From positions 1 through 43,877 of IMG/VR virus record IMGVR_UViG_3300009168_000061: a DNA stretch of 43,877 nt, one strand, 5' to 3'. Of the stretch, positions 1 through 43,877 are shown piece by piece. The notes under the pieces are model-generated. The model made no database searches, was not told the DNA's origin, and saw nothing but the letters and a program-made list of their open reading frames with translations. This stretch comes from a virus. Made by a program: the position numbers and the translations under genes. Within the stretch, counting starts at the first letter, position 1, and each line of letters begins with the position of its first letter.

Positions 1-418
1 CAAAGCCATATCTCAATAAAACACGTTGAGCTTTCTTATCTTTCCAGAAAGCATAATCAGCGCATTCATCAATTACAGCAGGAGGACCGGGAGATACTTC
101 AACAGCTAATGCAACCACATCCTCAAACGTCAATGTTCTTTTCACAACAGCCTTACTAGCAGGGAGACAATCACTTATGATCATATCCTCAGTTTCGGGA
201 TCGCTCCAAACAACATTTCGTAAAGGTGAGGAAACAACGATTGAACCATCTGCAAAAAGAGGTTCGATCCCCGCTTGCGTTATTGGTTCTGGAATCTCTA
301 TCCCGCAAGACATAAACGCAAGTCGGGATAAAGTATTTTTCCTAGTCTTAAAATCGCAACCTCCAACGGGGTTAGGAATTAAAACTATATCAGCGCATTG
401 AGAAGGACAGAAAGCCAT
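1..418 (-). CDS. Probable major virion (tail tube-like) protein, N-terminal part, crossing the window seam
   Basis: The ATG is at 418 and the frame runs leftward off base 1 after 139 codons. Base 1 supplies the first base of a codon finished by 43877 and 43876, and the frame stays open to a stop at 43396. Joined, the protein has 299 residues. The N-terminus is Cys-rich (MAFCPSQC) and is followed by a mixed region with no recognised catalytic motif. A strong terminator-like hairpin follows the gene at 43348-43378, as is common after heavily expressed virion genes, so I infer a major structural protein. Tail tube is my first guess and major capsid the alternative. The family was not recognised directly. 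Confidence 0.7.
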   Translation of the reverse strand, partial: MAFCPSQCADIVLIPNPVGGCDFKTRKNTLSRLAFMSCGIEIPEPITQAGIEPLFADGSIVVSSPLRNVVWSDPETEDMIISDCLPASKAVVKRTLTFEDVVALAVEVSPGPPAVIDECADYAFWKDKKAQRVLLRYGF

Positions 419-500
419 AGCACATACCTTTTACACATCTCTAAAGTTATGAATATTCTATTTAATAAGTTTTTAAGCTATTAAGTATATATGGCAATAC

Positions 501-1361
501 TTAAAGCTGAATCTTATTACCACATACATCTATCACAACTACCACATAATCAAATGGGAAGGTTGTAACATTAGGATTAGGATTTATATAGAACTTAACC
601 TCCTGCATATTGAGATATGGAGTTGGATTGACAACCTGAGTACCTGAATCCGGAGTACCTACAAATGGTTGTTGAGGAGTTGGAGTCTTGACATTCAATT
701 GATAGTAGTTAACTGTGAATTGAGATGTTGGGGGAGTTGATTGATTTGTAACTATCAACGTGAGAAAGAATCCGTTCTGATCTTGCCCAATTTGCATTTG
801 TCTATCATCCGGGCCAAATATTGCTCCTATGCAGGATGTGATTGGAGCTTTGGATAAGTCAAGAGTAGCGCAAGTCTGCTCACTATCACAGCAATTTGCG
901 ATTATATCAACCAGATAGAAATCGTTGACCGGAACAGGGATAATCAGGTTGGTTGGTAATGTCTGGTAAGTTGTGGAAAATAAAGTCGTAGAATTTTGAT
1001 AGTTCACCTTCCAACCACATTTTGGCTGAACAGCAGGCATCCCGGTAATGGTTATATTTATTTGAAATTGCTGACTCCTGATCTCCTGAACGACTCCGGT
1101 AGCTGAAGTAAAGCAATTGCAGGAGGGAGAGATGACCGGGAAATAATATATCCTCTCCTCGCATTCCGTTCCATCTGCCATAACAAGGTTTACCCATAAA
1201 TCATAATCTCCATCTACAAGATTCGGGATCGTGAAAGGATTATTGTCCTTCAGTCCTAAATCCAACCATGTAAGGGATTGATGGAGTTTATATCTTACAT
1301 GGAAATGTTGATTGCCAAGTAAGACGGGAGTATCTATCGTGATTGTTATATTCTGTGCCAT
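501..1361 (-). CDS. Tail-associated protein with Ig/fibronectin-like domains
   Basis: This is a 286-residue beta-rich protein with no enzymatic motif. It looks like two to three fibronectin/Ig-type repeats: residues 1-75 resemble the 81-residue protein encoded just upstream, with the same pattern of a short strand, YKANYDQSW-like or YKLHQSLTW-like motifs, then a Cys-containing strand. Its start overlaps the stop of that gene by one base (TAATG), so the two are translationally coupled. It lies in the tail block downstream of the baseplate proteins. I infer a decorative or adhesin-like tail protein. The repeat assignment is by eye. Confidence 0.6.
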   Translation of the reverse strand: MAQNITITIDTPVLLGNQHFHVRYKLHQSLTWLDLGLKDNNPFTIPNLVDGDYDLWVNLVMADGTECEERIYYFPVISPSCNCFTSATGVVQEIRSQQFQINITITGMPAVQPKCGWKVNYQNSTTLFSTTYQTLPTNLIIPVPVNDFYLVDIIANCCDSEQTCATLDLSKAPITSCIGAIFGPDDRQMQIGQDQNGFFLTLIVTNQSTPPTSQFTVNYYQLNVKTPTPQQPFVGTPDSGTQVVNPTPYLNMQEVKFYINPNPNVTTFPFDYVVVVIDVCGNKIQL

Positions 1362-1606
1362 TATGCAGGAGTAGTAAATGAACCTCTTAGTACATCGCTT
1401 ACACTGCCATCACAGCAATAACGTGTAAGCTCATAATCAATTACTGTTGATGCTGCCAAACCCTTAACGACAATCGGAGAGATTATAGGAGCAGGATTCA
1501 GGATGATCCAAGATTGATCATAATTCGCTTTATACCTGAACATATAACCACTTGAACATGCAGTCGAATCATCGAGTATCGGGATTGTTGCTGTTTTCGT
1601 TGCCAT
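1361..1606 (-). CDS. Single-domain fibronectin type III-like tail protein
   Basis: This 81-residue protein is about the size of one fibronectin type III domain. It carries the typical pattern of a tryptophan strand (YDQSWIIL), a middle loop rich in proline, and a final strand after a double cysteine (RYCCDG). It starts one base after the stop of the 559-residue protein and shares TAATG with the next gene. A small Ig-like accessory domain expressed alone next to a longer homologue suggests duplication within the tail module. Its function is inferred from position only. Confidence 0.6.
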   Translation of the reverse strand: MATKTATIPILDDSTACSSGYMFRYKANYDQSWIILNPAPIISPIVVKGLAASTVIDYELTRYCCDGSVSDVLRGSFTTPA

Positions 1607-1607
1607 A

Positions 1608-3287
1608 TCATATAATATATATAATGTTACTAACCGTTATGCTATAAATTTGCCCGGATTCCGTTATCGGTAGTTTACCTGAATAGCGGATCGTACCATC
1701 AGTACCGATTGTGATAGCGGTATCTGGAGGGAGTGAAGTATTATTCTCGCTTGTTATATGTCTCTCTTCGGTTGGAATATAATCCTCTCGGACATAACCA
1801 ATAATATCTGATAAATAGTTCTCACCCGCTTCAGTTACAAGAGTTGAATTGACTGAGGTAAAATTCAATGTTACCTGTTCATCGGTCCTCGAAACTGAGC
1901 TACCGTCCTGAACGATCCATTGTTCAAATGAATGAACCACATCTGAGATGTTCATCGTATCTGCAAATGTAGCCTCCCCTAACAATGGCATACCACAAAC
2001 GACATTTGAGAAAGTTATAACTCCAATTTGCGGAATGTTGCAATTGGATATAGTGAATAAGGATCTGTAATCAGGATCATCAGGATTAAGCCGATGACCG
2101 TAGATCCTGTTGCTGAAGTTTACGGAGTCCTGATAGAAATATGAAGGGATCGGACCTTTACCCTCAACCATAAATATCTTATAATAGCTTGGTAAAGTTT
2201 CCCGCACTCCCGGTTGTATTTCTCCCGGATCTACATCCTCAACATTTGTTACTCCGTTCTGGATAGCGAACCATTGAAGTAATTCATCGTATGTATATGC
2301 GATTAACTGACCATTATCCGAATAATACCGATCCGATTGACGCATCAATCCATAATACATTGGATCATCAGGCTTACACCTTTCATCGCATCCGAATATT
2401 TGCCAAGTCGTGCAATCCTGCAACGTACCCCGGAGCTTATAACCGGAATTACATTTTCGGGGATGAAAGAGAGTGAATAATGTCTCACCTCCGATGAACA
2501 GATATTTTTTACCGTTGATGTAAAGCTCAGGAGCGCAAAACATATTTTCGATCTCATCCATCTTCCACTCAGGGAATATCTCAAAACCCTGAAGCTCCCA
2601 ATTCCTTATGGAGCTAGTTTTCTGAGTCCGACAATTGATGCTGATCTCCTTTGTTATAGTCCTACCTATCCTACGGATGATACCCGCAATATTGATGATC
2701 GTATGAAATCTGAATCCCGGAGAGTTACCCCCGGTTATCTCAGCAGGATCACCATAAAAGTTATATCCAAACTCATCATTACATTGAAATATGGCCTCTA
2801 TTCTAAGAATAGGATATTGACATTTATTCTCAATTTCTGTTGCTGTCGTTACCTTATCATCTGTTGTGACCGGGATAATACCCTCCGTTCCTGTTACGGT
2901 AATATCATCAGGTAATGAACAGCAATTTCCAATGCAGTAAATATCAGTGTAAGCGTTTAAGGCCCAAACATTGCCTTTCATTATTTCAATTCTTAATATA
3001 AAACATTTACCGCATAATGGAGGAGGGAATGATACCATCATTGCACTGAAATAGTAATTTCCATATGCATCTATCCCCGTGAACCATTGAAAGAATGAGG
3101 TAACGTTTCCAAGTATTGTATTGCCATCAATCGAGAGAGCTGTGATCTGTACCGTATATAAATCATCAACCCGGTAAGGCAAAGCGGCCTGAATCATCAA
3201 ATCTGTTTCAGAGATGATCAATTCGCAATAACAAATTTCAGGATTCCTGTTATCGAGAGCTTCAGTTAATGAATTATAAAGTATCAT
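1608..3287 (-). CDS. Baseplate/tail tip structural protein (559 aa)
   Basis: A long beta-rich, Cys-rich protein that follows the 736-residue hub candidate with an ATGA overlap (start 3287, upstream stop 3284). No catalytic motif is visible. The N-terminal 120 residues look like a Dit or adaptor-like beta domain, and the rest has many aromatic and cysteine residues. Together with its position two genes after the tape measure this fits a distal tail or baseplate component. Several CC and CxC pairs are unusual for a cytoplasmically assembled virion protein and recur in neighbouring structural genes. The family is not recognised. Confidence 0.6.
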   Translation of the reverse strand: MILYNSLTEALDNRNPEICYCELIISETDLMIQAALPYRVDDLYTVQITALSIDGNTILGNVTSFFQWFTGIDAYGNYYFSAMMVSFPPPLCGKCFILRIEIMKGNVWALNAYTDIYCIGNCCSLPDDITVTGTEGIIPVTTDDKVTTATEIENKCQYPILRIEAIFQCNDEFGYNFYGDPAEITGGNSPGFRFHTIINIAGIIRRIGRTITKEISINCRTQKTSSIRNWELQGFEIFPEWKMDEIENMFCAPELYINGKKYLFIGGETLFTLFHPRKCNSGYKLRGTLQDCTTWQIFGCDERCKPDDPMYYGLMRQSDRYYSDNGQLIAYTYDELLQWFAIQNGVTNVEDVDPGEIQPGVRETLPSYYKIFMVEGKGPIPSYFYQDSVNFSNRIYGHRLNPDDPDYRSLFTISNCNIPQIGVITFSNVVCGMPLLGEATFADTMNISDVVHSFEQWIVQDGSSVSRTDEQVTLNFTSVNSTLVTEAGENYLSDIIGYVREDYIPTEERHITSENNTSLPPDTAITIGTDGTIRYSGKLPITESGQIYSITVSNIIYII

Positions 3288-5494
3288 ACATATCCTCTTA
3301 AACTAATATACTTTCCTACGTTTTCCGAACTTTTATAACTAACATGGATTTCGGTGATAACTCCGTCCTGATAGTATTTTGTTGGTAACTTTACTTTCTC
3401 TAATAGGGCAATGTTTGAGCCATCACCGAAACACCTGATTTTATGTAAATCTTCGCAGCACATTTCTATTTTAACGGTCCAAGTCATATTTAGTTTAGGA
3501 TTCAGTAGCGGATCATCTATCCAGTGAAACCAATCCCAAAGAGTATTTTCATAATATGGCTCAAAGTAAAGCGGATAATTCACGAGCCTCGCAGCAGCAT
3601 GAGCTACCTGAGCGCCAAAGAAATCACGCACTTCATATACCCCCTCTTCAGCACTTCCCCCTGCTAAAGCTCCTCCTTTGATATCCGTATGAGCAGGATG
3701 TTCATTCTGCCACGGAATATAAACCGGGAGATTACTTGCAGCATCTATCTTTTTCGGATACTTCGGATTATTATTTGGAGTCGGATTTGAAGGAGCAGGA
3801 ACAAGAGAGTTGTTGACCGGAACAACATCCCGGATCGCTTTTGCATTAGTATAGCTTTCTCCATCCCATATGATAAGTTTAGGTAATGTGGAAACCTCAT
3901 CCTTCATTAGTAAGCAGTAATTAATGTACTGAGCCATTTCAGAGTCGAGATCCCGGAATATAGGGATCAGGAATATTGAAAGAACCTGACCATTAATAAC
4001 GACTTGCATGGTATCGAAAATGTAATCCGTCTCAGCACCATCGAGCCTAAATCTTGTACCTCCGAAATTCGTTGTTGTCTTATTCTGGACTCCTTCAAAG
4101 TTTGGATTAACGTCAATATTCCCATAAGAAACCATTCCATTCATCTGAGCTAATGCTTCATCCGCGCATGAATCCTGTGCATCTTTAGAATATAACCCTT
4201 TAACGAAAGAGGGATATTTGTTTTCATTGTACTCAAAACATACTCCCTCGACAATCTTACTGATATCTTCGCTATTTCCAGTGAAATCATATAGATAGCC
4301 TCCATTTTGAAACATATCTTTACGCAGGAAAAAGAGCTTTCCTTGCCTGATGGTCCATTCTGCATTATATATAACTTTTAAATGATCTAAAAAATCTGGT
4401 AAGGTTAATAGGGGAGCATTTTCAATTATATAGAAATCATCCTCATTTTTAACCGGACTCTTAAAAACGTTCAAAGTTTTGAATCTCCTGATCCCTCTCC
4501 TGAATGTAGGAGTCATATAGCAGGCATTGTAATGTGGATTCTTAACATTGGTTTTCATTCCGGAAGCAGCAGAAATATCCATATGTTCAGCAAAGAAAAT
4601 CGGAGCGGAAACGTGATCAACTTTAATACCGCATTTATCGCAAACGTTAGTTATATAATCCCGGACCAGAGGAGCAGGGTGTTCACGGCCACAACCCGCA
4701 CTCTCGATATACATCTGCATGAATACATCTCCAACATCAAAAGGATTAGGAACTGCATTAGGATTCCACGGAATATTTATTCCCGGAATAGCGTTGATAG
4801 CTGAGATTATCAATCCGACTATATTATAGATGATCCACACGATACCGAGGATCACAAATACTATTGGAAGTATCATCACTTGCAGAAGAGCTTGTAGCCA
4901 CCATGTAATCGTGAGCATACCATTAGGACGCTGCTCATTGCAATATGAAAAACGCGGATGCTTCTTTCCCCCTTCCGGTTTATATTGAAACCAACCCTGC
5001 CAATTATCGCTTATGATAGTGTTCTGGATGCAAGTATAAGGATCATCACTCTGTTTAAGGTTTATGTCGAAATCACATGCTTCAGTTTCGCACCAATGAA
5101 TCTGATTTGATCTGATCATATACTTCTCATAATCCCCACAGCCAATATCCCTGATCCTGACCTCTATCGAATTCATTGGAGCAGCAACATCATCAATACA
5201 CCAATTTCTTATATATCTATAAGCAGCAGCCTCAAATATGAGAGTTGCTGAACTTGACTTTTTAGGATTGTACGCCCCGGTAGATTGAACCTGTTCAGCT
5301 CCCGACCTTTCGATACTCCAACCTAAATCGAGATCATCCAGATTTACAGTATCATCAGTAACATCAATCCAATCCTTACCATTCACCAATCCGACCTGTT
5401 GAGTTAGATTCATTGGTGAACTACCAACATATATAATTGGTTGCTGAGACTTATTTACGTTCTGGTATTGCCTTATTTCGATTCTTAATTCCAT
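3284..5494 (-). CDS. Large tail hub/distal tail protein with an internal hydrophobic segment
   Basis: A 736-residue protein immediately downstream of the tape measure, where siphoviruses keep distal tail and tail-associated lysin or hub genes. Residues 1-160 are beta-rich and Dit-like. Residues about 197-236 form an extremely hydrophobic stretch long enough to cross a membrane, which is rare in tail hubs and could insert during DNA injection. Residues about 380-500 read like a hub-type domain. No peptidase or muramidase signature was seen. The start at 5494 has an inverted repeat in its leader at 5492-5517. Assignment is by position and composition. Confidence 0.6.
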   Translation of the reverse strand: MELRIEIRQYQNVNKSQQPIIYVGSSPMNLTQQVGLVNGKDWIDVTDDTVNLDDLDLGWSIERSGAEQVQSTGAYNPKKSSSATLIFEAAAYRYIRNWCIDDVAAPMNSIEVRIRDIGCGDYEKYMIRSNQIHWCETEACDFDINLKQSDDPYTCIQNTIISDNWQGWFQYKPEGGKKHPRFSYCNEQRPNGMLTITWWLQALLQVMILPIVFVILGIVWIIYNIVGLIISAINAIPGINIPWNPNAVPNPFDVGDVFMQMYIESAGCGREHPAPLVRDYITNVCDKCGIKVDHVSAPIFFAEHMDISAASGMKTNVKNPHYNACYMTPTFRRGIRRFKTLNVFKSPVKNEDDFYIIENAPLLTLPDFLDHLKVIYNAEWTIRQGKLFFLRKDMFQNGGYLYDFTGNSEDISKIVEGVCFEYNENKYPSFVKGLYSKDAQDSCADEALAQMNGMVSYGNIDVNPNFEGVQNKTTTNFGGTRFRLDGAETDYIFDTMQVVINGQVLSIFLIPIFRDLDSEMAQYINYCLLMKDEVSTLPKLIIWDGESYTNAKAIRDVVPVNNSLVPAPSNPTPNNNPKYPKKIDAASNLPVYIPWQNEHPAHTDIKGGALAGGSAEEGVYEVRDFFGAQVAHAAARLVNYPLYFEPYYENTLWDWFHWIDDPLLNPKLNMTWTVKIEMCCEDLHKIRCFGDGSNIALLEKVKLPTKYYQDGVITEIHVSYKSSENVGKYISLRGYV

Positions 5495-5517
5495 AAAAAC
5501 ATAAATAATGTTTTATG
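5492..5517 (-). promoter_or_regulatory. Inverted repeat in the leader of the hub gene
   Basis: An inverted repeat with an 11-base left arm and a 10-base right arm (one-base bulge) around a 5-base spacer lies between the tape-measure stop and the hub ATG and overlaps that ATG. As RNA it would fold over the start codon, so it could set relative translation of the hub. This is inferred from symmetry alone. Confidence 0.35.
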
Positions 5518-5524
5518 ATTAAAC

Positions 5525-7897
5525 TTAAAGCCACCGTCTCCTTTGCTGTTTTTGATGAGCTATTGCGATTGCAGCTATCCCGGAGCTATCCATACGGATA
5601 CCGTAGTTCTCAATACTCTCAACTGCATGGATCATATCATCCATTTTCTTTAATAGCTTCTTTTCGGCCATCGTGAGCGATCCCTTTTTGCTCGATCCCA
5701 TGAAAGAAGTATCCAGAGTCGGGAATGTTCCTGCATACATCTCATTAAGGAAAGGCCAATATCTTTTAGTTGTTTGCTGATCCATTACAAACTCTCCTTT
5801 GTGGACCGTACCCGCAGGCTCATATTTACCTCCATCTCCAGTATAACCACCTTCAGCATAACTATTGTTTGTTGATTTGAACGCTCCGACAATCGTAGCA
5901 ATACCCGCAACCAGAGCAGCCACAGCAGCAGCAACCCTCAGAGCAATCGTATAGGGATCACCCTCAGCAGCAGCCTTAACAACAGCTCCGATGGCCTCAG
6001 CGGTTGCCTTAGCCTGTTCAGAAGCGGTTATTAATGCATTCAGCTCTATTTGTCTCTGGGCAGCTTTCTCGCGTTCTCTTTGAGCGGTATCTAACCTTTC
6101 CTGTTCTGACTCCAGAAGTTCAAGATTTCCCCTCTTCGCTAATTCAACTGCATAAGCAATCCTGTTTTGTCGATAAGCAATCTCATTATCTAACCGGGTA
6201 ATCTGAGCTTTCATCATGGAGTCTGCAATCGCTATAACAGCCTGTTTGATTCCATTGTAAGCAGCCTCTTCAGCTTTGGCCCTCTCAGCTAACATCTTTT
6301 TATGAGCATCTTCACGCTCCTTTTCCGCTTTAGCCATTTCCGCCTCCCTTCTCTTCTGGAAAGCAATATCGAACTGAAGATCATCCTCAGCATTTCTCCG
6401 TTGAGTTGCTAACTCCTCTTGTCTTGCCTTATCCTCATCTTTCTTTTTGTCATCAATCGCTTTTCCATAGGCTTTTCTGCCCTGCTCAAAATTCTTTACG
6501 GTATTGGTGAGGAGGTATTCATCGAACTTCTTATTTAGAGCAGCGATCCTATCCCGTTCTTTCTGTTCTCTTTTCTCCCGATCCCTTGCATCCTTTTCGG
6601 CCTGCTTCCGTTGCTCATCAGTCATTGACGCCTGATCCTTATGTTTCTTTTGCCATTCCTCATAAGCCTTACGATCTTCAGGAGTCATAAAGAAATGCAG
6701 CCCATCAGGACCGATACCTGACTGGATCTCCTTAGTGAGCATCAGATCTTTGAACTTTGCATCATAAAGATCTTCGAGAGCTTTCGTTTGCTGTTTTAAG
6801 GATTCATTGCTCTGGTTAACCCCTTCTATATAAGTGAAATTGTTTGCAGTAGTCCGGTGATCTAACTCCAATTTGTTTCTGGTTATCTTTTCCAGAAGTT
6901 GATCAAGTTCAGCCTCTCTCGCTTTGATTAAGGCTCTGCTTTTGATGGATGTTGTAACCGCGTCAATACTAACTTTCAACTCTCCATTGAGTACTTTTTC
7001 CCGGTCTAAGTTTGAGAAGAAATCCGGGTACTTTTCCTGCAACTCATCCAACGCCTCACCGCGTTCTTTATAGGATAGAGATAGATCATTAGCAGTAGCA
7101 GCCAGAATATTAAGGTTGTTAGATTCAGTTGATATAGCTTTAGACGTTTCATTAAGTGAATCTTGGTATGCTTTTGTTTCATCGTTAAGTTTTTCGGTAG
7201 CATCAGCAGCTCCAAACAATTCTTTACCGAATAGTGTGAAGAGCGTGATTGCAATGGTGATGATATTTGTAATGGTAAAAAACTGAGTTCCGAGTGCCGT
7301 GAGAGCTTTCATTGCAGATCCTTCCGACTTTACAAGTCCTTCAAATTCAGAGCTTAGTATCGGAATATTGTTGCTGAGAGCCAGAATTCCCGTATTAAAA
7401 GAATACATGAACGCTGGACCTTCTCTAAGTACTTGACTTAGAGCGTATGATGAATTCTGAAGTTTCTTATTTGAGGCATCTAACCCCTTTTGGGAATTGG
7501 CGATCTGGTTATTGGCAGCGGCCATAGCTTTACCTACCTGTTCCCATGCTGTAATACTTTTCCCCGCTGCCGCTGCCTGTTCATTGAGCAGTTTAGTTTC
7601 ATTCCTTGCAGTTTCCGCGAAGATTTTCTTTGCTTTAATCAGCTCTATATATTTTTTTGTCTCCGCGTCAATCTTAGTATTCTGACTATCAATGGCCGTC
7701 TGGAGTCTTTGCCTTTCAGCAACTTCGGAGTTTGTAGTATTTTTGAATTGCTCCTCTAAATCCTTCAGCTTGGTAATCTCCTGATCTACAACCTTCATCT
7801 GAGTTGTGATCTCCTGAGTAGCTTTCTCTAACTGAGTTGTATTTGCCTTGTAATTAAACTCATGGACTACTGAAATTATCCGCGTCTCATCTGCCAT
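5525..7897 (-). CDS. Tail tape measure protein
   Basis: A 790-residue protein with long coiled-coil helices (about residues 15-165 and 440-640). A hydrophobic patch lies near residue 205-235. The Gly-rich C-terminal segment (AEGGYTGDGGKYEPAGTVHK) is characteristic of phage tape measures. Tape measures set tail length at roughly 1.5 Å per residue, so a tail near 120 nm is expected. It is the first gene of the left structural block, with a -7 box about 20 bases upstream, so it probably heads a late operon. The family assignment is firm. Confidence 0.9.
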   Translation of the reverse strand: MADETRIISVVHEFNYKANTTQLEKATQEITTQMKVVDQEITKLKDLEEQFKNTTNSEVAERQRLQTAIDSQNTKIDAETKKYIELIKAKKIFAETARNETKLLNEQAAAAGKSITAWEQVGKAMAAANNQIANSQKGLDASNKKLQNSSYALSQVLREGPAFMYSFNTGILALSNNIPILSSEFEGLVKSEGSAMKALTALGTQFFTITNIITIAITLFTLFGKELFGAADATEKLNDETKAYQDSLNETSKAISTESNNLNILAATANDLSLSYKERGEALDELQEKYPDFFSNLDREKVLNGELKVSIDAVTTSIKSRALIKAREAELDQLLEKITRNKLELDHRTTANNFTYIEGVNQSNESLKQQTKALEDLYDAKFKDLMLTKEIQSGIGPDGLHFFMTPEDRKAYEEWQKKHKDQASMTDEQRKQAEKDARDREKREQKERDRIAALNKKFDEYLLTNTVKNFEQGRKAYGKAIDDKKKDEDKARQEELATQRRNAEDDLQFDIAFQKRREAEMAKAEKEREDAHKKMLAERAKAEEAAYNGIKQAVIAIADSMMKAQITRLDNEIAYRQNRIAYAVELAKRGNLELLESEQERLDTAQREREKAAQRQIELNALITASEQAKATAEAIGAVVKAAAEGDPYTIALRVAAAVAALVAGIATIVGAFKSTNNSYAEGGYTGDGGKYEPAGTVHKGEFVMDQQTTKRYWPFLNEMYAGTFPTLDTSFMGSSKKGSLTMAEKKLLKKMDDMIHAVESIENYGIRMDSSGIAAIAIAHQKQQRRRWL

Positions 7898-7918
7898 CTC
7901 ACATCCAGTTAATTAGTA

Positions 7919-7926
7919 CAAATATA
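7919..7926 (-). promoter_or_regulatory. -7 box of a probable late promoter for the tape-measure operon
   Basis: Read on the minus strand this is TATATTTG, a perfect match to the Bacteroidetes -7 consensus TAnnTTTG, placed so that transcription would begin 15-18 bases before the tape-measure ATG. No TTTG sits at the normal 18-20 base distance; the nearest is 26 bases upstream (7953-7956). Such a displaced -33 suggests that an activator is needed, for example the divergently encoded winged-helix protein. That link is inference. Confidence 0.5.
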
Positions 7927-8004
7927 AGTATTAATCGTTTGCTATTGGTTCTCAAAGGATTGTATATATTCAATATAAATTTTCAGGAAAAATAGGAAAA
8001 GGAT

Positions 8005-8034
8005 TTTGTAGTTTAATCTTGGATTGTATCTTTG
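8005..8034 (+). promoter_or_regulatory. Bacteroidetes-type promoter of the leader RNA/winged-helix gene
   Basis: TTTG at 8005-8008 and TATCTTTG at 8027-8034 are separated by 18 bases, matching the -33/-7 consensus. Transcription is expected to begin near 8038-8041, directly before the folded leader and about 140 bases before the winged-helix coding frame. Confidence 0.75.
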
Positions 8035-8039
8035 GAGAG

Positions 8040-8136
8040 CAAATTCTTTTTGTGTGTGGTAGCGCTAAAAGGGTTTGATGGGTTTCCTGAGAATCCACCC
8101 AACCCCGAAAGTCTACCACCTTACGGGGTTTTTTAT
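8040..8136 (+). ncRNA. Candidate structured leader RNA or small RNA with pseudoknot/terminator
   Basis: The expected transcript can form four helices. GTGGTAG (8056-8062) pairs with CTACCAC (8113-8119), GGGTT (8071-8075) with AACCC (8101-8105), GGG (8080-8082) with CCC (8098-8100), and CCCCG (8103-8107) with CGGGG (8124-8128) followed by six T. The outermost helix and the terminator helix interleave as in an H-type pseudoknot. The inner GGGTT helix and the terminator compete for the same C residues. That is the usual layout of an attenuator or riboswitch, or of a free small RNA that ends at 8135. The fold is by eye and the ligand or target is unknown. Confidence 0.55.
8103..8136 (+). terminator. 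Rho-independent terminator or attenuator inside the leader
   Basis: CCCCG at 8103-8107 pairs with CGGGG at 8124-8128 and is followed by TTTTTTATTTT. It lies between the promoter at 8005-8034 and the coding frame at 8182, so read-through must be controlled for the gene to be expressed from this promoter. Confidence 0.6.
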
Positions 8137-8181
8137 TTTATCCTACCTTAAGAAGCATTTGCATTTAATTATTGCAATGCT

Positions 8182-8943
8182 TTGACTTGTCTATATAACA
8201 TAAAACTTCTCGCTTTCATACTTGCTCACAAAGCAAGGCGCAGAAGTTCATGTATATACGAACATGAAAAAATATATATATTATCTCAGGAAATTGGCAT
8301 CTCCAGAGGAGCGTATAAAAAGTATCTTGAATCATGCAGGAGGTTAGGACTCATAAATGAATGCAATGCATTTATTTCTATATCCAAAGCTCTGATGGTT
8401 CTATTCCCGGACAAATTCATCCCAAGAGACAATAAGCCTGATAAGACTCCACTTTATCGGGCCTCGTTTTTTAAGAATTTTCCGAAAAAAGCTGATTTCA
8501 AGTACTACAAGGATCTTGTTGAGTTTTCCATATTTCATGAAAATGGAATGGGCCAACAACATTACAATGAAAAAGATGAAGTAATTGACCGATTAAAGTC
8601 GAACCGTACTAAGGGAAATGATCTCGATGCTCTCAAAACCTTGAAAAAGAAACATGGTTTAGATAGTATTGAGGGTTTAAAAAGTATCGACACAAAGACG
8701 GAAATTCATTCAGGTAAGTTTCATTTAAGCAATCTGTTAGGCTGTTCTCCGACTACCGGGGCGAACAGGCTTAGGCGATGGCATAATGAGGGGAAAATCG
8801 AAAGAGAAATAAAAAAGGTTTTCTTTATAGGAGATCGTTCTTTCAGGAAATTCGATGCCCTGAAAGCTAAAGGTTATAAAATAGTGATTCCTATTGCAAC
8901 AGGTTTTATGGCTGTAATGGGTAGTATCATTACTTTCCTTTAG
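8182..8943 (+). CDS. Two-winged-helix DNA-binding protein (regulator or replication initiator-like)
   Basis: A 253-residue protein with an N-terminal winged helix-turn-helix (about residues 30-65, with SQEIGISRGAYKKYLESC). A second helix-turn-helix lies near residues 180-210 (LSNLLGCSPTTGANRLRRWH), and a hydrophobic tail follows (about 236-253). There is no in-frame ATG near the start; TTG at 8182 is the best start because the winged helix begins soon after it and a stop lies at 8149. An out-of-frame ATG-CTT-TGA sits just upstream at 8177. It is isolated from other operons, with its own promoter, folded leader and terminator. Candidate roles are late-gene activator or lysogeny regulator. Confidence 0.65.
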   Translation: MTCLYNIKLLAFILAHKARRRSSCIYEHEKIYILSQEIGISRGAYKKYLESCRRLGLINECNAFISISKALMVLFPDKFIPRDNKPDKTPLYRASFFKNFPKKADFKYYKDLVEFSIFHENGMGQQHYNEKDEVIDRLKSNRTKGNDLDALKTLKKKHGLDSIEGLKSIDTKTEIHSGKFHLSNLLGCSPTTGANRLRRWHNEGKIEREIKKVFFIGDRSFRKFDALKAKGYKIVIPIATGFMAVMGSIITFL

Positions 8944-8960
8944 TTGTATCTTAAAAGATC

Positions 8961-9000
8961 TGGTTCAACCCATTAACTATGGGATTGAATCATTTTTTTT
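8961..9000 (+). terminator. Terminator of the winged-helix gene
   Basis: A 13-base stem (8961-8973 with 8979-8992, one bulge and some G-U pairs) is followed directly by eight T. It lies 18 bases after the stop codon. Confidence 0.7.
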
Positions 9001-9165
9001 GTCCGAACATATTATTACATATTGTTTATTTTAATTCCAAAAAAAGTCTCTAATGAGGGAAATGTTTTCTGCTTGGATTGTTCACCCCTTAACTGGACGG
9101 TTGTGTGTTTCTATTATAGGTTCTTTTTTTGACAATACTTTATACAATACATGGGCTAATGAATA

Positions 9166-9347
9166 GTATCTCCGAATGGAGATACGGCTACACCCGGATA
9201 ACATGATCTATGGGTAAGGCTTCTGCCTTAGCAGAATGCCGTTACCGGATAGATCATAAATACACACAACACTAATCGTTGGGAGGATTCCTGAATAGGA
9301 ATCCGCACATAAGCAATTAACCCTCCCTCCAGAGTTAGAAAACACTC
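9166..9347 (+). ncRNA. Cluster of near-perfect hairpins: candidate structured RNA or DNA element
   Basis: The 515-base gap 8944-9458 has no convincing gene but holds four hairpins. H1 (9166-9185) has 8 perfect pairs closed by the loop GAAT. H2 (9203-9257) is a 55-base hairpin of about 23 pairs around the loop CTTA, with an alternative inner hairpin TAAGGC/GCCTTA. H3 (9285-9304) again has 8 perfect pairs with a GAAT loop. H4 (9331-9347) has AGAGT/ACTCT. A further GGGAGG/CCTCCC pairing spans H3. No consensus promoter was found for it on either strand, so RNA versus DNA function (origin, attachment or packaging site) is open. Strand is assigned by the flanking genes. Confidence 0.5.
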
Positions 9348-9424
9348 TCTGTTCCATTGCTTTATACATATTAAGTATTATGTAATATGAGTGGGCCGCG
9401 CAAAAAAAATTCCACTGCTTTTGC

Positions 9425-9455
9425 TTTGTCAATATTGTATATTTCGGTAAATTTG
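9425..9455 (+). promoter_or_regulatory. Consensus promoter of the RNase H-fold gene
   Basis: TTTG at 9425-9428 and TAAATTTG at 9448-9455 have a 19-base spacer, a full match to the Bacteroidetes consensus. The expected transcription start falls on or within three bases of the ATG at 9459, so the message may be leaderless. Confidence 0.75.
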
Positions 9456-9458
9456 CGT

Positions 9459-10028
9459 ATGGAAGCAGCGATCCAAAATAATATACCATATTCAGGACTT
9501 GTTCCTAATAAGTTGAACTTCAATACAAAGAAGCGTTCAAAAAGCAAGTTTGTACCTGATGTGAATATCTATATCACCTCCTTTGGTACATACGGAGCTT
9601 TTAATGGTAAAGGTTGTTATGCAGTAATAATGACACATAAAGGCCATGAGAAAACGATTTCCGAAACTTATAGATACACCTCTAAGACTAGAATGGAGCT
9701 ATTTGCGATTGTGGCCGCGCTAAAATCGCTCAAAATGCCTTGCCTTAATATCTCCATTCATTTACAAAATGAGGGGATTTATGAGGCTATTAAAGGTCGT
9801 AAGCCGTGGAGATGGGTAAGGCATTGTAAGAAAGGATTCGTAAATGATGACCTATGGTGGAGCTTCATTGAACTTGTTAAAGGCCACAAATACCGCCTGC
9901 ATCTGCTTTCTCAGAATCCAGATATAATTTACTCCCCCCGGTTGGAAAAGCTCAGTAAAGAGGCTTATTTCAATCGCGTTCCTAAAATAGATTCTCATAT
10001 CGAGGAACAGAATCAGGTTTTCGCATAA
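9459..10028 (+). CDS. RNase HI-fold protein with degenerate active site
   Basis: Counting from ATG 9459 (189 aa), residues 34-165 align by eye with RNase HI. There is a first strand VNIYITSFG, then GKGCYAVIM, then the helix KTRMELFAIVAALKSL with the catalytic Glu kept (E80), then the strand ISIHLQNEG. The first catalytic Asp (TDG in RNase HI) is replaced (ITSFG), the Asp of the fourth strand is Gln103, and the last Asp region reads RLEKLSKEA. Cleavage is therefore unlikely; RNA-DNA or RNA binding is the better guess. An upstream ATG at 9387 is possible but lies before the promoter. The gene stands alone between the hairpin cluster and a bidirectional terminator. Confidence 0.7.
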   Translation: MEAAIQNNIPYSGLVPNKLNFNTKKRSKSKFVPDVNIYITSFGTYGAFNGKGCYAVIMTHKGHEKTISETYRYTSKTRMELFAIVAALKSLKMPCLNISIHLQNEGIYEAIKGRKPWRWVRHCKKGFVNDDLWWSFIELVKGHKYRLHLLSQNPDIIYSPRLEKLSKEAYFNRVPKIDSHIEEQNQVFA

Positions 10029-10031
10029 ATG

Positions 10032-10063
10032 AAAAAGGATGAGTTTTTACCTCATCCTTTTTT
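10032..10063. terminator. Bidirectional terminator after the RNase H-fold gene
   Basis: AAAAAGGATGAG (10032-10043) is the perfect complement of the sequence at 10051-10062, with T runs on both sides, so it can stop transcription from either direction. Confidence 0.8.
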
Positions 10064-10087
10064 GTACCGTTACTTATAGGCTTCTGG

Positions 10088-10172
10088 CATTCCGGTTCGC
10101 CGCGATAACTACACCTACTTTAGAACCTCTCTTACCCGGATATCAAAGGTTATCATCATCGGACCGGGAATG
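10088..10172. other. Intergenic inverted-repeat element, possibly structured RNA
   Basis: CATTCCGGT near 10089 pairs with ACCGGGAATG near 10163 (one bulge), and inside it GATAAC pairs with GTTATC. The result is a nested stem of about 85 bases between the two terminators of this convergent gap. No promoter was found for it. It shares ACCCGGATA and GGCTTCTG with the hairpin cluster at 9190-9250, which may be chance. Confidence 0.3.
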
Positions 10173-10203
10173 AATATGATCCAAATATACAAATTACTTT
10201 AAT

Positions 10204-10233
10204 AAAAAAATGCATCCGGTAGAAACCGGACGC
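10204..10233 (-). terminator. Terminator of the large minus-strand packaging operon
   Basis: GCATCCGGT (10212-10220) and ACCGGACGC (10225-10233) form a stem with an AGAA loop on the plus strand. On the minus strand it is followed by seven T (10204-10210). It lies 41 bases after the last gene of the operon. Confidence 0.75.
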
Positions 10234-10273
10234 TGACCTCTTTTTTTGAAAAACTATATATAAACCTTTTGTC

Positions 10274-10537
10274 TTATTTCCTATCGTTGATTTCCTGCAA
10301 TTGTGCAACCGTGAATTTATGAAACATTTCGATCATTATCTCCAGTTTTATACGATCATCGAGCGTTAATACCTCTATATCGTTTTCCAGAATATTATAA
10401 TCAATGGCTTCAAAGACTTCGGATCTGGAGATGGTTTTCTTTGCATAATGAAAGCTCAGGAGTTTAAGAACATCCTCTCCATCGAAATCTATCATATCAA
10501 CAGCGGCTTCCACATTAACGTGAATATAATCTCTCAT
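10274..10537 (-). CDS. Small acidic protein of unknown function (87 aa)
   Basis: This is the last gene of the minus operon, coupled to its upstream neighbour by an ATGA overlap. It is helical and acidic with no recognised motif. It lies just before the operon terminator. Confidence 0.55.
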   Translation of the reverse strand: MRDYIHVNVEAAVDMIDFDGEDVLKLLSFHYAKKTISRSEVFEAIDYNILENDIEVLTLDDRIKLEIMIEMFHKFTVAQLQEINDRK

Positions 10538-10794
10538 GATCCTTCAGTTGGTTTGTTATTTTCCTTAAGCCATTCCTTGTACTTCTTATAAACGGATACC
10601 CGGTAATAGTATTCATAGTATGAGCAATTCAGGAAATGTTCAGTTTCTACGAAATTTCCATTGCAGATCTTCATTGCTGTATCTACAAAATTTCCATACC
10701 AATCATTTATTTTTTGTGCAACCGGAGAGGCGTCAACCCTTCGAGTATCTGCCTCCGGTTCATTATATATTCCATGTTGATCAAAAGTTCGCAC
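10534..10794 (-). CDS. Small Tyr-rich protein of unknown function (86 aa)
   Basis: The frame overlaps the end of the preceding 190-residue gene by 88 bases, which is long, so the true start may lie further in. A cluster YYEYYYRVSVYKKYKEW near residues 59-75 is unusual. It overlaps the next gene by 4 bases. The family is not recognised. Confidence 0.5.
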   Translation of the reverse strand: MRTFDQHGIYNEPEADTRRVDASPVAQKINDWYGNFVDTAMKICNGNFVETEHFLNCSYYEYYYRVSVYKKYKEWLKENNKPTEGS

Positions 10795-11279
10795 GACTCC
10801 ATGTAACTTGGAGTTGACTGTACGCCCAATGTCAAAAAAAAAGAATATAAGTCTGGATCTCCCTGAATTTTACGTTCAGTATCCCCTACCGCCAATGTAA
10901 CTTTTTGCTGAGTCCAGAGATCCTGACAATTATCCGGGTTCTCGCCATCAATAAAACAGTAGATAGCACCCATGCGGACCGCGCACAGCTCATCAACCGG
11001 GTATTGCAGCCTATATAGCAGATTATCCATTAAAGTACCTATATCGGTTCGCAGGGAGTTTCTATCACGTTCATTATTGCAGATCTCTTTTATAGCCTCC
11101 GCAATATGCCTGATAAACTCTTTCGTAGCTCCAGACTGACTGAATATATCTTGCGCTCCCGCTGCAACATACCGGGAGAGATGATAACCGTTAACAGAAT
11201 CAACCGGGAGGTAAACATGCTTCTGATGGATCTCAGAATAATAAGCGGAGACGTATTCAGCATTATCTTTAAACATCAT
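10707..11279 (-). CDS. Protein of unknown function (190 aa)
   Basis: A soluble mixed alpha/beta protein. The start ATG at 11279 overlaps the stop of the previous gene by about 11 bases. No catalytic motif was recognised. Codon use and tight packing support a real gene. It belongs to the TerL-downstream cluster, where most phages would carry portal and capsid genes, but it is far too small for a portal. Confidence 0.6.
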   Translation of the reverse strand: MMFKDNAEYVSAYYSEIHQKHVYLPVDSVNGYHLSRYVAAGAQDIFSQSGATKEFIRHIAEAIKEICNNERDRNSLRTDIGTLMDNLLYRLQYPVDELCAVRMGAIYCFIDGENPDNCQDLWTQQKVTLAVGDTERKIQGDPDLYSFFLTLGVQSTPSYMESCELLINMEYIMNRRQILEGLTPLRLHKK

Positions 11280-11613
11280 CCTGATCTGATATTAGTTTTT
11301 CTAACATATTGTTTATAGTATCGTTAATCGAATCCCGGTCAATAGTAGTTTTATCATAAGCGAATATCCCTAACAATGCAACCCCTTCAGGATGTTTCCT
11401 GATGACAAAGCTCAGTTCAACTTCTACCATATCCTGAAACTTCTGAGGCTTAACGGTCCATTTTGTAATCAGCATGCTTACCCTCTGAAATATTCCCTCC
11501 GGTTGGTCCTTCATATACTCCTCGAATAAGTCAAACAGCCCTTTAACTTTCTCCTTATCCATGAACCTGAGAAAGTCCTCCAGAGAGATCATTATAACTC
11601 CGTCCTGCTCCAT
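11269..11613 (-). CDS. Protein of unknown function (114 aa)
   Basis: An acidic alpha/beta protein. A second in-frame ATG (residue 8) is an equally good start. It resembles its downstream and upstream neighbours in size and acidity but no family was recognised. It is coupled by overlap to the 190-residue gene. Confidence 0.6.
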   Translation of the reverse strand: MEQDGVIMISLEDFLRFMDKEKVKGLFDLFEEYMKDQPEGIFQRVSMLITKWTVKPQKFQDMVEVELSFVIRKHPEGVALLGIFAYDKTTIDRDSINDTINNMLEKLISDQDDV

Positions 11614-11616
11614 TAG

Positions 11617-11958
11617 CTATGAATCTTTATTATCAGACTGGATATAGTTCTGCTCTGCAAAATCATCAATGATATTACCTAAACCATGTTTTATATCTAA
11701 CCCTGAATGGATGTAAAATTCCAGAAGCTCGACCTTATCATCCTCTACTGAGAAAAATACAGTCAAACCTAATCTATCGTCCGGATCAATCCCTTCAGGA
11801 ATTTTCCGCAACTTCTTAATACCATAATGCGCATAAACGTGTTCATACATTCCCTTGTCTTTATGATCGAGATGGATAATTAAATATATATTGTTAATTA
11901 TTGATAACTCGAAATATTGTAATATATCTTCAGTTTTTATGTTTACAATCTTTTCCAT
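11617..11958 (-). CDS. Protein of unknown function (113 aa)
   Basis: An acidic protein with the N-terminal pattern MEKIVNIKTEDILQYFE. Its stop lies three bases before the next ATG. An A-rich leader precedes the start and there is no Shine-Dalgarno site. The family is not recognised. Confidence 0.6.
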   Translation of the reverse strand: MEKIVNIKTEDILQYFELSIINNIYLIIHLDHKDKGMYEHVYAHYGIKKLRKIPEGIDPDDRLGLTVFFSVEDDKVELLEFYIHSGLDIKHGLGNIIDDFAEQNYIQSDNKDS

Positions 11959-12035
11959 AAAAGAACATTTATGTTTAAAAATAAAAAAGGTGAGAAATGA
12001 ATCCCACCTTTAAGTTAATGAATATATTGGATATA

Positions 12036-12626
12036 TTACTTATCCCCCTGTTTTCCGTTATCCTTAACGATCTCTTTAATCAGGAGCAGCTTCAGGTAGT
12101 GTTCCGGAAACTCCCTTTTGATCAGATCCTCCCTTTCTTTGGACATAATGATAAAATTATTAATGCTATTATCGTAAACCAGAACCTCACCGCATTGAGA
12201 GCAAAGAGCGACATCATCAAGATCATCCATCTTATGTCTCCACCGCTCCGTATCTATGAACATAACGTGATCACATTTCGGGCAGGATGAAATAGAAGTA
12301 GTAGATAAAATACCCTCCTCCTCATCATCCTCCGCTATCTGCTCTTTGTGAGTCATTATATAAAACATCGTAATCTCCCTCCTCTCCAGATTTAAAGGAC
12401 TAACAGGCATACCCTCAAGAGCTGCAACTTTAATCGCTACCAGATAACGGAAGCAAGTCAACATAACATCATCCATTTTCGGATTCTTTTTCAGGAGCAA
12501 TTCATTCAGGAAATCGTTTCCCTCTTCAGTTGTAAAACCTGTTCCTTTGAATTTCCTACTGAAAAGTTTTGCTAAACCGGATGTGATTCGACTAACTTTT
12601 TCTGAAAATAATTCTATTGATTCCAT
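12036..12626 (-). CDS. Zinc-ribbon protein of unknown function (196 aa)
   Basis: It carries two CxxC pairs about 27 residues apart (SCPKCDHV and LCSQCGEV, about residues 113-145), forming a zinc ribbon after a helical N-terminal half. It starts at the TAATG shared with the ParB-like gene, so both are co-translated. Possible roles are nucleic-acid or protein binding in regulation. Exact family unknown. Confidence 0.65.
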   Translation of the reverse strand: MESIELFSEKVSRITSGLAKLFSRKFKGTGFTTEEGNDFLNELLLKKNPKMDDVMLTCFRYLVAIKVAALEGMPVSPLNLERREITMFYIMTHKEQIAEDDEEEGILSTTSISSCPKCDHVMFIDTERWRHKMDDLDDVALCSQCGEVLVYDNSINNFIIMSKEREDLIKREFPEHYLKLLLIKEIVKDNGKQGDK

Positions 12627-13360
12627 TAGTAAAATCTTACTTTATCTCTTGTTTGGAAATTATATATATCCTCGATTATGAGCAGATAGTTCTTAATGGT
12701 AAAACAGTTTGTCAATGCTGATGGCTGCTTTGAAAGCTGATGGACAAAGAAAGAGTGATTATAATCCTTATGGTTGAAAAGATGTCTCATTGTATTTATA
12801 AAAGTCCTCCTCTGGTACTGCTTATAATATTGACCTACCTCTACGATCTGGTCCGCTAACTTAAAGGCATTAGCAGAATCAACAATCTTCAGATCCCCGC
12901 GTTTCAGATCCCTTTCTGCATACTTCTTATTCTCTCCAACCAATAGGGCTAATGTCTCCCTGACGGCAAAACCATATTTCTTTAAGAAATCACGGAACAA
13001 TATATAATCCTCTATTCCCTGATCAGCATAAGAGTTTACGAAATCAAAGAGATTCCAGTGTTTCATGTTCTCATTCATCTGGTGAACCTCATTGATACCA
13101 TATCCCTCGACTGTGATAAAGTAAACAGGTAAGTTCATCTCTTTCCAGATCGCCAAACGATGCTGACCATCTATAACCTGAAAGAATTCATTAACCAGAA
13201 TAGGACTCATCAGGGGTTTAATCAACATTGATACCCTGATCCGATTCAGATTGTGAGGACACATTTTCCTATTGCCTAAAACATCCTGAAAGAGATCGTA
13301 GTTCTTTGTCGACTGGATCTCTCCAATTGTTTTAATTCCGGGTGAAGCGATTGTCTGCAT
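12626..13360 (-). CDS. ParB/Srx-like domain protein
   Basis: Residues about 30-85 contain the ParB/sulfiredoxin signature, with conserved VIDGQHRLAIWKEMNLPVYF. The remaining 160 residues are helical. Such ParB-like proteins in phages act as nucleases or DNA-binding factors rather than classical partition proteins. It is located downstream of TerL and far from the ParA gene at 36249, so a partition role is not implied by context. The leader contains a doubled CTTAAAATCTTAAA motif. Confidence 0.75.
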   Translation of the reverse strand: MQTIASPGIKTIGEIQSTKNYDLFQDVLGNRKMCPHNLNRIRVSMLIKPLMSPILVNEFFQVIDGQHRLAIWKEMNLPVYFITVEGYGINEVHQMNENMKHWNLFDFVNSYADQGIEDYILFRDFLKKYGFAVRETLALLVGENKKYAERDLKRGDLKIVDSANAFKLADQIVEVGQYYKQYQRRTFINTMRHLFNHKDYNHSFFVHQLSKQPSALTNCFTIKNYLLIIEDIYNFQTRDKVRFY

Positions 13361-13402
13361 TTTTAAGATTTTAAGATTTTATGCGAATGTAGGTTTAAGT
13401 TT

Positions 13403-13645
13403 TTAATTTTCTTCAGCGGGATTCTGAATAATCATACAATCTGTGCTATCTCTGGAAATGTATTCTTTGAAAGCGTCTATAACCTGAATCATATCCGCTT
13501 TCAATTCCCTCGACATAGCAGACACATGATCCGCATCAATGATTTCTTTGTTGAAAGAGATAAGGATATACCCCCGGTTGTCCGGGATGAGTGAAAGTAT
13601 CATCCGGTCCAGTTGGATCAACTTTTCTTTTGTTGCCCTTTTCAT
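13403..13645 (-). CDS. Small protein, third member of a tandem paralogous set (80 aa)
   Basis: Layout: an N-terminal helix, then YILISFNKE, then a long helix SRELKADMIQVIDAFKEY. The same order (helix, YxLMIFP-like strand, helix) occurs in the two genes just upstream. I infer a diverged tandem duplication. Function unknown. Confidence 0.6.
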   Translation of the reverse strand: MKRATKEKLIQLDRMILSLIPDNRGYILISFNKEIIDADHVSAMSRELKADMIQVIDAFKEYISRDSTDCMIIQNPAEEN

Positions 13646-13656
13646 GGTGATATGTT

Positions 13657-13926
13657 TTATTGATCACCCAATTTAAAAGCAATCTCATCAGCAATATTCC
13701 TTTGATCGCTCATGATCGTTACTGCATCCTCAATCCGGGGTTTTAGGAGATCAGAAGTTAGATTTGAAAACACATTCATTTGGCTGCTATCCCGGACGGT
13801 AGGAAAGATCATCAGGCAATAGCTTGTATCCTCTGTGAGAAACCTTCCCATCAATTCGGTTATTTCCTTCAGGAAATTGTGTTCCTGATTTTTCTGCTCT
13901 TGTATTTCTTTTTGTGTTAGTGGCAT
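13657..13926 (-). CDS. Small protein, second member of a tandem paralogous set (89 aa)
   Basis: ATG 13926 is chosen over an upstream in-frame start at 13977 because the upstream gene only stops at 13946. A central strand SYCLMIFPTV is followed by a helix DLLKPRIEDAVTIM, similar in layout to its two neighbours. Function unknown. Confidence 0.6.
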   Translation of the reverse strand: MPLTQKEIQEQKNQEHNFLKEITELMGRFLTEDTSYCLMIFPTVRDSSQMNVFSNLTSDLLKPRIEDAVTIMSDQRNIADEIAFKLGDQ

Positions 13927-13945
13927 GATATATTGTTTTATGTAT

Positions 13946-14200
13946 TTACTCAAATATTTTTGTTGTTGCAGTCTCACCGCTCTCCATCATTCCGATCATC
14001 AACTTCATAGCTCCTATGCATTGTGGAAAGTCACCTTTGGTAAGAAAATCTACATTTTCTTTATTCAGCTCTCCTTTCTTTGGGTAAAGGACCATGCAAA
14101 ATTCATAACCATCTTCTATATATCTATCCATGAAGATGTGAAGATTCATGAGGAATATCTTCTGAGCGGCTGACCTTTCTTTTTCGTCTATATCTTCCAT
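13946..14200 (-). CDS. Small protein, first member of a tandem paralogous set (84 aa)
   Basis: The central strand FCMVLYPKK and the C-terminal helix match the pattern of the next two genes. The leader reads AATCTTAAAAACATATG, the CTTAAA-type leader repeated across this genome. It lies 66 bases downstream of TerL. Confidence 0.6.
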   Translation of the reverse strand: MEDIDEKERSAAQKIFLMNLHIFMDRYIEDGYEFCMVLYPKKGELNKENVDFLTKGDFPQCIGAMKLMIGMMESGETATTKIFE

Positions 14201-14266
14201 ATGTTTTTAAGATTTACGGCAATATAGGAAACGGAACTTTAAAGATCAATATAAATTTTAGGATCT

Positions 14267-15691
14267 CTATGATTTGGTGATCCCGGAGGATTGCCGTTTA
14301 CCTATCCTGAAATATACATTCTGAGCGAAATCATGGAAATACTTTTGAAAGAAATATCTCATACCATCGAAATAATCCATCTTAAAGCCCTCCCGGTCCT
14401 TGCGTAACTGATGAGCTTTTCCCCCTGTTTCATCGACTTCAGCAATCTCACAGTCTCGAATTAAATTCTTACAATTCTTTGAGATCCTAAGATTGGGATA
14501 TGAATTGAACATCGCATTTATCAATTGCCTGCTATTCTCATGAAGGAGGTTTGATGAGTTAGGCTGCATCTGAGCTTTAGATAAACCAAGTGCAACCTTA
14601 ATCAGTGTATATGAGGTATCATGTTTACTCTCATACGCCACATCTCCCTTATTGCCTGATGAATCCCCGGTAACAAAGAATATTGAATATGGATACTTGG
14701 TTTTAATGCGGATACAAAGCTCCTTTAACTGCATATCCCCACCGAATTCATCAATGCAATGTATAAAGCTGTTGGTGACTCCTTTTGATGGTGAGAATTG
14801 CCATAGCGTACAAGTAACCGGATCACGGTTAAAATCGAAAGCTAAATATATAGGGAATGTTGGCAGGAATGGAACATTGTCTGAAACGTGTTTCATGTAA
14901 TCGAAAGCATACATCCACGGAGATTTATTTTCAGATACGCCCCACTCTCCAAAAGCTATTGAATCCAGTAAACGCTCATTACCCGCGCAACCCATCGAGA
15001 GCTTTGCATAATAGGCTTTCTGGTCAATGAAAAAGTTGTGATAGAAGTTTGCCTTAATAGCAGTAACCTTCAGCGGAGGTACATTATCAGGATCAAAGAA
15101 CATTTTCTTTACCCAATGATCTTCTCTGACCTGTTCAGTATTGAAGCTGCCAAAGAATTGAGTTTTTGCTTTTGAGGTCCGCAACCGGGATAAGAGCGTA
15201 GTGAAATCTTCCAGATCAAACTGATCCAACTCCTCAGCCCATATATGTGTAGGATCTTTAATAGACTTAATCTTTGACGCATCATCGCAACCAAACGGGA
15301 TGAACTGATTTCCGTTGACACAGATTATCGACATTGTGGAATTTGGCTTCCGGGAGTATCGAAAGAACCGCTGCCATCCATTTTCCTCGATAACGTCAAT
15401 CAATGTATCAAAGCAGGAATCCCGGACCTTATTCCGGATCTTACGGCCAAAGAGACATTTGAAATATGGCAGTGTAAGGCATAACCGGATTAAAAGAGTT
15501 GCCAAAAATACGCTCTTACCTGAGCCATAGCTACCGTAAAGGAGGAGGATATCACACAGATCATTCCAAACATCAATATAAATATCGTTTACGATGATAC
15601 CGTTGTTTTCCCTGATAAGCTCTTTGTAAGCATCATCCGCATCGGCATATTCTGAGGCAGGGATCGGAATAAGATTTTCTATTAAGCTCAT
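14267..15691 (-). CDS. terL: Terminase large subunit
   Basis: A 474-residue packaging motor and nuclease. The Walker A motif is at residues 52-60 (YGSYGSGKS) and Walker B with the catalytic Glu at 148-157 (THIWAEELDQ). RNase H-like nuclease carboxylates lie at 281-291 (YLAFDFNRDP), 340-346 (VTGDSSG) and near the C-terminus (DYFDGMRYF). It translocates DNA into proheads and cuts it, working with the small subunit encoded 4 kb upstream in the same operon. Unusually, about nine genes separate the two subunits and no portal follows. Confidence 0.95.
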   Translation of the reverse strand: MSLIENLIPIPASEYADADDAYKELIRENNGIIVNDIYIDVWNDLCDILLLYGSYGSGKSVFLATLLIRLCLTLPYFKCLFGRKIRNKVRDSCFDTLIDVIEENGWQRFFRYSRKPNSTMSIICVNGNQFIPFGCDDASKIKSIKDPTHIWAEELDQFDLEDFTTLLSRLRTSKAKTQFFGSFNTEQVREDHWVKKMFFDPDNVPPLKVTAIKANFYHNFFIDQKAYYAKLSMGCAGNERLLDSIAFGEWGVSENKSPWMYAFDYMKHVSDNVPFLPTFPIYLAFDFNRDPVTCTLWQFSPSKGVTNSFIHCIDEFGGDMQLKELCIRIKTKYPYSIFFVTGDSSGNKGDVAYESKHDTSYTLIKVALGLSKAQMQPNSSNLLHENSRQLINAMFNSYPNLRISKNCKNLIRDCEIAEVDETGGKAHQLRKDREGFKMDYFDGMRYFFQKYFHDFAQNVYFRIGKRQSSGITKS

Positions 15692-15729
15692 ATTTCATAT
15701 CTTCACAAATCTTAATTCTTTCACCAAAC

Positions 15730-15843
15730 ATGCCGATTGTTTCTACTTTCGGCATTTTGTTTTAAATATTTACCGTACTATTGTATCAGTAGCATGATAT
15801 ATACTGTTTTAAATGTGAAGCTGGTTGTTTCCACAATCGGCTT
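15730..15843. promoter_or_regulatory. Two related hairpins in the gap before TerL
   Basis: The 199-base gap 15692-15890 has two hairpins. One is ATGCCGA/TCGGCAT (15730-15736 with 15749-15755). The other is an 11-base stem with G-U pairs (15818-15828 with 15833-15843). On the minus strand both contain a similar core (GTAGAAACAATCGGC and GTGGAAACAACCAGC), suggesting duplication. Candidate roles are TerL leader control or a packaging signal. No consensus promoter was seen. Confidence 0.35.
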
Positions 15844-15890
15844 TATTTCTGTTTAGCTTTAAGATTGGCTCAGTATTTCTATACGGAGCT

Positions 15891-16265
15891 TCATTTAAAA
15901 ATATAAACCAGAAGCACACAGGCCAGTATCACAGCTATAAGCTGCCATATCTCCGGATTCCCTTTAGAGTTTACCCGGTGAAAATCGCAAAGGCTCTTCT
16001 GGACCTCCTCGATATGCTGCTCCAGAGCTTCGTTGATCCACTCCCGGTAATCCTCTGAGTTTATCCCCAACTCTGTATCACGCTCCTTAGCTAATACATC
16101 CCGGTAGCGATAAAGCCTTTCCATAAAATAAAGTGACCTCCGGGTTTTCTCATCATTCTCTTTACACGCATACATATAAGACAAAAATCCCATTGGAGAA
16201 TCCTTCATATGGCTAAGGACGAAAGCCTGTACTTCAGATTTTATCTGTTCTTTCATCGGATACAT
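15891..16265 (-). CDS. Tail-anchored membrane protein of unknown function (124 aa)
   Basis: ATG 16265 is chosen because GGAGG stands ten bases upstream and the previous stop is at 16267; an earlier in-frame ATG at 16301 would overlap that gene. Residues 1-100 are soluble and helical, and the last 20 (IWQLIAVILACVLLVYIFK) form one membrane segment, giving a C-tail anchor. A holin accessory or host-membrane role is possible but unproven. Confidence 0.6.
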   Translation of the reverse strand: MYPMKEQIKSEVQAFVLSHMKDSPMGFLSYMYACKENDEKTRRSLYFMERLYRYRDVLAKERDTELGINSEDYREWINEALEQHIEEVQKSLCDFHRVNSKGNPEIWQLIAVILACVLLVYIFK

Positions 16266-16266
16266 T

Positions 16267-16569
16267 TTAATAGTTCCTCCTTCGCCATTCCTCCTGTTCA
16301 TGGTTGATCAGCTTCAGGTCCGCGATTACATCCTCAACCAGAGAATCATTAACCTCATCTCCCTCATAAATCCATAGGTGATATTTCTGTGAGATATCGT
16401 AAGGCCCGTTCTTATAAACCTGAATCACTTTTAACCGGAGCAAAGCCTTTCTGGTATTTGCGCTCAATCCTCTCAGCTTGCAAAATGCCGTGATCCTGAA
16501 ACCTTTTGACATTAAAAGATTTTTCCTGATATCAATCAAAGCGGATCTGTAAAGTTCAAGTTTTTCCAT
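16267..16569 (-). CDS. Small basic helical protein, possible DNA-binding (100 aa)
   Basis: ATG 16569 follows the leader ACTTAAAAACTTATTT; the longer frame to 16647 would overlap the previous gene. A region FRITAFCKLRGLSANTRKAL resembles a helix-turn-helix and is followed by a winged-type strand pair. This is consistent with a small regulator, though no family was recognised. Confidence 0.55.
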   Translation of the reverse strand: MEKLELYRSALIDIRKNLLMSKGFRITAFCKLRGLSANTRKALLRLKVIQVYKNGPYDISQKYHLWIYEGDEVNDSLVEDVIADLKLINHEQEEWRRRNY

Positions 16570-16591
16570 AAATAAGTTTTTAAGTTTAATC

Positions 16592-16894
16592 TTAATCGGA
16601 CGAATCCGGGAAATGAACGAAAACTCTGGAGTAACTATCCCGAACATCCTTTGATATCTTTCTCCATGAGCTATGAAATCTGCAATTCATATTCATGATA
16701 ATGTCATACAGGGTTAAGGCATGAAAGTAAGCGATACCGTATCTCTTTTTCAGGTGACATACTTTCTGAGTGAACACTTCAAAATCCTCGATGGTATCAG
16801 CAAAATCATTAAAGATTGTCTTGCGATTCTTTTTAGCGTCAATCAGGATCTCAACATATCGTTGGTTCGGAGGTATGCGTTCATTTTTTCTCAT
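16592..16894 (-). CDS. Protein of unknown function (100 aa)
   Basis: A basic helical protein with the segment CHLKKRYGIAYFHALTLYDIIM. It overlaps the previous gene by 14 bases. It resembles the adjacent 93-residue protein in layout (basic N-terminus, aromatic helix, DIIxxMN). Function unknown. Confidence 0.55.
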   Translation of the reverse strand: MRKNERIPPNQRYVEILIDAKKNRKTIFNDFADTIEDFEVFTQKVCHLKKRYGIAYFHALTLYDIIMNMNCRFHSSWRKISKDVRDSYSRVFVHFPDSSD

Positions 16895-17162
16895 CGTGTT
16901 TACGACTTATAAACAATTTTGAAAATGTAATTATCTCTAACTCATTCCTCTTTTTATCCGAAATATCATCATTCATAAGGTCGATTATATCAGCTAAAAT
17001 CGTAGCTCTATAATGGCTTATTCTGTAAACTGCCATGAAATAATGAGTCATATCATCGAACCTGTATTTTGGAGGATGAAACTTAAACCTCCTATATACA
17101 TAAAAAAACTTATTCCTCACATCAGCGAGAATCCTGAGACTATCAATATCACTTGCTCTCAT
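16881..17162 (-). CDS. Protein of unknown function (93 aa)
   Basis: Basic and aromatic-rich, with FFYVYRRFKFHPPKYRF and HYRATILADIIDLMND. The start overlaps the end of the 54-residue gene. Loosely similar in layout to its neighbours, so this set may be a diverged duplication. Confidence 0.55.
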   Translation of the reverse strand: MRASDIDSLRILADVRNKFFYVYRRFKFHPPKYRFDDMTHYFMAVYRISHYRATILADIIDLMNDDISDKKRNELEIITFSKLFISRKHDEKK

Positions 17163-17313
17163 TTGATATGAGTTTATACATTTTATAAACTGTAAAAAAT
17201 TCAGCCATATTCTCTTTTTTAACCTCCCTGATCATCTTATTGAACAGCCTCTTTTCCCCTTTTCTCATCATCTTCAGGCTTAGGATTACCCACGGATGTT
17301 TAAGCCTTTCCAT
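17149..17313 (-). CDS. Very basic small protein (54 aa)
   Basis: A short frame overlapping both neighbours by 14 bases. Its start lies inside TATGGAAAGGCTTAA, where the upstream gene stops. About one residue in four is Lys or Arg. It fills what would otherwise be a 137-base gap in a gapless operon, which supports it as real. Confidence 0.55.
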   Translation of the reverse strand: MERLKHPWVILSLKMMRKGEKRLFNKMIREVKKENMAEFFTVYKMYKLISNESK

Positions 17314-17566
17314 AAGTCTTATAATTGAATATGAACTTACCCCTGCTCCTCATCTGGTAATCGTATATTAAATATAATGATTTGTATAATAACGGGGTAT
17401 TTTTAACATCGTGTTTCCTGACAACCCGGTTTATCATCCTGAAGTAGATCACCCAACAAGGATGGTTAAAAGGAACGGGCCTCTGATATGGTATTTCAAC
17501 CTCAAATGGAGGAGCAGCATCATGAATCCTTATCACCTCTATATAACTCGTTTTTCTCCTATACAT
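17300..17566 (-). CDS. Small protein of unknown function (88 aa)
   Basis: Basic with many aromatic residues (HPCWVIYFRMINRVVRKHD). It is coupled to the 54-residue gene by overlap. Family not recognised. Confidence 0.55.
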   Translation of the reverse strand: MYRRKTSYIEVIRIHDAAPPFEVEIPYQRPVPFNHPCWVIYFRMINRVVRKHDVKNTPLLYKSLYLIYDYQMRSRGKFIFNYKTYGKA

Positions 17567-17586
17567 GATTTTGTCTTGTCTTAAAT

Positions 17587-17823
17587 TTATTTTCCCTCAT
17601 TATGTGGATCAATAAATATATGTGACCTAAGAGGCGTATACATTAAATTATCATCTATCATTTTGCCCATTTCGTTCATGGCATTTAAGCCATCAAACAA
17701 ATTCTTTATTGTTTCCCGGTCCGGGATACTGATATCCGGATCTTCGAGATGACAAGGTGAAGGACTGATAATCTTATCCCATCTCCCGGTATGCGGATTG
17801 AGCTTATATCTTGGTTTACTCAT
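17587..17823 (-). CDS. Small protein of unknown function (78 aa)
   Basis: The N-terminus MSKPRYKLNPHTGRWDKI is followed by an acidic helical part. It starts one base after the previous stop. Peptides with an N-terminal NPxTGR motif are frequent in phages but their role is unknown. Confidence 0.55.
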   Translation of the reverse strand: MSKPRYKLNPHTGRWDKIISPSPCHLEDPDISIPDRETIKNLFDGLNAMNEMGKMIDDNLMYTPLRSHIFIDPHNEGK

Positions 17824-17824
17824 T

Positions 17825-18277
17825 TTACCTGTTTTTTATTTCGTTAATCTTTAATTCAATATCCATTATAATATCCGTAACAAGGCACTGCCACTCATCA
17901 TCATCCGGATCAACGTTTCTGAGGCTTAGTTTGATCTCATTTTTAGTTATTTCCAACCTCCTTACCACATCGGACCGCTCCTGATCCTCACACAGATCCA
18001 GAAAGGCTTTTTCCAACCCCTCCCGCTTATTGTCCATCTTCACAAAATCATTCTGAACCGTCATCAATGCATAATGCCTTGCATAAACAGTCAGAAACCA
18101 CAACTGATCATGAGTTATTCCAAATTCATAATACCATGCATGTATAGATGACGAAAGATCACGGTTAATAGCCTCCTCACTGAGACAATTAAGCATCCCT
18201 CCTGTAACGATGTTATTGATTATGGGAGCTTTTTTTCTGATATCACTCAAAATATCTTCCCCGGTAGCCTTATTCAT
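17825..18277 (-). CDS. Protein of unknown function (150 aa)
   Basis: A helical protein. Its ATG lies inside the end of the 44-residue gene (8-base overlap). The C-terminal half is strongly charged and predicted coiled. No family was recognised. Confidence 0.6.
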   Translation of the reverse strand: MNKATGEDILSDIRKKAPIINNIVTGGMLNCLSEEAINRDLSSSIHAWYYEFGITHDQLWFLTVYARHYALMTVQNDFVKMDNKREGLEKAFLDLCEDQERSDVVRRLEITKNEIKLSLRNVDPDDDEWQCLVTDIIMDIELKINEIKNR

Positions 18278-18404
18278 TTGCGTAACCTGTTATAAACATA
18301 AAAACGTATTTGTCTCTTAAAAAAGTGATAGGGTTTACATTCACTTCTACACATTCAACATAACACACATAACAATGTTTATATTGCATATCACTAATAT
18401 GCAT
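18270..18404 (-). CDS. Cys-rich mini-protein (44 aa)
   Basis: It starts at the TAATG shared with the stop of the preceding gene and ends overlapping the next start, so translation would be continuous through what otherwise looks like a gap. Residues 11-18 read CYVCYVEC, a possible metal-binding or disulfide patch. The coupling on both sides is the main support. Confidence 0.5.
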   Translation of the reverse strand: MHISDMQYKHCYVCYVECVEVNVNPITFLRDKYVFMFITGYANE

Positions 18405-18709
18405 TAATTCTCACTATTAAAAGATTCGTAATACCTCAGCTTGGCATCAGCGAACACATGCTTTAATCCCGGAGAGTAATCATCCTCTTCATACATCACC
18501 TTTGAGATCATAACCATCACAGCTAACAACCTCGCACCATCAGTACTTAAATCAGGATACCATTCCCCTAATGTAATCGCTAATTCCCTCTCCAGATCAA
18601 CCTCACTGAAGCCATCACCCCTCAATAGTTCTACAATCGTCCTCAGATCATGGAAACGCTTAACCAAACACTCCTGAATCACCTCCTTTGCACGTTCATT
18701 AATCGCCAT
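18404..18709 (-). CDS. Protein of unknown function (101 aa)
   Basis: Helical and acidic. It shares the pattern of the next-upstream 73-residue protein (Glu-Leu helix, YPxL or YPEL, then a second helix), so the two are probably paralogues. The leader is AATATGTGTT. Confidence 0.55.
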   Translation of the reverse strand: MAINERAKEVIQECLVKRFHDLRTIVELLRGDGFSEVDLERELAITLGEWYPDLSTDGARLLAVMVMISKVMYEEDDYSPGLKHVFADAKLRYYESFNSEN

Positions 18710-18718
18710 AACACATAT

Positions 18719-18940
18719 TTAAGGAAGCTGATAAAACTGGTAAATAACAAAAGCAATCGTTGAAGCATGTTCAATATCCAATTCAGGATACCTCGTCATC
18801 AACCTAAGCTGAAGCTCCTCACTCAAATAAGGGGTAAGATCATCACTTTCATACATCCGCTGAACCAGATCCTTATACTGCTCATAATGCAGGGATATAC
18901 TCTCAGTAACAGCCTTTCTATAAATGTTCTTAGTAAGCAT
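18719..18940 (-). CDS. Small protein, paralogue of its downstream neighbour (73 aa)
   Basis: The segment SEELQLRLMTRYPELDIEHASTIA parallels ERELAITLGEWYPDLSTDGARLLA in the next gene. Function unknown. The stop is nine bases before the next start. Confidence 0.55.
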   Translation of the reverse strand: MLTKNIYRKAVTESISLHYEQYKDLVQRMYESDDLTPYLSEELQLRLMTRYPELDIEHASTIAFVIYQFYQLP

Positions 18941-18960
18941 AACTCACGTTTTTATGTTTA

Positions 18961-19086
18961 TCAATTCTGTGGAGGATACGAGTTACAGAGAAAAGGCCCA
19001 TCAAACACATAAACCATGATCAGAATAATCAATCCTATTACAAATATATAATATAACAGTAATATTAGCGCATCAGGTAGTTTCAT
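18961..19086 (-). CDS. Single-pass membrane mini-protein (41 aa)
   Basis: The leader ATTATGTGTT precedes its ATG, as for other genes of this operon. About 22 residues (ALILLLYYIFVIGLIILIMV) form one membrane span, followed by a short polar tail with one Cys. Function unknown; small membrane proteins recur in this genome. Confidence 0.55.
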   Translation of the reverse strand: MKLPDALILLLYYIFVIGLIILIMVYVFDGPFLCNSYPPQN

Positions 19087-19110
19087 AACACATAATTTAA
19101 TAATATGAAT

Positions 19111-19390
19111 CGTTCCCGCATTGTGGCAAAAACGATAAGAGCAGAATTGACCGGGTGACCTTCACACATAGGAGAAAAAAGGGAGATCTGTTTAAGGAAA
19201 AATGCCTTTCGCATGTTAGGAGAAAAGAGGATAGTGAGATTTGAGAGCGCACGTTTGGAAAAAGATATTTATACAGGAGGCTTCGCATGTTATGGAAAAA
19301 GGAAAACGTAAATGGGCGATTTGCTCGGACCGGGAAAATATGTTTATACAGAGAGTTGCACCACGGACCGGACACCGTTTGGGGCACATA
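19111..19390. repeat. Degenerate tandem array beside the small terminase gene (candidate packaging site)
   Basis: The 408-base gap 19087-19494 holds no convincing gene. It contains at least four related segments starting near 19112, 19160, 19206 and 19281, each a variant of CTTCGCATGTTAGGAGAAAAG, with a weaker fifth near 19354. Spacings are 48, 46-47, 75 and 73 bases. The last two units also share ATATTTATACAGGAGG before the core. Small terminase subunits often bind repeated sites in or next to their own gene, so a pac or cos region is a reasonable guess. A 96-residue open frame here on the minus strand simply mirrors the repeats. Confidence 0.5.
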
Positions 19391-19494
19391 GGGGTACTTT
19401 TTATAATATCATTACACATAACGAATTATGCTATCTAACCTCAATATTGATCTAACTTGCTGTGAGTTTCAATCCCTGAAACTAACTAACGGAT

Positions 19495-20103
19495 CTAATT
19501 GATTGACTCTCCTTTCTTTTCCTTTGCCTTGTCTTTATCGAGGTACAAATGAGTTACAATTGTTTCAGTTTTCCGGTTGGTATTGGCTGAGTCCTTTGCA
19601 GCTTTCAGTAGTTCTTTGAACTGTTCATCTGTTAACCTGTTAGCTTGCTTGTCTCCAAACTTCTGTGAGTTGTCAATCTCGTTGTATCCTATGTGTTTGC
19701 CTAACAGCTCAATAGCTTTAACAGCGCCTAACGAATCAAATTTGAACATTGGTTGACCTTTACTATCAACCTCCTGCACTAACCTCCGCTCTGCATAATC
19801 CCACCTCATTACAGCCTCTTTCATTGAACACTTATGAACAATGTCTAATAAGTAAGCCGTTAACTGCTCATGACTTACACCACATTTTGCAGCTAACTCA
19901 ACCTTTGCTTTGCTTATATGTGCGGTGATTGATTTGTTGGCCATTAGCCTACTACCCGTACCATTAGCCCCCTTTCTACTATAACCTGCTCTAATTGCAG
20001 CCTGACAAGCGTTATTATCTAACAAATACTCATCCACAAACCTTTGTTGCTTAGGGCTTAACGTTGGCAGCTTATCCTTTATATTTCCTTTATCACCTTC
20101 CAT
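19495..20103 (-). CDS. terS: Terminase small subunit
   Basis: A 202-residue Terminase_2-type protein. Residues 14-60 carry the family signature (LSPKQQRFVDEYLLDNNA, then AAIRAGYSRKGAN, then SRLMAN), a helix-turn-helix that recognises the packaging site. A charged C-terminal tail would contact TerL. It is the first gene of the minus operon, facing a divergent early operon. It lies next to the repeat array at 19111-19390, which may be its target. Confidence 0.93.
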   Translation of the reverse strand: MEGDKGNIKDKLPTLSPKQQRFVDEYLLDNNACQAAIRAGYSRKGANGTGSRLMANKSITAHISKAKVELAAKCGVSHEQLTAYLLDIVHKCSMKEAVMRWDYAERRLVQEVDSKGQPMFKFDSLGAVKAIELLGKHIGYNEIDNSQKFGDKQANRLTDEQFKELLKAAKDSANTNRKTETIVTHLYLDKDKAKEKKGESIN

Positions 20104-20142
20104 ATTTTATATGGTTTAATTGTCCTCTCCTTATATACTCCT

Positions 20143-20234
20143 CATGTTAACTTTTGGTCTAAATGCTAACAAAACAACCCCTGTTTTTAGTCGTTTTTTG
20201 ATACTTGTTAACAGAATTATGTCAAATGATAACA
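20143..20234. promoter_or_regulatory. Repeated TGTTAACA-like sites in the main divergent control region
   Basis: The 310-base gap 20104-20413 separates the packaging operon (left) from the early operon (right). It has TGTTAAC (20144-20150), GCTAACA (20165-20171), the perfect palindrome TGTTAACA (20206-20213) and GATAACA (20228-20234). Repeated half-sites in a divergent control region suggest a repressor or activator. The binding protein is not known. Confidence 0.45.
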
Positions 20235-20241
20235 TCCTGAA

Positions 20242-20249
20242 CAAATTTA
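20242..20249 (-). promoter_or_regulatory. -7 box of a probable promoter for the terS operon
   Basis: Minus-strand TAAATTTG matches the -7 consensus, but no TTTG is found 18-20 bases upstream. Instead there are two copies of TAAAACTTA. This is similar to the tape-measure promoter, which also has a good -7 without a normal -33, so both may be activated late promoters. Confidence 0.4.
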
Positions 20250-20327
20250 AATAAGTTTTATCTTATTTAAGTTTTACCACATTAGGCATACTATTTAAAA
20301 GAATGTGAAAGAATATGTTTTTAAGTT

Positions 20328-20357
20328 TTTGTGGTTTTAAGTTTGTACCTATATTTG
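20328..20357 (+). promoter_or_regulatory. Early operon promoter
   Basis: TTTG (20328-20331), an 18-base spacer and TATATTTG (20350-20357) match the Bacteroidetes consensus. The transcript would carry a 50-base leader with a small hairpin GGGGATTTACCCC just before the first gene. Confidence 0.75.
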
Positions 20358-20413
20358 CTCCATAATCATTAATCAATTAATCAATCGGGGATTTACCCCA
20401 CAATATTTACTTT

Positions 20414-20902
20414 ATGGCAGCTTTTATCATTCTTTCTGTTCTTTTCCTTGTTAGTGTTTCAGCTTTCTATTCTTACGATTCTTTCGTAGTTCGTTATGAT
20501 TCTTACCCTACTGAGGTAATGTTATCGGAGACGTTTACAAACGTTCATCAGGACATTAAATCACTGGATCTTGGTGATATTATCTATTCTGCTTTTACTG
20601 CCGTTAATCGTGCTTTCTACGCTCAGTTTGTAGTATTCAAATCATGGGTAGCTTTCAACTTATCTAAGGAGATAGTTACAAACGAAAAACTAGTGGACCT
20701 CTCCCCTCTTAGTGATGTTATGATCCTTAACCAGACAACTAAAAAGAAAAAGAATAAAAGCTCCATTGCTTCCCACATAGCAAATCAAATGAAGGATCTG
20801 AAAGAATCAGTCAATCCGGTTTGTTCACCTTGTAGGGGGTTCTTTTCTCAGAACGTTGTTATGGACAACAATGGACAAATCATGTTTTATTTTGTAGCCT
20901 AA
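20414..20902 (+). CDS. Membrane-anchored protein of unknown function (162 aa)
   Basis: This is the first gene of the early operon. Residues 4-21 (FIILSVLFLVSVSAFYSY) form an N-terminal membrane anchor or signal segment, followed by an exported or cytoplasmic domain with a Lys-rich patch (KKKKNK, about residues 115-120). An early-expressed membrane protein could act in superinfection exclusion, but nothing in the sequence proves this. Confidence 0.65.
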   Translation: MAAFIILSVLFLVSVSAFYSYDSFVVRYDSYPTEVMLSETFTNVHQDIKSLDLGDIIYSAFTAVNRAFYAQFVVFKSWVAFNLSKEIVTNEKLVDLSPLSDVMILNQTTKKKKNKSSIASHIANQMKDLKESVNPVCSPCRGFFSQNVVMDNNGQIMFYFVA

Positions 20903-20933
20903 TTAATCTCTCAAATATTTAAACTTTCATACA

Positions 20934-21248
20934 ATGCAACAAATAGAAAACGCTCAGGCTTTCCACATTACAATTTTGCAGGCTACCAATACAAAAAGCA
21001 TCCGGATCAAGGTAACTGACAAACGTTTCAATCAATCCGCTATTATTCCCTTTGGCGATGGTTCGTTAAAAGAGAATGCTGTTTTTTACCTTTCTAATCT
21101 TGGCTACGTTCTTTTAAATTACTGTGAGTTTGGACAAAGTGAGGGAATTATAACAAGCTCACACTTTAAGGATAAATATTGTTGTTTCAGATCCTTAAGT
21201 AGTGCGGTTGAGGAATTGAAAGTTCAATCAATCATAAATAAATTTTAA
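20934..21248 (+). CDS. Protein of unknown function (104 aa)
   Basis: A mixed alpha/beta protein, possibly a small OB- or ferredoxin-like fold. The segment NTKSIRIKVTDKRFNQS is typical of small proteins in Bacteroidetes mobile elements. Second gene of the early operon, with no Shine-Dalgarno and an AT-rich leader. Confidence 0.6.
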   Translation: MQQIENAQAFHITILQATNTKSIRIKVTDKRFNQSAIIPFGDGSLKENAVFYLSNLGYVLLNYCEFGQSEGIITSSHFKDKYCCFRSLSSAVEELKVQSIINKF

Positions 21249-21258
21249 ATACTCAGTA

Positions 21259-21708
21259 ATGAAGTTAATTCAACTCCAGCTTTTCACATTTGACGAGCTA
21301 ACCTCAGAAGCAAAGTCAGTGGCAATAGAGGATTATCAAGATATAAACGTTCAATATGTTTGGTGGGATTCTATAACCGATGACGCTAAAAATGTAGGTC
21401 TTGAAATTACAAGTTTCTCCATTGAGGATAATGAAATATCAGGAGATTTCCTTTCTAATCCTTTAAAAACTGCAAACCTTATTAAAGAGAATCACAGTGG
21501 GAACAGCAAAACTTATTTGTGTGCAGAGTGCTATCTTAAGGGGTTATTTGAAGATGACGCCCAGTTCAGAAGGTCATTGTTAAAGTGCTATCTGGAAAGG
21601 TTAGAGAATGAATTCACTTATCTAACGTCCTTTAATGGAATAAGGGAAACGTTAATAGCAAACGACTACTATTTCCTCTCATCAGGTAAAAGGTTTATTG
21701 AACAATAA
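21259..21708 (+). CDS. Phage early protein, family often labelled antitoxin-like (149 aa)
   Basis: The N-terminal signature (LFTFDELTSEAKSVAIEDYQ, then WWDSITDDAKNVGLEITSF) and the C-terminal TYLTSFNGIRETLIANDY match a common phage and plasmid family. That family is sometimes described as an antitoxin of a toxin-antitoxin stability system, without good evidence of function. Length is close to the usual size. The next gene shares the leader pattern ATACTCAGYAATG. Confidence 0.65.
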   Translation: MKLIQLQLFTFDELTSEAKSVAIEDYQDINVQYVWWDSITDDAKNVGLEITSFSIEDNEISGDFLSNPLKTANLIKENHSGNSKTYLCAECYLKGLFEDDAQFRRSLLKCYLERLENEFTYLTSFNGIRETLIANDYYFLSSGKRFIEQ

Positions 21709-21720
21709 AAATACTCAGCA

Positions 21721-22152
21721 ATGAAAAAAGCAACATTAAAGCGTCTCGAAACTCTTAGCGCGGATCTTGAATCCTTCATCCAGACGTTACCAGAGTCGGA
21801 CCTAGTTAAAAAGTTAAACGAGTTGCAGGATCTTATCGACTCAGACGATAATCCTATTAAAAAGCTCAGGGGATTAGTTGAGGAGCTTGAGTTAATTCAC
21901 GATGAAGAGAAAGAGGTTTATTACAATAAGCCCGATAAATGGCAGCGGTCGGATGTTGGTGAATCCTGCCATGAGACAATTGAAAAGCTCAGTGAATGGA
22001 GTGATAATTTTTCTAACCTTTCAAACAACTTTGAGGATACCGTCAGTTTAGGTTTATTACTTGTCTCCATTGATGAGGATCTTTCAAGCCTTGCGGACCT
22101 GAGAGGCGAAATAGATAACCGGATTGACGATATACAAAACGGAGTTATCTAA
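21721..22152 (+). CDS. Acidic coiled-coil protein (143 aa)
   Basis: Almost entirely helical with a heptad-like pattern and an excess of Asp and Glu. No catalytic motif. Acidic coiled coils in early phage operons can be decoys or scaffolds, but function is unknown. Its leader is nearly the same as that of the previous gene. Confidence 0.6.
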   Translation: MKKATLKRLETLSADLESFIQTLPESDLVKKLNELQDLIDSDDNPIKKLRGLVEELELIHDEEKEVYYNKPDKWQRSDVGESCHETIEKLSEWSDNFSNLSNNFEDTVSLGLLLVSIDEDLSSLADLRGEIDNRIDDIQNGVI

Positions 22153-22200
22153 CCCCAAATAAGCCCTATCAATTTTCTAACCTCTTTAAGTTCTTAATTT

Positions 22201-22440
22201 ATGCAACCGATAATAGTTTCTTTCACGTTTTCTTATTTCGGCTATCAATTAGCAATCGCCTCTTTTTATCGTCATTTTAATTACATGCCAAATGAGGGTG
22301 AAATTGTCCATCAATTACAATGCATGGTTCATGATGGAGGTTATTACATCGGTTCAATTTGTTCCGATGAAGTTAGAAAGCTAGCTGAAAGTGATTTGAT
22401 AGTTGAACACTGTAAAAGGATATTTCCAGAATTATATTAA
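22201..22440 (+). CDS. Small protein of unknown function (79 aa)
   Basis: A compact protein with aromatic N-terminal strands and a C-terminal helix. Family not recognised. The leader CTTTAAGTTCTTAATTT is of the CTTAAA type. Confidence 0.55.
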   Translation: MQPIIVSFTFSYFGYQLAIASFYRHFNYMPNEGEIVHQLQCMVHDGGYYIGSICSDEVRKLAESDLIVEHCKRIFPELY

Positions 22441-22458
22441 CCGTTAAAAGTTCTTAAT

Positions 22459-23007
22459 ATGTCATATAGATTATACGTCAAGTTTGCAGGCAATAAAACC
22501 TTTCAACCATTAGACATCTCATCCGGTAAGCCTGTAAAAAATCTCATCCGCGCTACAATTGTAGCGGAGTCGAAATACTCAGAGCTTCTTAAATATGTGG
22601 ATGCCTGCAAAGCGGATCATCCGGAACATACTTTTGAGATCCGCAAAATACAAGACAAACCGCCAAAGGTTAAAGAGAGTAAACCGGATCAATCCGATAA
22701 GAGTTTGAAGGAGATGTTTTACGATCTTCTGGATGATAAAACTCCTTCGGAAATTATGTCCGCTTTCATTGATGCTATGAAGCAGGCTTACTATCCTTCG
22801 TCCGGTTGCCACAACGATTTAATAGATACTATAATTCCCTACGCTAAGGAGCATAACTACGGGGTTATTGAGAATTACTCCGGAGGAGCTAAAACAAACA
22901 TCGTTTGTTGTGATAACCTCGACCAACAAAGCAAACTGGATGAATTCTTAACTACTATTTTATTTCCGGTTTATCTGGATCAGGAAACACATTTATTTAC
23001 CGCCTAA
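22459..23007 (+). CDS. Protein of unknown function (182 aa)
   Basis: The first 70 residues look like a small alpha/beta domain common in Bacteroidetes phage early regions (YRLYVKFAGNKTFQPLD). A charged linker follows (residues 72-90), then a helical C-terminal domain. No enzyme motif. Confidence 0.55.
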   Translation: MSYRLYVKFAGNKTFQPLDISSGKPVKNLIRATIVAESKYSELLKYVDACKADHPEHTFEIRKIQDKPPKVKESKPDQSDKSLKEMFYDLLDDKTPSEIMSAFIDAMKQAYYPSSGCHNDLIDTIIPYAKEHNYGVIENYSGGAKTNIVCCDNLDQQSKLDEFLTTILFPVYLDQETHLFTA

Positions 23008-23018
23008 GCTCTTTATTT

Positions 23019-23237
23019 ATGAACAAACGACAAACCGCCTACTTTCTGCAACGTGCAGATATAGCAACTTCAACGGAGTATTTCTCTGAAACTCTGGATA
23101 GTTGGCACAATGGCCAAATTGAGCAGGCAAAGGAGATGTTTACAAACATGCCTAAGAAATACAAAAAATCGTTTCTTATCTGGATACTCAGAACGGAGGA
23201 ACACGATGTAATTAGGTTCTTTATTTGCCAACTTTAA
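23019..23237 (+). CDS. Small protein of unknown function (72 aa)
   Basis: A basic, helical protein with the pattern WHNGQIEQAKEMFTNMPKKY. It is placed eleven bases after the previous stop. Family not recognised. Confidence 0.55.
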   Translation: MNKRQTAYFLQRADIATSTEYFSETLDSWHNGQIEQAKEMFTNMPKKYKKSFLIWILRTEEHDVIRFFICQL

Positions 23238-23271
23238 CAACTTAAATGCTTAAAATCTTAAATACTTTTTT

Positions 23272-23934
23272 ATGGGTGAATATGCAAATTTCAAAGGTCA
23301 ATCAATCAAATTAGGAACGTGTGAGAGCCTTTACTACGTCCGCTACTTTGATGCAGTAAAAGCGGTTAAATCTGCTCATCTTATTGCGGAGGAGGGGAGT
23401 GTAGATCCGCATGATATCATTAAATCCGGATCAGGTTATAGATTTCGTTTTCCTTTTCCTGATGAGGATACAGTCATAATGGGAAATTATGATCCGTTTA
23501 AATCCTTCACGGTTTCTTTCCCTACTTCTTTGCCTGTTCATTTACCGCATAAGGATATAACCTTTAGACACGAAATAAGCTGCAAATATGGAGGCGTTAA
23601 TCCAAAGAATGCTGTTCCGATCATTGTTAAGATACCTTGTCCTTATGATCCGGAAAAACAGCAACCGGACAACGTTCATGCTGGAGTAGATGGTAAAAGG
23701 ACTATTGAACTGATATTTCAAAGGTTAGTTGGTGAGGAGCTACAAACTATTGCAAAATGCCCGTGTTGTGGATCTATGGCCCGATTAGATAAGATTGAAG
23801 CTACTTTTTTGCATGATTTCATGATAGAAAACGCGCGGTTAATAGATTTCCATAACGCGGACCTAGTTAAAACAGTCGCAAAGCGGATGTTAGCAGGCTA
23901 CTCACTTAAATTTGATCTGGATGAAGGTGAATAG
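23272..23934 (+). CDS. Zinc-ribbon protein of unknown function (220 aa)
   Basis: A CPCCGS motif near residue 163 gives half of a treble-clef or zinc-ribbon site. Another Cys pair is not clear, so zinc binding is a guess. The rest is mixed alpha/beta. The leader repeats ACTTAAATGCTTAAAATC. Its end overlaps a tiny membrane gene. Confidence 0.6.
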   Translation: MGEYANFKGQSIKLGTCESLYYVRYFDAVKAVKSAHLIAEEGSVDPHDIIKSGSGYRFRFPFPDEDTVIMGNYDPFKSFTVSFPTSLPVHLPHKDITFRHEISCKYGGVNPKNAVPIIVKIPCPYDPEKQQPDNVHAGVDGKRTIELIFQRLVGEELQTIAKCPCCGSMARLDKIEATFLHDFMIENARLIDFHNADLVKTVAKRMLAGYSLKFDLDEGE

Positions 23935-24022
23935 TAAATTAAATGATGCAGAAATAGGTGCTATATTAGCATTCACTTTTACTGTTATAGGCTTGACTAT
24001 TTTATTAATATTTACAACCTAA
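23921..24022 (+). CDS. Membrane mini-protein (33 aa)
   Basis: ATG 23921 overlaps the end of the previous gene by 14 bases. The peptide has a short polar N-terminus and one hydrophobic span (IGAILAFTFTVIGLTILLIF). It ends 10 bases before a terminator stem. The hydrophobic pattern and coupling favour a real gene. Confidence 0.5.
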   Translation: MKVNSKLNDAEIGAILAFTFTVIGLTILLIFTT

Positions 24023-24032
24023 CTTTTTTTGA

Positions 24033-24068
24033 GCGGTTTTATCAAATTTCTTTGGTAAAACCGTTTTT
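24033..24068 (+). terminator. Terminator with an embedded promoter element
   Basis: A 14-base stem (24033-24046 with 24051-24064, G-U pairs included) is followed by T. Its right arm contains the TTTG used as the -33 of the next promoter, so termination and re-initiation overlap. Confidence 0.7.
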
Positions 24069-24081
24069 AGTTTTATTTTTG
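24051..24081 (+). promoter_or_regulatory. Second early promoter
   Basis: TTTG (24051-24054), a 19-base spacer and TATTTTTG (24074-24081) match the consensus. The start of transcription is about 45 bases before the gene at 24133. Confidence 0.75.
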
Positions 24082-24132
24082 TATCTCATTAATCAGTAGC
24101 GAGAGCTTAAACAATCTTAAAAAAAATATATC

Positions 24133-24612
24133 ATGCAACTTTTGAACATTAAATCTGAAATCGTAACTCTCACACCTAACGAGGTAATTGCATTTAATTC
24201 AATATGTCAATTTAAAGCGGACGGTATTGATTTAATTTACTCCTCTGATGTGGATTATAACACATCATTAACCGCTAAAGAGATGAGAGGCGTCTTAGCC
24301 TCAATGGTTAAAAATGGATTAATCTCAATTGACCATTACGGAGGCTCAAACGGGATTGTTTCTATTTATTGGGAATTGTTACCGGAGACTAAAGAAGAGG
24401 TAACTATTAAGTTAGATAAATCACAAATAAAGTTAGTTTGGGAGATTTTAGACACTGTTAACGATATTTTAAGAGTTGATCCAAACAACTCCGGACAATG
24501 GGTCGAGGATCGCGAACTTTTCCGATTTATTTTAGATCCAGAGCAAAAAGAACAACTGCAAAAAAGTGTTTTAACCTTTCAGGAGACTATAACACAGAGT
24601 CTAAAGAAATAA
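24133..24612 (+). CDS. Winged-helix-like early protein (159 aa)
   Basis: Residues 15-80 look like a winged helix (LTAKEMRGVLASMVKNGLIS followed by a strand pair). A helical C-terminal half follows (residues 95-158). First gene after the 24051 promoter. A DNA-binding regulator is likely but its target is unknown. Confidence 0.55.
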   Translation: MQLLNIKSEIVTLTPNEVIAFNSICQFKADGIDLIYSSDVDYNTSLTAKEMRGVLASMVKNGLISIDHYGGSNGIVSIYWELLPETKEEVTIKLDKSQIKLVWEILDTVNDILRVDPNNSGQWVEDRELFRFILDPEQKEQLQKSVLTFQETITQSLKK

Positions 24613-24647
24613 CCTTTTAGCCCTATCAACTTTCAAGCCCTTACAAG

Positions 24648-24758
24648 ATGTCGGAACAAACTTTCAACAAGCTCAAAAATATAGTTGCAATCCTTTCTGT
24701 TATCGGTGCAATTGCTCTTTTAATTATTTCCTCATTTCCTTTTACAATCAACCTTTAA
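24648..24758 (+). CDS. Membrane mini-protein (36 aa)
   Basis: An amphipathic N-terminus (MSEQTFNKLKN) is followed by one hydrophobic span (IVAILSVIGAIALLIISSF). It fills the gap between two early genes and has the AT-rich leader typical of this genome. Function unknown. Confidence 0.5.
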   Translation: MSEQTFNKLKNIVAILSVIGAIALLIISSFPFTINL

Positions 24759-24769
24759 AAATTTATACA

Positions 24770-25585
24770 ATGTCAAAAAATCTTACCTCATCCGCTCAAT
24801 GTGCTATCGTTATTCGCAAAGAATTGAAAGCGGCTTTCCCTCACATTAAATTCACGGTCCGCTCTGAGTCATACTCAGGGGGAGACTCAATCCGCGTTGG
24901 TTGGTTGTTCGGACCTACTGAGGAGCAAATTGAGGCTTTAATTGGTAAGTATCAATATGGCCGTTTTAATGGCATGGAGGATATTTATGAATACAACTCA
25001 AACCAACTGGAGCATGGCGTAAAGTATCTATTTTGCCAACGCTCAGAGATGGCAAAGGATGAGCGCCAAAAGTTGTTGGATCTTGTAGGTAATGAATTCG
25101 GCATGATTAAACAGGATCATGGTGAATGGATGCCTGAACAATGGAACGGCGTCTCCGGTTCAACTATGGCTTACCGGATCATGAGGGAGTGCGAATTTGT
25201 GAGCGATTCAATCGAGCTTTTAGATATCAAATATATTGACTACGGTAAACATAAGAGCTTTGAACCTTTCACGCTCATTTATAAGGATCTTAAAACGGGA
25301 GATATTCACGATTGTAAACAAGGTATCGTGAAGAGAGCGGAGCGGAGCGGAGAGGTTAAAAAAGCGGTTGAAGTAGTCGAGCTTTCAGGTAATATTTCCG
25401 TTTTAGACTACTCAGAGAAGAGCTTTGTAATTATCGGGGATACTTACCCTATCCGCACTCAATTAAGGGAATTAGGAGGAGGTTATAATAAGTTCCTAAC
25501 ACATCCAGAGAGCAAAGAAAAGGTTGCAGGCTGGATCTTTCCACTATCTAAGAAAGAAACTATTTTGGGGGTAATTAAGGCGTAA
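24770..25585 (+). CDS. LPD29-type polyvalent-protein domain protein (271 aa)
   Basis: Residues 1-75 match the LPD29 domain known from polyvalent proteins of phages and conjugative elements: AIVIRKELKAAFPHIKF, then SGGDSIRVGW, then GPTEEQI. The C-terminal 60 residues form a second small domain (SFVIIGDTYPIRTQLRELGG, ending in a GWIFP motif). Polyvalent proteins are delivered with or made early after DNA entry and often counter host defence. The exact activity is unknown. Confidence 0.7.
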   Translation: MSKNLTSSAQCAIVIRKELKAAFPHIKFTVRSESYSGGDSIRVGWLFGPTEEQIEALIGKYQYGRFNGMEDIYEYNSNQLEHGVKYLFCQRSEMAKDERQKLLDLVGNEFGMIKQDHGEWMPEQWNGVSGSTMAYRIMRECEFVSDSIELLDIKYIDYGKHKSFEPFTLIYKDLKTGDIHDCKQGIVKRAERSGEVKKAVEVVELSGNISVLDYSEKSFVIIGDTYPIRTQLRELGGGYNKFLTHPESKEKVAGWIFPLSKKETILGVIKA

Positions 25586-25645
25586 AAATCGTGCGTTGAG
25601 CGGATGTTAATCTGCTCAGGTTTACCAAAAAAACAAGCTCTTAAA

Positions 25646-25960
25646 ATGTCAAGTAAAAACGAGATACTGGAAAGTATTGAAATCTCCGTATCTGATCTGT
25701 TGGAGATAACAGAAAGGCAGGCAATAAAACTATTTAACTCTGGCAAGGTAGTTTATGTTTGCACGGATGATAATAAACCTACTCAGGGGTTTAACTGTTT
25801 CTGGATGTGTAAAACGATTCAGGACGCCTCTTTAAATTATCATTGCTTAGATATTTTTAATATCACAATTGAGGAGCAAATTAGATTCATCCGGACTCAT
25901 CAAGCCGAACCAATCTATTTTTACACATTGAATTCTACTCAGCTCTGGATAGTTGATTAA
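25646..25960 (+). CDS. Protein of unknown function (104 aa)
   Basis: ATG 25646 is preferred over 25604 because it follows an AT-rich leader (CTCTTAAA). The segment SDLLEITERQAIKLFNSGKV resembles a small helix-turn-helix. No family is recognised. It ends 8 bases before a terminator. Confidence 0.55.
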   Translation: MSSKNEILESIEISVSDLLEITERQAIKLFNSGKVVYVCTDDNKPTQGFNCFWMCKTIQDASLNYHCLDIFNITIEEQIRFIRTHQAEPIYFYTLNSTQLWIVD

Positions 25961-25967
25961 ACAAAAT

Positions 25968-25996
25968 AAAGGTTAACCGTCTGGTTAGCCTTTTGG
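25968..25996 (+). terminator. Terminator at the end of the early operon
   Basis: AAAGGTTAACC pairs with GGTTAGCCTTT around the loop GTCT. Confidence 0.7.
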
Positions 25997-26003
25997 CGTT
26001 GGT

Positions 26004-26056
26004 CCTAACTTAAAAACTTGTTAGCTCATTTGAGTTAATGAGTTTTTAAGTTTAGG
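26004..26056. repeat. 53-base near-perfect palindrome
   Basis: CCTAACTTAAAAACT (26004-26018) matches AGTTTTTAAGTTTAGG (26041-26056) with one extra base. Inside it TTAGCTCA pairs with TGAGTTAA around two T. It could extrude as a cruciform or fold as a long RNA hairpin. The arms carry the CTTAAAAACTT motif found before many genes here. Confidence 0.65.
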
Positions 26057-26100
26057 CGTTAATGTGCTTTTCCGGATTGTTTGCGGATCTTTTAACATTG

Positions 26101-26115
26101 CCCTACATTGTAGGG
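26101..26115. promoter_or_regulatory. Perfect 15-base palindrome, operator-like
   Basis: CCCTACATTGTAGGG has 7-base arms around one base and lies 15 bases before the gene at 26130. Its length and symmetry suit a dimeric repressor. Nothing else identifies it. Confidence 0.4.
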
Positions 26116-26129
26116 TAAAAGTTGTGTGA

Positions 26130-26327
26130 ATGCGTCAAAATGAGATCTTAAAAGCTGTTAGTATGTTAGCTGCCATTACTTGCGGTTGCCTGTTTTGTTT
26201 CGGTTTATGTAAGCTCCTTTATTGTCCGGACTTGTCCTTTAACTATCGGTTTTATTATATCCTTTCATGCTTCTTTAATTTGGCAGGATTCGGATTTAAT
26301 ATCCGGAATTTCTTTTACATAAAGTAA
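26130..26327 (+). CDS. Two-span membrane protein (65 aa)
   Basis: Residues 9-29 (Cys-rich CGCLFCFGLC inside) and 42-58 form two membrane segments with a short loop. It stands alone between the palindrome region and the repeat cluster. Function unknown. Confidence 0.55.
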   Translation: MRQNEILKAVSMLAAITCGCLFCFGLCKLLYCPDLSFNYRFYYILSCFFNLAGFGFNIRNFFYIK

Positions 26328-26429
26328 AGGTTAGGATCTGAGATCCGCTATCTATTAAGGAGCATATATGTATATGTAAATTGAACGTATATTTATATTA
26401 TAAATTTTCAATTTTGGAAAATTCAAAAT

Positions 26430-26561
26430 ATGAGTTTGCATGAGGACCATCACGATTTTAGGCCCAATCGGAAAAGAACCAATCGGAAAAGAACCAGAAA
26501 ACGGGTAATCGGAAAAGAACCAATCGGAAAAGAAATAAAAAAAATATTTTATGAACACTGA
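26430..26561 (+). CDS. Doubtful Arg/Lys-rich peptide spanning direct repeats (43 aa)
   Basis: An open frame with an AT-rich leader that ends 11 bases inside the next gene. It is made largely by the 13-base repeats: the first two copies read as NRKR, the last two as IGKE because the frame shifts between them. That argues the DNA repeat is what is conserved, so the peptide may be accidental. Confidence 0.25.
   Translation: MSLHEDHHDFRPNRKRTNRKRTRKRVIGKEPIGKEIKKIFYEH
26466..26534. repeat. Four copies of AATCGGAAAAGAA (iteron- or arm-site-like)
   Basis: Identical 13-base copies start at 26466, 26481, 26507 and 26522, that is two pairs each with 15-base spacing and 26 bases between the inner copies. 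The 222-base gap 26328-26550 holds little else. They lie 490 bases before the integrase and just before the 26551 gene. They could be integrase arm-type sites, replication iterons or an operator array. Confidence 0.7.
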
Positions 26562-26937
26562 TAAACTTTTCGAGCTTGCGGATCATCTTGAATCAGGTAA
26601 TCTTGGACACAAACACTTTCATCTTACCACATTTCATACTGAAGATGAGAATGGAGATCCAGATTGCGGCTGTGCATTAGGGGAATGTCCTTTTGTTTGG
26701 CCCGATGACTGGTATTTCAATATGGATAATAAGCCTGTTAAATATCCTTATGACATAGCATTCCAGAGTGCTATTAAATGGTTTGATATAAACGCAAGTC
26801 AATATGATCATTTGTTTGAAGTAAATAAGCAAATGATTTCACGGTACGGGGGAAAAGAATTGAATATGTATTCCGGTCCGATGGATGTTGCATACAATAT
26901 AAGATGCTTAATCGAGGAATGTAAAAATTGTAAATAA
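26551..26937 (+). CDS. Phage conserved protein of unknown function (128 aa)
   Basis: The motif CGCALGECPFVWPDDW near residues 39-54 and a helical C-terminal half are typical of a small protein family seen in many phages of diverse hosts. The Cys and His residues (GHKHFHLTTF) could bind metal. It is monocistronic, with its own terminator. Confidence 0.6.
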   Translation: MNTDKLFELADHLESGNLGHKHFHLTTFHTEDENGDPDCGCALGECPFVWPDDWYFNMDNKPVKYPYDIAFQSAIKWFDINASQYDHLFEVNKQMISRYGGKELNMYSGPMDVAYNIRCLIEECKNCK

Positions 26938-26941
26938 ATGA

Positions 26942-26963
26942 GGATCGTTTGATCCTTTTTTTT
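26942..26963 (+). terminator. Terminator before the integrase
   Basis: GGATC and GATCC around GTTT are followed by eight T. Confidence 0.75.
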
Positions 26964-26967
26964 ATCA

Positions 26968-26997
26968 CTTGGTTTATCAAAAAAACTTGGTAAACTA
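26968..26997. promoter_or_regulatory. Two TTGGTwwA sites over the integrase promoter
   Basis: CTTGGTTTATC and CTTGGTAAACT lie 18 bases apart. They resemble the TTTGGTAAxTTAT copies in the HTH switch at 29665-29708 and overlap the integrase -33 region. A shared repressor site is inferred. Confidence 0.45.
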
Positions 26998-27017
26998 GAT
27001 ATTGAATATTAATTTTG
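26986..27017 (+). promoter_or_regulatory. Integrase promoter
   Basis: A weaker -33 (CTTG, 26986-26989) is followed after 20 bases by a perfect -7 TAATTTTG (27010-27017). The predicted start falls at the ATG (27022), so the message may be leaderless. Confidence 0.6.
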
Positions 27018-27021
27018 AAGC

Positions 27022-28164
27022 ATGATAGTAAAAGTTACATTGCGGGAAAAGGAGATATCAGGTAATAGGAAAAGTTTGTACTTGGATTTCTATCCTGCAA
27101 TCACGAATCATAAAACCGGAGAACCAACCAGACGGGAGTTCTTAGGGATCTATATTTACGAGAAAACCAAAAGCCCGATTGACAAACAGCAAAATAAATC
27201 CAATATGGAGCTTGCTGAACAAATCAGGCTAAAGCGGTTTAATGAGGTCAATAAGCCTGAGATCTATACGGGAGCAGAAAAAGAGATCCTTCGCATAAAG
27301 GAGCAGGGGGAAAAGAGCTTTCTTTCTTACTTCAGGGAGTTAGCGGAAAAGAAAAAAGAATCGAACCTGAAGAGTTGGAAAGCTACTCTGATTTATCTTG
27401 AAAGGTATGCAGGAAACTCAATCCGTTTTGCAGATCTGGATAAGCATTTCTGTAATGGTTTCCGTGATTTTCTGTTAATCACAAAAAGCCTGAGAAGCGA
27501 GAGATCCGCGCTATCTATTAATAGTGCGTCTGCATATTTCCATAAGTTCAAAGCTGCCTTAAATCAGGCTTACGATGATGGTTATATCAATTCGGATTTA
27601 GGTAAACAGGTAAAAGGGATCGAAGGAGAGGAGACGCGGAGAGAGTTTCTTACAATGGATGAGATCGGATCTCTGGTTAGAACAGAATGTGAAAACCCGG
27701 TCCTGAAGGATGCTGCTTTATTTTCAATCCTCTCCGGGATGAGGTTTTCTGATATTGAGAATCTTAAATGGGAGAACGTTGAAGTTCTGGAGCAGGAGAA
27801 CTATCAATTGAAGTTCACTCAGGAGAAAACCAAAGGAATTGAGACGCTTCCAATCTCTAAGCAGGCTTTTGAATTGATGGGAGAGGGAAAAGAACCACAA
27901 AAACAGGTTTTCGATGGTTTACACTACTCACACCATCAAAATAGAATCCTGAGCAGATGGTTAGGCAAAGCAGGCATTTTAAAGACAATTACCTTTCACT
28001 GCTTCCGACATACTTACGCAACCTTGCAACTCTCTCACGGAACGGATATATTTACTCTCTCTAAAATGTTAGGCCATCGGAAAGTGCAAACCACTACGAT
28101 TTATGCGAAAGTTCTGGATGAGAGCAAACGTGAAGCTGCAAATAGAATACAATTATGTTTTTAA
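27022..28164 (+). CDS. int: Tyrosine recombinase/integrase
   Basis: A 380-residue Bacteroidetes-type tyrosine recombinase with an arm-binding N-terminus (1-90), a SAM-like core-binding domain (95-195) and a catalytic domain. Catalytic residues visible: Arg241 (SGMRFSDIE), His326 and Arg329 (HCFRHTYA), His352 (LGHRKV) and Tyr361 (TTTIYAKV). It should integrate the genome at a host site or resolve multimers. No attachment core could be identified without host sequence. Confidence 0.93.
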   Translation: MIVKVTLREKEISGNRKSLYLDFYPAITNHKTGEPTRREFLGIYIYEKTKSPIDKQQNKSNMELAEQIRLKRFNEVNKPEIYTGAEKEILRIKEQGEKSFLSYFRELAEKKKESNLKSWKATLIYLERYAGNSIRFADLDKHFCNGFRDFLLITKSLRSERSALSINSASAYFHKFKAALNQAYDDGYINSDLGKQVKGIEGEETRREFLTMDEIGSLVRTECENPVLKDAALFSILSGMRFSDIENLKWENVEVLEQENYQLKFTQEKTKGIETLPISKQAFELMGEGKEPQKQVFDGLHYSHHQNRILSRWLGKAGILKTITFHCFRHTYATLQLSHGTDIFTLSKMLGHRKVQTTTIYAKVLDESKREAANRIQLCF

Positions 28165-28186
28165 GTTAAAACTTATTTAATAAATA

Positions 28187-28522
28187 ATGTTTGAATTATA
28201 TATCCTAAAGGACAAAAAGGTAGCCATCGCGGAGACTTATCAGGAATGGGTGAATTTCTTTTATAGCAAAGAAAGGATTATCGCTAAAACATCCTTTGTT
28301 AAAGGAGATAACAATATCGAAGTTTCCACAGTTTTTGTATGTGTTCCAAATATCGACAATACCCTATTTGAAACAATGATATTCGCTGACGGGGATTCAG
28401 CTTACCGGGAAACTCATTCCACATATGAGGAGGCTGAACAATATCATAAGGCAATTGTTAAATATATAGAAAATGAAGTCAATGGAGATAACCACATTAT
28501 CACCGAACTTAAAAGAATATAA
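28187..28522 (+). CDS. Protein of unknown function (111 aa)
   Basis: A small alpha/beta protein with repeated strands and a C-terminal helix (TYEEAEQYHKAIVKYIE), resembling small phage proteins found beside recombination genes. It starts 22 bases after the integrase stop, so it is probably in the same operon. Confidence 0.6.
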   Translation: MFELYILKDKKVAIAETYQEWVNFFYSKERIIAKTSFVKGDNNIEVSTVFVCVPNIDNTLFETMIFADGDSAYRETHSTYEEAEQYHKAIVKYIENEVNGDNHIITELKRI

Positions 28523-28811
28523 TGTTGAAAAGTATCTGATAAATGATACATACATTATGGAGGTTAATTTAACGATCTTCAAAGGCTACCGGGTATGTCT
28601 CCGGACCAAAGGGGATCTGAGTTATATATTCAATTGGTGTGCGGGGAAAAGAACCACAGATAAAGATTACCTGAAAATAACGATGTTGAATATTATCGAG
28701 GCTGATGATATAGATCTATTCCCTCTTTGCTCCAGAATAAAACCATATTTCGTTGATCCGGATTTCTCTAAACTGATCGAACCTTATTTCCTTATTAACT
28801 TAAAAACTTAA
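28473..28811 (+). CDS. Protein of unknown function (112 aa, start uncertain)
   Basis: The frame overlaps the previous gene by 50 bases. ATGs at 28473, 28482 and 28557 are possible; the last gives no overlap and about 84 residues. The common part is mixed alpha/beta with no motif. The leader of the next gene is one base from its stop. Confidence 0.5.
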   Translation: MKSMEITTLSPNLKEYNVEKYLINDTYIMEVNLTIFKGYRVCLRTKGDLSYIFNWCAGKRTTDKDYLKITMLNIIEADDIDLFPLCSRIKPYFVDPDFSKLIEPYFLINLKT

Positions 28812-28813
28812 AT

Positions 28814-29071
28814 ATGGCACGAAAAATAGATCTCCATAAGATGTGGATGGAATATAGAAAGCAGCTCCCTTTCCCTCTGGATACGGATACGACAAACAAC
28901 CTGAAAATAGCGTTCATCTCAGGAGTAACACAATGTTATGTTACGGTTGCGGAAGAGATGGGTAAGATAGATGATGAGGAGGAGGCGGGAGCGGCCTTAG
29001 ATGATTTCAGTTTCCAGATAAATGAATTTTGGGAGCGGGAGCAGAAAAGAAATGAGAAACGGGATAATTAA
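28814..29071 (+). CDS. Small acidic protein of unknown function (85 aa)
   Basis: A helical acidic protein of a type often seen near phage recombination genes. Its leader is the exact motif ACTTAAAAACTTAAAT. It converges with the minus gene at 29068, overlapping tail to tail by 4 bases. Confidence 0.55.
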   Translation: MARKIDLHKMWMEYRKQLPFPLDTDTTNNLKIAFISGVTQCYVTVAEEMGKIDDEEEAGAALDDFSFQINEFWEREQKRNEKRDN

Positions 29072-29409
29072 AGATCGTTTGGATCTATTTTCATCAGCTT
29101 ATCGTAGATCTCCTTTGAGAATTTCCTTAGTTGAATATAACGTGGGCTAAAGTTGTATTTATATAGCAGGCTATTTAACCAGAGCAGGCCATCGAGCAGA
29201 TAATCAATCTTTCTTTGTTTGGATTTTGATAGTTTGCTCTGAGTCGCAAAAAGCAGGATCATATTTTCAATATAATGTATTGGTTCGTATTCCTTTTCTA
29301 ACTTACCATCAGACACAATGAAATATTTACCTCTTAATGGATCATCAATAAGCTGTTCTGATATCCCCCTCGCTAAAAATTCCAACTCTGCAACCATTAT
29401 CGTTTCCAT
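29068..29409 (-). CDS. Protein of unknown function in the leftward switch operon (113 aa)
   Basis: ATG 29409 lies just after the stop of the upstream gene (29414). Helical with basic C-terminal parts. With the next entry it is one of only two clear leftward genes in the 17-kb rightward early region, which marks this pair as a separate control unit, possibly lysogeny or immunity. No family is recognised. Confidence 0.55.
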   Translation of the reverse strand: METIMVAELEFLARGISEQLIDDPLRGKYFIVSDGKLEKEYEPIHYIENMILLFATQSKLSKSKQRKIDYLLDGLLWLNSLLYKYNFSPRYIQLRKFSKEIYDKLMKIDPNDL

Positions 29410-29413
29410 CTTA

Positions 29414-29608
29414 TTATGTCTTAGTACCATTCCACATATCATATGTTATATGATTTGCGATCCTCATCAGTTTATTACCCATTATTCCTGCTCCCTGACC
29501 ATGAGTTAATCCAGTGAACTTTTTTGTTTCAGGATCAAAGGTTGGTTTGATCCCCTTCTTTTTCATGTAAACAATCGTTTCCCGGATCTCATTAGCTGAT
29601 GGCTTCAT
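29414..29608 (-). CDS. Small basic protein of the leftward switch operon (64 aa)
   Basis: The pattern MKPSANEIRETIVYMKKKGI, then HGQGAGIMGNKLMR, suggests a small DNA-binding or RNA-binding protein. It faces the rightward HTH gene across a 161-base control region with repeated sites. Function inferred from context only. Confidence 0.5.
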   Translation of the reverse strand: MKPSANEIRETIVYMKKKGIKPTFDPETKKFTGLTHGQGAGIMGNKLMRIANHITYDMWNGTKT

Positions 29609-29664
29609 AAACTGATTTGTTTATATAAAATTACGCAATAATGCAGGAGGATTTATCTAATAAG

Positions 29665-29708
29665 TTTGGTAAATTATCAGTATTTGGTAACTTTATAAAG
29701 AATTTACC
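29665..29708. promoter_or_regulatory. Three operator-like repeats in the divergent switch
   Basis: TTTGGTAAATTAT (29665-29677) and TTTGGTAACTTTAT (29683-29696) are direct copies 18 bases apart. A third, inverted copy is at 29695-29708, centred on the palindrome CTTTATAAAG. This is the arrangement of phage repressor operators. The likely binder is the HTH protein at 29770 or its divergent partner. Confidence 0.55.
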
Positions 29709-29769
29709 TCTATAAATTACTGTTCTACAATGATCCTTTGCATACAAATACCACATTACAAATTTTAAT

Positions 29770-29970
29770 ATGGAAAAAGAATTAGCATTCCTGAGAAAGA
29801 ATAAAAAATACATAAAGCATACTGCAATTGCGAAGGAGTTAGGAATTGATATTGCTACATTTAGCAGGATCATCAATAAGACAAAAGATACCAGAGGCTA
29901 TGAAACGGATTTACCGGAAAAGTATAATGTTAAACTGAAGCAGATTATAAATACTATATTTAAGTGCTAG
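29770..29970 (+). CDS. Small helix-turn-helix regulator, Cro/Xre-like (66 aa)
   Basis: Residues 16-40 (KHTAIAKELGIDIATFSRIIN) form a clear helix-turn-helix. The protein is about Cro-sized. It is divergent from two leftward genes with operator-like repeats between, so it is the best candidate for the lysis-lysogeny switch. The promoter was not matched to consensus. Confidence 0.7.
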   Translation: MEKELAFLRKNKKYIKHTAIAKELGIDIATFSRIINKTKDTRGYETDLPEKYNVKLKQIINTIFKC

Positions 29971-30002
29971 ATTATAGGTTGATGTATGTGGCAAAAGTGA
30001 AA

Positions 30003-30025
30003 GGGGGATTCGTCCTCCTTTTTTT
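30003..30025 (+). terminator. Terminator of the HTH gene
   Basis: GGGGGA and TCCTCC around TTCG are followed by seven T. Confidence 0.75.
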
Positions 30026-30072
30026 ATAGTATAAAATTGTAGTATTTTTATATTATAAATTTAACAGTGTTT

Positions 30073-30318
30073 ATGAAAAACGTGAAAACAGAAGCAAGAG
30101 CTTCAAAAGCTACGGCTAAAGCCCCGGTTAAATCCACCACTAAGAATGCAACGAAATCAGTTGCTCAGGCTATTCCAAAAAAAAAAGGACGCAAAACCCT
30201 TCTCCCCGTAAATCTTCGTAAAAAGCAATGGTGTGTTTCTCTCCGTCAGGATGAGAGGGATAAGATTGTCAGGAAATTTGGAAGCCTGAATAACGCTCTT
30301 ATTAGCTGTGCGCAATAG
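30073..30318 (+). CDS. Small basic, histone-like protein (81 aa)
   Basis: ATG 30073 is preferred to the in-frame GTG at 30067. Residues 1-45 are rich in Lys, Ala and Thr (like a histone tail or nucleoid protein). The last 36 residues form a compact helical part. It may bind DNA; no partner is visible. Confidence 0.55.
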   Translation: MKNVKTEARASKATAKAPVKSTTKNATKSVAQAIPKKKGRKTLLPVNLRKKQWCVSLRQDERDKIVRKFGSLNNALISCAQ

Positions 30319-30329
30319 GAGCGTTTTTT
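30292..30329 (+). terminator. Terminator overlapping the end of the basic protein gene
   Basis: AACGCTCTTATT (30292-30303) pairs with AATAGGAGCGTT (30314-30325) and six T follow. The stem includes the last codons of the gene. Confidence 0.7.
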
Positions 30330-30367
30330 CATGTACCATATTTACTTAAAATCTTAAATCCATATTT

Positions 30368-31249
30368 ATGTCGGACAATATGAAACTTTCTCCGGTAGTT
30401 AGCCTATTTCGGAGCAACGGGATTCAGCAAAAATTTCAGGAACTATTAGGACAAAGAGCTACTGCATTTATAACCTCTGTACTTCAGATCGTCTCTCAGT
30501 CTAATCAGTTGGTTGATGCAGATCCGATGAGCGTTTATAATGCGGCTGCTATGGCTGCAACTCTGGATCTACCGATTAATTCAAATCTTGGATTTGCTTA
30601 TATCATACCATACAAGACGAATCAGGGAGGACAAACAAAGATTATAGCTCAGTTTCAGTTGGGATTAAAGGGATATATCCAGTTAGCCCAACGGAGCGGT
30701 CAATTTCGCACTATGTCGGCAACCCCGGTATATAAGGGCCAATTAGTAGAATGCGATCCTCTAAAGGGGTTTAAATTCGATTTTACAAACAATGATTCCA
30801 ATGAGGTAATCGGTTATGCTGCTTATTTCGAGCTTCTGAATGGGTTCGAGAAAACCCTTTATATGGATATCCGGAAGGTTGAACAACATGCAACCAGATA
30901 CTCAAAGAATTATAAGAGTGATTCAAGCCTCTGGAAAACTGATTTCGATTCGATGGCAACTAAAACAGTATTGAAGTTGCTGCTTTCAAAATTCGCTCCT
31001 CTTTCAGTAGAAATGCAGAAAGCTATAACAGCGGATCAGGGGGATATATTAGATCATGAAACAATGGATATCGGTTATATTGACAATCCGGGTGAGAGTG
31101 AAATGGAATCAGAGAGTAAGGAGCAAATATCCAATAACCTGAAAGATTTATATTCCGATGAGAGCGAAGCAGAAGAGAGCGGATCTAGAGCAACCGGAAA
31201 TGAAAACGGATCAGACGTTAACAGTAGCGGAAAAGGTCGAGGTAAATGA
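30368..31249 (+). CDS. recT: RecT-family single-strand annealing protein
   Basis: A 293-residue RecT homologue. Residues 20-230 carry the family pattern: NAAAMAATLDLPINSNLGFAY, then AQFQLGLKGYIQLAQRSGQF, then KTVLKLLLSKFAPLS. The C-terminal 60 residues are acidic and low-complexity. It anneals strands exposed by the adjacent exonuclease. It is the first gene of the recombination pair; the leader has ACTTAAAATCTTAAA. Confidence 0.93.
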   Translation: MSDNMKLSPVVSLFRSNGIQQKFQELLGQRATAFITSVLQIVSQSNQLVDADPMSVYNAAAMAATLDLPINSNLGFAYIIPYKTNQGGQTKIIAQFQLGLKGYIQLAQRSGQFRTMSATPVYKGQLVECDPLKGFKFDFTNNDSNEVIGYAAYFELLNGFEKTLYMDIRKVEQHATRYSKNYKSDSSLWKTDFDSMATKTVLKLLLSKFAPLSVEMQKAITADQGDILDHETMDIGYIDNPGESEMESESKEQISNNLKDLYSDESEAEESGSRATGNENGSDVNSSGKGRGK

Positions 31250-31931
31250 GCATTTCAACGACTCATTTAAGTTTGAGCAATTCCCTGATATGGACGGTTA
31301 CAAACGTCACAGATTAGGAAAGATTACAGCCTCCGCTTTACATACATTAATGAAGCATCCGAGAAATACAGGAGAGATCTTTACGGAAACCGGACTCACT
31401 TATCTTAAAGACAAAGTAGCTGAAGTTCTCACCGGGATATCGAAACCTGAAGTAAACGCAATCCCTTTGAAGTGGGGAAAGGAACATGAAGCTGAAGCGG
31501 TACAAGTTCTGAAAGATACCGGATTGGAGTTTGTTCACTGTGGAGCAAGTAATCCCATATTCATACCATTTAATAAAACTTCAGGATGTTCACCAGATGG
31601 ATTGATGAGGACTCATGTAGTTGAGATTAAATGTCCATATACATCATGTGTCCATGTTGAGAGCTTGTTAGCCTCCATTCCTGATGGCAATAAAAACGAT
31701 TGGTTAAAGAATGAACATTTTGATTACTATACTCAGGTACAATTTTGCATGTTATGTACTAATAAAGTAAAAGCATATTTTGTTTCATATGATCCGAGGA
31801 TGATTAAAGATGTCCATAAATTAGCCATTATGGAGATATTAGCAGATCCGGATTATTTCAATGAAATGAGAATAAGAATAGGTTTAGCAACAGAATATAT
31901 CAGGGAAAGATTAAAGCTACTAACCCATTAA
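31200..31931 (+). CDS. YqaJ-type recombination exonuclease
   Basis: Contains the YqaJ nuclease signature: RHRLGKITASALHTLMKHP, then KWGKEHEAEAVQVL, then a catalytic Asp in SPDGLM and VVEIKCPYTS with the E-x-K pair. It works with RecT as a 5'-3' resection and annealing module. The start is inside recT; ATG 31200 (overlap 50 bases) is chosen, although 31158 is also in frame (overlap 92 bases). Overlap supports co-translation. Confidence 0.88.
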   Translation: MKTDQTLTVAEKVEVNEHFNDSFKFEQFPDMDGYKRHRLGKITASALHTLMKHPRNTGEIFTETGLTYLKDKVAEVLTGISKPEVNAIPLKWGKEHEAEAVQVLKDTGLEFVHCGASNPIFIPFNKTSGCSPDGLMRTHVVEIKCPYTSCVHVESLLASIPDGNKNDWLKNEHFDYYTQVQFCMLCTNKVKAYFVSYDPRMIKDVHKLAIMEILADPDYFNEMRIRIGLATEYIRERLKLLTH

Positions 31932-31949
31932 AAATTCACTATAAAACGT

Positions 31950-31983
31950 AAGGGATACTATCACGGTATCCCTTTTATTTTTT
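31950..31983. terminator. Terminator after the recombination genes
   Basis: AAGGGATAC (31950-31958) and GTATCCCTT (31966-31974) form a perfect nine-base stem and a T-rich run follows. On the other strand it would end the doubtful peptide gene at 31999. Confidence 0.8.
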
Positions 31984-31998
31984 AAAACGATCAATCAG

Positions 31999-32088
31999 TT
32001 AATTGCGAATTCTTTTTCTCATTTTCAATAACCTTCGCCTCTGATTCTTTCTGAACCAATAATTCACCCAAAACTTATTGAAGTTCAT
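31999..32088 (-). CDS. Doubtful Arg-rich peptide (29 aa)
   Basis: A minus-strand frame MNFNKFWVNYWFRKNQRRRL and onward has about 10 Arg or Lys in 29 residues, and ends 16 bases before a bidirectional terminator. No consensus promoter was seen. It could be a real leader or toxin-like peptide or chance. The rest of the gap 31984-32296 holds the control elements listed below. Confidence 0.25.
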   Translation of the reverse strand: MNFNKFWVNYWFRKNQRRRLLKMRKRIRN

Positions 32089-32121
32089 ATGATATTTTTC
32101 ACAAATTATTGATTTTCTTAC

Positions 32122-32152
32122 GATAAAAGTCTAAGATAAAAGTGTGATATTT
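32122..32152 (+). promoter_or_regulatory. Probable replication-operon promoter with direct repeats
   Basis: Two copies of GATAAAAGT (32122-32130 and 32135-32143) precede GATATTTG, a near match (7 of 8) to the -7 box. There is no TTTG at -33. The repeats may be an activator site. Confidence 0.4.
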
Positions 32153-32234
32153 GTAATTCGATGTTGAATAGAACATTAGGCGGTAGGTAGGAATTGTGGC
32201 AGTTTCGGAGTTTTATGAAATATTAAATAAAATG

Positions 32235-32262
32235 AACAGATCACTTTCCGATCTGTTTTATT
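32235..32262 (+). terminator. Leader terminator or attenuator before the replication genes
   Basis: AACAGATC (32235-32242) and GATCTGTT (32250-32257) form a perfect eight-base stem followed by TTATT. It lies between the probable promoter and the gene at 32297, so it may regulate replication gene expression. Confidence 0.6.
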
Positions 32263-32296
32263 ATATAATATATTTACATATATAAAACCTTCAATA

Positions 32297-32653
32297 ATGA
32301 AACATGCTTTTGTCTCAATCGGGGATTATAAATACCTAAAGCAAACAGCCTCCCTCCCGGATTACAATCCATACCAAAGAAAGCCAAATATTCCCCGGAT
32401 CGAAGAGGTAAAAGAGTTCTTTTTCCATAATAAGATGAATGAAAGGGATGCAGTTGAGTTCTTTCTTTATTATGATTCTCTTGGTTGGTTCATCGGCAAT
32501 ACCCCAATAGTAAATTGGCGATCAAAAGCTCTTCAATGGAAATCCTTAGATTCTTACAAACAGAACCAGAACCAGAACAACAATCAACCTGAAAACAACA
32601 AAACTATATCCGATGAGGAAAGAAAGCGACTCTGGAATAAACGGGATTGGTGA
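32297..32653 (+). CDS. Helicase loader/replication initiator-like protein (118 aa)
   Basis: The N-terminal pattern resembles small Bacteroidetes replication proteins (PRIEEVKEFFFHNKMNERDAVEFF, then GWFIGNTPIVNWRSKALQW). These features are typical of the domain found at the ends of phage replication initiators just upstream of DnaB. A Gln/Asn-rich linker (residues 85-105) follows. It overlaps the helicase gene by 41 bases, as loaders often do. Confidence 0.65.
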   Translation: MKHAFVSIGDYKYLKQTASLPDYNPYQRKPNIPRIEEVKEFFFHNKMNERDAVEFFLYYDSLGWFIGNTPIVNWRSKALQWKSLDSYKQNQNQNNNQPENNKTISDEERKRLWNKRDW

Positions 32654-34049
32654 TTTTGCCCGGATACCTCCTCATGATATTAGCATTGAGCAAGCTGTTA
32701 TCGGTGCTGTGATACTTGAACATGCTGCTTATGAAATAGCGAATGAGATAATTACATCAAATGATTTTTACGACATAAATCATCAGAAAATATGGAGCGC
32801 AATTCATGATTTAAAAACGAAAGGAGGAGCGGTTGATCTGTTGATCATTACTGAGGAGTTAACAGCCCGGAATCAGATTGAACAAATAGGAGGAGCTTAT
32901 TATCTCACCTCCTTAACGATGGCCGTTGTTTCATCAGCTCATATTCAGACTCATGCTATCATATTGCATGAGAAATATTTATTAAGAGAGTTGATCAGGC
33001 TTTCAAATGAAGTAATCCAAAAAGCATATAATAATGATGATGTATTTGAAATATTTGATATAATAGAGAAGAGAAGCACTCAGTTGATGCAGGATATTCA
33101 GGATAACAATCTGCAAACTACGACTGAAGTAATTAAAACCGTGAATGATGAACTGGAAACGATTCGGAATAGTGATAGAAAGATTCATGGAATTAACACG
33201 GGATTCATTCATTTAAATAAAATGACTAATGGATGGCAAAAAGGAAATCTCATCATTCTTGCAGCGCGTCCTTCCGTGGGCAAATCTGCTTTTGTTTCTA
33301 ATTTGGCTCTTAATGCTGCTTCTGATCCTAATAATCCCACAGGGGTATTAGTGTTCTCATTAGAAATGGAAAACCGGGAAATCATGATTAGAATGATCTC
33401 CTCAGTTTCCCGCGTCAATATGGAAAAGATAAAACTTGCTACTTATACCCCGGAGGAATGGATTAAAATAACGGATGCAGAGAATAAGATCATGAAGATG
33501 AAAATCATCCTTCAGGATAAATCTCAGATCAATATTCAGCAACTCAGATCCATTGCAAGGAAAAAAGTTGCAAAAGGTGAAATAGGTTTGATCATAATTG
33601 ATTATTTACAACTCATGGGAATGATGCGTTCGGATCAAAATCTGATCAGGGAACAACAAATCTCATCCATTACCAGAAACCTTAAAGCACTCGCAAAGGA
33701 GCTAAGAGTTCCGATCATCCTGCTTTCTCAGTTGAGCAGGGAGGTTGAGAAGAGAGGTAATCCGAGGCCCGTATTATCCGACCTGAGAGAATCAGGGGCG
33801 ATTGAGCAGGATGCGGATTTAGTTATGTTCCTGACACGGGAAAACTACCAGAAATGCGATAATGAGGAGGCTGATGATGAGGATGTATTGCTGATAATCG
33901 CAAAGAACAGAAACGGGAAATGTGTTGACCTTCCATTTAAAGCGGATCTGACCATTCAGGCTTTCTTTTACCGGGATGAATGGGAGGCGTATAAACAAAT
34001 AGATCCATTCCTGAACTATCAAAAATACTCAGCTCCCGGTAATGATTAA
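32613..34049 (+). CDS. dnaB: DnaB-like replicative helicase
   Basis: A 478-residue protein. The N-terminal DnaB domain is at residues 20-125 (IEQAVIGAVILEHAAYEIAN) and the RecA-like ATPase follows with Walker A at about 217-225 (AARPSVGKS), Walker B near residue 330 (LIIIDYLQLM) and LLSQLSREVEKR. It unwinds the origin and fork, normally loaded by a partner, here the preceding gene. Full length compared with bacterial DnaB. Confidence 0.95.
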   Translation: MRKESDSGINGIGDFARIPPHDISIEQAVIGAVILEHAAYEIANEIITSNDFYDINHQKIWSAIHDLKTKGGAVDLLIITEELTARNQIEQIGGAYYLTSLTMAVVSSAHIQTHAIILHEKYLLRELIRLSNEVIQKAYNNDDVFEIFDIIEKRSTQLMQDIQDNNLQTTTEVIKTVNDELETIRNSDRKIHGINTGFIHLNKMTNGWQKGNLIILAARPSVGKSAFVSNLALNAASDPNNPTGVLVFSLEMENREIMIRMISSVSRVNMEKIKLATYTPEEWIKITDAENKIMKMKIILQDKSQINIQQLRSIARKKVAKGEIGLIIIDYLQLMGMMRSDQNLIREQQISSITRNLKALAKELRVPIILLSQLSREVEKRGNPRPVLSDLRESGAIEQDADLVMFLTRENYQKCDNEEADDEDVLLIIAKNRNGKCVDLPFKADLTIQAFFYRDEWEAYKQIDPFLNYQKYSAPGND

Positions 34050-34398
34050 ACATCCTTCACAAATTATCTTAGGGAATTGTCCTTCAAAATCCAATAACTA
34101 CCGGATAGGCAAAAAAACGCTCTATAAAGAAAGAGAGGTTAAGGATTATGAGAGAGCTTTCATCCTCCAGTGTAAGAACTACCGGAACATATTTATAACC
34201 GGGAAATTTCATTTCAATCTGAAGGTATATTTCGCTGATGAAAAGAGCGATCTGGATGGATCATTCAAAGTGATTCTGGATTGCCTTAAACAATGCAGAG
34301 CCATAAAGGATGATAGATATTGCGTGAAAATCATTGCTGAAAAGTTTATTGACAAAAAAAATCCGCATATTGTTTTTTATATAACCGAAGTATCATGA
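34042..34398 (+). CDS. rusA: RusA-type Holliday junction resolvase
   Basis: A 118-residue protein, close to the usual RusA length. Asp70, Asp72, Lys76 and Asp91 fall at the positions known to be catalytic in Escherichia coli RusA (SDLDGSFK, then IKDDRY). It resolves recombination or replication intermediates before packaging. The start overlaps the end of dnaB by 8 bases. Confidence 0.88.
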   Translation: MIKHPSQIILGNCPSKSNNYRIGKKTLYKEREVKDYERAFILQCKNYRNIFITGKFHFNLKVYFADEKSDLDGSFKVILDCLKQCRAIKDDRYCVKIIAEKFIDKKNPHIVFYITEVS

Positions 34399-34748
34399 TT
34401 AAGCCATTTATTAGAATGACGTTTGAAACATTTAGGGAAAAATCCGATATGGTTGAGATTTTCCAAATGATCAACTATGTTAAGGGAGTTGAACAAAAGG
34501 TGATTGATAGTAAAAGTGATTTTGCTATCATCAGGGAATTTGAGAAGATTAAAACAGATCCAATAATAAAGGAAAACGCGGTTGATCCGATGGTTTTCTT
34601 TGTGGTTGGATATGTCGATGAGGTATTTAAGTTTAGTGATATATTCATATTTGATAACTCTTGCATAACTCATGATCAGGCTATTGAATTTGCACTAAAT
34701 ATAAGTGAGCATTCAATAGATTATGAGGAGCTTAAAAAGGTTGGATGA
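34395..34748 (+). CDS. Protein of unknown function (117 aa)
   Basis: An acidic alpha/beta protein with an ATGA overlap with rusA and the next gene. No motif recognised. It lies in the replication operon. Confidence 0.55.
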   Translation: MIKPFIRMTFETFREKSDMVEIFQMINYVKGVEQKVIDSKSDFAIIREFEKIKTDPIIKENAVDPMVFFVVGYVDEVFKFSDIFIFDNSCITHDQAIEFALNISEHSIDYEELKKVG

Positions 34749-34954
34749 TGGCACTTAAAAGAATATGTATGTCCATGCTTTTAATATTAGTTATTCCATT
34801 AATTTTATATTTTATCCTGAGCATGGCTACTATGAAGGTTTATCCGGGTGAATGGCCCGATGTGATTCAGGGAGCATATATTGGAGGATCAATAGTTTCC
34901 GTATTATTCGTATCAATAATATTATTCAACATATTCCATATAACGAAAAAATAA
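34745..34954 (+). CDS. Two-span membrane protein (69 aa)
   Basis: Residues 8-28 and 44-64 form two hydrophobic spans. It starts inside the stop of the preceding gene (ATGATGGC; the second ATG is equally good). Function unknown. Confidence 0.55.
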   Translation: MMALKRICMSMLLILVIPLILYFILSMATMKVYPGEWPDVIQGAYIGGSIVSVLFVSIILFNIFHITKK

Positions 34955-34965
34955 ACTATCATAAA

Positions 34966-35190
34966 ATGAGTGACAATCAACAAGAGAAGCTGAGAACTAT
35001 TGAAGAGATAGATCAGTATTTCACTAACAAATTGAATCCTGATTTTACTTATATGCTCACGATATATAAACGCGGAGAGCCTGAACAAATGATCTTTATT
35101 ACCGGAGATGAAAATCTCGATGACGTAATGAAATGTGCTTCCAAAGTGATTGATAATATAAGAGATGGATTACCAATAAAAATGGATTAA
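34966..35190 (+). CDS. Small protein of unknown function (74 aa)
   Basis: ATG 34966 follows the leader TATCATAAA; a longer frame from 34852 would overlap the membrane gene. The protein is a small alpha/beta with acidic helices (LRTIEEIDQYF and DDVMKCASKVIDNI). It is placed directly before the HAD-like gene. Confidence 0.55.
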   Translation: MSDNQQEKLRTIEEIDQYFTNKLNPDFTYMLTIYKRGEPEQMIFITGDENLDDVMKCASKVIDNIRDGLPIKMD

Positions 35191-35192
35191 AC

Positions 35193-35720
35193 ATGCTTCA
35201 GCAAACTATCATTTTCTTAGAATTTGAAGGAGTATTAACCTCACACAGAACAGGGGGAAAGAACATTGATCCTATTGCTGTTCATTTTATAAATGAGGTT
35301 TGCAGGATCACCGGGAGTCAAATTGTCATTTCATCACACTGGAGATTAAGCCGTCCGGGTAGCATGTTCAGAAGCATGTTCGGAGATCATTTAAATGAAG
35401 ATTGGGCTACTCTGGACCTGAGCAGGAGGTATGTAGATAAAGTGAGAGGTATGGAGGTTGACGCATGGCTAAGAAAGCATGAAGGATATAAATTTGTCAT
35501 CCTCGATAATGAATTCAATTACCTCGATGAGCAGTTACCATACCTGATACAACCAAATTCAGACAATGGCCTGATATGGCAGGATATGTATATGATATTA
35601 CAGTTCTTTGGAATGGAATATATTGATATGGAAGCCCGGAACATCCTGATAACTCCTGAAATGTTTAAGGATGAGAGTTTCGATCTTAAAACCAAACAAA
35701 GAATCACTTTGTCACCTTAA
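35193..35720 (+). CDS. HAD-like protein (SAK-type) with Glu-x-Glu in place of Asp-x-Asp
   Basis: The fold resembles HAD domains of the swiss-army-knife RNA-repair type. Motif I is at residues 6-15 (IIFLEFEGVL), motif II is VISSHWR and a late motif is FVILDNEFNYLDE. In the family motif I is normally FLDxDGVL, and the first Asp is the phosphoryl-accepting nucleophile. Here both Asp are Glu (Glu10, Glu12), so the protein may be inactive or altered. Its place beside replication genes would fit nucleic-acid end processing. The terminator follows 28 bases later. Confidence 0.7.
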   Translation: MLQQTIIFLEFEGVLTSHRTGGKNIDPIAVHFINEVCRITGSQIVISSHWRLSRPGSMFRSMFGDHLNEDWATLDLSRRYVDKVRGMEVDAWLRKHEGYKFVILDNEFNYLDEQLPYLIQPNSDNGLIWQDMYMILQFFGMEYIDMEARNILITPEMFKDESFDLKTKQRITLSP

Positions 35721-35747
35721 TTTTTCATAGTTGCTTTTATGTTAGCG

Positions 35748-35775
35748 ATCTGGCCTTTCTAGGTCGGATTTTTTT
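35748..35775 (+). terminator. Terminator after the HAD-like gene
   Basis: ATCTGGCCT and AGGTCGGAT, with G-U pairs, are followed by seven T. Confidence 0.65.
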
Positions 35776-35851
35776 ATAATTAGTACTGTTTATATTGAAT
35801 ATTGAAATACTATTCTTATATTAGTATTACCGAAAAACAAATCGGCTTATT

Positions 35852-36109
35852 ATGAATACATCAACTTTGCAAGCTGTATCAACCAACTGGAAAAATCCAG
35901 AAAATGAAAGTTTTTGGGGTAACTCTCCAAAGGAAACTGTTGAGATTATGGATGATCAAATCACCAATCTCATCAAATTCGCTGGATCACTCGATGAATG
36001 TGACGTATGGGTTACATCTAAAGCTAAGATAGCTCTGATGGAGGCCCGGAATCATTTGATTGATGCGATCCAGAGTAAATATGATCGTGAAAAATTGACT
36101 GGAAATTAG
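35852..36109 (+). CDS. Small protein of unknown function (85 aa)
   Basis: A helical C-terminal half (KIALMEARNHLIDAIQSKYD) and a loose N-terminus. It is monocistronic between two terminators, with an AT-rich leader lacking consensus promoter boxes. Related small proteins are frequent in Bacteroides phages, but function is unknown. Confidence 0.55.
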   Translation: MNTSTLQAVSTNWKNPENESFWGNSPKETVEIMDDQITNLIKFAGSLDECDVWVTSKAKIALMEARNHLIDAIQSKYDREKLTGN

Positions 36110-36143
36110 TAGTTAAGAGTCAGCATAATCTTAGCTATTTCAG

Positions 36144-36178
36144 GGAGAGTGACTTAAATGTTGCTCTCCTATTTTTTT
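36144..36178 (+). terminator. Terminator before the partition genes
   Basis: GGAGAG and CTCTCC with a 14-base loop are followed by a run of T. Confidence 0.65.
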
Positions 36179-36199
36179 ATGTTTTTCCTTAAAAAAGTA

Positions 36200-36231
36200 T
36201 TTGTTTCTTTAAGTTTTTGTGTGTTCCTTTG
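36200..36231 (+). promoter_or_regulatory. Partition operon promoter
   Basis: TTTG (36200-36203), a 20-base spacer and TTCCTTTG (36224-36231), a 7-of-8 match to the -7 box. The leader would be about 14-16 bases. Confidence 0.55.
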
Positions 36232-36248
36232 CTGCATAATCTCTAACA

Positions 36249-36887
36249 ATGATCATAAGTATTAGCTCACTCAAAGGTGGCGTTGGTAAGTCAACGATAG
36301 CCCAAAATTTAGCAGTTTGTTTTGCCAGAAATGGTTACAAAGTTTGCATTATAGATTCTGATGCAAACCAATCATCTCTCAAATGGAGTTCACTTAGAAC
36401 TAACGAGGAGTTTAGTATTCCTGCATATGGTTTGCCTGATGGAAACGAATTAGGTAAGAACGCGAGTCACCTTGATAAGCTGTATGACGTAGTGATCATT
36501 GATGGTACTCCTAACCTTTCAAAGCTCACCTCCAAGATCATTCTAACCTCTAATTTTGTGTTTATCCCGGTCCTGCCATCTGGTATGGATGTTTGGGCTA
36601 CCCGGAAATTCTTAGATCATTACCAGAACATTATTGAGGAGAGCGAAACAAATATTCCCGCTTACTTTATAATGAATAAATTCAGGCCAAATACAAGCCT
36701 TTCAATGGAGGTTAAAGAATGTTTAGCTGAGTTTGAGATCCCGGTAATGGAAACTTGCCTGAAGGATCGCGTAGCTTATGGTGAAGCGGTAATAAAAGGA
36801 TCTGGAGTTTATGAACACAGAAACAAAGCAGCCAAAGAGGAGATAACGAATCTCTTTAATGAGGTAATGGAGATAATCACAAAATAA
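36249..36887 (+). CDS. parA: ParA-family partition ATPase
   Basis: A 212-residue small (type Ib) ParA. The deviant Walker A motif is at residues 9-16 (KGGVGKST, with signature Lys9), switch I is Asp40 (DSDANQSS) and Walker B is VVIIDGTP. It would move plasmid-state copies before division with the RHH protein encoded next. This points to a phage-plasmid or an extrachromosomal prophage phase. No N-terminal helix-turn-helix is present. Confidence 0.9.
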   Translation: MIISISSLKGGVGKSTIAQNLAVCFARNGYKVCIIDSDANQSSLKWSSLRTNEEFSIPAYGLPDGNELGKNASHLDKLYDVVIIDGTPNLSKLTSKIILTSNFVFIPVLPSGMDVWATRKFLDHYQNIIEESETNIPAYFIMNKFRPNTSLSMEVKECLAEFEIPVMETCLKDRVAYGEAVIKGSGVYEHRNKAAKEEITNLFNEVMEIITK

Positions 36888-36916
36888 TAAAAACGTAAAA
36901 ACTTAAATACTATATT

Positions 36917-37162
36917 ATGTCTAAGAACGGTTTAGCAGCAACATTGACGGAGAAAAAGCCATTAGCAAAAAACACTAACTCTCATTTGGTTGATGGGTTA
37001 GTAGATGGTAAGAGAGAGAAAACAACCCGGTTCGTAATGGATATTGATCCGGTAACTCATAAGAAGTTAAAGCAGCATTGCGTAGAACGGGAGATTACCA
37101 TTAAATCATACATCCTCGATATCATCAATAATAGTTTAGATGGAAAATATGATAAGAAGTAG
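36917..37162 (+). CDS. Ribbon-helix-helix partner of ParA (81 aa)
   Basis: A basic disordered N-terminus (residues 1-38) is followed by a ribbon-helix-helix domain (TTRFVMDIDPVTHKKLKQHC, then EITIKSYILDIIN). Its size and position directly after a short ParA match ParG/omega-type centromere-binding proteins. Its binding repeats (parS) were not found by eye. Confidence 0.75.
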   Translation: MSKNGLAATLTEKKPLAKNTNSHLVDGLVDGKREKTTRFVMDIDPVTHKKLKQHCVEREITIKSYILDIINNSLDGKYDKK

Positions 37163-37181
37163 TCTAAACAATGTAAATAGA

Positions 37182-37212
37182 AACAAGCTCCCGGATTCAG
37201 GAGCTTGTTTTG
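37182..37212. terminator. Bidirectional terminator between the early and late regions
   Basis: AACAAGCTCC (37182-37191) and GGAGCTTGTT (37200-37209) form a perfect stem; T-rich sequence follows on the plus strand. It separates convergent parA and structural operons. Confidence 0.8.
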
Positions 37213-37234
37213 TTTTGAGCGGCAACCATGAAGA

Positions 37235-37723
37235 TCATTCTACAAGTAATCCCTCTACTGCTGATATATCATATATTACAAAGTCATACATGGATGGATA
37301 AGTACCATTAATATTTTCTTTGAACACTTTACCTACGAAATAGTCGAGCTGCCTGTAATAGTCCGGATTAAGCTCTCCTGTTTCTGGATCAATCGCCTCT
37401 TCTGGAGGTACTTCATCACCTGAAGAGTTAACGTAGGTTGAATTGGTATATGTTACCTGAGAAGTTTTAACAACATTCCATCTATCAGCAACCCATTCAT
37501 TACCCTCAGAGAATATATATATTGAATAAACAAAGTTTACATATTGATTCTGCATCATGGTAAGATCCATGTTGAAGAGGACGATCCTATACATCAATCC
37601 GTTTGTTTCCCATGATAGCCCCGGTAGTAAACCTCCCTGATCAGAAACATACTCCCCTGTTGTTGTGTCTAGTGAGAAGTACTCTTTGATCGCTGTTGAT
37701 ACTATTTCTCTTTGCCGTCTCAT
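37235..37723 (-). CDS. Structural-region protein of unknown function (162 aa)
   Basis: This is the last gene of the late block, after the fibre. Beta-rich with no catalytic motif seen. It may be a fibre assembly chaperone or second receptor-binding subunit, as genes right after fibres often are. This is inference. Confidence 0.55.
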   Translation of the reverse strand: MRRQREIVSTAIKEYFSLDTTTGEYVSDQGGLLPGLSWETNGLMYRIVLFNMDLTMMQNQYVNFVYSIYIFSEGNEWVADRWNVVKTSQVTYTNSTYVNSSGDEVPPEEAIDPETGELNPDYYRQLDYFVGKVFKENINGTYPSMYDFVIYDISAVEGLLVE

Positions 37724-37802
37724 TATTGTAAGATTAGAAGTTAGTTATTGATGAAGCCCAATTATCATAATTAAAGTATTTCATCTTACTGTTTTATATT
37801 TA

Positions 37803-40211
37803 TTACAAAATAACAGGATAACTCGCAGGGAAAGGAACACTTGGGATATTGTTGCTCGTTACATTTGTCAATCCGTTTACAGCTACACTAAAAGAAGCCT
37901 TATTGTAGGTGTTATTTATTATTGTAGGGCTAATCGCGGATGCTGCTCCTCCCCCTACAATAAGAAAGGCATTGGTTTTTGATACATCCCGTACATTAGC
38001 AATACAATTTGTAATATCCGTTTCATATACTGGATTTGTTGATGCATTCCAAGATACATATATTGATTCAAGGAATGTGTTGAACATATTGTTCCGGAAG
38101 ATTGCTCCAAACAATGTAGTTGAATTGGCCCATTGACCGCCTACCGCCCCACCACCATTAGCGGAATATATCTTGCAATTATCAACATAATAATTTCCAT
38201 AATTCCATAAATACATAGCATGATGAGCTAATGAGCTAAGTGTAATTACCGTTGAATTGGTTACAATAAGCATTCCCATAACGGTTACTGCTGCAACATC
38301 TCCCATCGCGTGATTTCCTGATGATTTTATATAAGAATTATCAACCCTACCTGTTGCGTAGTTATGCCCATTACATGCTATCCCTGTATTTGCTACGATC
38401 CTCGAATTAAATATATAAAATCCGATAGAGGATGCGATAGTGTGACCTGAACCGGAATTATTAATATTTACACCATGACAATATACATTCCCGCTCGCTG
38501 TTGTTATCGCGTTACCGGAAGTATTTCCATTAATGGTGATAGTGTTAGGATATGAGGAGTTATCCATACCCTCGCCTAATATTATAATATTATTGGTGGC
38601 AGATATGATAGGTAAAGTTGCAGACGCTCCGGTTAATGAAGCGCCATCTTCAAATTTAATAAAGAGATTACCTGTTGCAGATATACTTTCGGTGTAAGCC
38701 CCCGGCCTTACATTTACAATATCTCCGGCTGCAACTACTGAAACCGCTGCCTGAATGGTTTTGAAAGGTATGCTTTCGCTATACTTACTTATTCCTGTTC
38801 TCGTATCTGTACTACTTGGTGAATCCTTATCAACATAAATCTTACGTCCGGTAACAACTGCACCCGCTTCCGTGGCTATATTTTGCCATGTACCCGCAAT
38901 ACCTATTTGTTCTTTGTTTAAAGCGGTATTGTAATATAATCCACCATTAACAACCGTTGGTGCAACAGCTAAATTTGCAGTGCATATCGTATTTGTGCAT
39001 GTAACTACACCTGTATTTGTGACATTGAATTTTGATGTATGAGTACCTGTACCATTTGCGGCTGTATTTGTACCCCAATCACATAAATATTTAACTCCTG
39101 ATGCTAACGCCTGTTCGTATATTGAAATCCAATTAGCCCTATATCCTGCTGATCCGGTTTGATTTATCGTGTTAATTATCGCTGCACAATTATTTACTCC
39201 TGATGCTGTTGAGATTGTTCCAGTGCTAGTAATGTTTGATACAGATGCCGTACTCGTACCTCTATTAAAATCAAAATAACCTACACCTCCAACCGCCTGA
39301 TTATTGATGCTAAAATTTGTTCCTATATTACCTAAAACTAAATTTCTAATTACGCCAGTTCCACTCTGTTCTATTCTTATATAAAATACGCTACCCGTCC
39401 AATATTGCCTTATCCTTTCAAAATTCGTTGTCTGATCTGATGTATTATATGATTCAATTGTGCCATTCTGTGCTAATATCGCTTTACCGCTAATATTGTA
39501 GCCTGCACCTGTTTGTACCGTTGCGGTCTGATTCCATATATAATTCAGACTTCCGGTATCGGGAGCAGCGCCTATATCGGCAGGAGCTAAGACGACTGCT
39601 CCCGTTTTTCCATTGACGGATATAACCGGAGATGTTGGATAGGTTAATTGAGTCCATGATGATAGTTGAGATGGATCATTACCTGAAATAATCCATACAG
39701 TACCTAAATCAGATCGAGTAACCCAATCACCCTTTTGGCCTTGCAGGAGTAGCATTTCAGTTTGAGAGGGAACACTACCGAGATAATCCGTAATAGCGAG
39801 AGGAGGTAAATATTCCGGAGGTAATTTGCTATCTGCTCCCAAAGGTGCATATCCATTAGCTACTCCTTTATTTATTGTTTGTTCAGCTCCTAAACTCTCA
39901 GCGGTTATATCAATATTTCCCTCATCATCAGGACCAATACCATTGATAGTCTGGATTCCTGATTCCTTCCAATCTACACCATCGAAATATTTTATTTTTT
40001 TGGTTGATTTATCGTAAACAAACAATCCCTCTTTAGGATTGGCGATACTTGTAGTACTGATGACGCGAGGTATGAGTAATCCCTTATTTGTGCCATCAGG
40101 CCCGATCTCAAACCATGCTGAAGGATCAGCAAATAAATTCTCTCCTTTACCAATTGCCATTGTTCCGGTAAAAAAGAAATTATCCCATACTAACCCGCTA
40201 TTCCTTGCCAT
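37803..40211 (-). CDS. Receptor-binding tail fibre/spike with beta-helix domain (802 aa)
   Basis: ATG 40211 (TGATG overlap with the previous stop) is preferred over the GTG at 40214. Residues 1-100 contain an attachment segment of a type common in Bacteroidetes phage fibres (GLLIPRVISTTSI, then EGLFVYDKSTKKIKYFDG). The middle has Gly-Ala-rich linkers and residues 195-215 (SPVISVNGKTGAVVLAPADI) a typical fibre repeat. Residues about 455-800 show right-handed beta-helix character (FKTIQAAVSVVAAGDIVNVR and many NN/ST stacks). It probably recognises surface polysaccharide. No lyase catalytic residues were identified. Confidence 0.85.
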   Translation of the reverse strand: MARNSGLVWDNFFFTGTMAIGKGENLFADPSAWFEIGPDGTNKGLLIPRVISTTSIANPKEGLFVYDKSTKKIKYFDGVDWKESGIQTINGIGPDDEGNIDITAESLGAEQTINKGVANGYAPLGADSKLPPEYLPPLAITDYLGSVPSQTEMLLLQGQKGDWVTRSDLGTVWIISGNDPSQLSSWTQLTYPTSPVISVNGKTGAVVLAPADIGAAPDTGSLNYIWNQTATVQTGAGYNISGKAILAQNGTIESYNTSDQTTNFERIRQYWTGSVFYIRIEQSGTGVIRNLVLGNIGTNFSINNQAVGGVGYFDFNRGTSTASVSNITSTGTISTASGVNNCAAIINTINQTGSAGYRANWISIYEQALASGVKYLCDWGTNTAANGTGTHTSKFNVTNTGVVTCTNTICTANLAVAPTVVNGGLYYNTALNKEQIGIAGTWQNIATEAGAVVTGRKIYVDKDSPSSTDTRTGISKYSESIPFKTIQAAVSVVAAGDIVNVRPGAYTESISATGNLFIKFEDGASLTGASATLPIISATNNIIILGEGMDNSSYPNTITINGNTSGNAITTASGNVYCHGVNINNSGSGHTIASSIGFYIFNSRIVANTGIACNGHNYATGRVDNSYIKSSGNHAMGDVAAVTVMGMLIVTNSTVITLSSLAHHAMYLWNYGNYYVDNCKIYSANGGGAVGGQWANSTTLFGAIFRNNMFNTFLESIYVSWNASTNPVYETDITNCIANVRDVSKTNAFLIVGGGAASAISPTIINNTYNKASFSVAVNGLTNVTSNNIPSVPFPASYPVIL

Positions 40212-40744
40212 CACTGAACCGTTTTAAGCCATACAATTGTCACCTCCTGACCTTCTACGCTCTGGTTGAATGTTATTATACCACCAACCGGATCAAAGCG
40301 ATATTGATCATAATCCAAACCTTCATACATTGTTCCTTTCTCAGTAGTTACTATCAAAGTATCTACACCCTCTAAATCTGAATGTTGAAATGTCGTTTGG
40401 CCTATTGCTCCTATGAACTGGAACTTACCGCTAGTTGTAGTAATTGGCTGAGGGGGATTTGTGAATATCGTGTTCATAGTTTTCAATATATAGCATGTGT
40501 CATTTAATAAAGAACCATCTGATTTGTAGAAAGCGATCTTATAAGAATAGTTCTCATTGAATGTATTTGGCACTACTAAAAATTGTCCTGCTTCAGCCTC
40601 TATATCGGTCCTTACCGCTGTTCCATTGAATTCATAAACCATGTGAAGCGTCTCATCCACATCTGAGACAATAGGTAATTCTATTGTCTCAGCGCAAGTG
40701 ATCAGGTAACATTCCAGACATTCATATTTTGAGCAGCAAATCAT
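40211..40744 (-). CDS. Structural protein between membrane protein and fibre (177 aa)
   Basis: The ATG at 40744 overlaps the stop of the membrane protein (ATGA). A longer frame from 40840 would run through that gene and is rejected. It has a Cys-rich N-terminus (CCSKYECLECYLITC) and a beta-rich body with a YDQYRFDP-type strand. Fibre adaptor or tail-tip decoration is likely. Confidence 0.6.
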   Translation of the reverse strand: MICCSKYECLECYLITCAETIELPIVSDVDETLHMVYEFNGTAVRTDIEAEAGQFLVVPNTFNENYSYKIAFYKSDGSLLNDTCYILKTMNTIFTNPPQPITTTSGKFQFIGAIGQTTFQHSDLEGVDTLIVTTEKGTMYEGLDYDQYRFDPVGGIITFNQSVEGQEVTIVWLKTVQ

Positions 40745-41148
40745 TTTTTCCTGAATAAGATTGCATGTAAAGAAAGAAAGCCTCCGAGCATCGTATAAAC
40801 CAAAAACCATATAATATTTATGGTTACTATTACAAGCCATTTATTAAATGAGTCCGGGATATCTATAAAATCAGTCACCCAATAATGGAGAGCTAGTTTG
40901 CAAAAAGTATAATAGAAAACATACCATAATGCGGTAGCCCAATGAGCAAAACAAACAGCGCAATCACCCGCGACCTTTCCCAACATATTTTTATACTTGT
41001 TTGGACTATCATACAGATCGCTTAACCTATCCTGCCAATGAAAGATGATATCCAATATTTGCTGAGGCTGAATAGCGAAATAAAACAGCTTTACAAACGC
41101 TACACCCGCAAACCAGAAGATTACCGTATATAAGAGAAACACTAACAT
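40741..41148 (-). CDS. Three-span membrane protein, holin candidate (135 aa)
   Basis: Hydrophobic spans lie at residues 2-24, about 58-86 and 103-130. It sits inside the structural block, where lysis genes are sometimes placed, but no endolysin is encoded nearby. Holin is the usual guess for such a protein; a role in virion or host membrane is possible. It is coupled by overlap on both sides. Confidence 0.55.
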   Translation of the reverse strand: MLVFLLYTVIFWFAGVAFVKLFYFAIQPQQILDIIFHWQDRLSDLYDSPNKYKNMLGKVAGDCAVCFAHWATALWYVFYYTFCKLALHYWVTDFIDIPDSFNKWLVIVTINIIWFLVYTMLGGFLSLHAILFRKK

Positions 41149-41687
41149 AATTTACATGGGTTTTCAATACACGATGGATCTTTTATAACAATTGCATCTA
41201 TCATATTAAACGTGAGTGAGACAATTGTTCTCTTATTCCTTTGCAAAGCAGCTTGTATATCTGCATCAGCAAGGTTGAGTAATTCGTTTGTTATTATGGT
41301 TGATGGATTGGTTGAGGCTGAAACAAGATTAGTCCGGAAACCTTCGCAATATTGGATTGTAGTCAATAGATTTGAAAGAAGCTCTTCCGGATCTGCATTA
41401 TCCATAATGGCAACCAGATTGACCGTGATATTGGTATCGTAAGCAGAATCAATGCAATCAGAAATAAGGTTTTCAGCACTTGGATTGAAAACGATATTGC
41501 CATCATTCCTGAGATAGAAATAATCGCCTAAAGTATCATTTGGGAATACTACTTTATACTGATCTGCTTTCATTGTAAGGATCTGGTTAGTTTGCTCATC
41601 CCTCCAGACGTTACTATACCCTTCGCAGAAATATTTGTTATTTGCGAGGATACAATCACGAACCTTATCCAACATTCCACCTATCAT
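41142..41687 (-). CDS. Tail terminator/tail completion-like protein (181 aa)
   Basis: Its size, alpha/beta composition and placement right after the neck (gp10-like) gene match tail terminators. C-terminal Cys-rich end ENPCKLC. The start overlaps the previous stop. Identification rests mainly on position. Confidence 0.55.
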   Translation of the reverse strand: MIGGMLDKVRDCILANNKYFCEGYSNVWRDEQTNQILTMKADQYKVVFPNDTLGDYFYLRNDGNIVFNPSAENLISDCIDSAYDTNITVNLVAIMDNADPEELLSNLLTTIQYCEGFRTNLVSASTNPSTIITNELLNLADADIQAALQRNKRTIVSLTFNMIDAIVIKDPSCIENPCKLC

Positions 41688-42307
41688 AAACTAGCCTTTA
41701 ACTGAGCATCCAGAACCTTCACATATCTTTTAAAAACCTCATCCTCATAAACCTTCAGCTCCTCCTTTGTTCCGGAAAGAATTGCGCCAAACCGGGCCTC
41801 TAATCCTTCACGCTTTTTTGCATCCTCTTCGGTAGTTATACCTAAAAGGATCGTTGTTTTTCCTTTGGTTGCTATCTTGTAATTATTAATGATAAGATCC
41901 CCGGAATACTTCAGATTAATCTTTGAGATATCCATTCCCTGAATTTCCCGGAGTTGTTTATACCCGTTTTCGAGGTACATGGTTTGAGGCTTAGTTTTCT
42001 TTATAGATCTCTTTATTGCACCGCTTTTGAGTTTGCGTTCAACGATCCGCTCACCTTTAAAACCTCCCTTACCTAGCGGCTTAAAAGATCCTTTTTTGAC
42101 GAACTGTTCCTTTGAAACGTATATCGGAGTAGTTGAGTAATCCCCTATTTTCTGATTATTACTATTGAGGCCATCTCTTACGATCCTGTTTTTGATTGTT
42201 CCGAGAAGCCTGTTTGCAGCAGGCAACATCACTGATTCTGAAAGGTTTTGAGTTTCAGCATCCGCTTTAAGTTGTTCCAACATCTTAGCATAATCACTGA
42301 TAGTCAT
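41684..42307 (-). CDS. Head-tail (HK97 gp10-like) neck/virion morphogenesis protein (207 aa)
   Basis: Residues about 60-170 show the pattern of phage virion morphogenesis or HK97 gp10-like proteins: a basic helix, then YKQLREIQGM, then ILLGITTEEDAKKREGLEARFGA. This family joins head and tail. Its presence implies a head with a connector even though no portal was recognised. The leader has a CTTAAAAACTTAA motif. Confidence 0.65.
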   Translation of the reverse strand: MTISDYAKMLEQLKADAETQNLSESVMLPAANRLLGTIKNRIVRDGLNSNNQKIGDYSTTPIYVSKEQFVKKGSFKPLGKGGFKGERIVERKLKSGAIKRSIKKTKPQTMYLENGYKQLREIQGMDISKINLKYSGDLIINNYKIATKGKTTILLGITTEEDAKKREGLEARFGAILSGTKEELKVYEDEVFKRYVKVLDAQLKASL

Positions 42308-42337
42308 AAAACAACATTTAAGTTAAGTCTTAAAAAC

Positions 42338-43345
42338 TTAACCATTCACAACCCATCTGATACCCCTGCATTCTAAGCAACTATCCCTGTAATTCTTTAA
42401 TATTGAATACATTCCGCGTACTAATCCGTTCCATTTCTCCCGGTATTCAGTATCCAAATCAATCCTCATCTGAGCGGACTCCTCCCGGTTATAGACAACC
42501 CAATTGTTCATTCTGGAGGTATGCAGTCTTTCATCGAGGAGTAATATTCTGGATTTAAGCCATATAAGTTCTCCGACATATGTTTTTGCGAGATCGCATA
42601 AGAATTGATCGTAATCGCATTCACAACTGAATATAAGATTGATCCCGTAACCCTCTTTAGAGCCTACCTCTTTAGATCCATTATAGCTTTCAGTATAGGC
42701 GCAATAATTCGGCTCAGTGCCATTGCACCCGGACGTACACATAAGAGTAGCTGAAGCCATTGTAACATTAGTGTCATCAATAACAAATCGAGCATACTTA
42801 CCCCGTACTATATAATTGAGTTGGAATGAATTCACCTTACCGCCTACTAAACTAACCGGATATGAAGTCTGATACCCATTATCATATATCAGTAAATGTG
42901 TTTCAGCGGAAACGAGAGGATATATCTCTATATCCTTTATGAAAACTTTCTTTAGCTTCCCTCTAATCCTTGCACTCCTGAAGATCGTGATCCCTCTTTC
43001 GAGAGCAGCAGGAGCAATAGAAACATTTGGATTAAAAGTAGAAGTTCGGAAAGATGGAGCAGATAAATCGGTAGTGATATTGTTTGTATTCAGGATAGCG
43101 ATCATATCGTTTTTGACCTGTAAAGCGGCCTGCTTAACCTTTGCCCTTGCCAACCTTAAACCCGTCATATAAGTTTCATTGGCAATTGCTGATAGATTGG
43201 TGATGCTGATCTCCGGAGCGTCCATAAGGTCGAATCCAGACAATGAACATTCGCGTTCACCATTGCAAAGATCGCTAACGGTTACAATGTCATCTAAGCA
43301 GCTACCTAAGCATTCTTTTTCCTCTACACTCGCTTTCAAACGCAT
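42338..43345 (-). CDS. Cys-rich virion protein of unknown function (335 aa)
   Basis: A mixed protein with an N-terminal Cys cluster, a central beta-rich part and a helical C-terminus (residues 255-315), with about 14 cysteines. It lies between the major virion candidate and the neck protein. It could be a connector, an unusual capsid protein or a tail-head adaptor; I could not decide. The ATG comes three bases after a terminator-type T run. Confidence 0.6.
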   Translation of the reverse strand: MRLKASVEEKECLGSCLDDIVTVSDLCNGERECSLSGFDLMDAPEISITNLSAIANETYMTGLRLARAKVKQAALQVKNDMIAILNTNNITTDLSAPSFRTSTFNPNVSIAPAALERGITIFRSARIRGKLKKVFIKDIEIYPLVSAETHLLIYDNGYQTSYPVSLVGGKVNSFQLNYIVRGKYARFVIDDTNVTMASATLMCTSGCNGTEPNYCAYTESYNGSKEVGSKEGYGINLIFSCECDYDQFLCDLAKTYVGELIWLKSRILLLDERLHTSRMNNWVVYNREESAQMRIDLDTEYREKWNGLVRGMYSILKNYRDSCLECRGIRWVVNG

Positions 43346-43347
43346 AA

Positions 43348-43378
43348 AAAAAGCCTTACGTTAAAGGTAAGGCTTTTT
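43348..43378. terminator. Terminator hairpin after the seam-crossing virion gene
   Basis: AAAAAGCCTTAC (43348-43359) is complementary to 43367-43378 around a 7-base loop, with T runs on both strands. Placed inside the late operon it would lower expression of downstream genes relative to the gene before it. Confidence 0.75.
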
Positions 43379-43395
43379 CAAAATATATGTTTATA

Positions 43396-43877
43396 CTAGG
43401 GAACTACTACGAAACCGAAGTTCGTTATACCATTGATGTTACCCGGTACAACCGTATTACCATCATATGTTATAATTGTTCCATTTGTTGTGAACTTGAC
43501 ACCACTTGCAACTTCATTCATCTGAGTAACAAGCTCAACCAGATTGTTAACCTTCACGTTTGGCGCACCTTTCACGCTACCTACATCCAATGTAGAAACC
43601 ATCATCGGGAATGTAAGCCCCGCAGGAGTCCAATTGTATGTTTCCGCAACCACTGGAGGAGGTATTGGAGTTCCGGTTGGACAAGGTAAAATGACCGGAG
43701 GACAGGTAAGGAACGAAAATAACCCATTGACGCCCTGAATATTACAAACCATATCAGGTAAAAAGAATATATCCCAATACAGCTTATATTGATAGGTCCA
43801 CACATCGAGGCAATCGTCAAAATGGATGTTTAGATCCCAAAGAAGCGGATAAACAGGATCTAAAATTGAGCCTTTAA
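43396..43877 (-). CDS. Probable major virion (tail tube-like) protein, C-terminal part, crossing the window seam
   Basis: This is the continuation of the frame 418..1. From 43877 leftward the frame has no stop until 43396. A GTG at 43803 can be mistaken for a start, but the 24 codons upstream are open and join to the other end. The C-terminal half has a Pro-rich stretch (TCPPVILPCPTGTPIPPPVV) followed by a beta-rich domain ending GFVVVP. The stop lies 18 bases before a strong hairpin. Confidence 0.7.
   Translation of the reverse strand, partial: KGSILDPVYPLLWDLNIHFDDCLDVWTYQYKLYWDIFFLPDMVCNIQGVNGLFSFLTCPPVILPCPTGTPIPPPVVAETYNWTPAGLTFPMMVSTLDVGSVKGAPNVKVNNLVELVTQMNEVASGVKFTTNGTIITYDGNTVVPGNINGITNFGFVVVP

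What the first reader, a model, noticed from the sequence alone, without database searches (positions are those of the whole stretch)
8000..10240. Self-contained accessory island with its own promoters, terminators and two structured elements
Two rightward genes interrupt the leftward packaging-to-tail order, and each is flanked by a control element on both sides. Composition is three folded elements (8040-8135, 9166-9347, 10088-10172) and two putative nucleic-acid-binding proteins. Such cassettes (morons) often carry defence, exclusion or regulatory functions. The pairing of a dead RNase H fold with structured RNA does not match a system I know.
Basis: inference. Interest (0 to 1): 0.7.

Follow-up and report, generated by a model that had tools for sequence, protein, structure and literature searches.

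The report
Phage moron: dead RNase H, folded RNA
A temperate phage of Bacteroidota carries, at a spot where its relatives carry other extra genes or none, a small self-transcribed cassette of a DNA-binding-like protein, an RNase H that has lost its cutting residues, and an unusually folded non-coding stretch; the cassette type is known, but no relative of this set of parts was found.

Summary
The island is real and is best read as a moron. The window is a temperate Bacteroidota-type phage (integrase, RecT, ParA). Between 7898 and 10273, two rightward genes sit inside the leftward late region. Exact Bacteroidota promoters (TTTG-N18/19-TAnnTTTG) start at 8005 and 9425; only two others exist in the window. 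Four of the five most over-stable folds in a + strand scan lie in the island.

Synteny is the main evidence. In 12 relatives the order TerL, g190, g86, tape measure is kept. The island site is short in seven (overlap to about 590 b) and holds 3.8-5.2 kb of unrelated cargo in five. The two genes rang in none of 50 related records. So the site is variable, but co-inheritance of this set is untestable: no other copy was found.

Gene 2 is an RNase HI fold with D10 replaced by F, D70 by Q, D134 by E. Gene 1 is weakly HTH-like with a predicted C-terminal membrane segment. Element 2 is strongly folded (z -5.4), on either strand. Element 1 is a terminator leader with a competing fold. Element 3 is no more stable than shuffles. 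The mechanism is inferred.

The parts
8005..8034 (+). promoter P1, Bacteroidota type (TTTG-N18-TATCTTTG)
   Evidence: exact motif match, one of 4 in the window; consensus from PMC7366714
8036..8135 (+). element 1: leader ending in an intrinsic terminator (8101-8130 plus T-run) with a competing antiterminator-like fold (GTGGTAG/CTACCAC)
   Evidence: terminator fold -32.0, forced alternative -29.1 kcal/mol; 2 of 300 upstream shuffles reach the stability of the pre-terminator fold, but 47 of 300 pair as much of the terminator arm and loop
8101..8280 (+). terminator followed by two further hairpins (about 8152-8183 and 8205-8246) overlapping the start of gene 1
   Evidence: z -5.9, 0 of 200 shuffles
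8182..8943 (+). gene 1, 253 aa, TTG start; weak HTH-like stretches at residues 34-58 and 180-216; predicted C-terminal membrane segment (residues about 234-253); net charge +20
   Evidence: sub-threshold Pfam matches, sub-convincing AbiEi match E 0.005, hydropathy 2.07 over 19 residues
8957..8999 (+). terminator after gene 1 (hairpin GGTTCAACCCAT...ATGGGATTGAATC plus T-run)
   Evidence: sequence, fold of 8821-9010 z -4.2
9156..9361 (.). element 2: about 200-nt multi-hairpin element; helices 9203-9211/9249-9257, 9166-9173/9178-9185, 9285-9292/9297-9304, 9281-9286/9322-9327; possible pseudoknot 9311-9317/9356-9362
   Evidence: z -5.4 on +, -5.0 on -, helix list, no Rfam match
9425..9455 (+). promoter P2 (TTTG-N19-TAAATTTG), 3 nt before the gene 2 ATG, predicting a leaderless mRNA
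   Evidence: sequence
9459..10028 (+). gene 2, 189 aa, RNase HI fold with catalytic residues lost (D10 to F, D70 to Q, D134 to E; E48 kept)
   Evidence: Pfam PF00075 E 2.5e-8, NCBIfam ribonuclease HI model E 1.2e-16 but below its cut-off, PDB phmmer E 2e-12, alignment
10032..10062 (.). hairpin with T-runs in both directions: terminator for gene 2 and for any leftward transcript from about 10180
   Evidence: perfect 12-bp inverted repeat
10212..10233 (-). terminator closing the incoming leftward operon at the island's edge
7919..7926 (-). -7 element TATATTTG 29 nt before the tape-measure start: likely late promoter restarting the tail operon
   Evidence: a TAnnTTTG lies within 140 nt before the tape-measure start in 9 of 13 phages compared; no -33 TTTG at standard spacing here

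Best explanation
A moron cassette of a temperate Bacteroidota phage. Shown: it sits at a late-operon boundary just before the tape-measure gene, a place where related phages carry other cargo or nothing, and it has host-type promoter motifs and terminators of its own. Inferred: host polymerase with the primary Bacteroidota sigma factor transcribes it in the lysogen, independently of late genes. Gene 1 is a positively charged, HTH-like protein held at the membrane by a C-terminal segment, made when transcription reads through a conditional terminator in its leader. Gene 2 is made from a leaderless mRNA and binds RNA, or RNA-DNA hybrids, without cutting. Its most likely partner is the folded 200-nt element just upstream, as an autoregulatory leader or a small RNA. 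The likely net effect is a lysogen trait such as regulation or exclusion of other phages. Confidence by step: moron at a variable site about 0.85; own promoters about 0.85; gene 2 non-catalytic about 0.9; gene 2 binds element 2 about 0.2; superinfection or defence role about 0.3.
For: Synteny and variable site. Temperate phage: integrase, RecT, YqaJ, ParA, TerL and tape measure. Promoters: with the consensus in PMC7366714. Non-coding fraction 44% in the island against 14% elsewhere. Four of the five most over-stable + strand windows lie in the island. Lost catalytic residues. Membrane segment. Competing leader folds.
Against: No second copy of the cassette was found, so co-inheritance of the two genes and element 2 is unproven. 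The island's G+C and GC3 match the phage, so nothing marks it as recently acquired. Element 2 is nearly as stable on either strand, so it may be DNA-level inverted repeats. The leader's alternative fold sequesters no more of the terminator arm than 47 of 300 shuffles do. Structure models made without an alignment were poor (pLDDT 40 and 36).
Confidence: 0.6

Rival explanations
1. Two unrelated single-gene insertions at one permissive site. Gene 1 and gene 2 arrived separately, each with its own promoter and terminator, and element 2 is only the 5' region of gene 2 or leftover of an insertion; nothing works together.
For: Separate promoter and terminator for each gene; relatives show stacked, varying cargo at the same site.
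Against: None direct; nothing observed links or separates the two genes.
Confidence: 0.3
2. Element 2 acts as DNA: perfect inverted repeats (two with a GAAT centre) are operators or a recombination or replication site bound by gene 1 or another phage protein, and the folding is incidental.
For: Near-equal stability on both strands; 8-9 bp perfect inverted repeats; no terminator seen after element 2 on + before 10032.
Against: The repeat half-sites differ from each other, so they are not copies of one operator; the helices form one nested multi-branch fold, which operators do not need.
Confidence: 0.25
3. A toxin-antitoxin or defence system in which a folded RNA controls a protein (type III-like or retron-like).
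For: Folded non-coding element beside a nucleic-acid-binding fold; weak AbiEi match for gene 1.
Against: No PADLOC match for gene 2 and none at convincing level for gene 1; no reverse transcriptase among the island genes or the other window proteins scanned; no tandem RNA repeats as in ToxIN in the island.
Confidence: 0.08

Closest known systems
Phage morons (lysogenic-conversion cassettes)
   Same: Gene(s) between conserved structural genes, opposite strand, own promoter and terminator, absent from relatives at the same site
   Different: Unusually much non-coding, structured sequence (44% of the island); the two proteins have no close relative in the collections searched; expression in a lysogen not shown
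RNase HI (PF00075; phage RnhA such as those of Moorella phage MTATph1 and Escherichia phage PhiR41_1)
   Same: Fold, E48, and the conserved stretch around N-D-D-L-W; a basic N-terminal extension as in PhiR41_1
   Different: D10, D70 and D134 replaced, so the two-metal site should not form
Transcription attenuators and riboswitch-type leaders
   Same: Terminator ahead of a gene with a competing upstream fold
   Different: No Rfam match; competing fold not proven and the sequestered part is not beyond shuffles

Membership tests
Phage moron | Extra gene(s) between genes that are adjacent in related phages | tested here: met
   g86 and tape-measure homologues are separated by under 100 b or overlap in L008, L009, L012 and L013; the two island genes rang in none of 50 related records
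Phage moron | Own promoter and terminator | tested here: met
   Sequence level only:
Phage moron | Expressed in the prophage while lytic genes are silent | not testable with these tools
   Needs RNA-seq of a lysogen
RNase HI | RNase H fold | tested here: met
   PF00075 34.7 bits over cut-off 25.8; phmmer to PDB RNase HI E 2e-12; weak Foldseek agreement from a poor model
RNase HI | Catalytic D10-E48-D70-D134 | tested here: not met
   F, E, Q, E in gene 2; intact in five phage RNases H aligned
HTH DNA-binding protein | Significant match to an HTH family | tested here: inconclusive
   HTH_Crp_2 E 0.038, HTH_24 E 0.13, both below cut-off; no solved relative
Known non-coding RNA family | Rfam gathering score | tested here: not met
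   No match
Retron | Reverse transcriptase next to the ncRNA | tested here: not met
   The two island genes match only RNase_H and weak HTH models
Type III toxin-antitoxin | Tandem-repeat antitoxin RNA ahead of a ToxN-like toxin | tested here: not met
   No tandem repeat family in the island; no toxin match

The most novel reading that the evidence does not exclude
A ribonucleoprotein moron: a catalytically dead RNase HI specifically binds the 200-nt folded RNA encoded just upstream, and together with a membrane-anchored DNA-binding protein gives the lysogen a regulatory or anti-phage function, a pairing for which I know no described system.
Probability: 0.12. Interest if true: 0.75.

Novelty: new member of a known kind. 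Interest (0 to 1): 0.4.

Why it matters
It marks a cargo site just before the tape-measure gene in a family of Bacteroidota-type phages, at a likely late-promoter boundary, which makes it a place to look for host-changing genes. If the dead RNase H binds the adjacent RNA, it would be an unusual reuse of RNase HI as an RNA binder in place of a nuclease.

Tried and rejected
Element 3 as a structured RNA: rejected on fold statistics on both strands. Known ncRNA families: none. tRNA or tmRNA: none. Defence system by PADLOC: nothing convincing. Relatives of the two proteins: single-protein scans of viral contigs and genome contigs (gene 2 only), tblastn in phages and plasmids, and a degenerate RMELFA motif scan gave only generic RNase HI or nothing. 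DNA similarity in phages and plasmids: none of note. Structure prediction of both proteins from single sequences gave poor models; only the RNase H one was taken further and only as weak support. Foreign origin by composition: not supported. A full sweep of folding on both strands timed out; the + strand sweep with 16 shuffles per window covered 467 of 486 windows. Searching host genomes by taxonomy was not possible for a virus record. The 10-nt match between the element 1 loop and gene 1 (8083-8092 / 8284-8293) is expected by chance at about that rate and was dropped. An ORF on the minus strand over element 2 (9208-9489) was judged unlikely to be coding from its residue make-up; not tested further.

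Full report
What was checked. The window is a 43.9-kb IMG/VR virus record. It encodes a large terminase (14267-15691), a tape-measure-like protein (5525-7897), a DnaB-type helicase, an integrase, RecT, a YqaJ nuclease, ParA and a small terminase subunit, so it is a temperate tailed phage. Its promoters have the form known for Bacteroidota: -33 TTTG and -7 TAnnTTTG (PMC7366714). The full motif occurs four times in the window against 1.43 expected. Two matches are in the island, and the other two stand ahead of + strand genes at 20414 and 24133. The host phylum is inferred from the promoter type, not shown.

The island. From 7898 to 10273 two + strand genes lie inside the leftward TerL-to-tail block. 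P1 (8005-8034) leads into a leader that ends in a terminator at 8101-8130; gene 1 follows (8182-8943) and a second terminator lies at about 8957-8990. A 515-base non-coding stretch comes next. It contains element 2 and P2 (9425-9455), whose -7 box ends 3 bases before the ATG of gene 2 (9459), so gene 2 should be leaderless. In B. thetaiotaomicron only about 3.7% of 5' UTRs are under 10 nt (PMC7366714). A hairpin at 10032-10062 can stop transcription in both directions, and a minus-strand terminator at 10233-10212 closes the incoming late operon. Non-coding sequence makes up 44% of the island and 14% of the rest.

Folding. A sweep of the + strand (467 windows of 180 nt, 16 shuffles each) put four of the five most over-stable windows in this 2.4-kb island: starts 9091, 8821, 8101 and 9181. 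Element 2 scores z -5.4 on + and -5.0 on -, so strand and molecule are open. Element 1 alone scores z -1.8; the overlapping stretch 8101-8280 scores -5.9. Before the 3' arm of the terminator is made, the leader's best fold pairs GTGGTAG with CTACCAC in the terminator loop (-27.5 kcal/mol); the full leader switches to the terminator (-32.0, against -29.1 for the forced alternative). Only 2 of 300 upstream shuffles reach that early stability, but 47 of 300 tie up as much of the terminator arm and loop, so an attenuator is plausible and not shown. Element 3 is at shuffle level on both strands.

The proteins. Gene 2 matches PF00075 at 34.7 bits (cut-off 25.8) and solved RNases HI at E 2e-12. Aligned with five phage RNases H whose four catalytic residues are intact, it has F for D10, E for E48, Q for D70 and E for D134. 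With D10 and D70 gone it should not cut; that it still binds nucleic acid is inference. Gene 1 has two sub-threshold HTH-like stretches, net charge +20, and a 19-residue stretch of mean hydropathy 2.07 close to its C-terminus. A membrane-anchored DNA-binding protein is a reasonable guess, not a result.

Synteny. TerL relatives were gathered with a single-protein scan and then an alignment scan. In twelve of them the order TerL, g190 (10707-11279), g86 (10534-10794), tape measure is kept (in L011 g86 itself was not detected and the gap is counted from g190). The stretch before the tape measure is under 100 b or an overlap in L008, L009, L012 and L013; 285-586 b in L004, L011 and L019; and 3.8-5.2 kb in L005, L006, L007, L014 and L015, where it holds proteins read here (from sequence, not by family search) as methyltransferase-, glycosyltransferase- and HNH-endonuclease-like. 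A TAnnTTTG lies within 140 b ahead of the tape-measure start in 9 of 13 phages, against about 1.3 expected, so the site is probably a transcription boundary where cargo should do little harm. PF00075 is absent from 50 related records, with positive controls ringing. Gene 1 rang in none of the 50 either, where the tool notes that an empty answer has no positive control.

Reading. The island is a moron by the features that can be tested here. The most likely mechanism is lysogenic expression from host-type promoters, a read-through-controlled gene 1, and a non-cutting gene 2 that binds RNA or hybrids, perhaps element 2; all of these steps beyond the sequence features are inference.

Limits. Absence from these collections is not absence in nature: records of the window's own or very near genomes may be left out by the tools, metagenome contigs were not open, single-protein scans find close relatives only, and many of the 50 records are fragments.

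Noticed in passing
25930-26200: A second, even more over-stable folded stretch (z -6.3, 0 of 200 shuffles) in a 590-base non-coding gap; no convincing Rfam match.
   Followed up: partly
26467-26536: Four near-identical copies of AATCGGAAAAGAA just ahead of a + strand gene (26551), iteron-like; possible origin or operator (read from sequence).
   Followed up: no
L005:12119-16070, L006:12277-16980, L015:10543-14502: Relatives carry methyltransferase-, glycosyltransferase- and HNH-endonuclease-like cargo at the island's site, plus one opposite-strand gene directly before the tape measure.
   Followed up: partly
27022-28164 and 36249-36887: The phage has both an integrase and a ParA-type ATPase, with a ParB-like protein at 12626-13360, a notable mix of integration and partition genes.
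   Followed up: no
29072-30066: Largest stretch left uncovered by the genes taken as real here (995 bases), with two minus-strand ORFs of 124 and 81 aa.
   Followed up: no

Follow-up and report, generated by a model that had tools for sequence, protein, structure and literature searches.

Three hairpins clustered between positions 9150 and 9360 of this phage form an array that is real, non-random and orphan, with a fold well above chance. We tentatively take it to be an orphan structured non-coding RNA element of an accessory cassette, most likely as plus-strand RNA; its transcription, strand and any function are inferred.

The window is the whole IMG/VR virus record of 43,877 bases, and its phage genes include those for terminase, tape measure, tyrosine integrase, RecT, a DnaB-like helicase, RusA and ParA. 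We take the phage to be a siphophage of Bacteroidota. Perfect Bacteroidota promoters (TTTG-N18/19-TAnnTTTG; for the consensus and the spacing to the transcription start site, see PMC6847099) occur four times on the plus strand and not at all on the minus strand, and relatives of the terminase lie chiefly in Bacteroidota genomes, which together point to a Bacteroidota bacterium as the host. A ParA-like ATPase (36249-36887), a ParB-like protein (12626-13360, by PHROG only) and the tyrosine integrase make a phage-plasmid lifestyle possible. The record also encodes a HAD_SAK_2 domain protein (35193-35720, E 2e-16; in Pfam, the HAD domain in Swiss Army Knife RNA repair proteins).

The hairpins and their fold

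The 443-nt gap that contains the array has no annotated gene, and only one such gap of the record is longer (29443-30066, 624 nt). The elements of the array are:

9166..9185, plus strand: H1, a perfect 8-bp stem, GTATCTCC-GAAT-GGAGATAC, with loop GAAT (-10.7 kcal/mol, z -6.2)
9203..9257, plus strand: H2, a 55-nt hairpin of 9+5+3+6 = 23 pairs with loop CUUA (-28.5 kcal/mol, z -5.9)
9285..9304, plus strand: H3, a perfect 8-bp stem, GGATTCCT-GAAT-AGGAATCC, with loop GAAT (z -3.7)
9331..9348, plus strand: a "fourth stem" of 5 bp (z -1.4, 26/200 shuffles equally good), at chance level
9100-9108 with 9262-9270, plus strand: a possible long-range helix, GTTGTGTGT/ACACACAAC, enclosing H1 and H2

Here the z-scores of H1, H2 and H3 are those of each hairpin folded alone, and dinucleotide shuffles provide the background for the array. 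Folding bears out the preliminary description of H1 and H3 as perfect GAAT-loop stems and of H2 as a hairpin of about 23 pairs, in the order 9 bp, a 1x2 internal loop, 5 bp (GGUAA/UUACC), a 3' 1-nt bulge, 3 bp, a second 3' 1-nt bulge and 6 bp. An alternative inner fold that had been proposed for H2 (TAAGGC/GCCTTA) is present but much weaker, at about -14.9 against -28.5 kcal/mol, and the small fourth stem that was to follow H3 does not stand out from shuffled sequence. All 39 pairs of H1 to H3 are Watson-Crick, with no G-U pair, and the two short hairpins share the GAAT loop while their arms differ.

Taken as a unit, the 211 nt from 9150 to 9360 have a plus-strand folding energy of -69 kcal/mol, where shuffles average -46 (z -5.8); the minus strand gives z -5.25 and single-stranded DNA z -6.7, and in none of the three cases was any shuffle equally good. 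Since single perfect 8-bp stems occur 2-11 times per shuffled window, against somewhat more in the real one, what stands out is the clustering together with H2, and not H1 or H3 alone. The long-range helix is not significant when the hairpins are held fixed (5/80 partial shuffles equally good), and a closed 282-nt RNA (9063-9344) was set aside, its closing helices also failing to reach significance with the hairpins fixed (5/80 on each strand).

The cassette and its RNase H-fold gene

The array separates two plus-strand genes that form a cassette surrounded by minus-strand late genes, with the terminase block on one side and the tape measure gene on the other:

8182..8943, plus strand: upstream cassette gene, 253 aa, of no known family
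8953..9000, plus strand: intrinsic terminator of the upstream gene, a long stem followed by a T run
9425..9455, plus strand: perfect Bacteroidota promoter of the RNase H-fold gene, TTTG-N19-TAAATTTG, downstream of the hairpins
9459..10028, plus strand: gene for an RNase HI-fold protein, 189 aa if it starts at the ATG at 9459, with the ORF open from 9387
10032..10062, plus strand: terminator of the RNase H-fold gene, a 12-bp stem and a T run

The terminator and the promoter between which the array had been placed are thus both present. In the five related phages that were checked gene by gene (L002, L035, L036, L038 and L039) the cassette is absent, and because the same interval in all five runs from small post-terminase genes to the tape measure gene with no opposite-strand gene, the cassette appears to be an accessory ('moron'-like) insertion in this phage. 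The 8182-8943 protein is weakly similar to AbiEi (E 0.005) and has two possible winged-helix stretches and, judged by eye, a hydrophobic C-terminus; its structure prediction (pLDDT 36) gave no usable model, and no relative was found in IMG/VR, sampled GTDB genomes, or phage or plasmid records. Just ahead of this gene, the region 8005-8140 opens with a perfect Bacteroidota promoter (8005-8034), about 100 nt on from which is an intrinsic terminator (CCCCG..CGGGG, T run), and the terminator loop contains CTACCAC, the complement of GTGGTAG near the 5' end of the region; the region is a candidate short RNA, or attenuator leader for the 8182-8943 gene.

The preliminary description of the downstream gene as one of RNase H fold with a damaged active site is upheld. 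The protein matches Pfam PF00075 (RNase_H) at E 2.5e-8, and its AlphaFold model (pLDDT 78, exceeding 90 in much of the core) finds as its best PDB match an RNase HI, 1jl2, at E 1e-13. In an alignment with nine Bacteroidota RNase HI enzymes, in which the catalytic residues are invariant and for which we take column numbers and residue roles to be those of E. coli RNase HI, the catalytic columns read D10F, D70Q, H124N and D134E with only E48 kept, and the substrate contacts read N16F, N44K and N45T. The protein thus has the fold and sequence family of RNase HI (PF00075, PHROG 531), but other residues stand in place of three of the four catalytic carboxylates, of His124 and of the asparagines that contact the substrate. 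We expect it to be incapable of cutting hybrids and probably changed in how it recognises them. Its relatives are distant RNase HI proteins only, at about 24-36% identity, and those aligned keep the active site: a scan of IMG/VR and GTDB with an RNase H alignment retained 80 loci at 24-34% identity, 17 of which, once aligned, keep an active-type motif, and no other catalytically dead relative was seen among those aligned. The literature searched on dead RNase H proteins in phages held nothing on point. Upstream of phage RNase H genes a fold below -3 was obtained at 46/79 loci against 26/73 for a downstream control, figures from which we draw nothing, the energy line having been fitted on a low-G+C genome and the loci being redundant.

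A second array and the search for relatives

The preliminary description held that nothing else in the window has such a density of stems, and this does not survive. Among 1,093 segments of 160 nt, the one starting at 25961 (25961-26120) has the lowest energy for its G+C, that at 9161 coming next outside this region, and no local fold in the window is stronger than that of 25940-26135 (z -7.1). The second array comprises:

25968..25993, plus strand: an 11-bp hairpin, terminator-like, 7 nt past the stop codon of the 25604-25960 gene
25996..26065, plus strand: a long hairpin with loop AUUU (z -8.6)
26098..26118, plus strand: a 9-bp hairpin

It is intergenic, about 0.9 kb upstream of the integrase gene. 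Its long hairpin runs 7 bp, a 1x2 internal loop, CCUAA/UUAGG, a 3' 1-nt bulge, 19 bp and the tetraloop, and contains G-U pairs, four of them in the base stem. H2 and this hairpin have in common a base stem, a 1x2 internal loop, an SSUAA/UUASS helix, a 3' one-base bulge and a tetraloop, a likeness noticed post hoc in a motif read off these same two sites, which makes it a lead, not a test. In its exact form (base stem of 5 bp or more, 1x2 loop, SSUAA/UUASS, 3' bulge) the motif occurs at these two sites only when both strands of about 2.3 Mb of retrieved sequence are scanned; loosened to any 5-bp middle helix, it occurs at 21 sites in the 2.3 Mb, with about 0.4 expected in the window. Further on, in the gap preceding the 26551 gene, is a degenerate 15-nt tandem repeat of five copies (26464-26534, CCAATCGGAAAAGAA); several DnaA boxes with one mismatch lie no more than about 500 nt away, and the region is an iteron-like candidate.

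Searches of IMG/VR viral contigs, sampled GTDB genomes, phage records and plasmid records returned no relative of the array, although such absence is not proof. The cassette proteins were sought by exact-word and degenerate scans of IMG/VR and GTDB and by tblastn in phage and plasmid records, and no second locus pairing an RNase H-fold gene with such an array was found. Blastn of the gap gave weak hits only, which were short, scattered over different parts of the query and without the array; a single-sequence covariance model run under strict filters on 395 Bacteroidota genomes, and on 96 related loci, detected no homologue of the array; and the five matches to the H2 core pattern in IMG/VR, like the one match to pattern P0001 in Bacteroidota genomes, were all chance. 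Rfam gave no match at the gathering score and nothing overlapping the array even at E 10.

Type III toxin-antitoxin systems such as ToxIN place a structured RNA upstream of a protein gene, that of a ToxN-type endoRNase. The array likewise precedes the protein gene of a mobile cassette, but has no tandem repeats and no RNA-gene terminator, and the protein has an RNase HI fold and is not a ToxN-type endoRNase. Phages also encode structured non-coding RNAs of unknown role, which the array resembles in being intergenic, strongly folded and non-coding; those families, however, have many homologues with covariation, whereas the array is a single copy with no homologue. Candidate structured RNAs have been collected by comparative genomics (PMC2864571), and the literature searched on non-coding RNA of Bacteroidetes phages held nothing on point. 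Like an integron attC site (PMC8946536), H2 is imperfectly paired, having a base stem and an internal loop and, on one side, extra-helical bases; the loop is the 1x2 internal loop, and the extra-helical bases are the two 3' 1-nt bulges. It differs in lacking the conserved core boxes, AAC/GTT being absent from its base stem ATGATCTAT/ATAGATCAT; no integron cassette array was seen, and G-U pairs occur in the hairpin that shares the layout of H2. The attC reading is unsupported, and the tests made here place the array neither in a known RNA family nor among attC sites.

RNA, punctuation or DNA site

Our tentative reading of the array as a structured plus-strand RNA element draws on a fold far beyond that of dinucleotide shuffles, on the length of the gene-free gap, and on the purine-rich loop GAAU that both 8-bp stems present on the plus strand. 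The unpaired positions of that strand are also A-rich (22 A against 12 T), though not significantly so (p 0.12), and the second plus-strand intergenic array contains a hairpin of the same layout whose G-U pairs are sensible only as plus-strand RNA. On this view transcription would start at a weak or regulated promoter somewhere after the 8953-9000 terminator and before H1, and the RNA would fold into three stable stem-loops that shield it or present it to a protein; it might be a small RNA, or else form the long structured leader of the RNase H-fold gene downstream. Against this, no Bacteroidota promoter with one mismatch or fewer was found upstream of H1 on the plus strand or near the array on the minus strand, regulated phage promoters being outside that scan, and the terminator scan found none after the array before 10032, so that by these scans the array lacks the promoter and terminator of its own expected of an independent small RNA. 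The RNase H-fold gene, moreover, has its own promoter downstream of the hairpins; because the predicted transcription start site is at about 9460, at or beside the ATG, its main mRNA should lack them. An RNA role for the array needs an unrecognised or regulated promoter, or read-through. The lack of G-U pairs among the 39, the closing helices that are not significant, and the lack of homologues, which leaves no covariation, and of an Rfam match also count against an RNA.

It is possible, if rather doubtful, that the hairpins serve as transcription punctuation or insulation on either strand, stopping or pausing transcription or stabilising the ends of transcripts; the stems would then be individually ordinary and would do nothing as a group. 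A terminator and a promoter flank the gap, H1 scores as terminator-like on the minus strand, the strongest intergenic fold of the relative L039 (at 6361) is a hairpin directly past a gene end, and the first hairpin of the second array is similarly placed after its stop codon. Neither H2 nor H3 is followed by a T run on either strand, however, the terminator-like tail of H1 is weak, and three stems within 140 nt, of which two share a loop, exceed the usual need for punctuation.

A site acting at the DNA level, through palindromes or single-strand hairpins for replication, recombination or regulator binding (a folded recombination site, a single-strand origin or an operator pair), seems to us unlikely. 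With only Watson-Crick pairs both strands fold equally, the single-stranded DNA fold is strong, no clear promoter serves the array, the base stem, internal loop and same-side bulges of H2 resemble a folded attC site, and the phage has both a tyrosine integrase and ParA. The missing core boxes of H2 and the four G-U base-stem pairs of its look-alike argue against a DNA site, and since the arms of H1 and H3 differ these are not two copies of one operator. As to an origin, the GC skew minimum is near 20 kb, away from the array, and only two 1-mismatch DnaA boxes lie nearby (9362 and 9560), without a cluster and at a density matched elsewhere; no terminal or tandem repeats were found at the array, and the DnaA-origin, terminal-repeat and tandem-repeat readings are unsupported.

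That the array is a functionless remnant, the debris of an acquired or decaying cassette beside a decayed RNase H gene, is improbable: the absence of the cassette from the five relatives, the lost catalytic residues and the want of any relatives would suit it, but drift would destroy perfect stems first, and the RNase H-fold gene has an unbroken frame, a perfect promoter and a terminator, its product being predicted to fold well.

Binding of the array RNA by the dead RNase H is conceivable but unsupported, adjacency being the sole link. We give very little credence to the more elaborate proposal that the dead RNase HI is a dedicated binder of the phage's own structured RNA, with the bulged SSUAA/UUASS hairpin (9203-9257 and 25996-26065) as the recognition element of a regulatory or counter-defence system.

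The array is at present an orphan, and its worth is as a lead for expression data. If it is transcribed into RNA, a Bacteroidota phage would have a candidate structured RNA encoded beside an RNase H fold that has kept its shape and lost its active site; repurposed dead nucleases, which bind and do not cut, are of interest for phage regulation and counter-defence.
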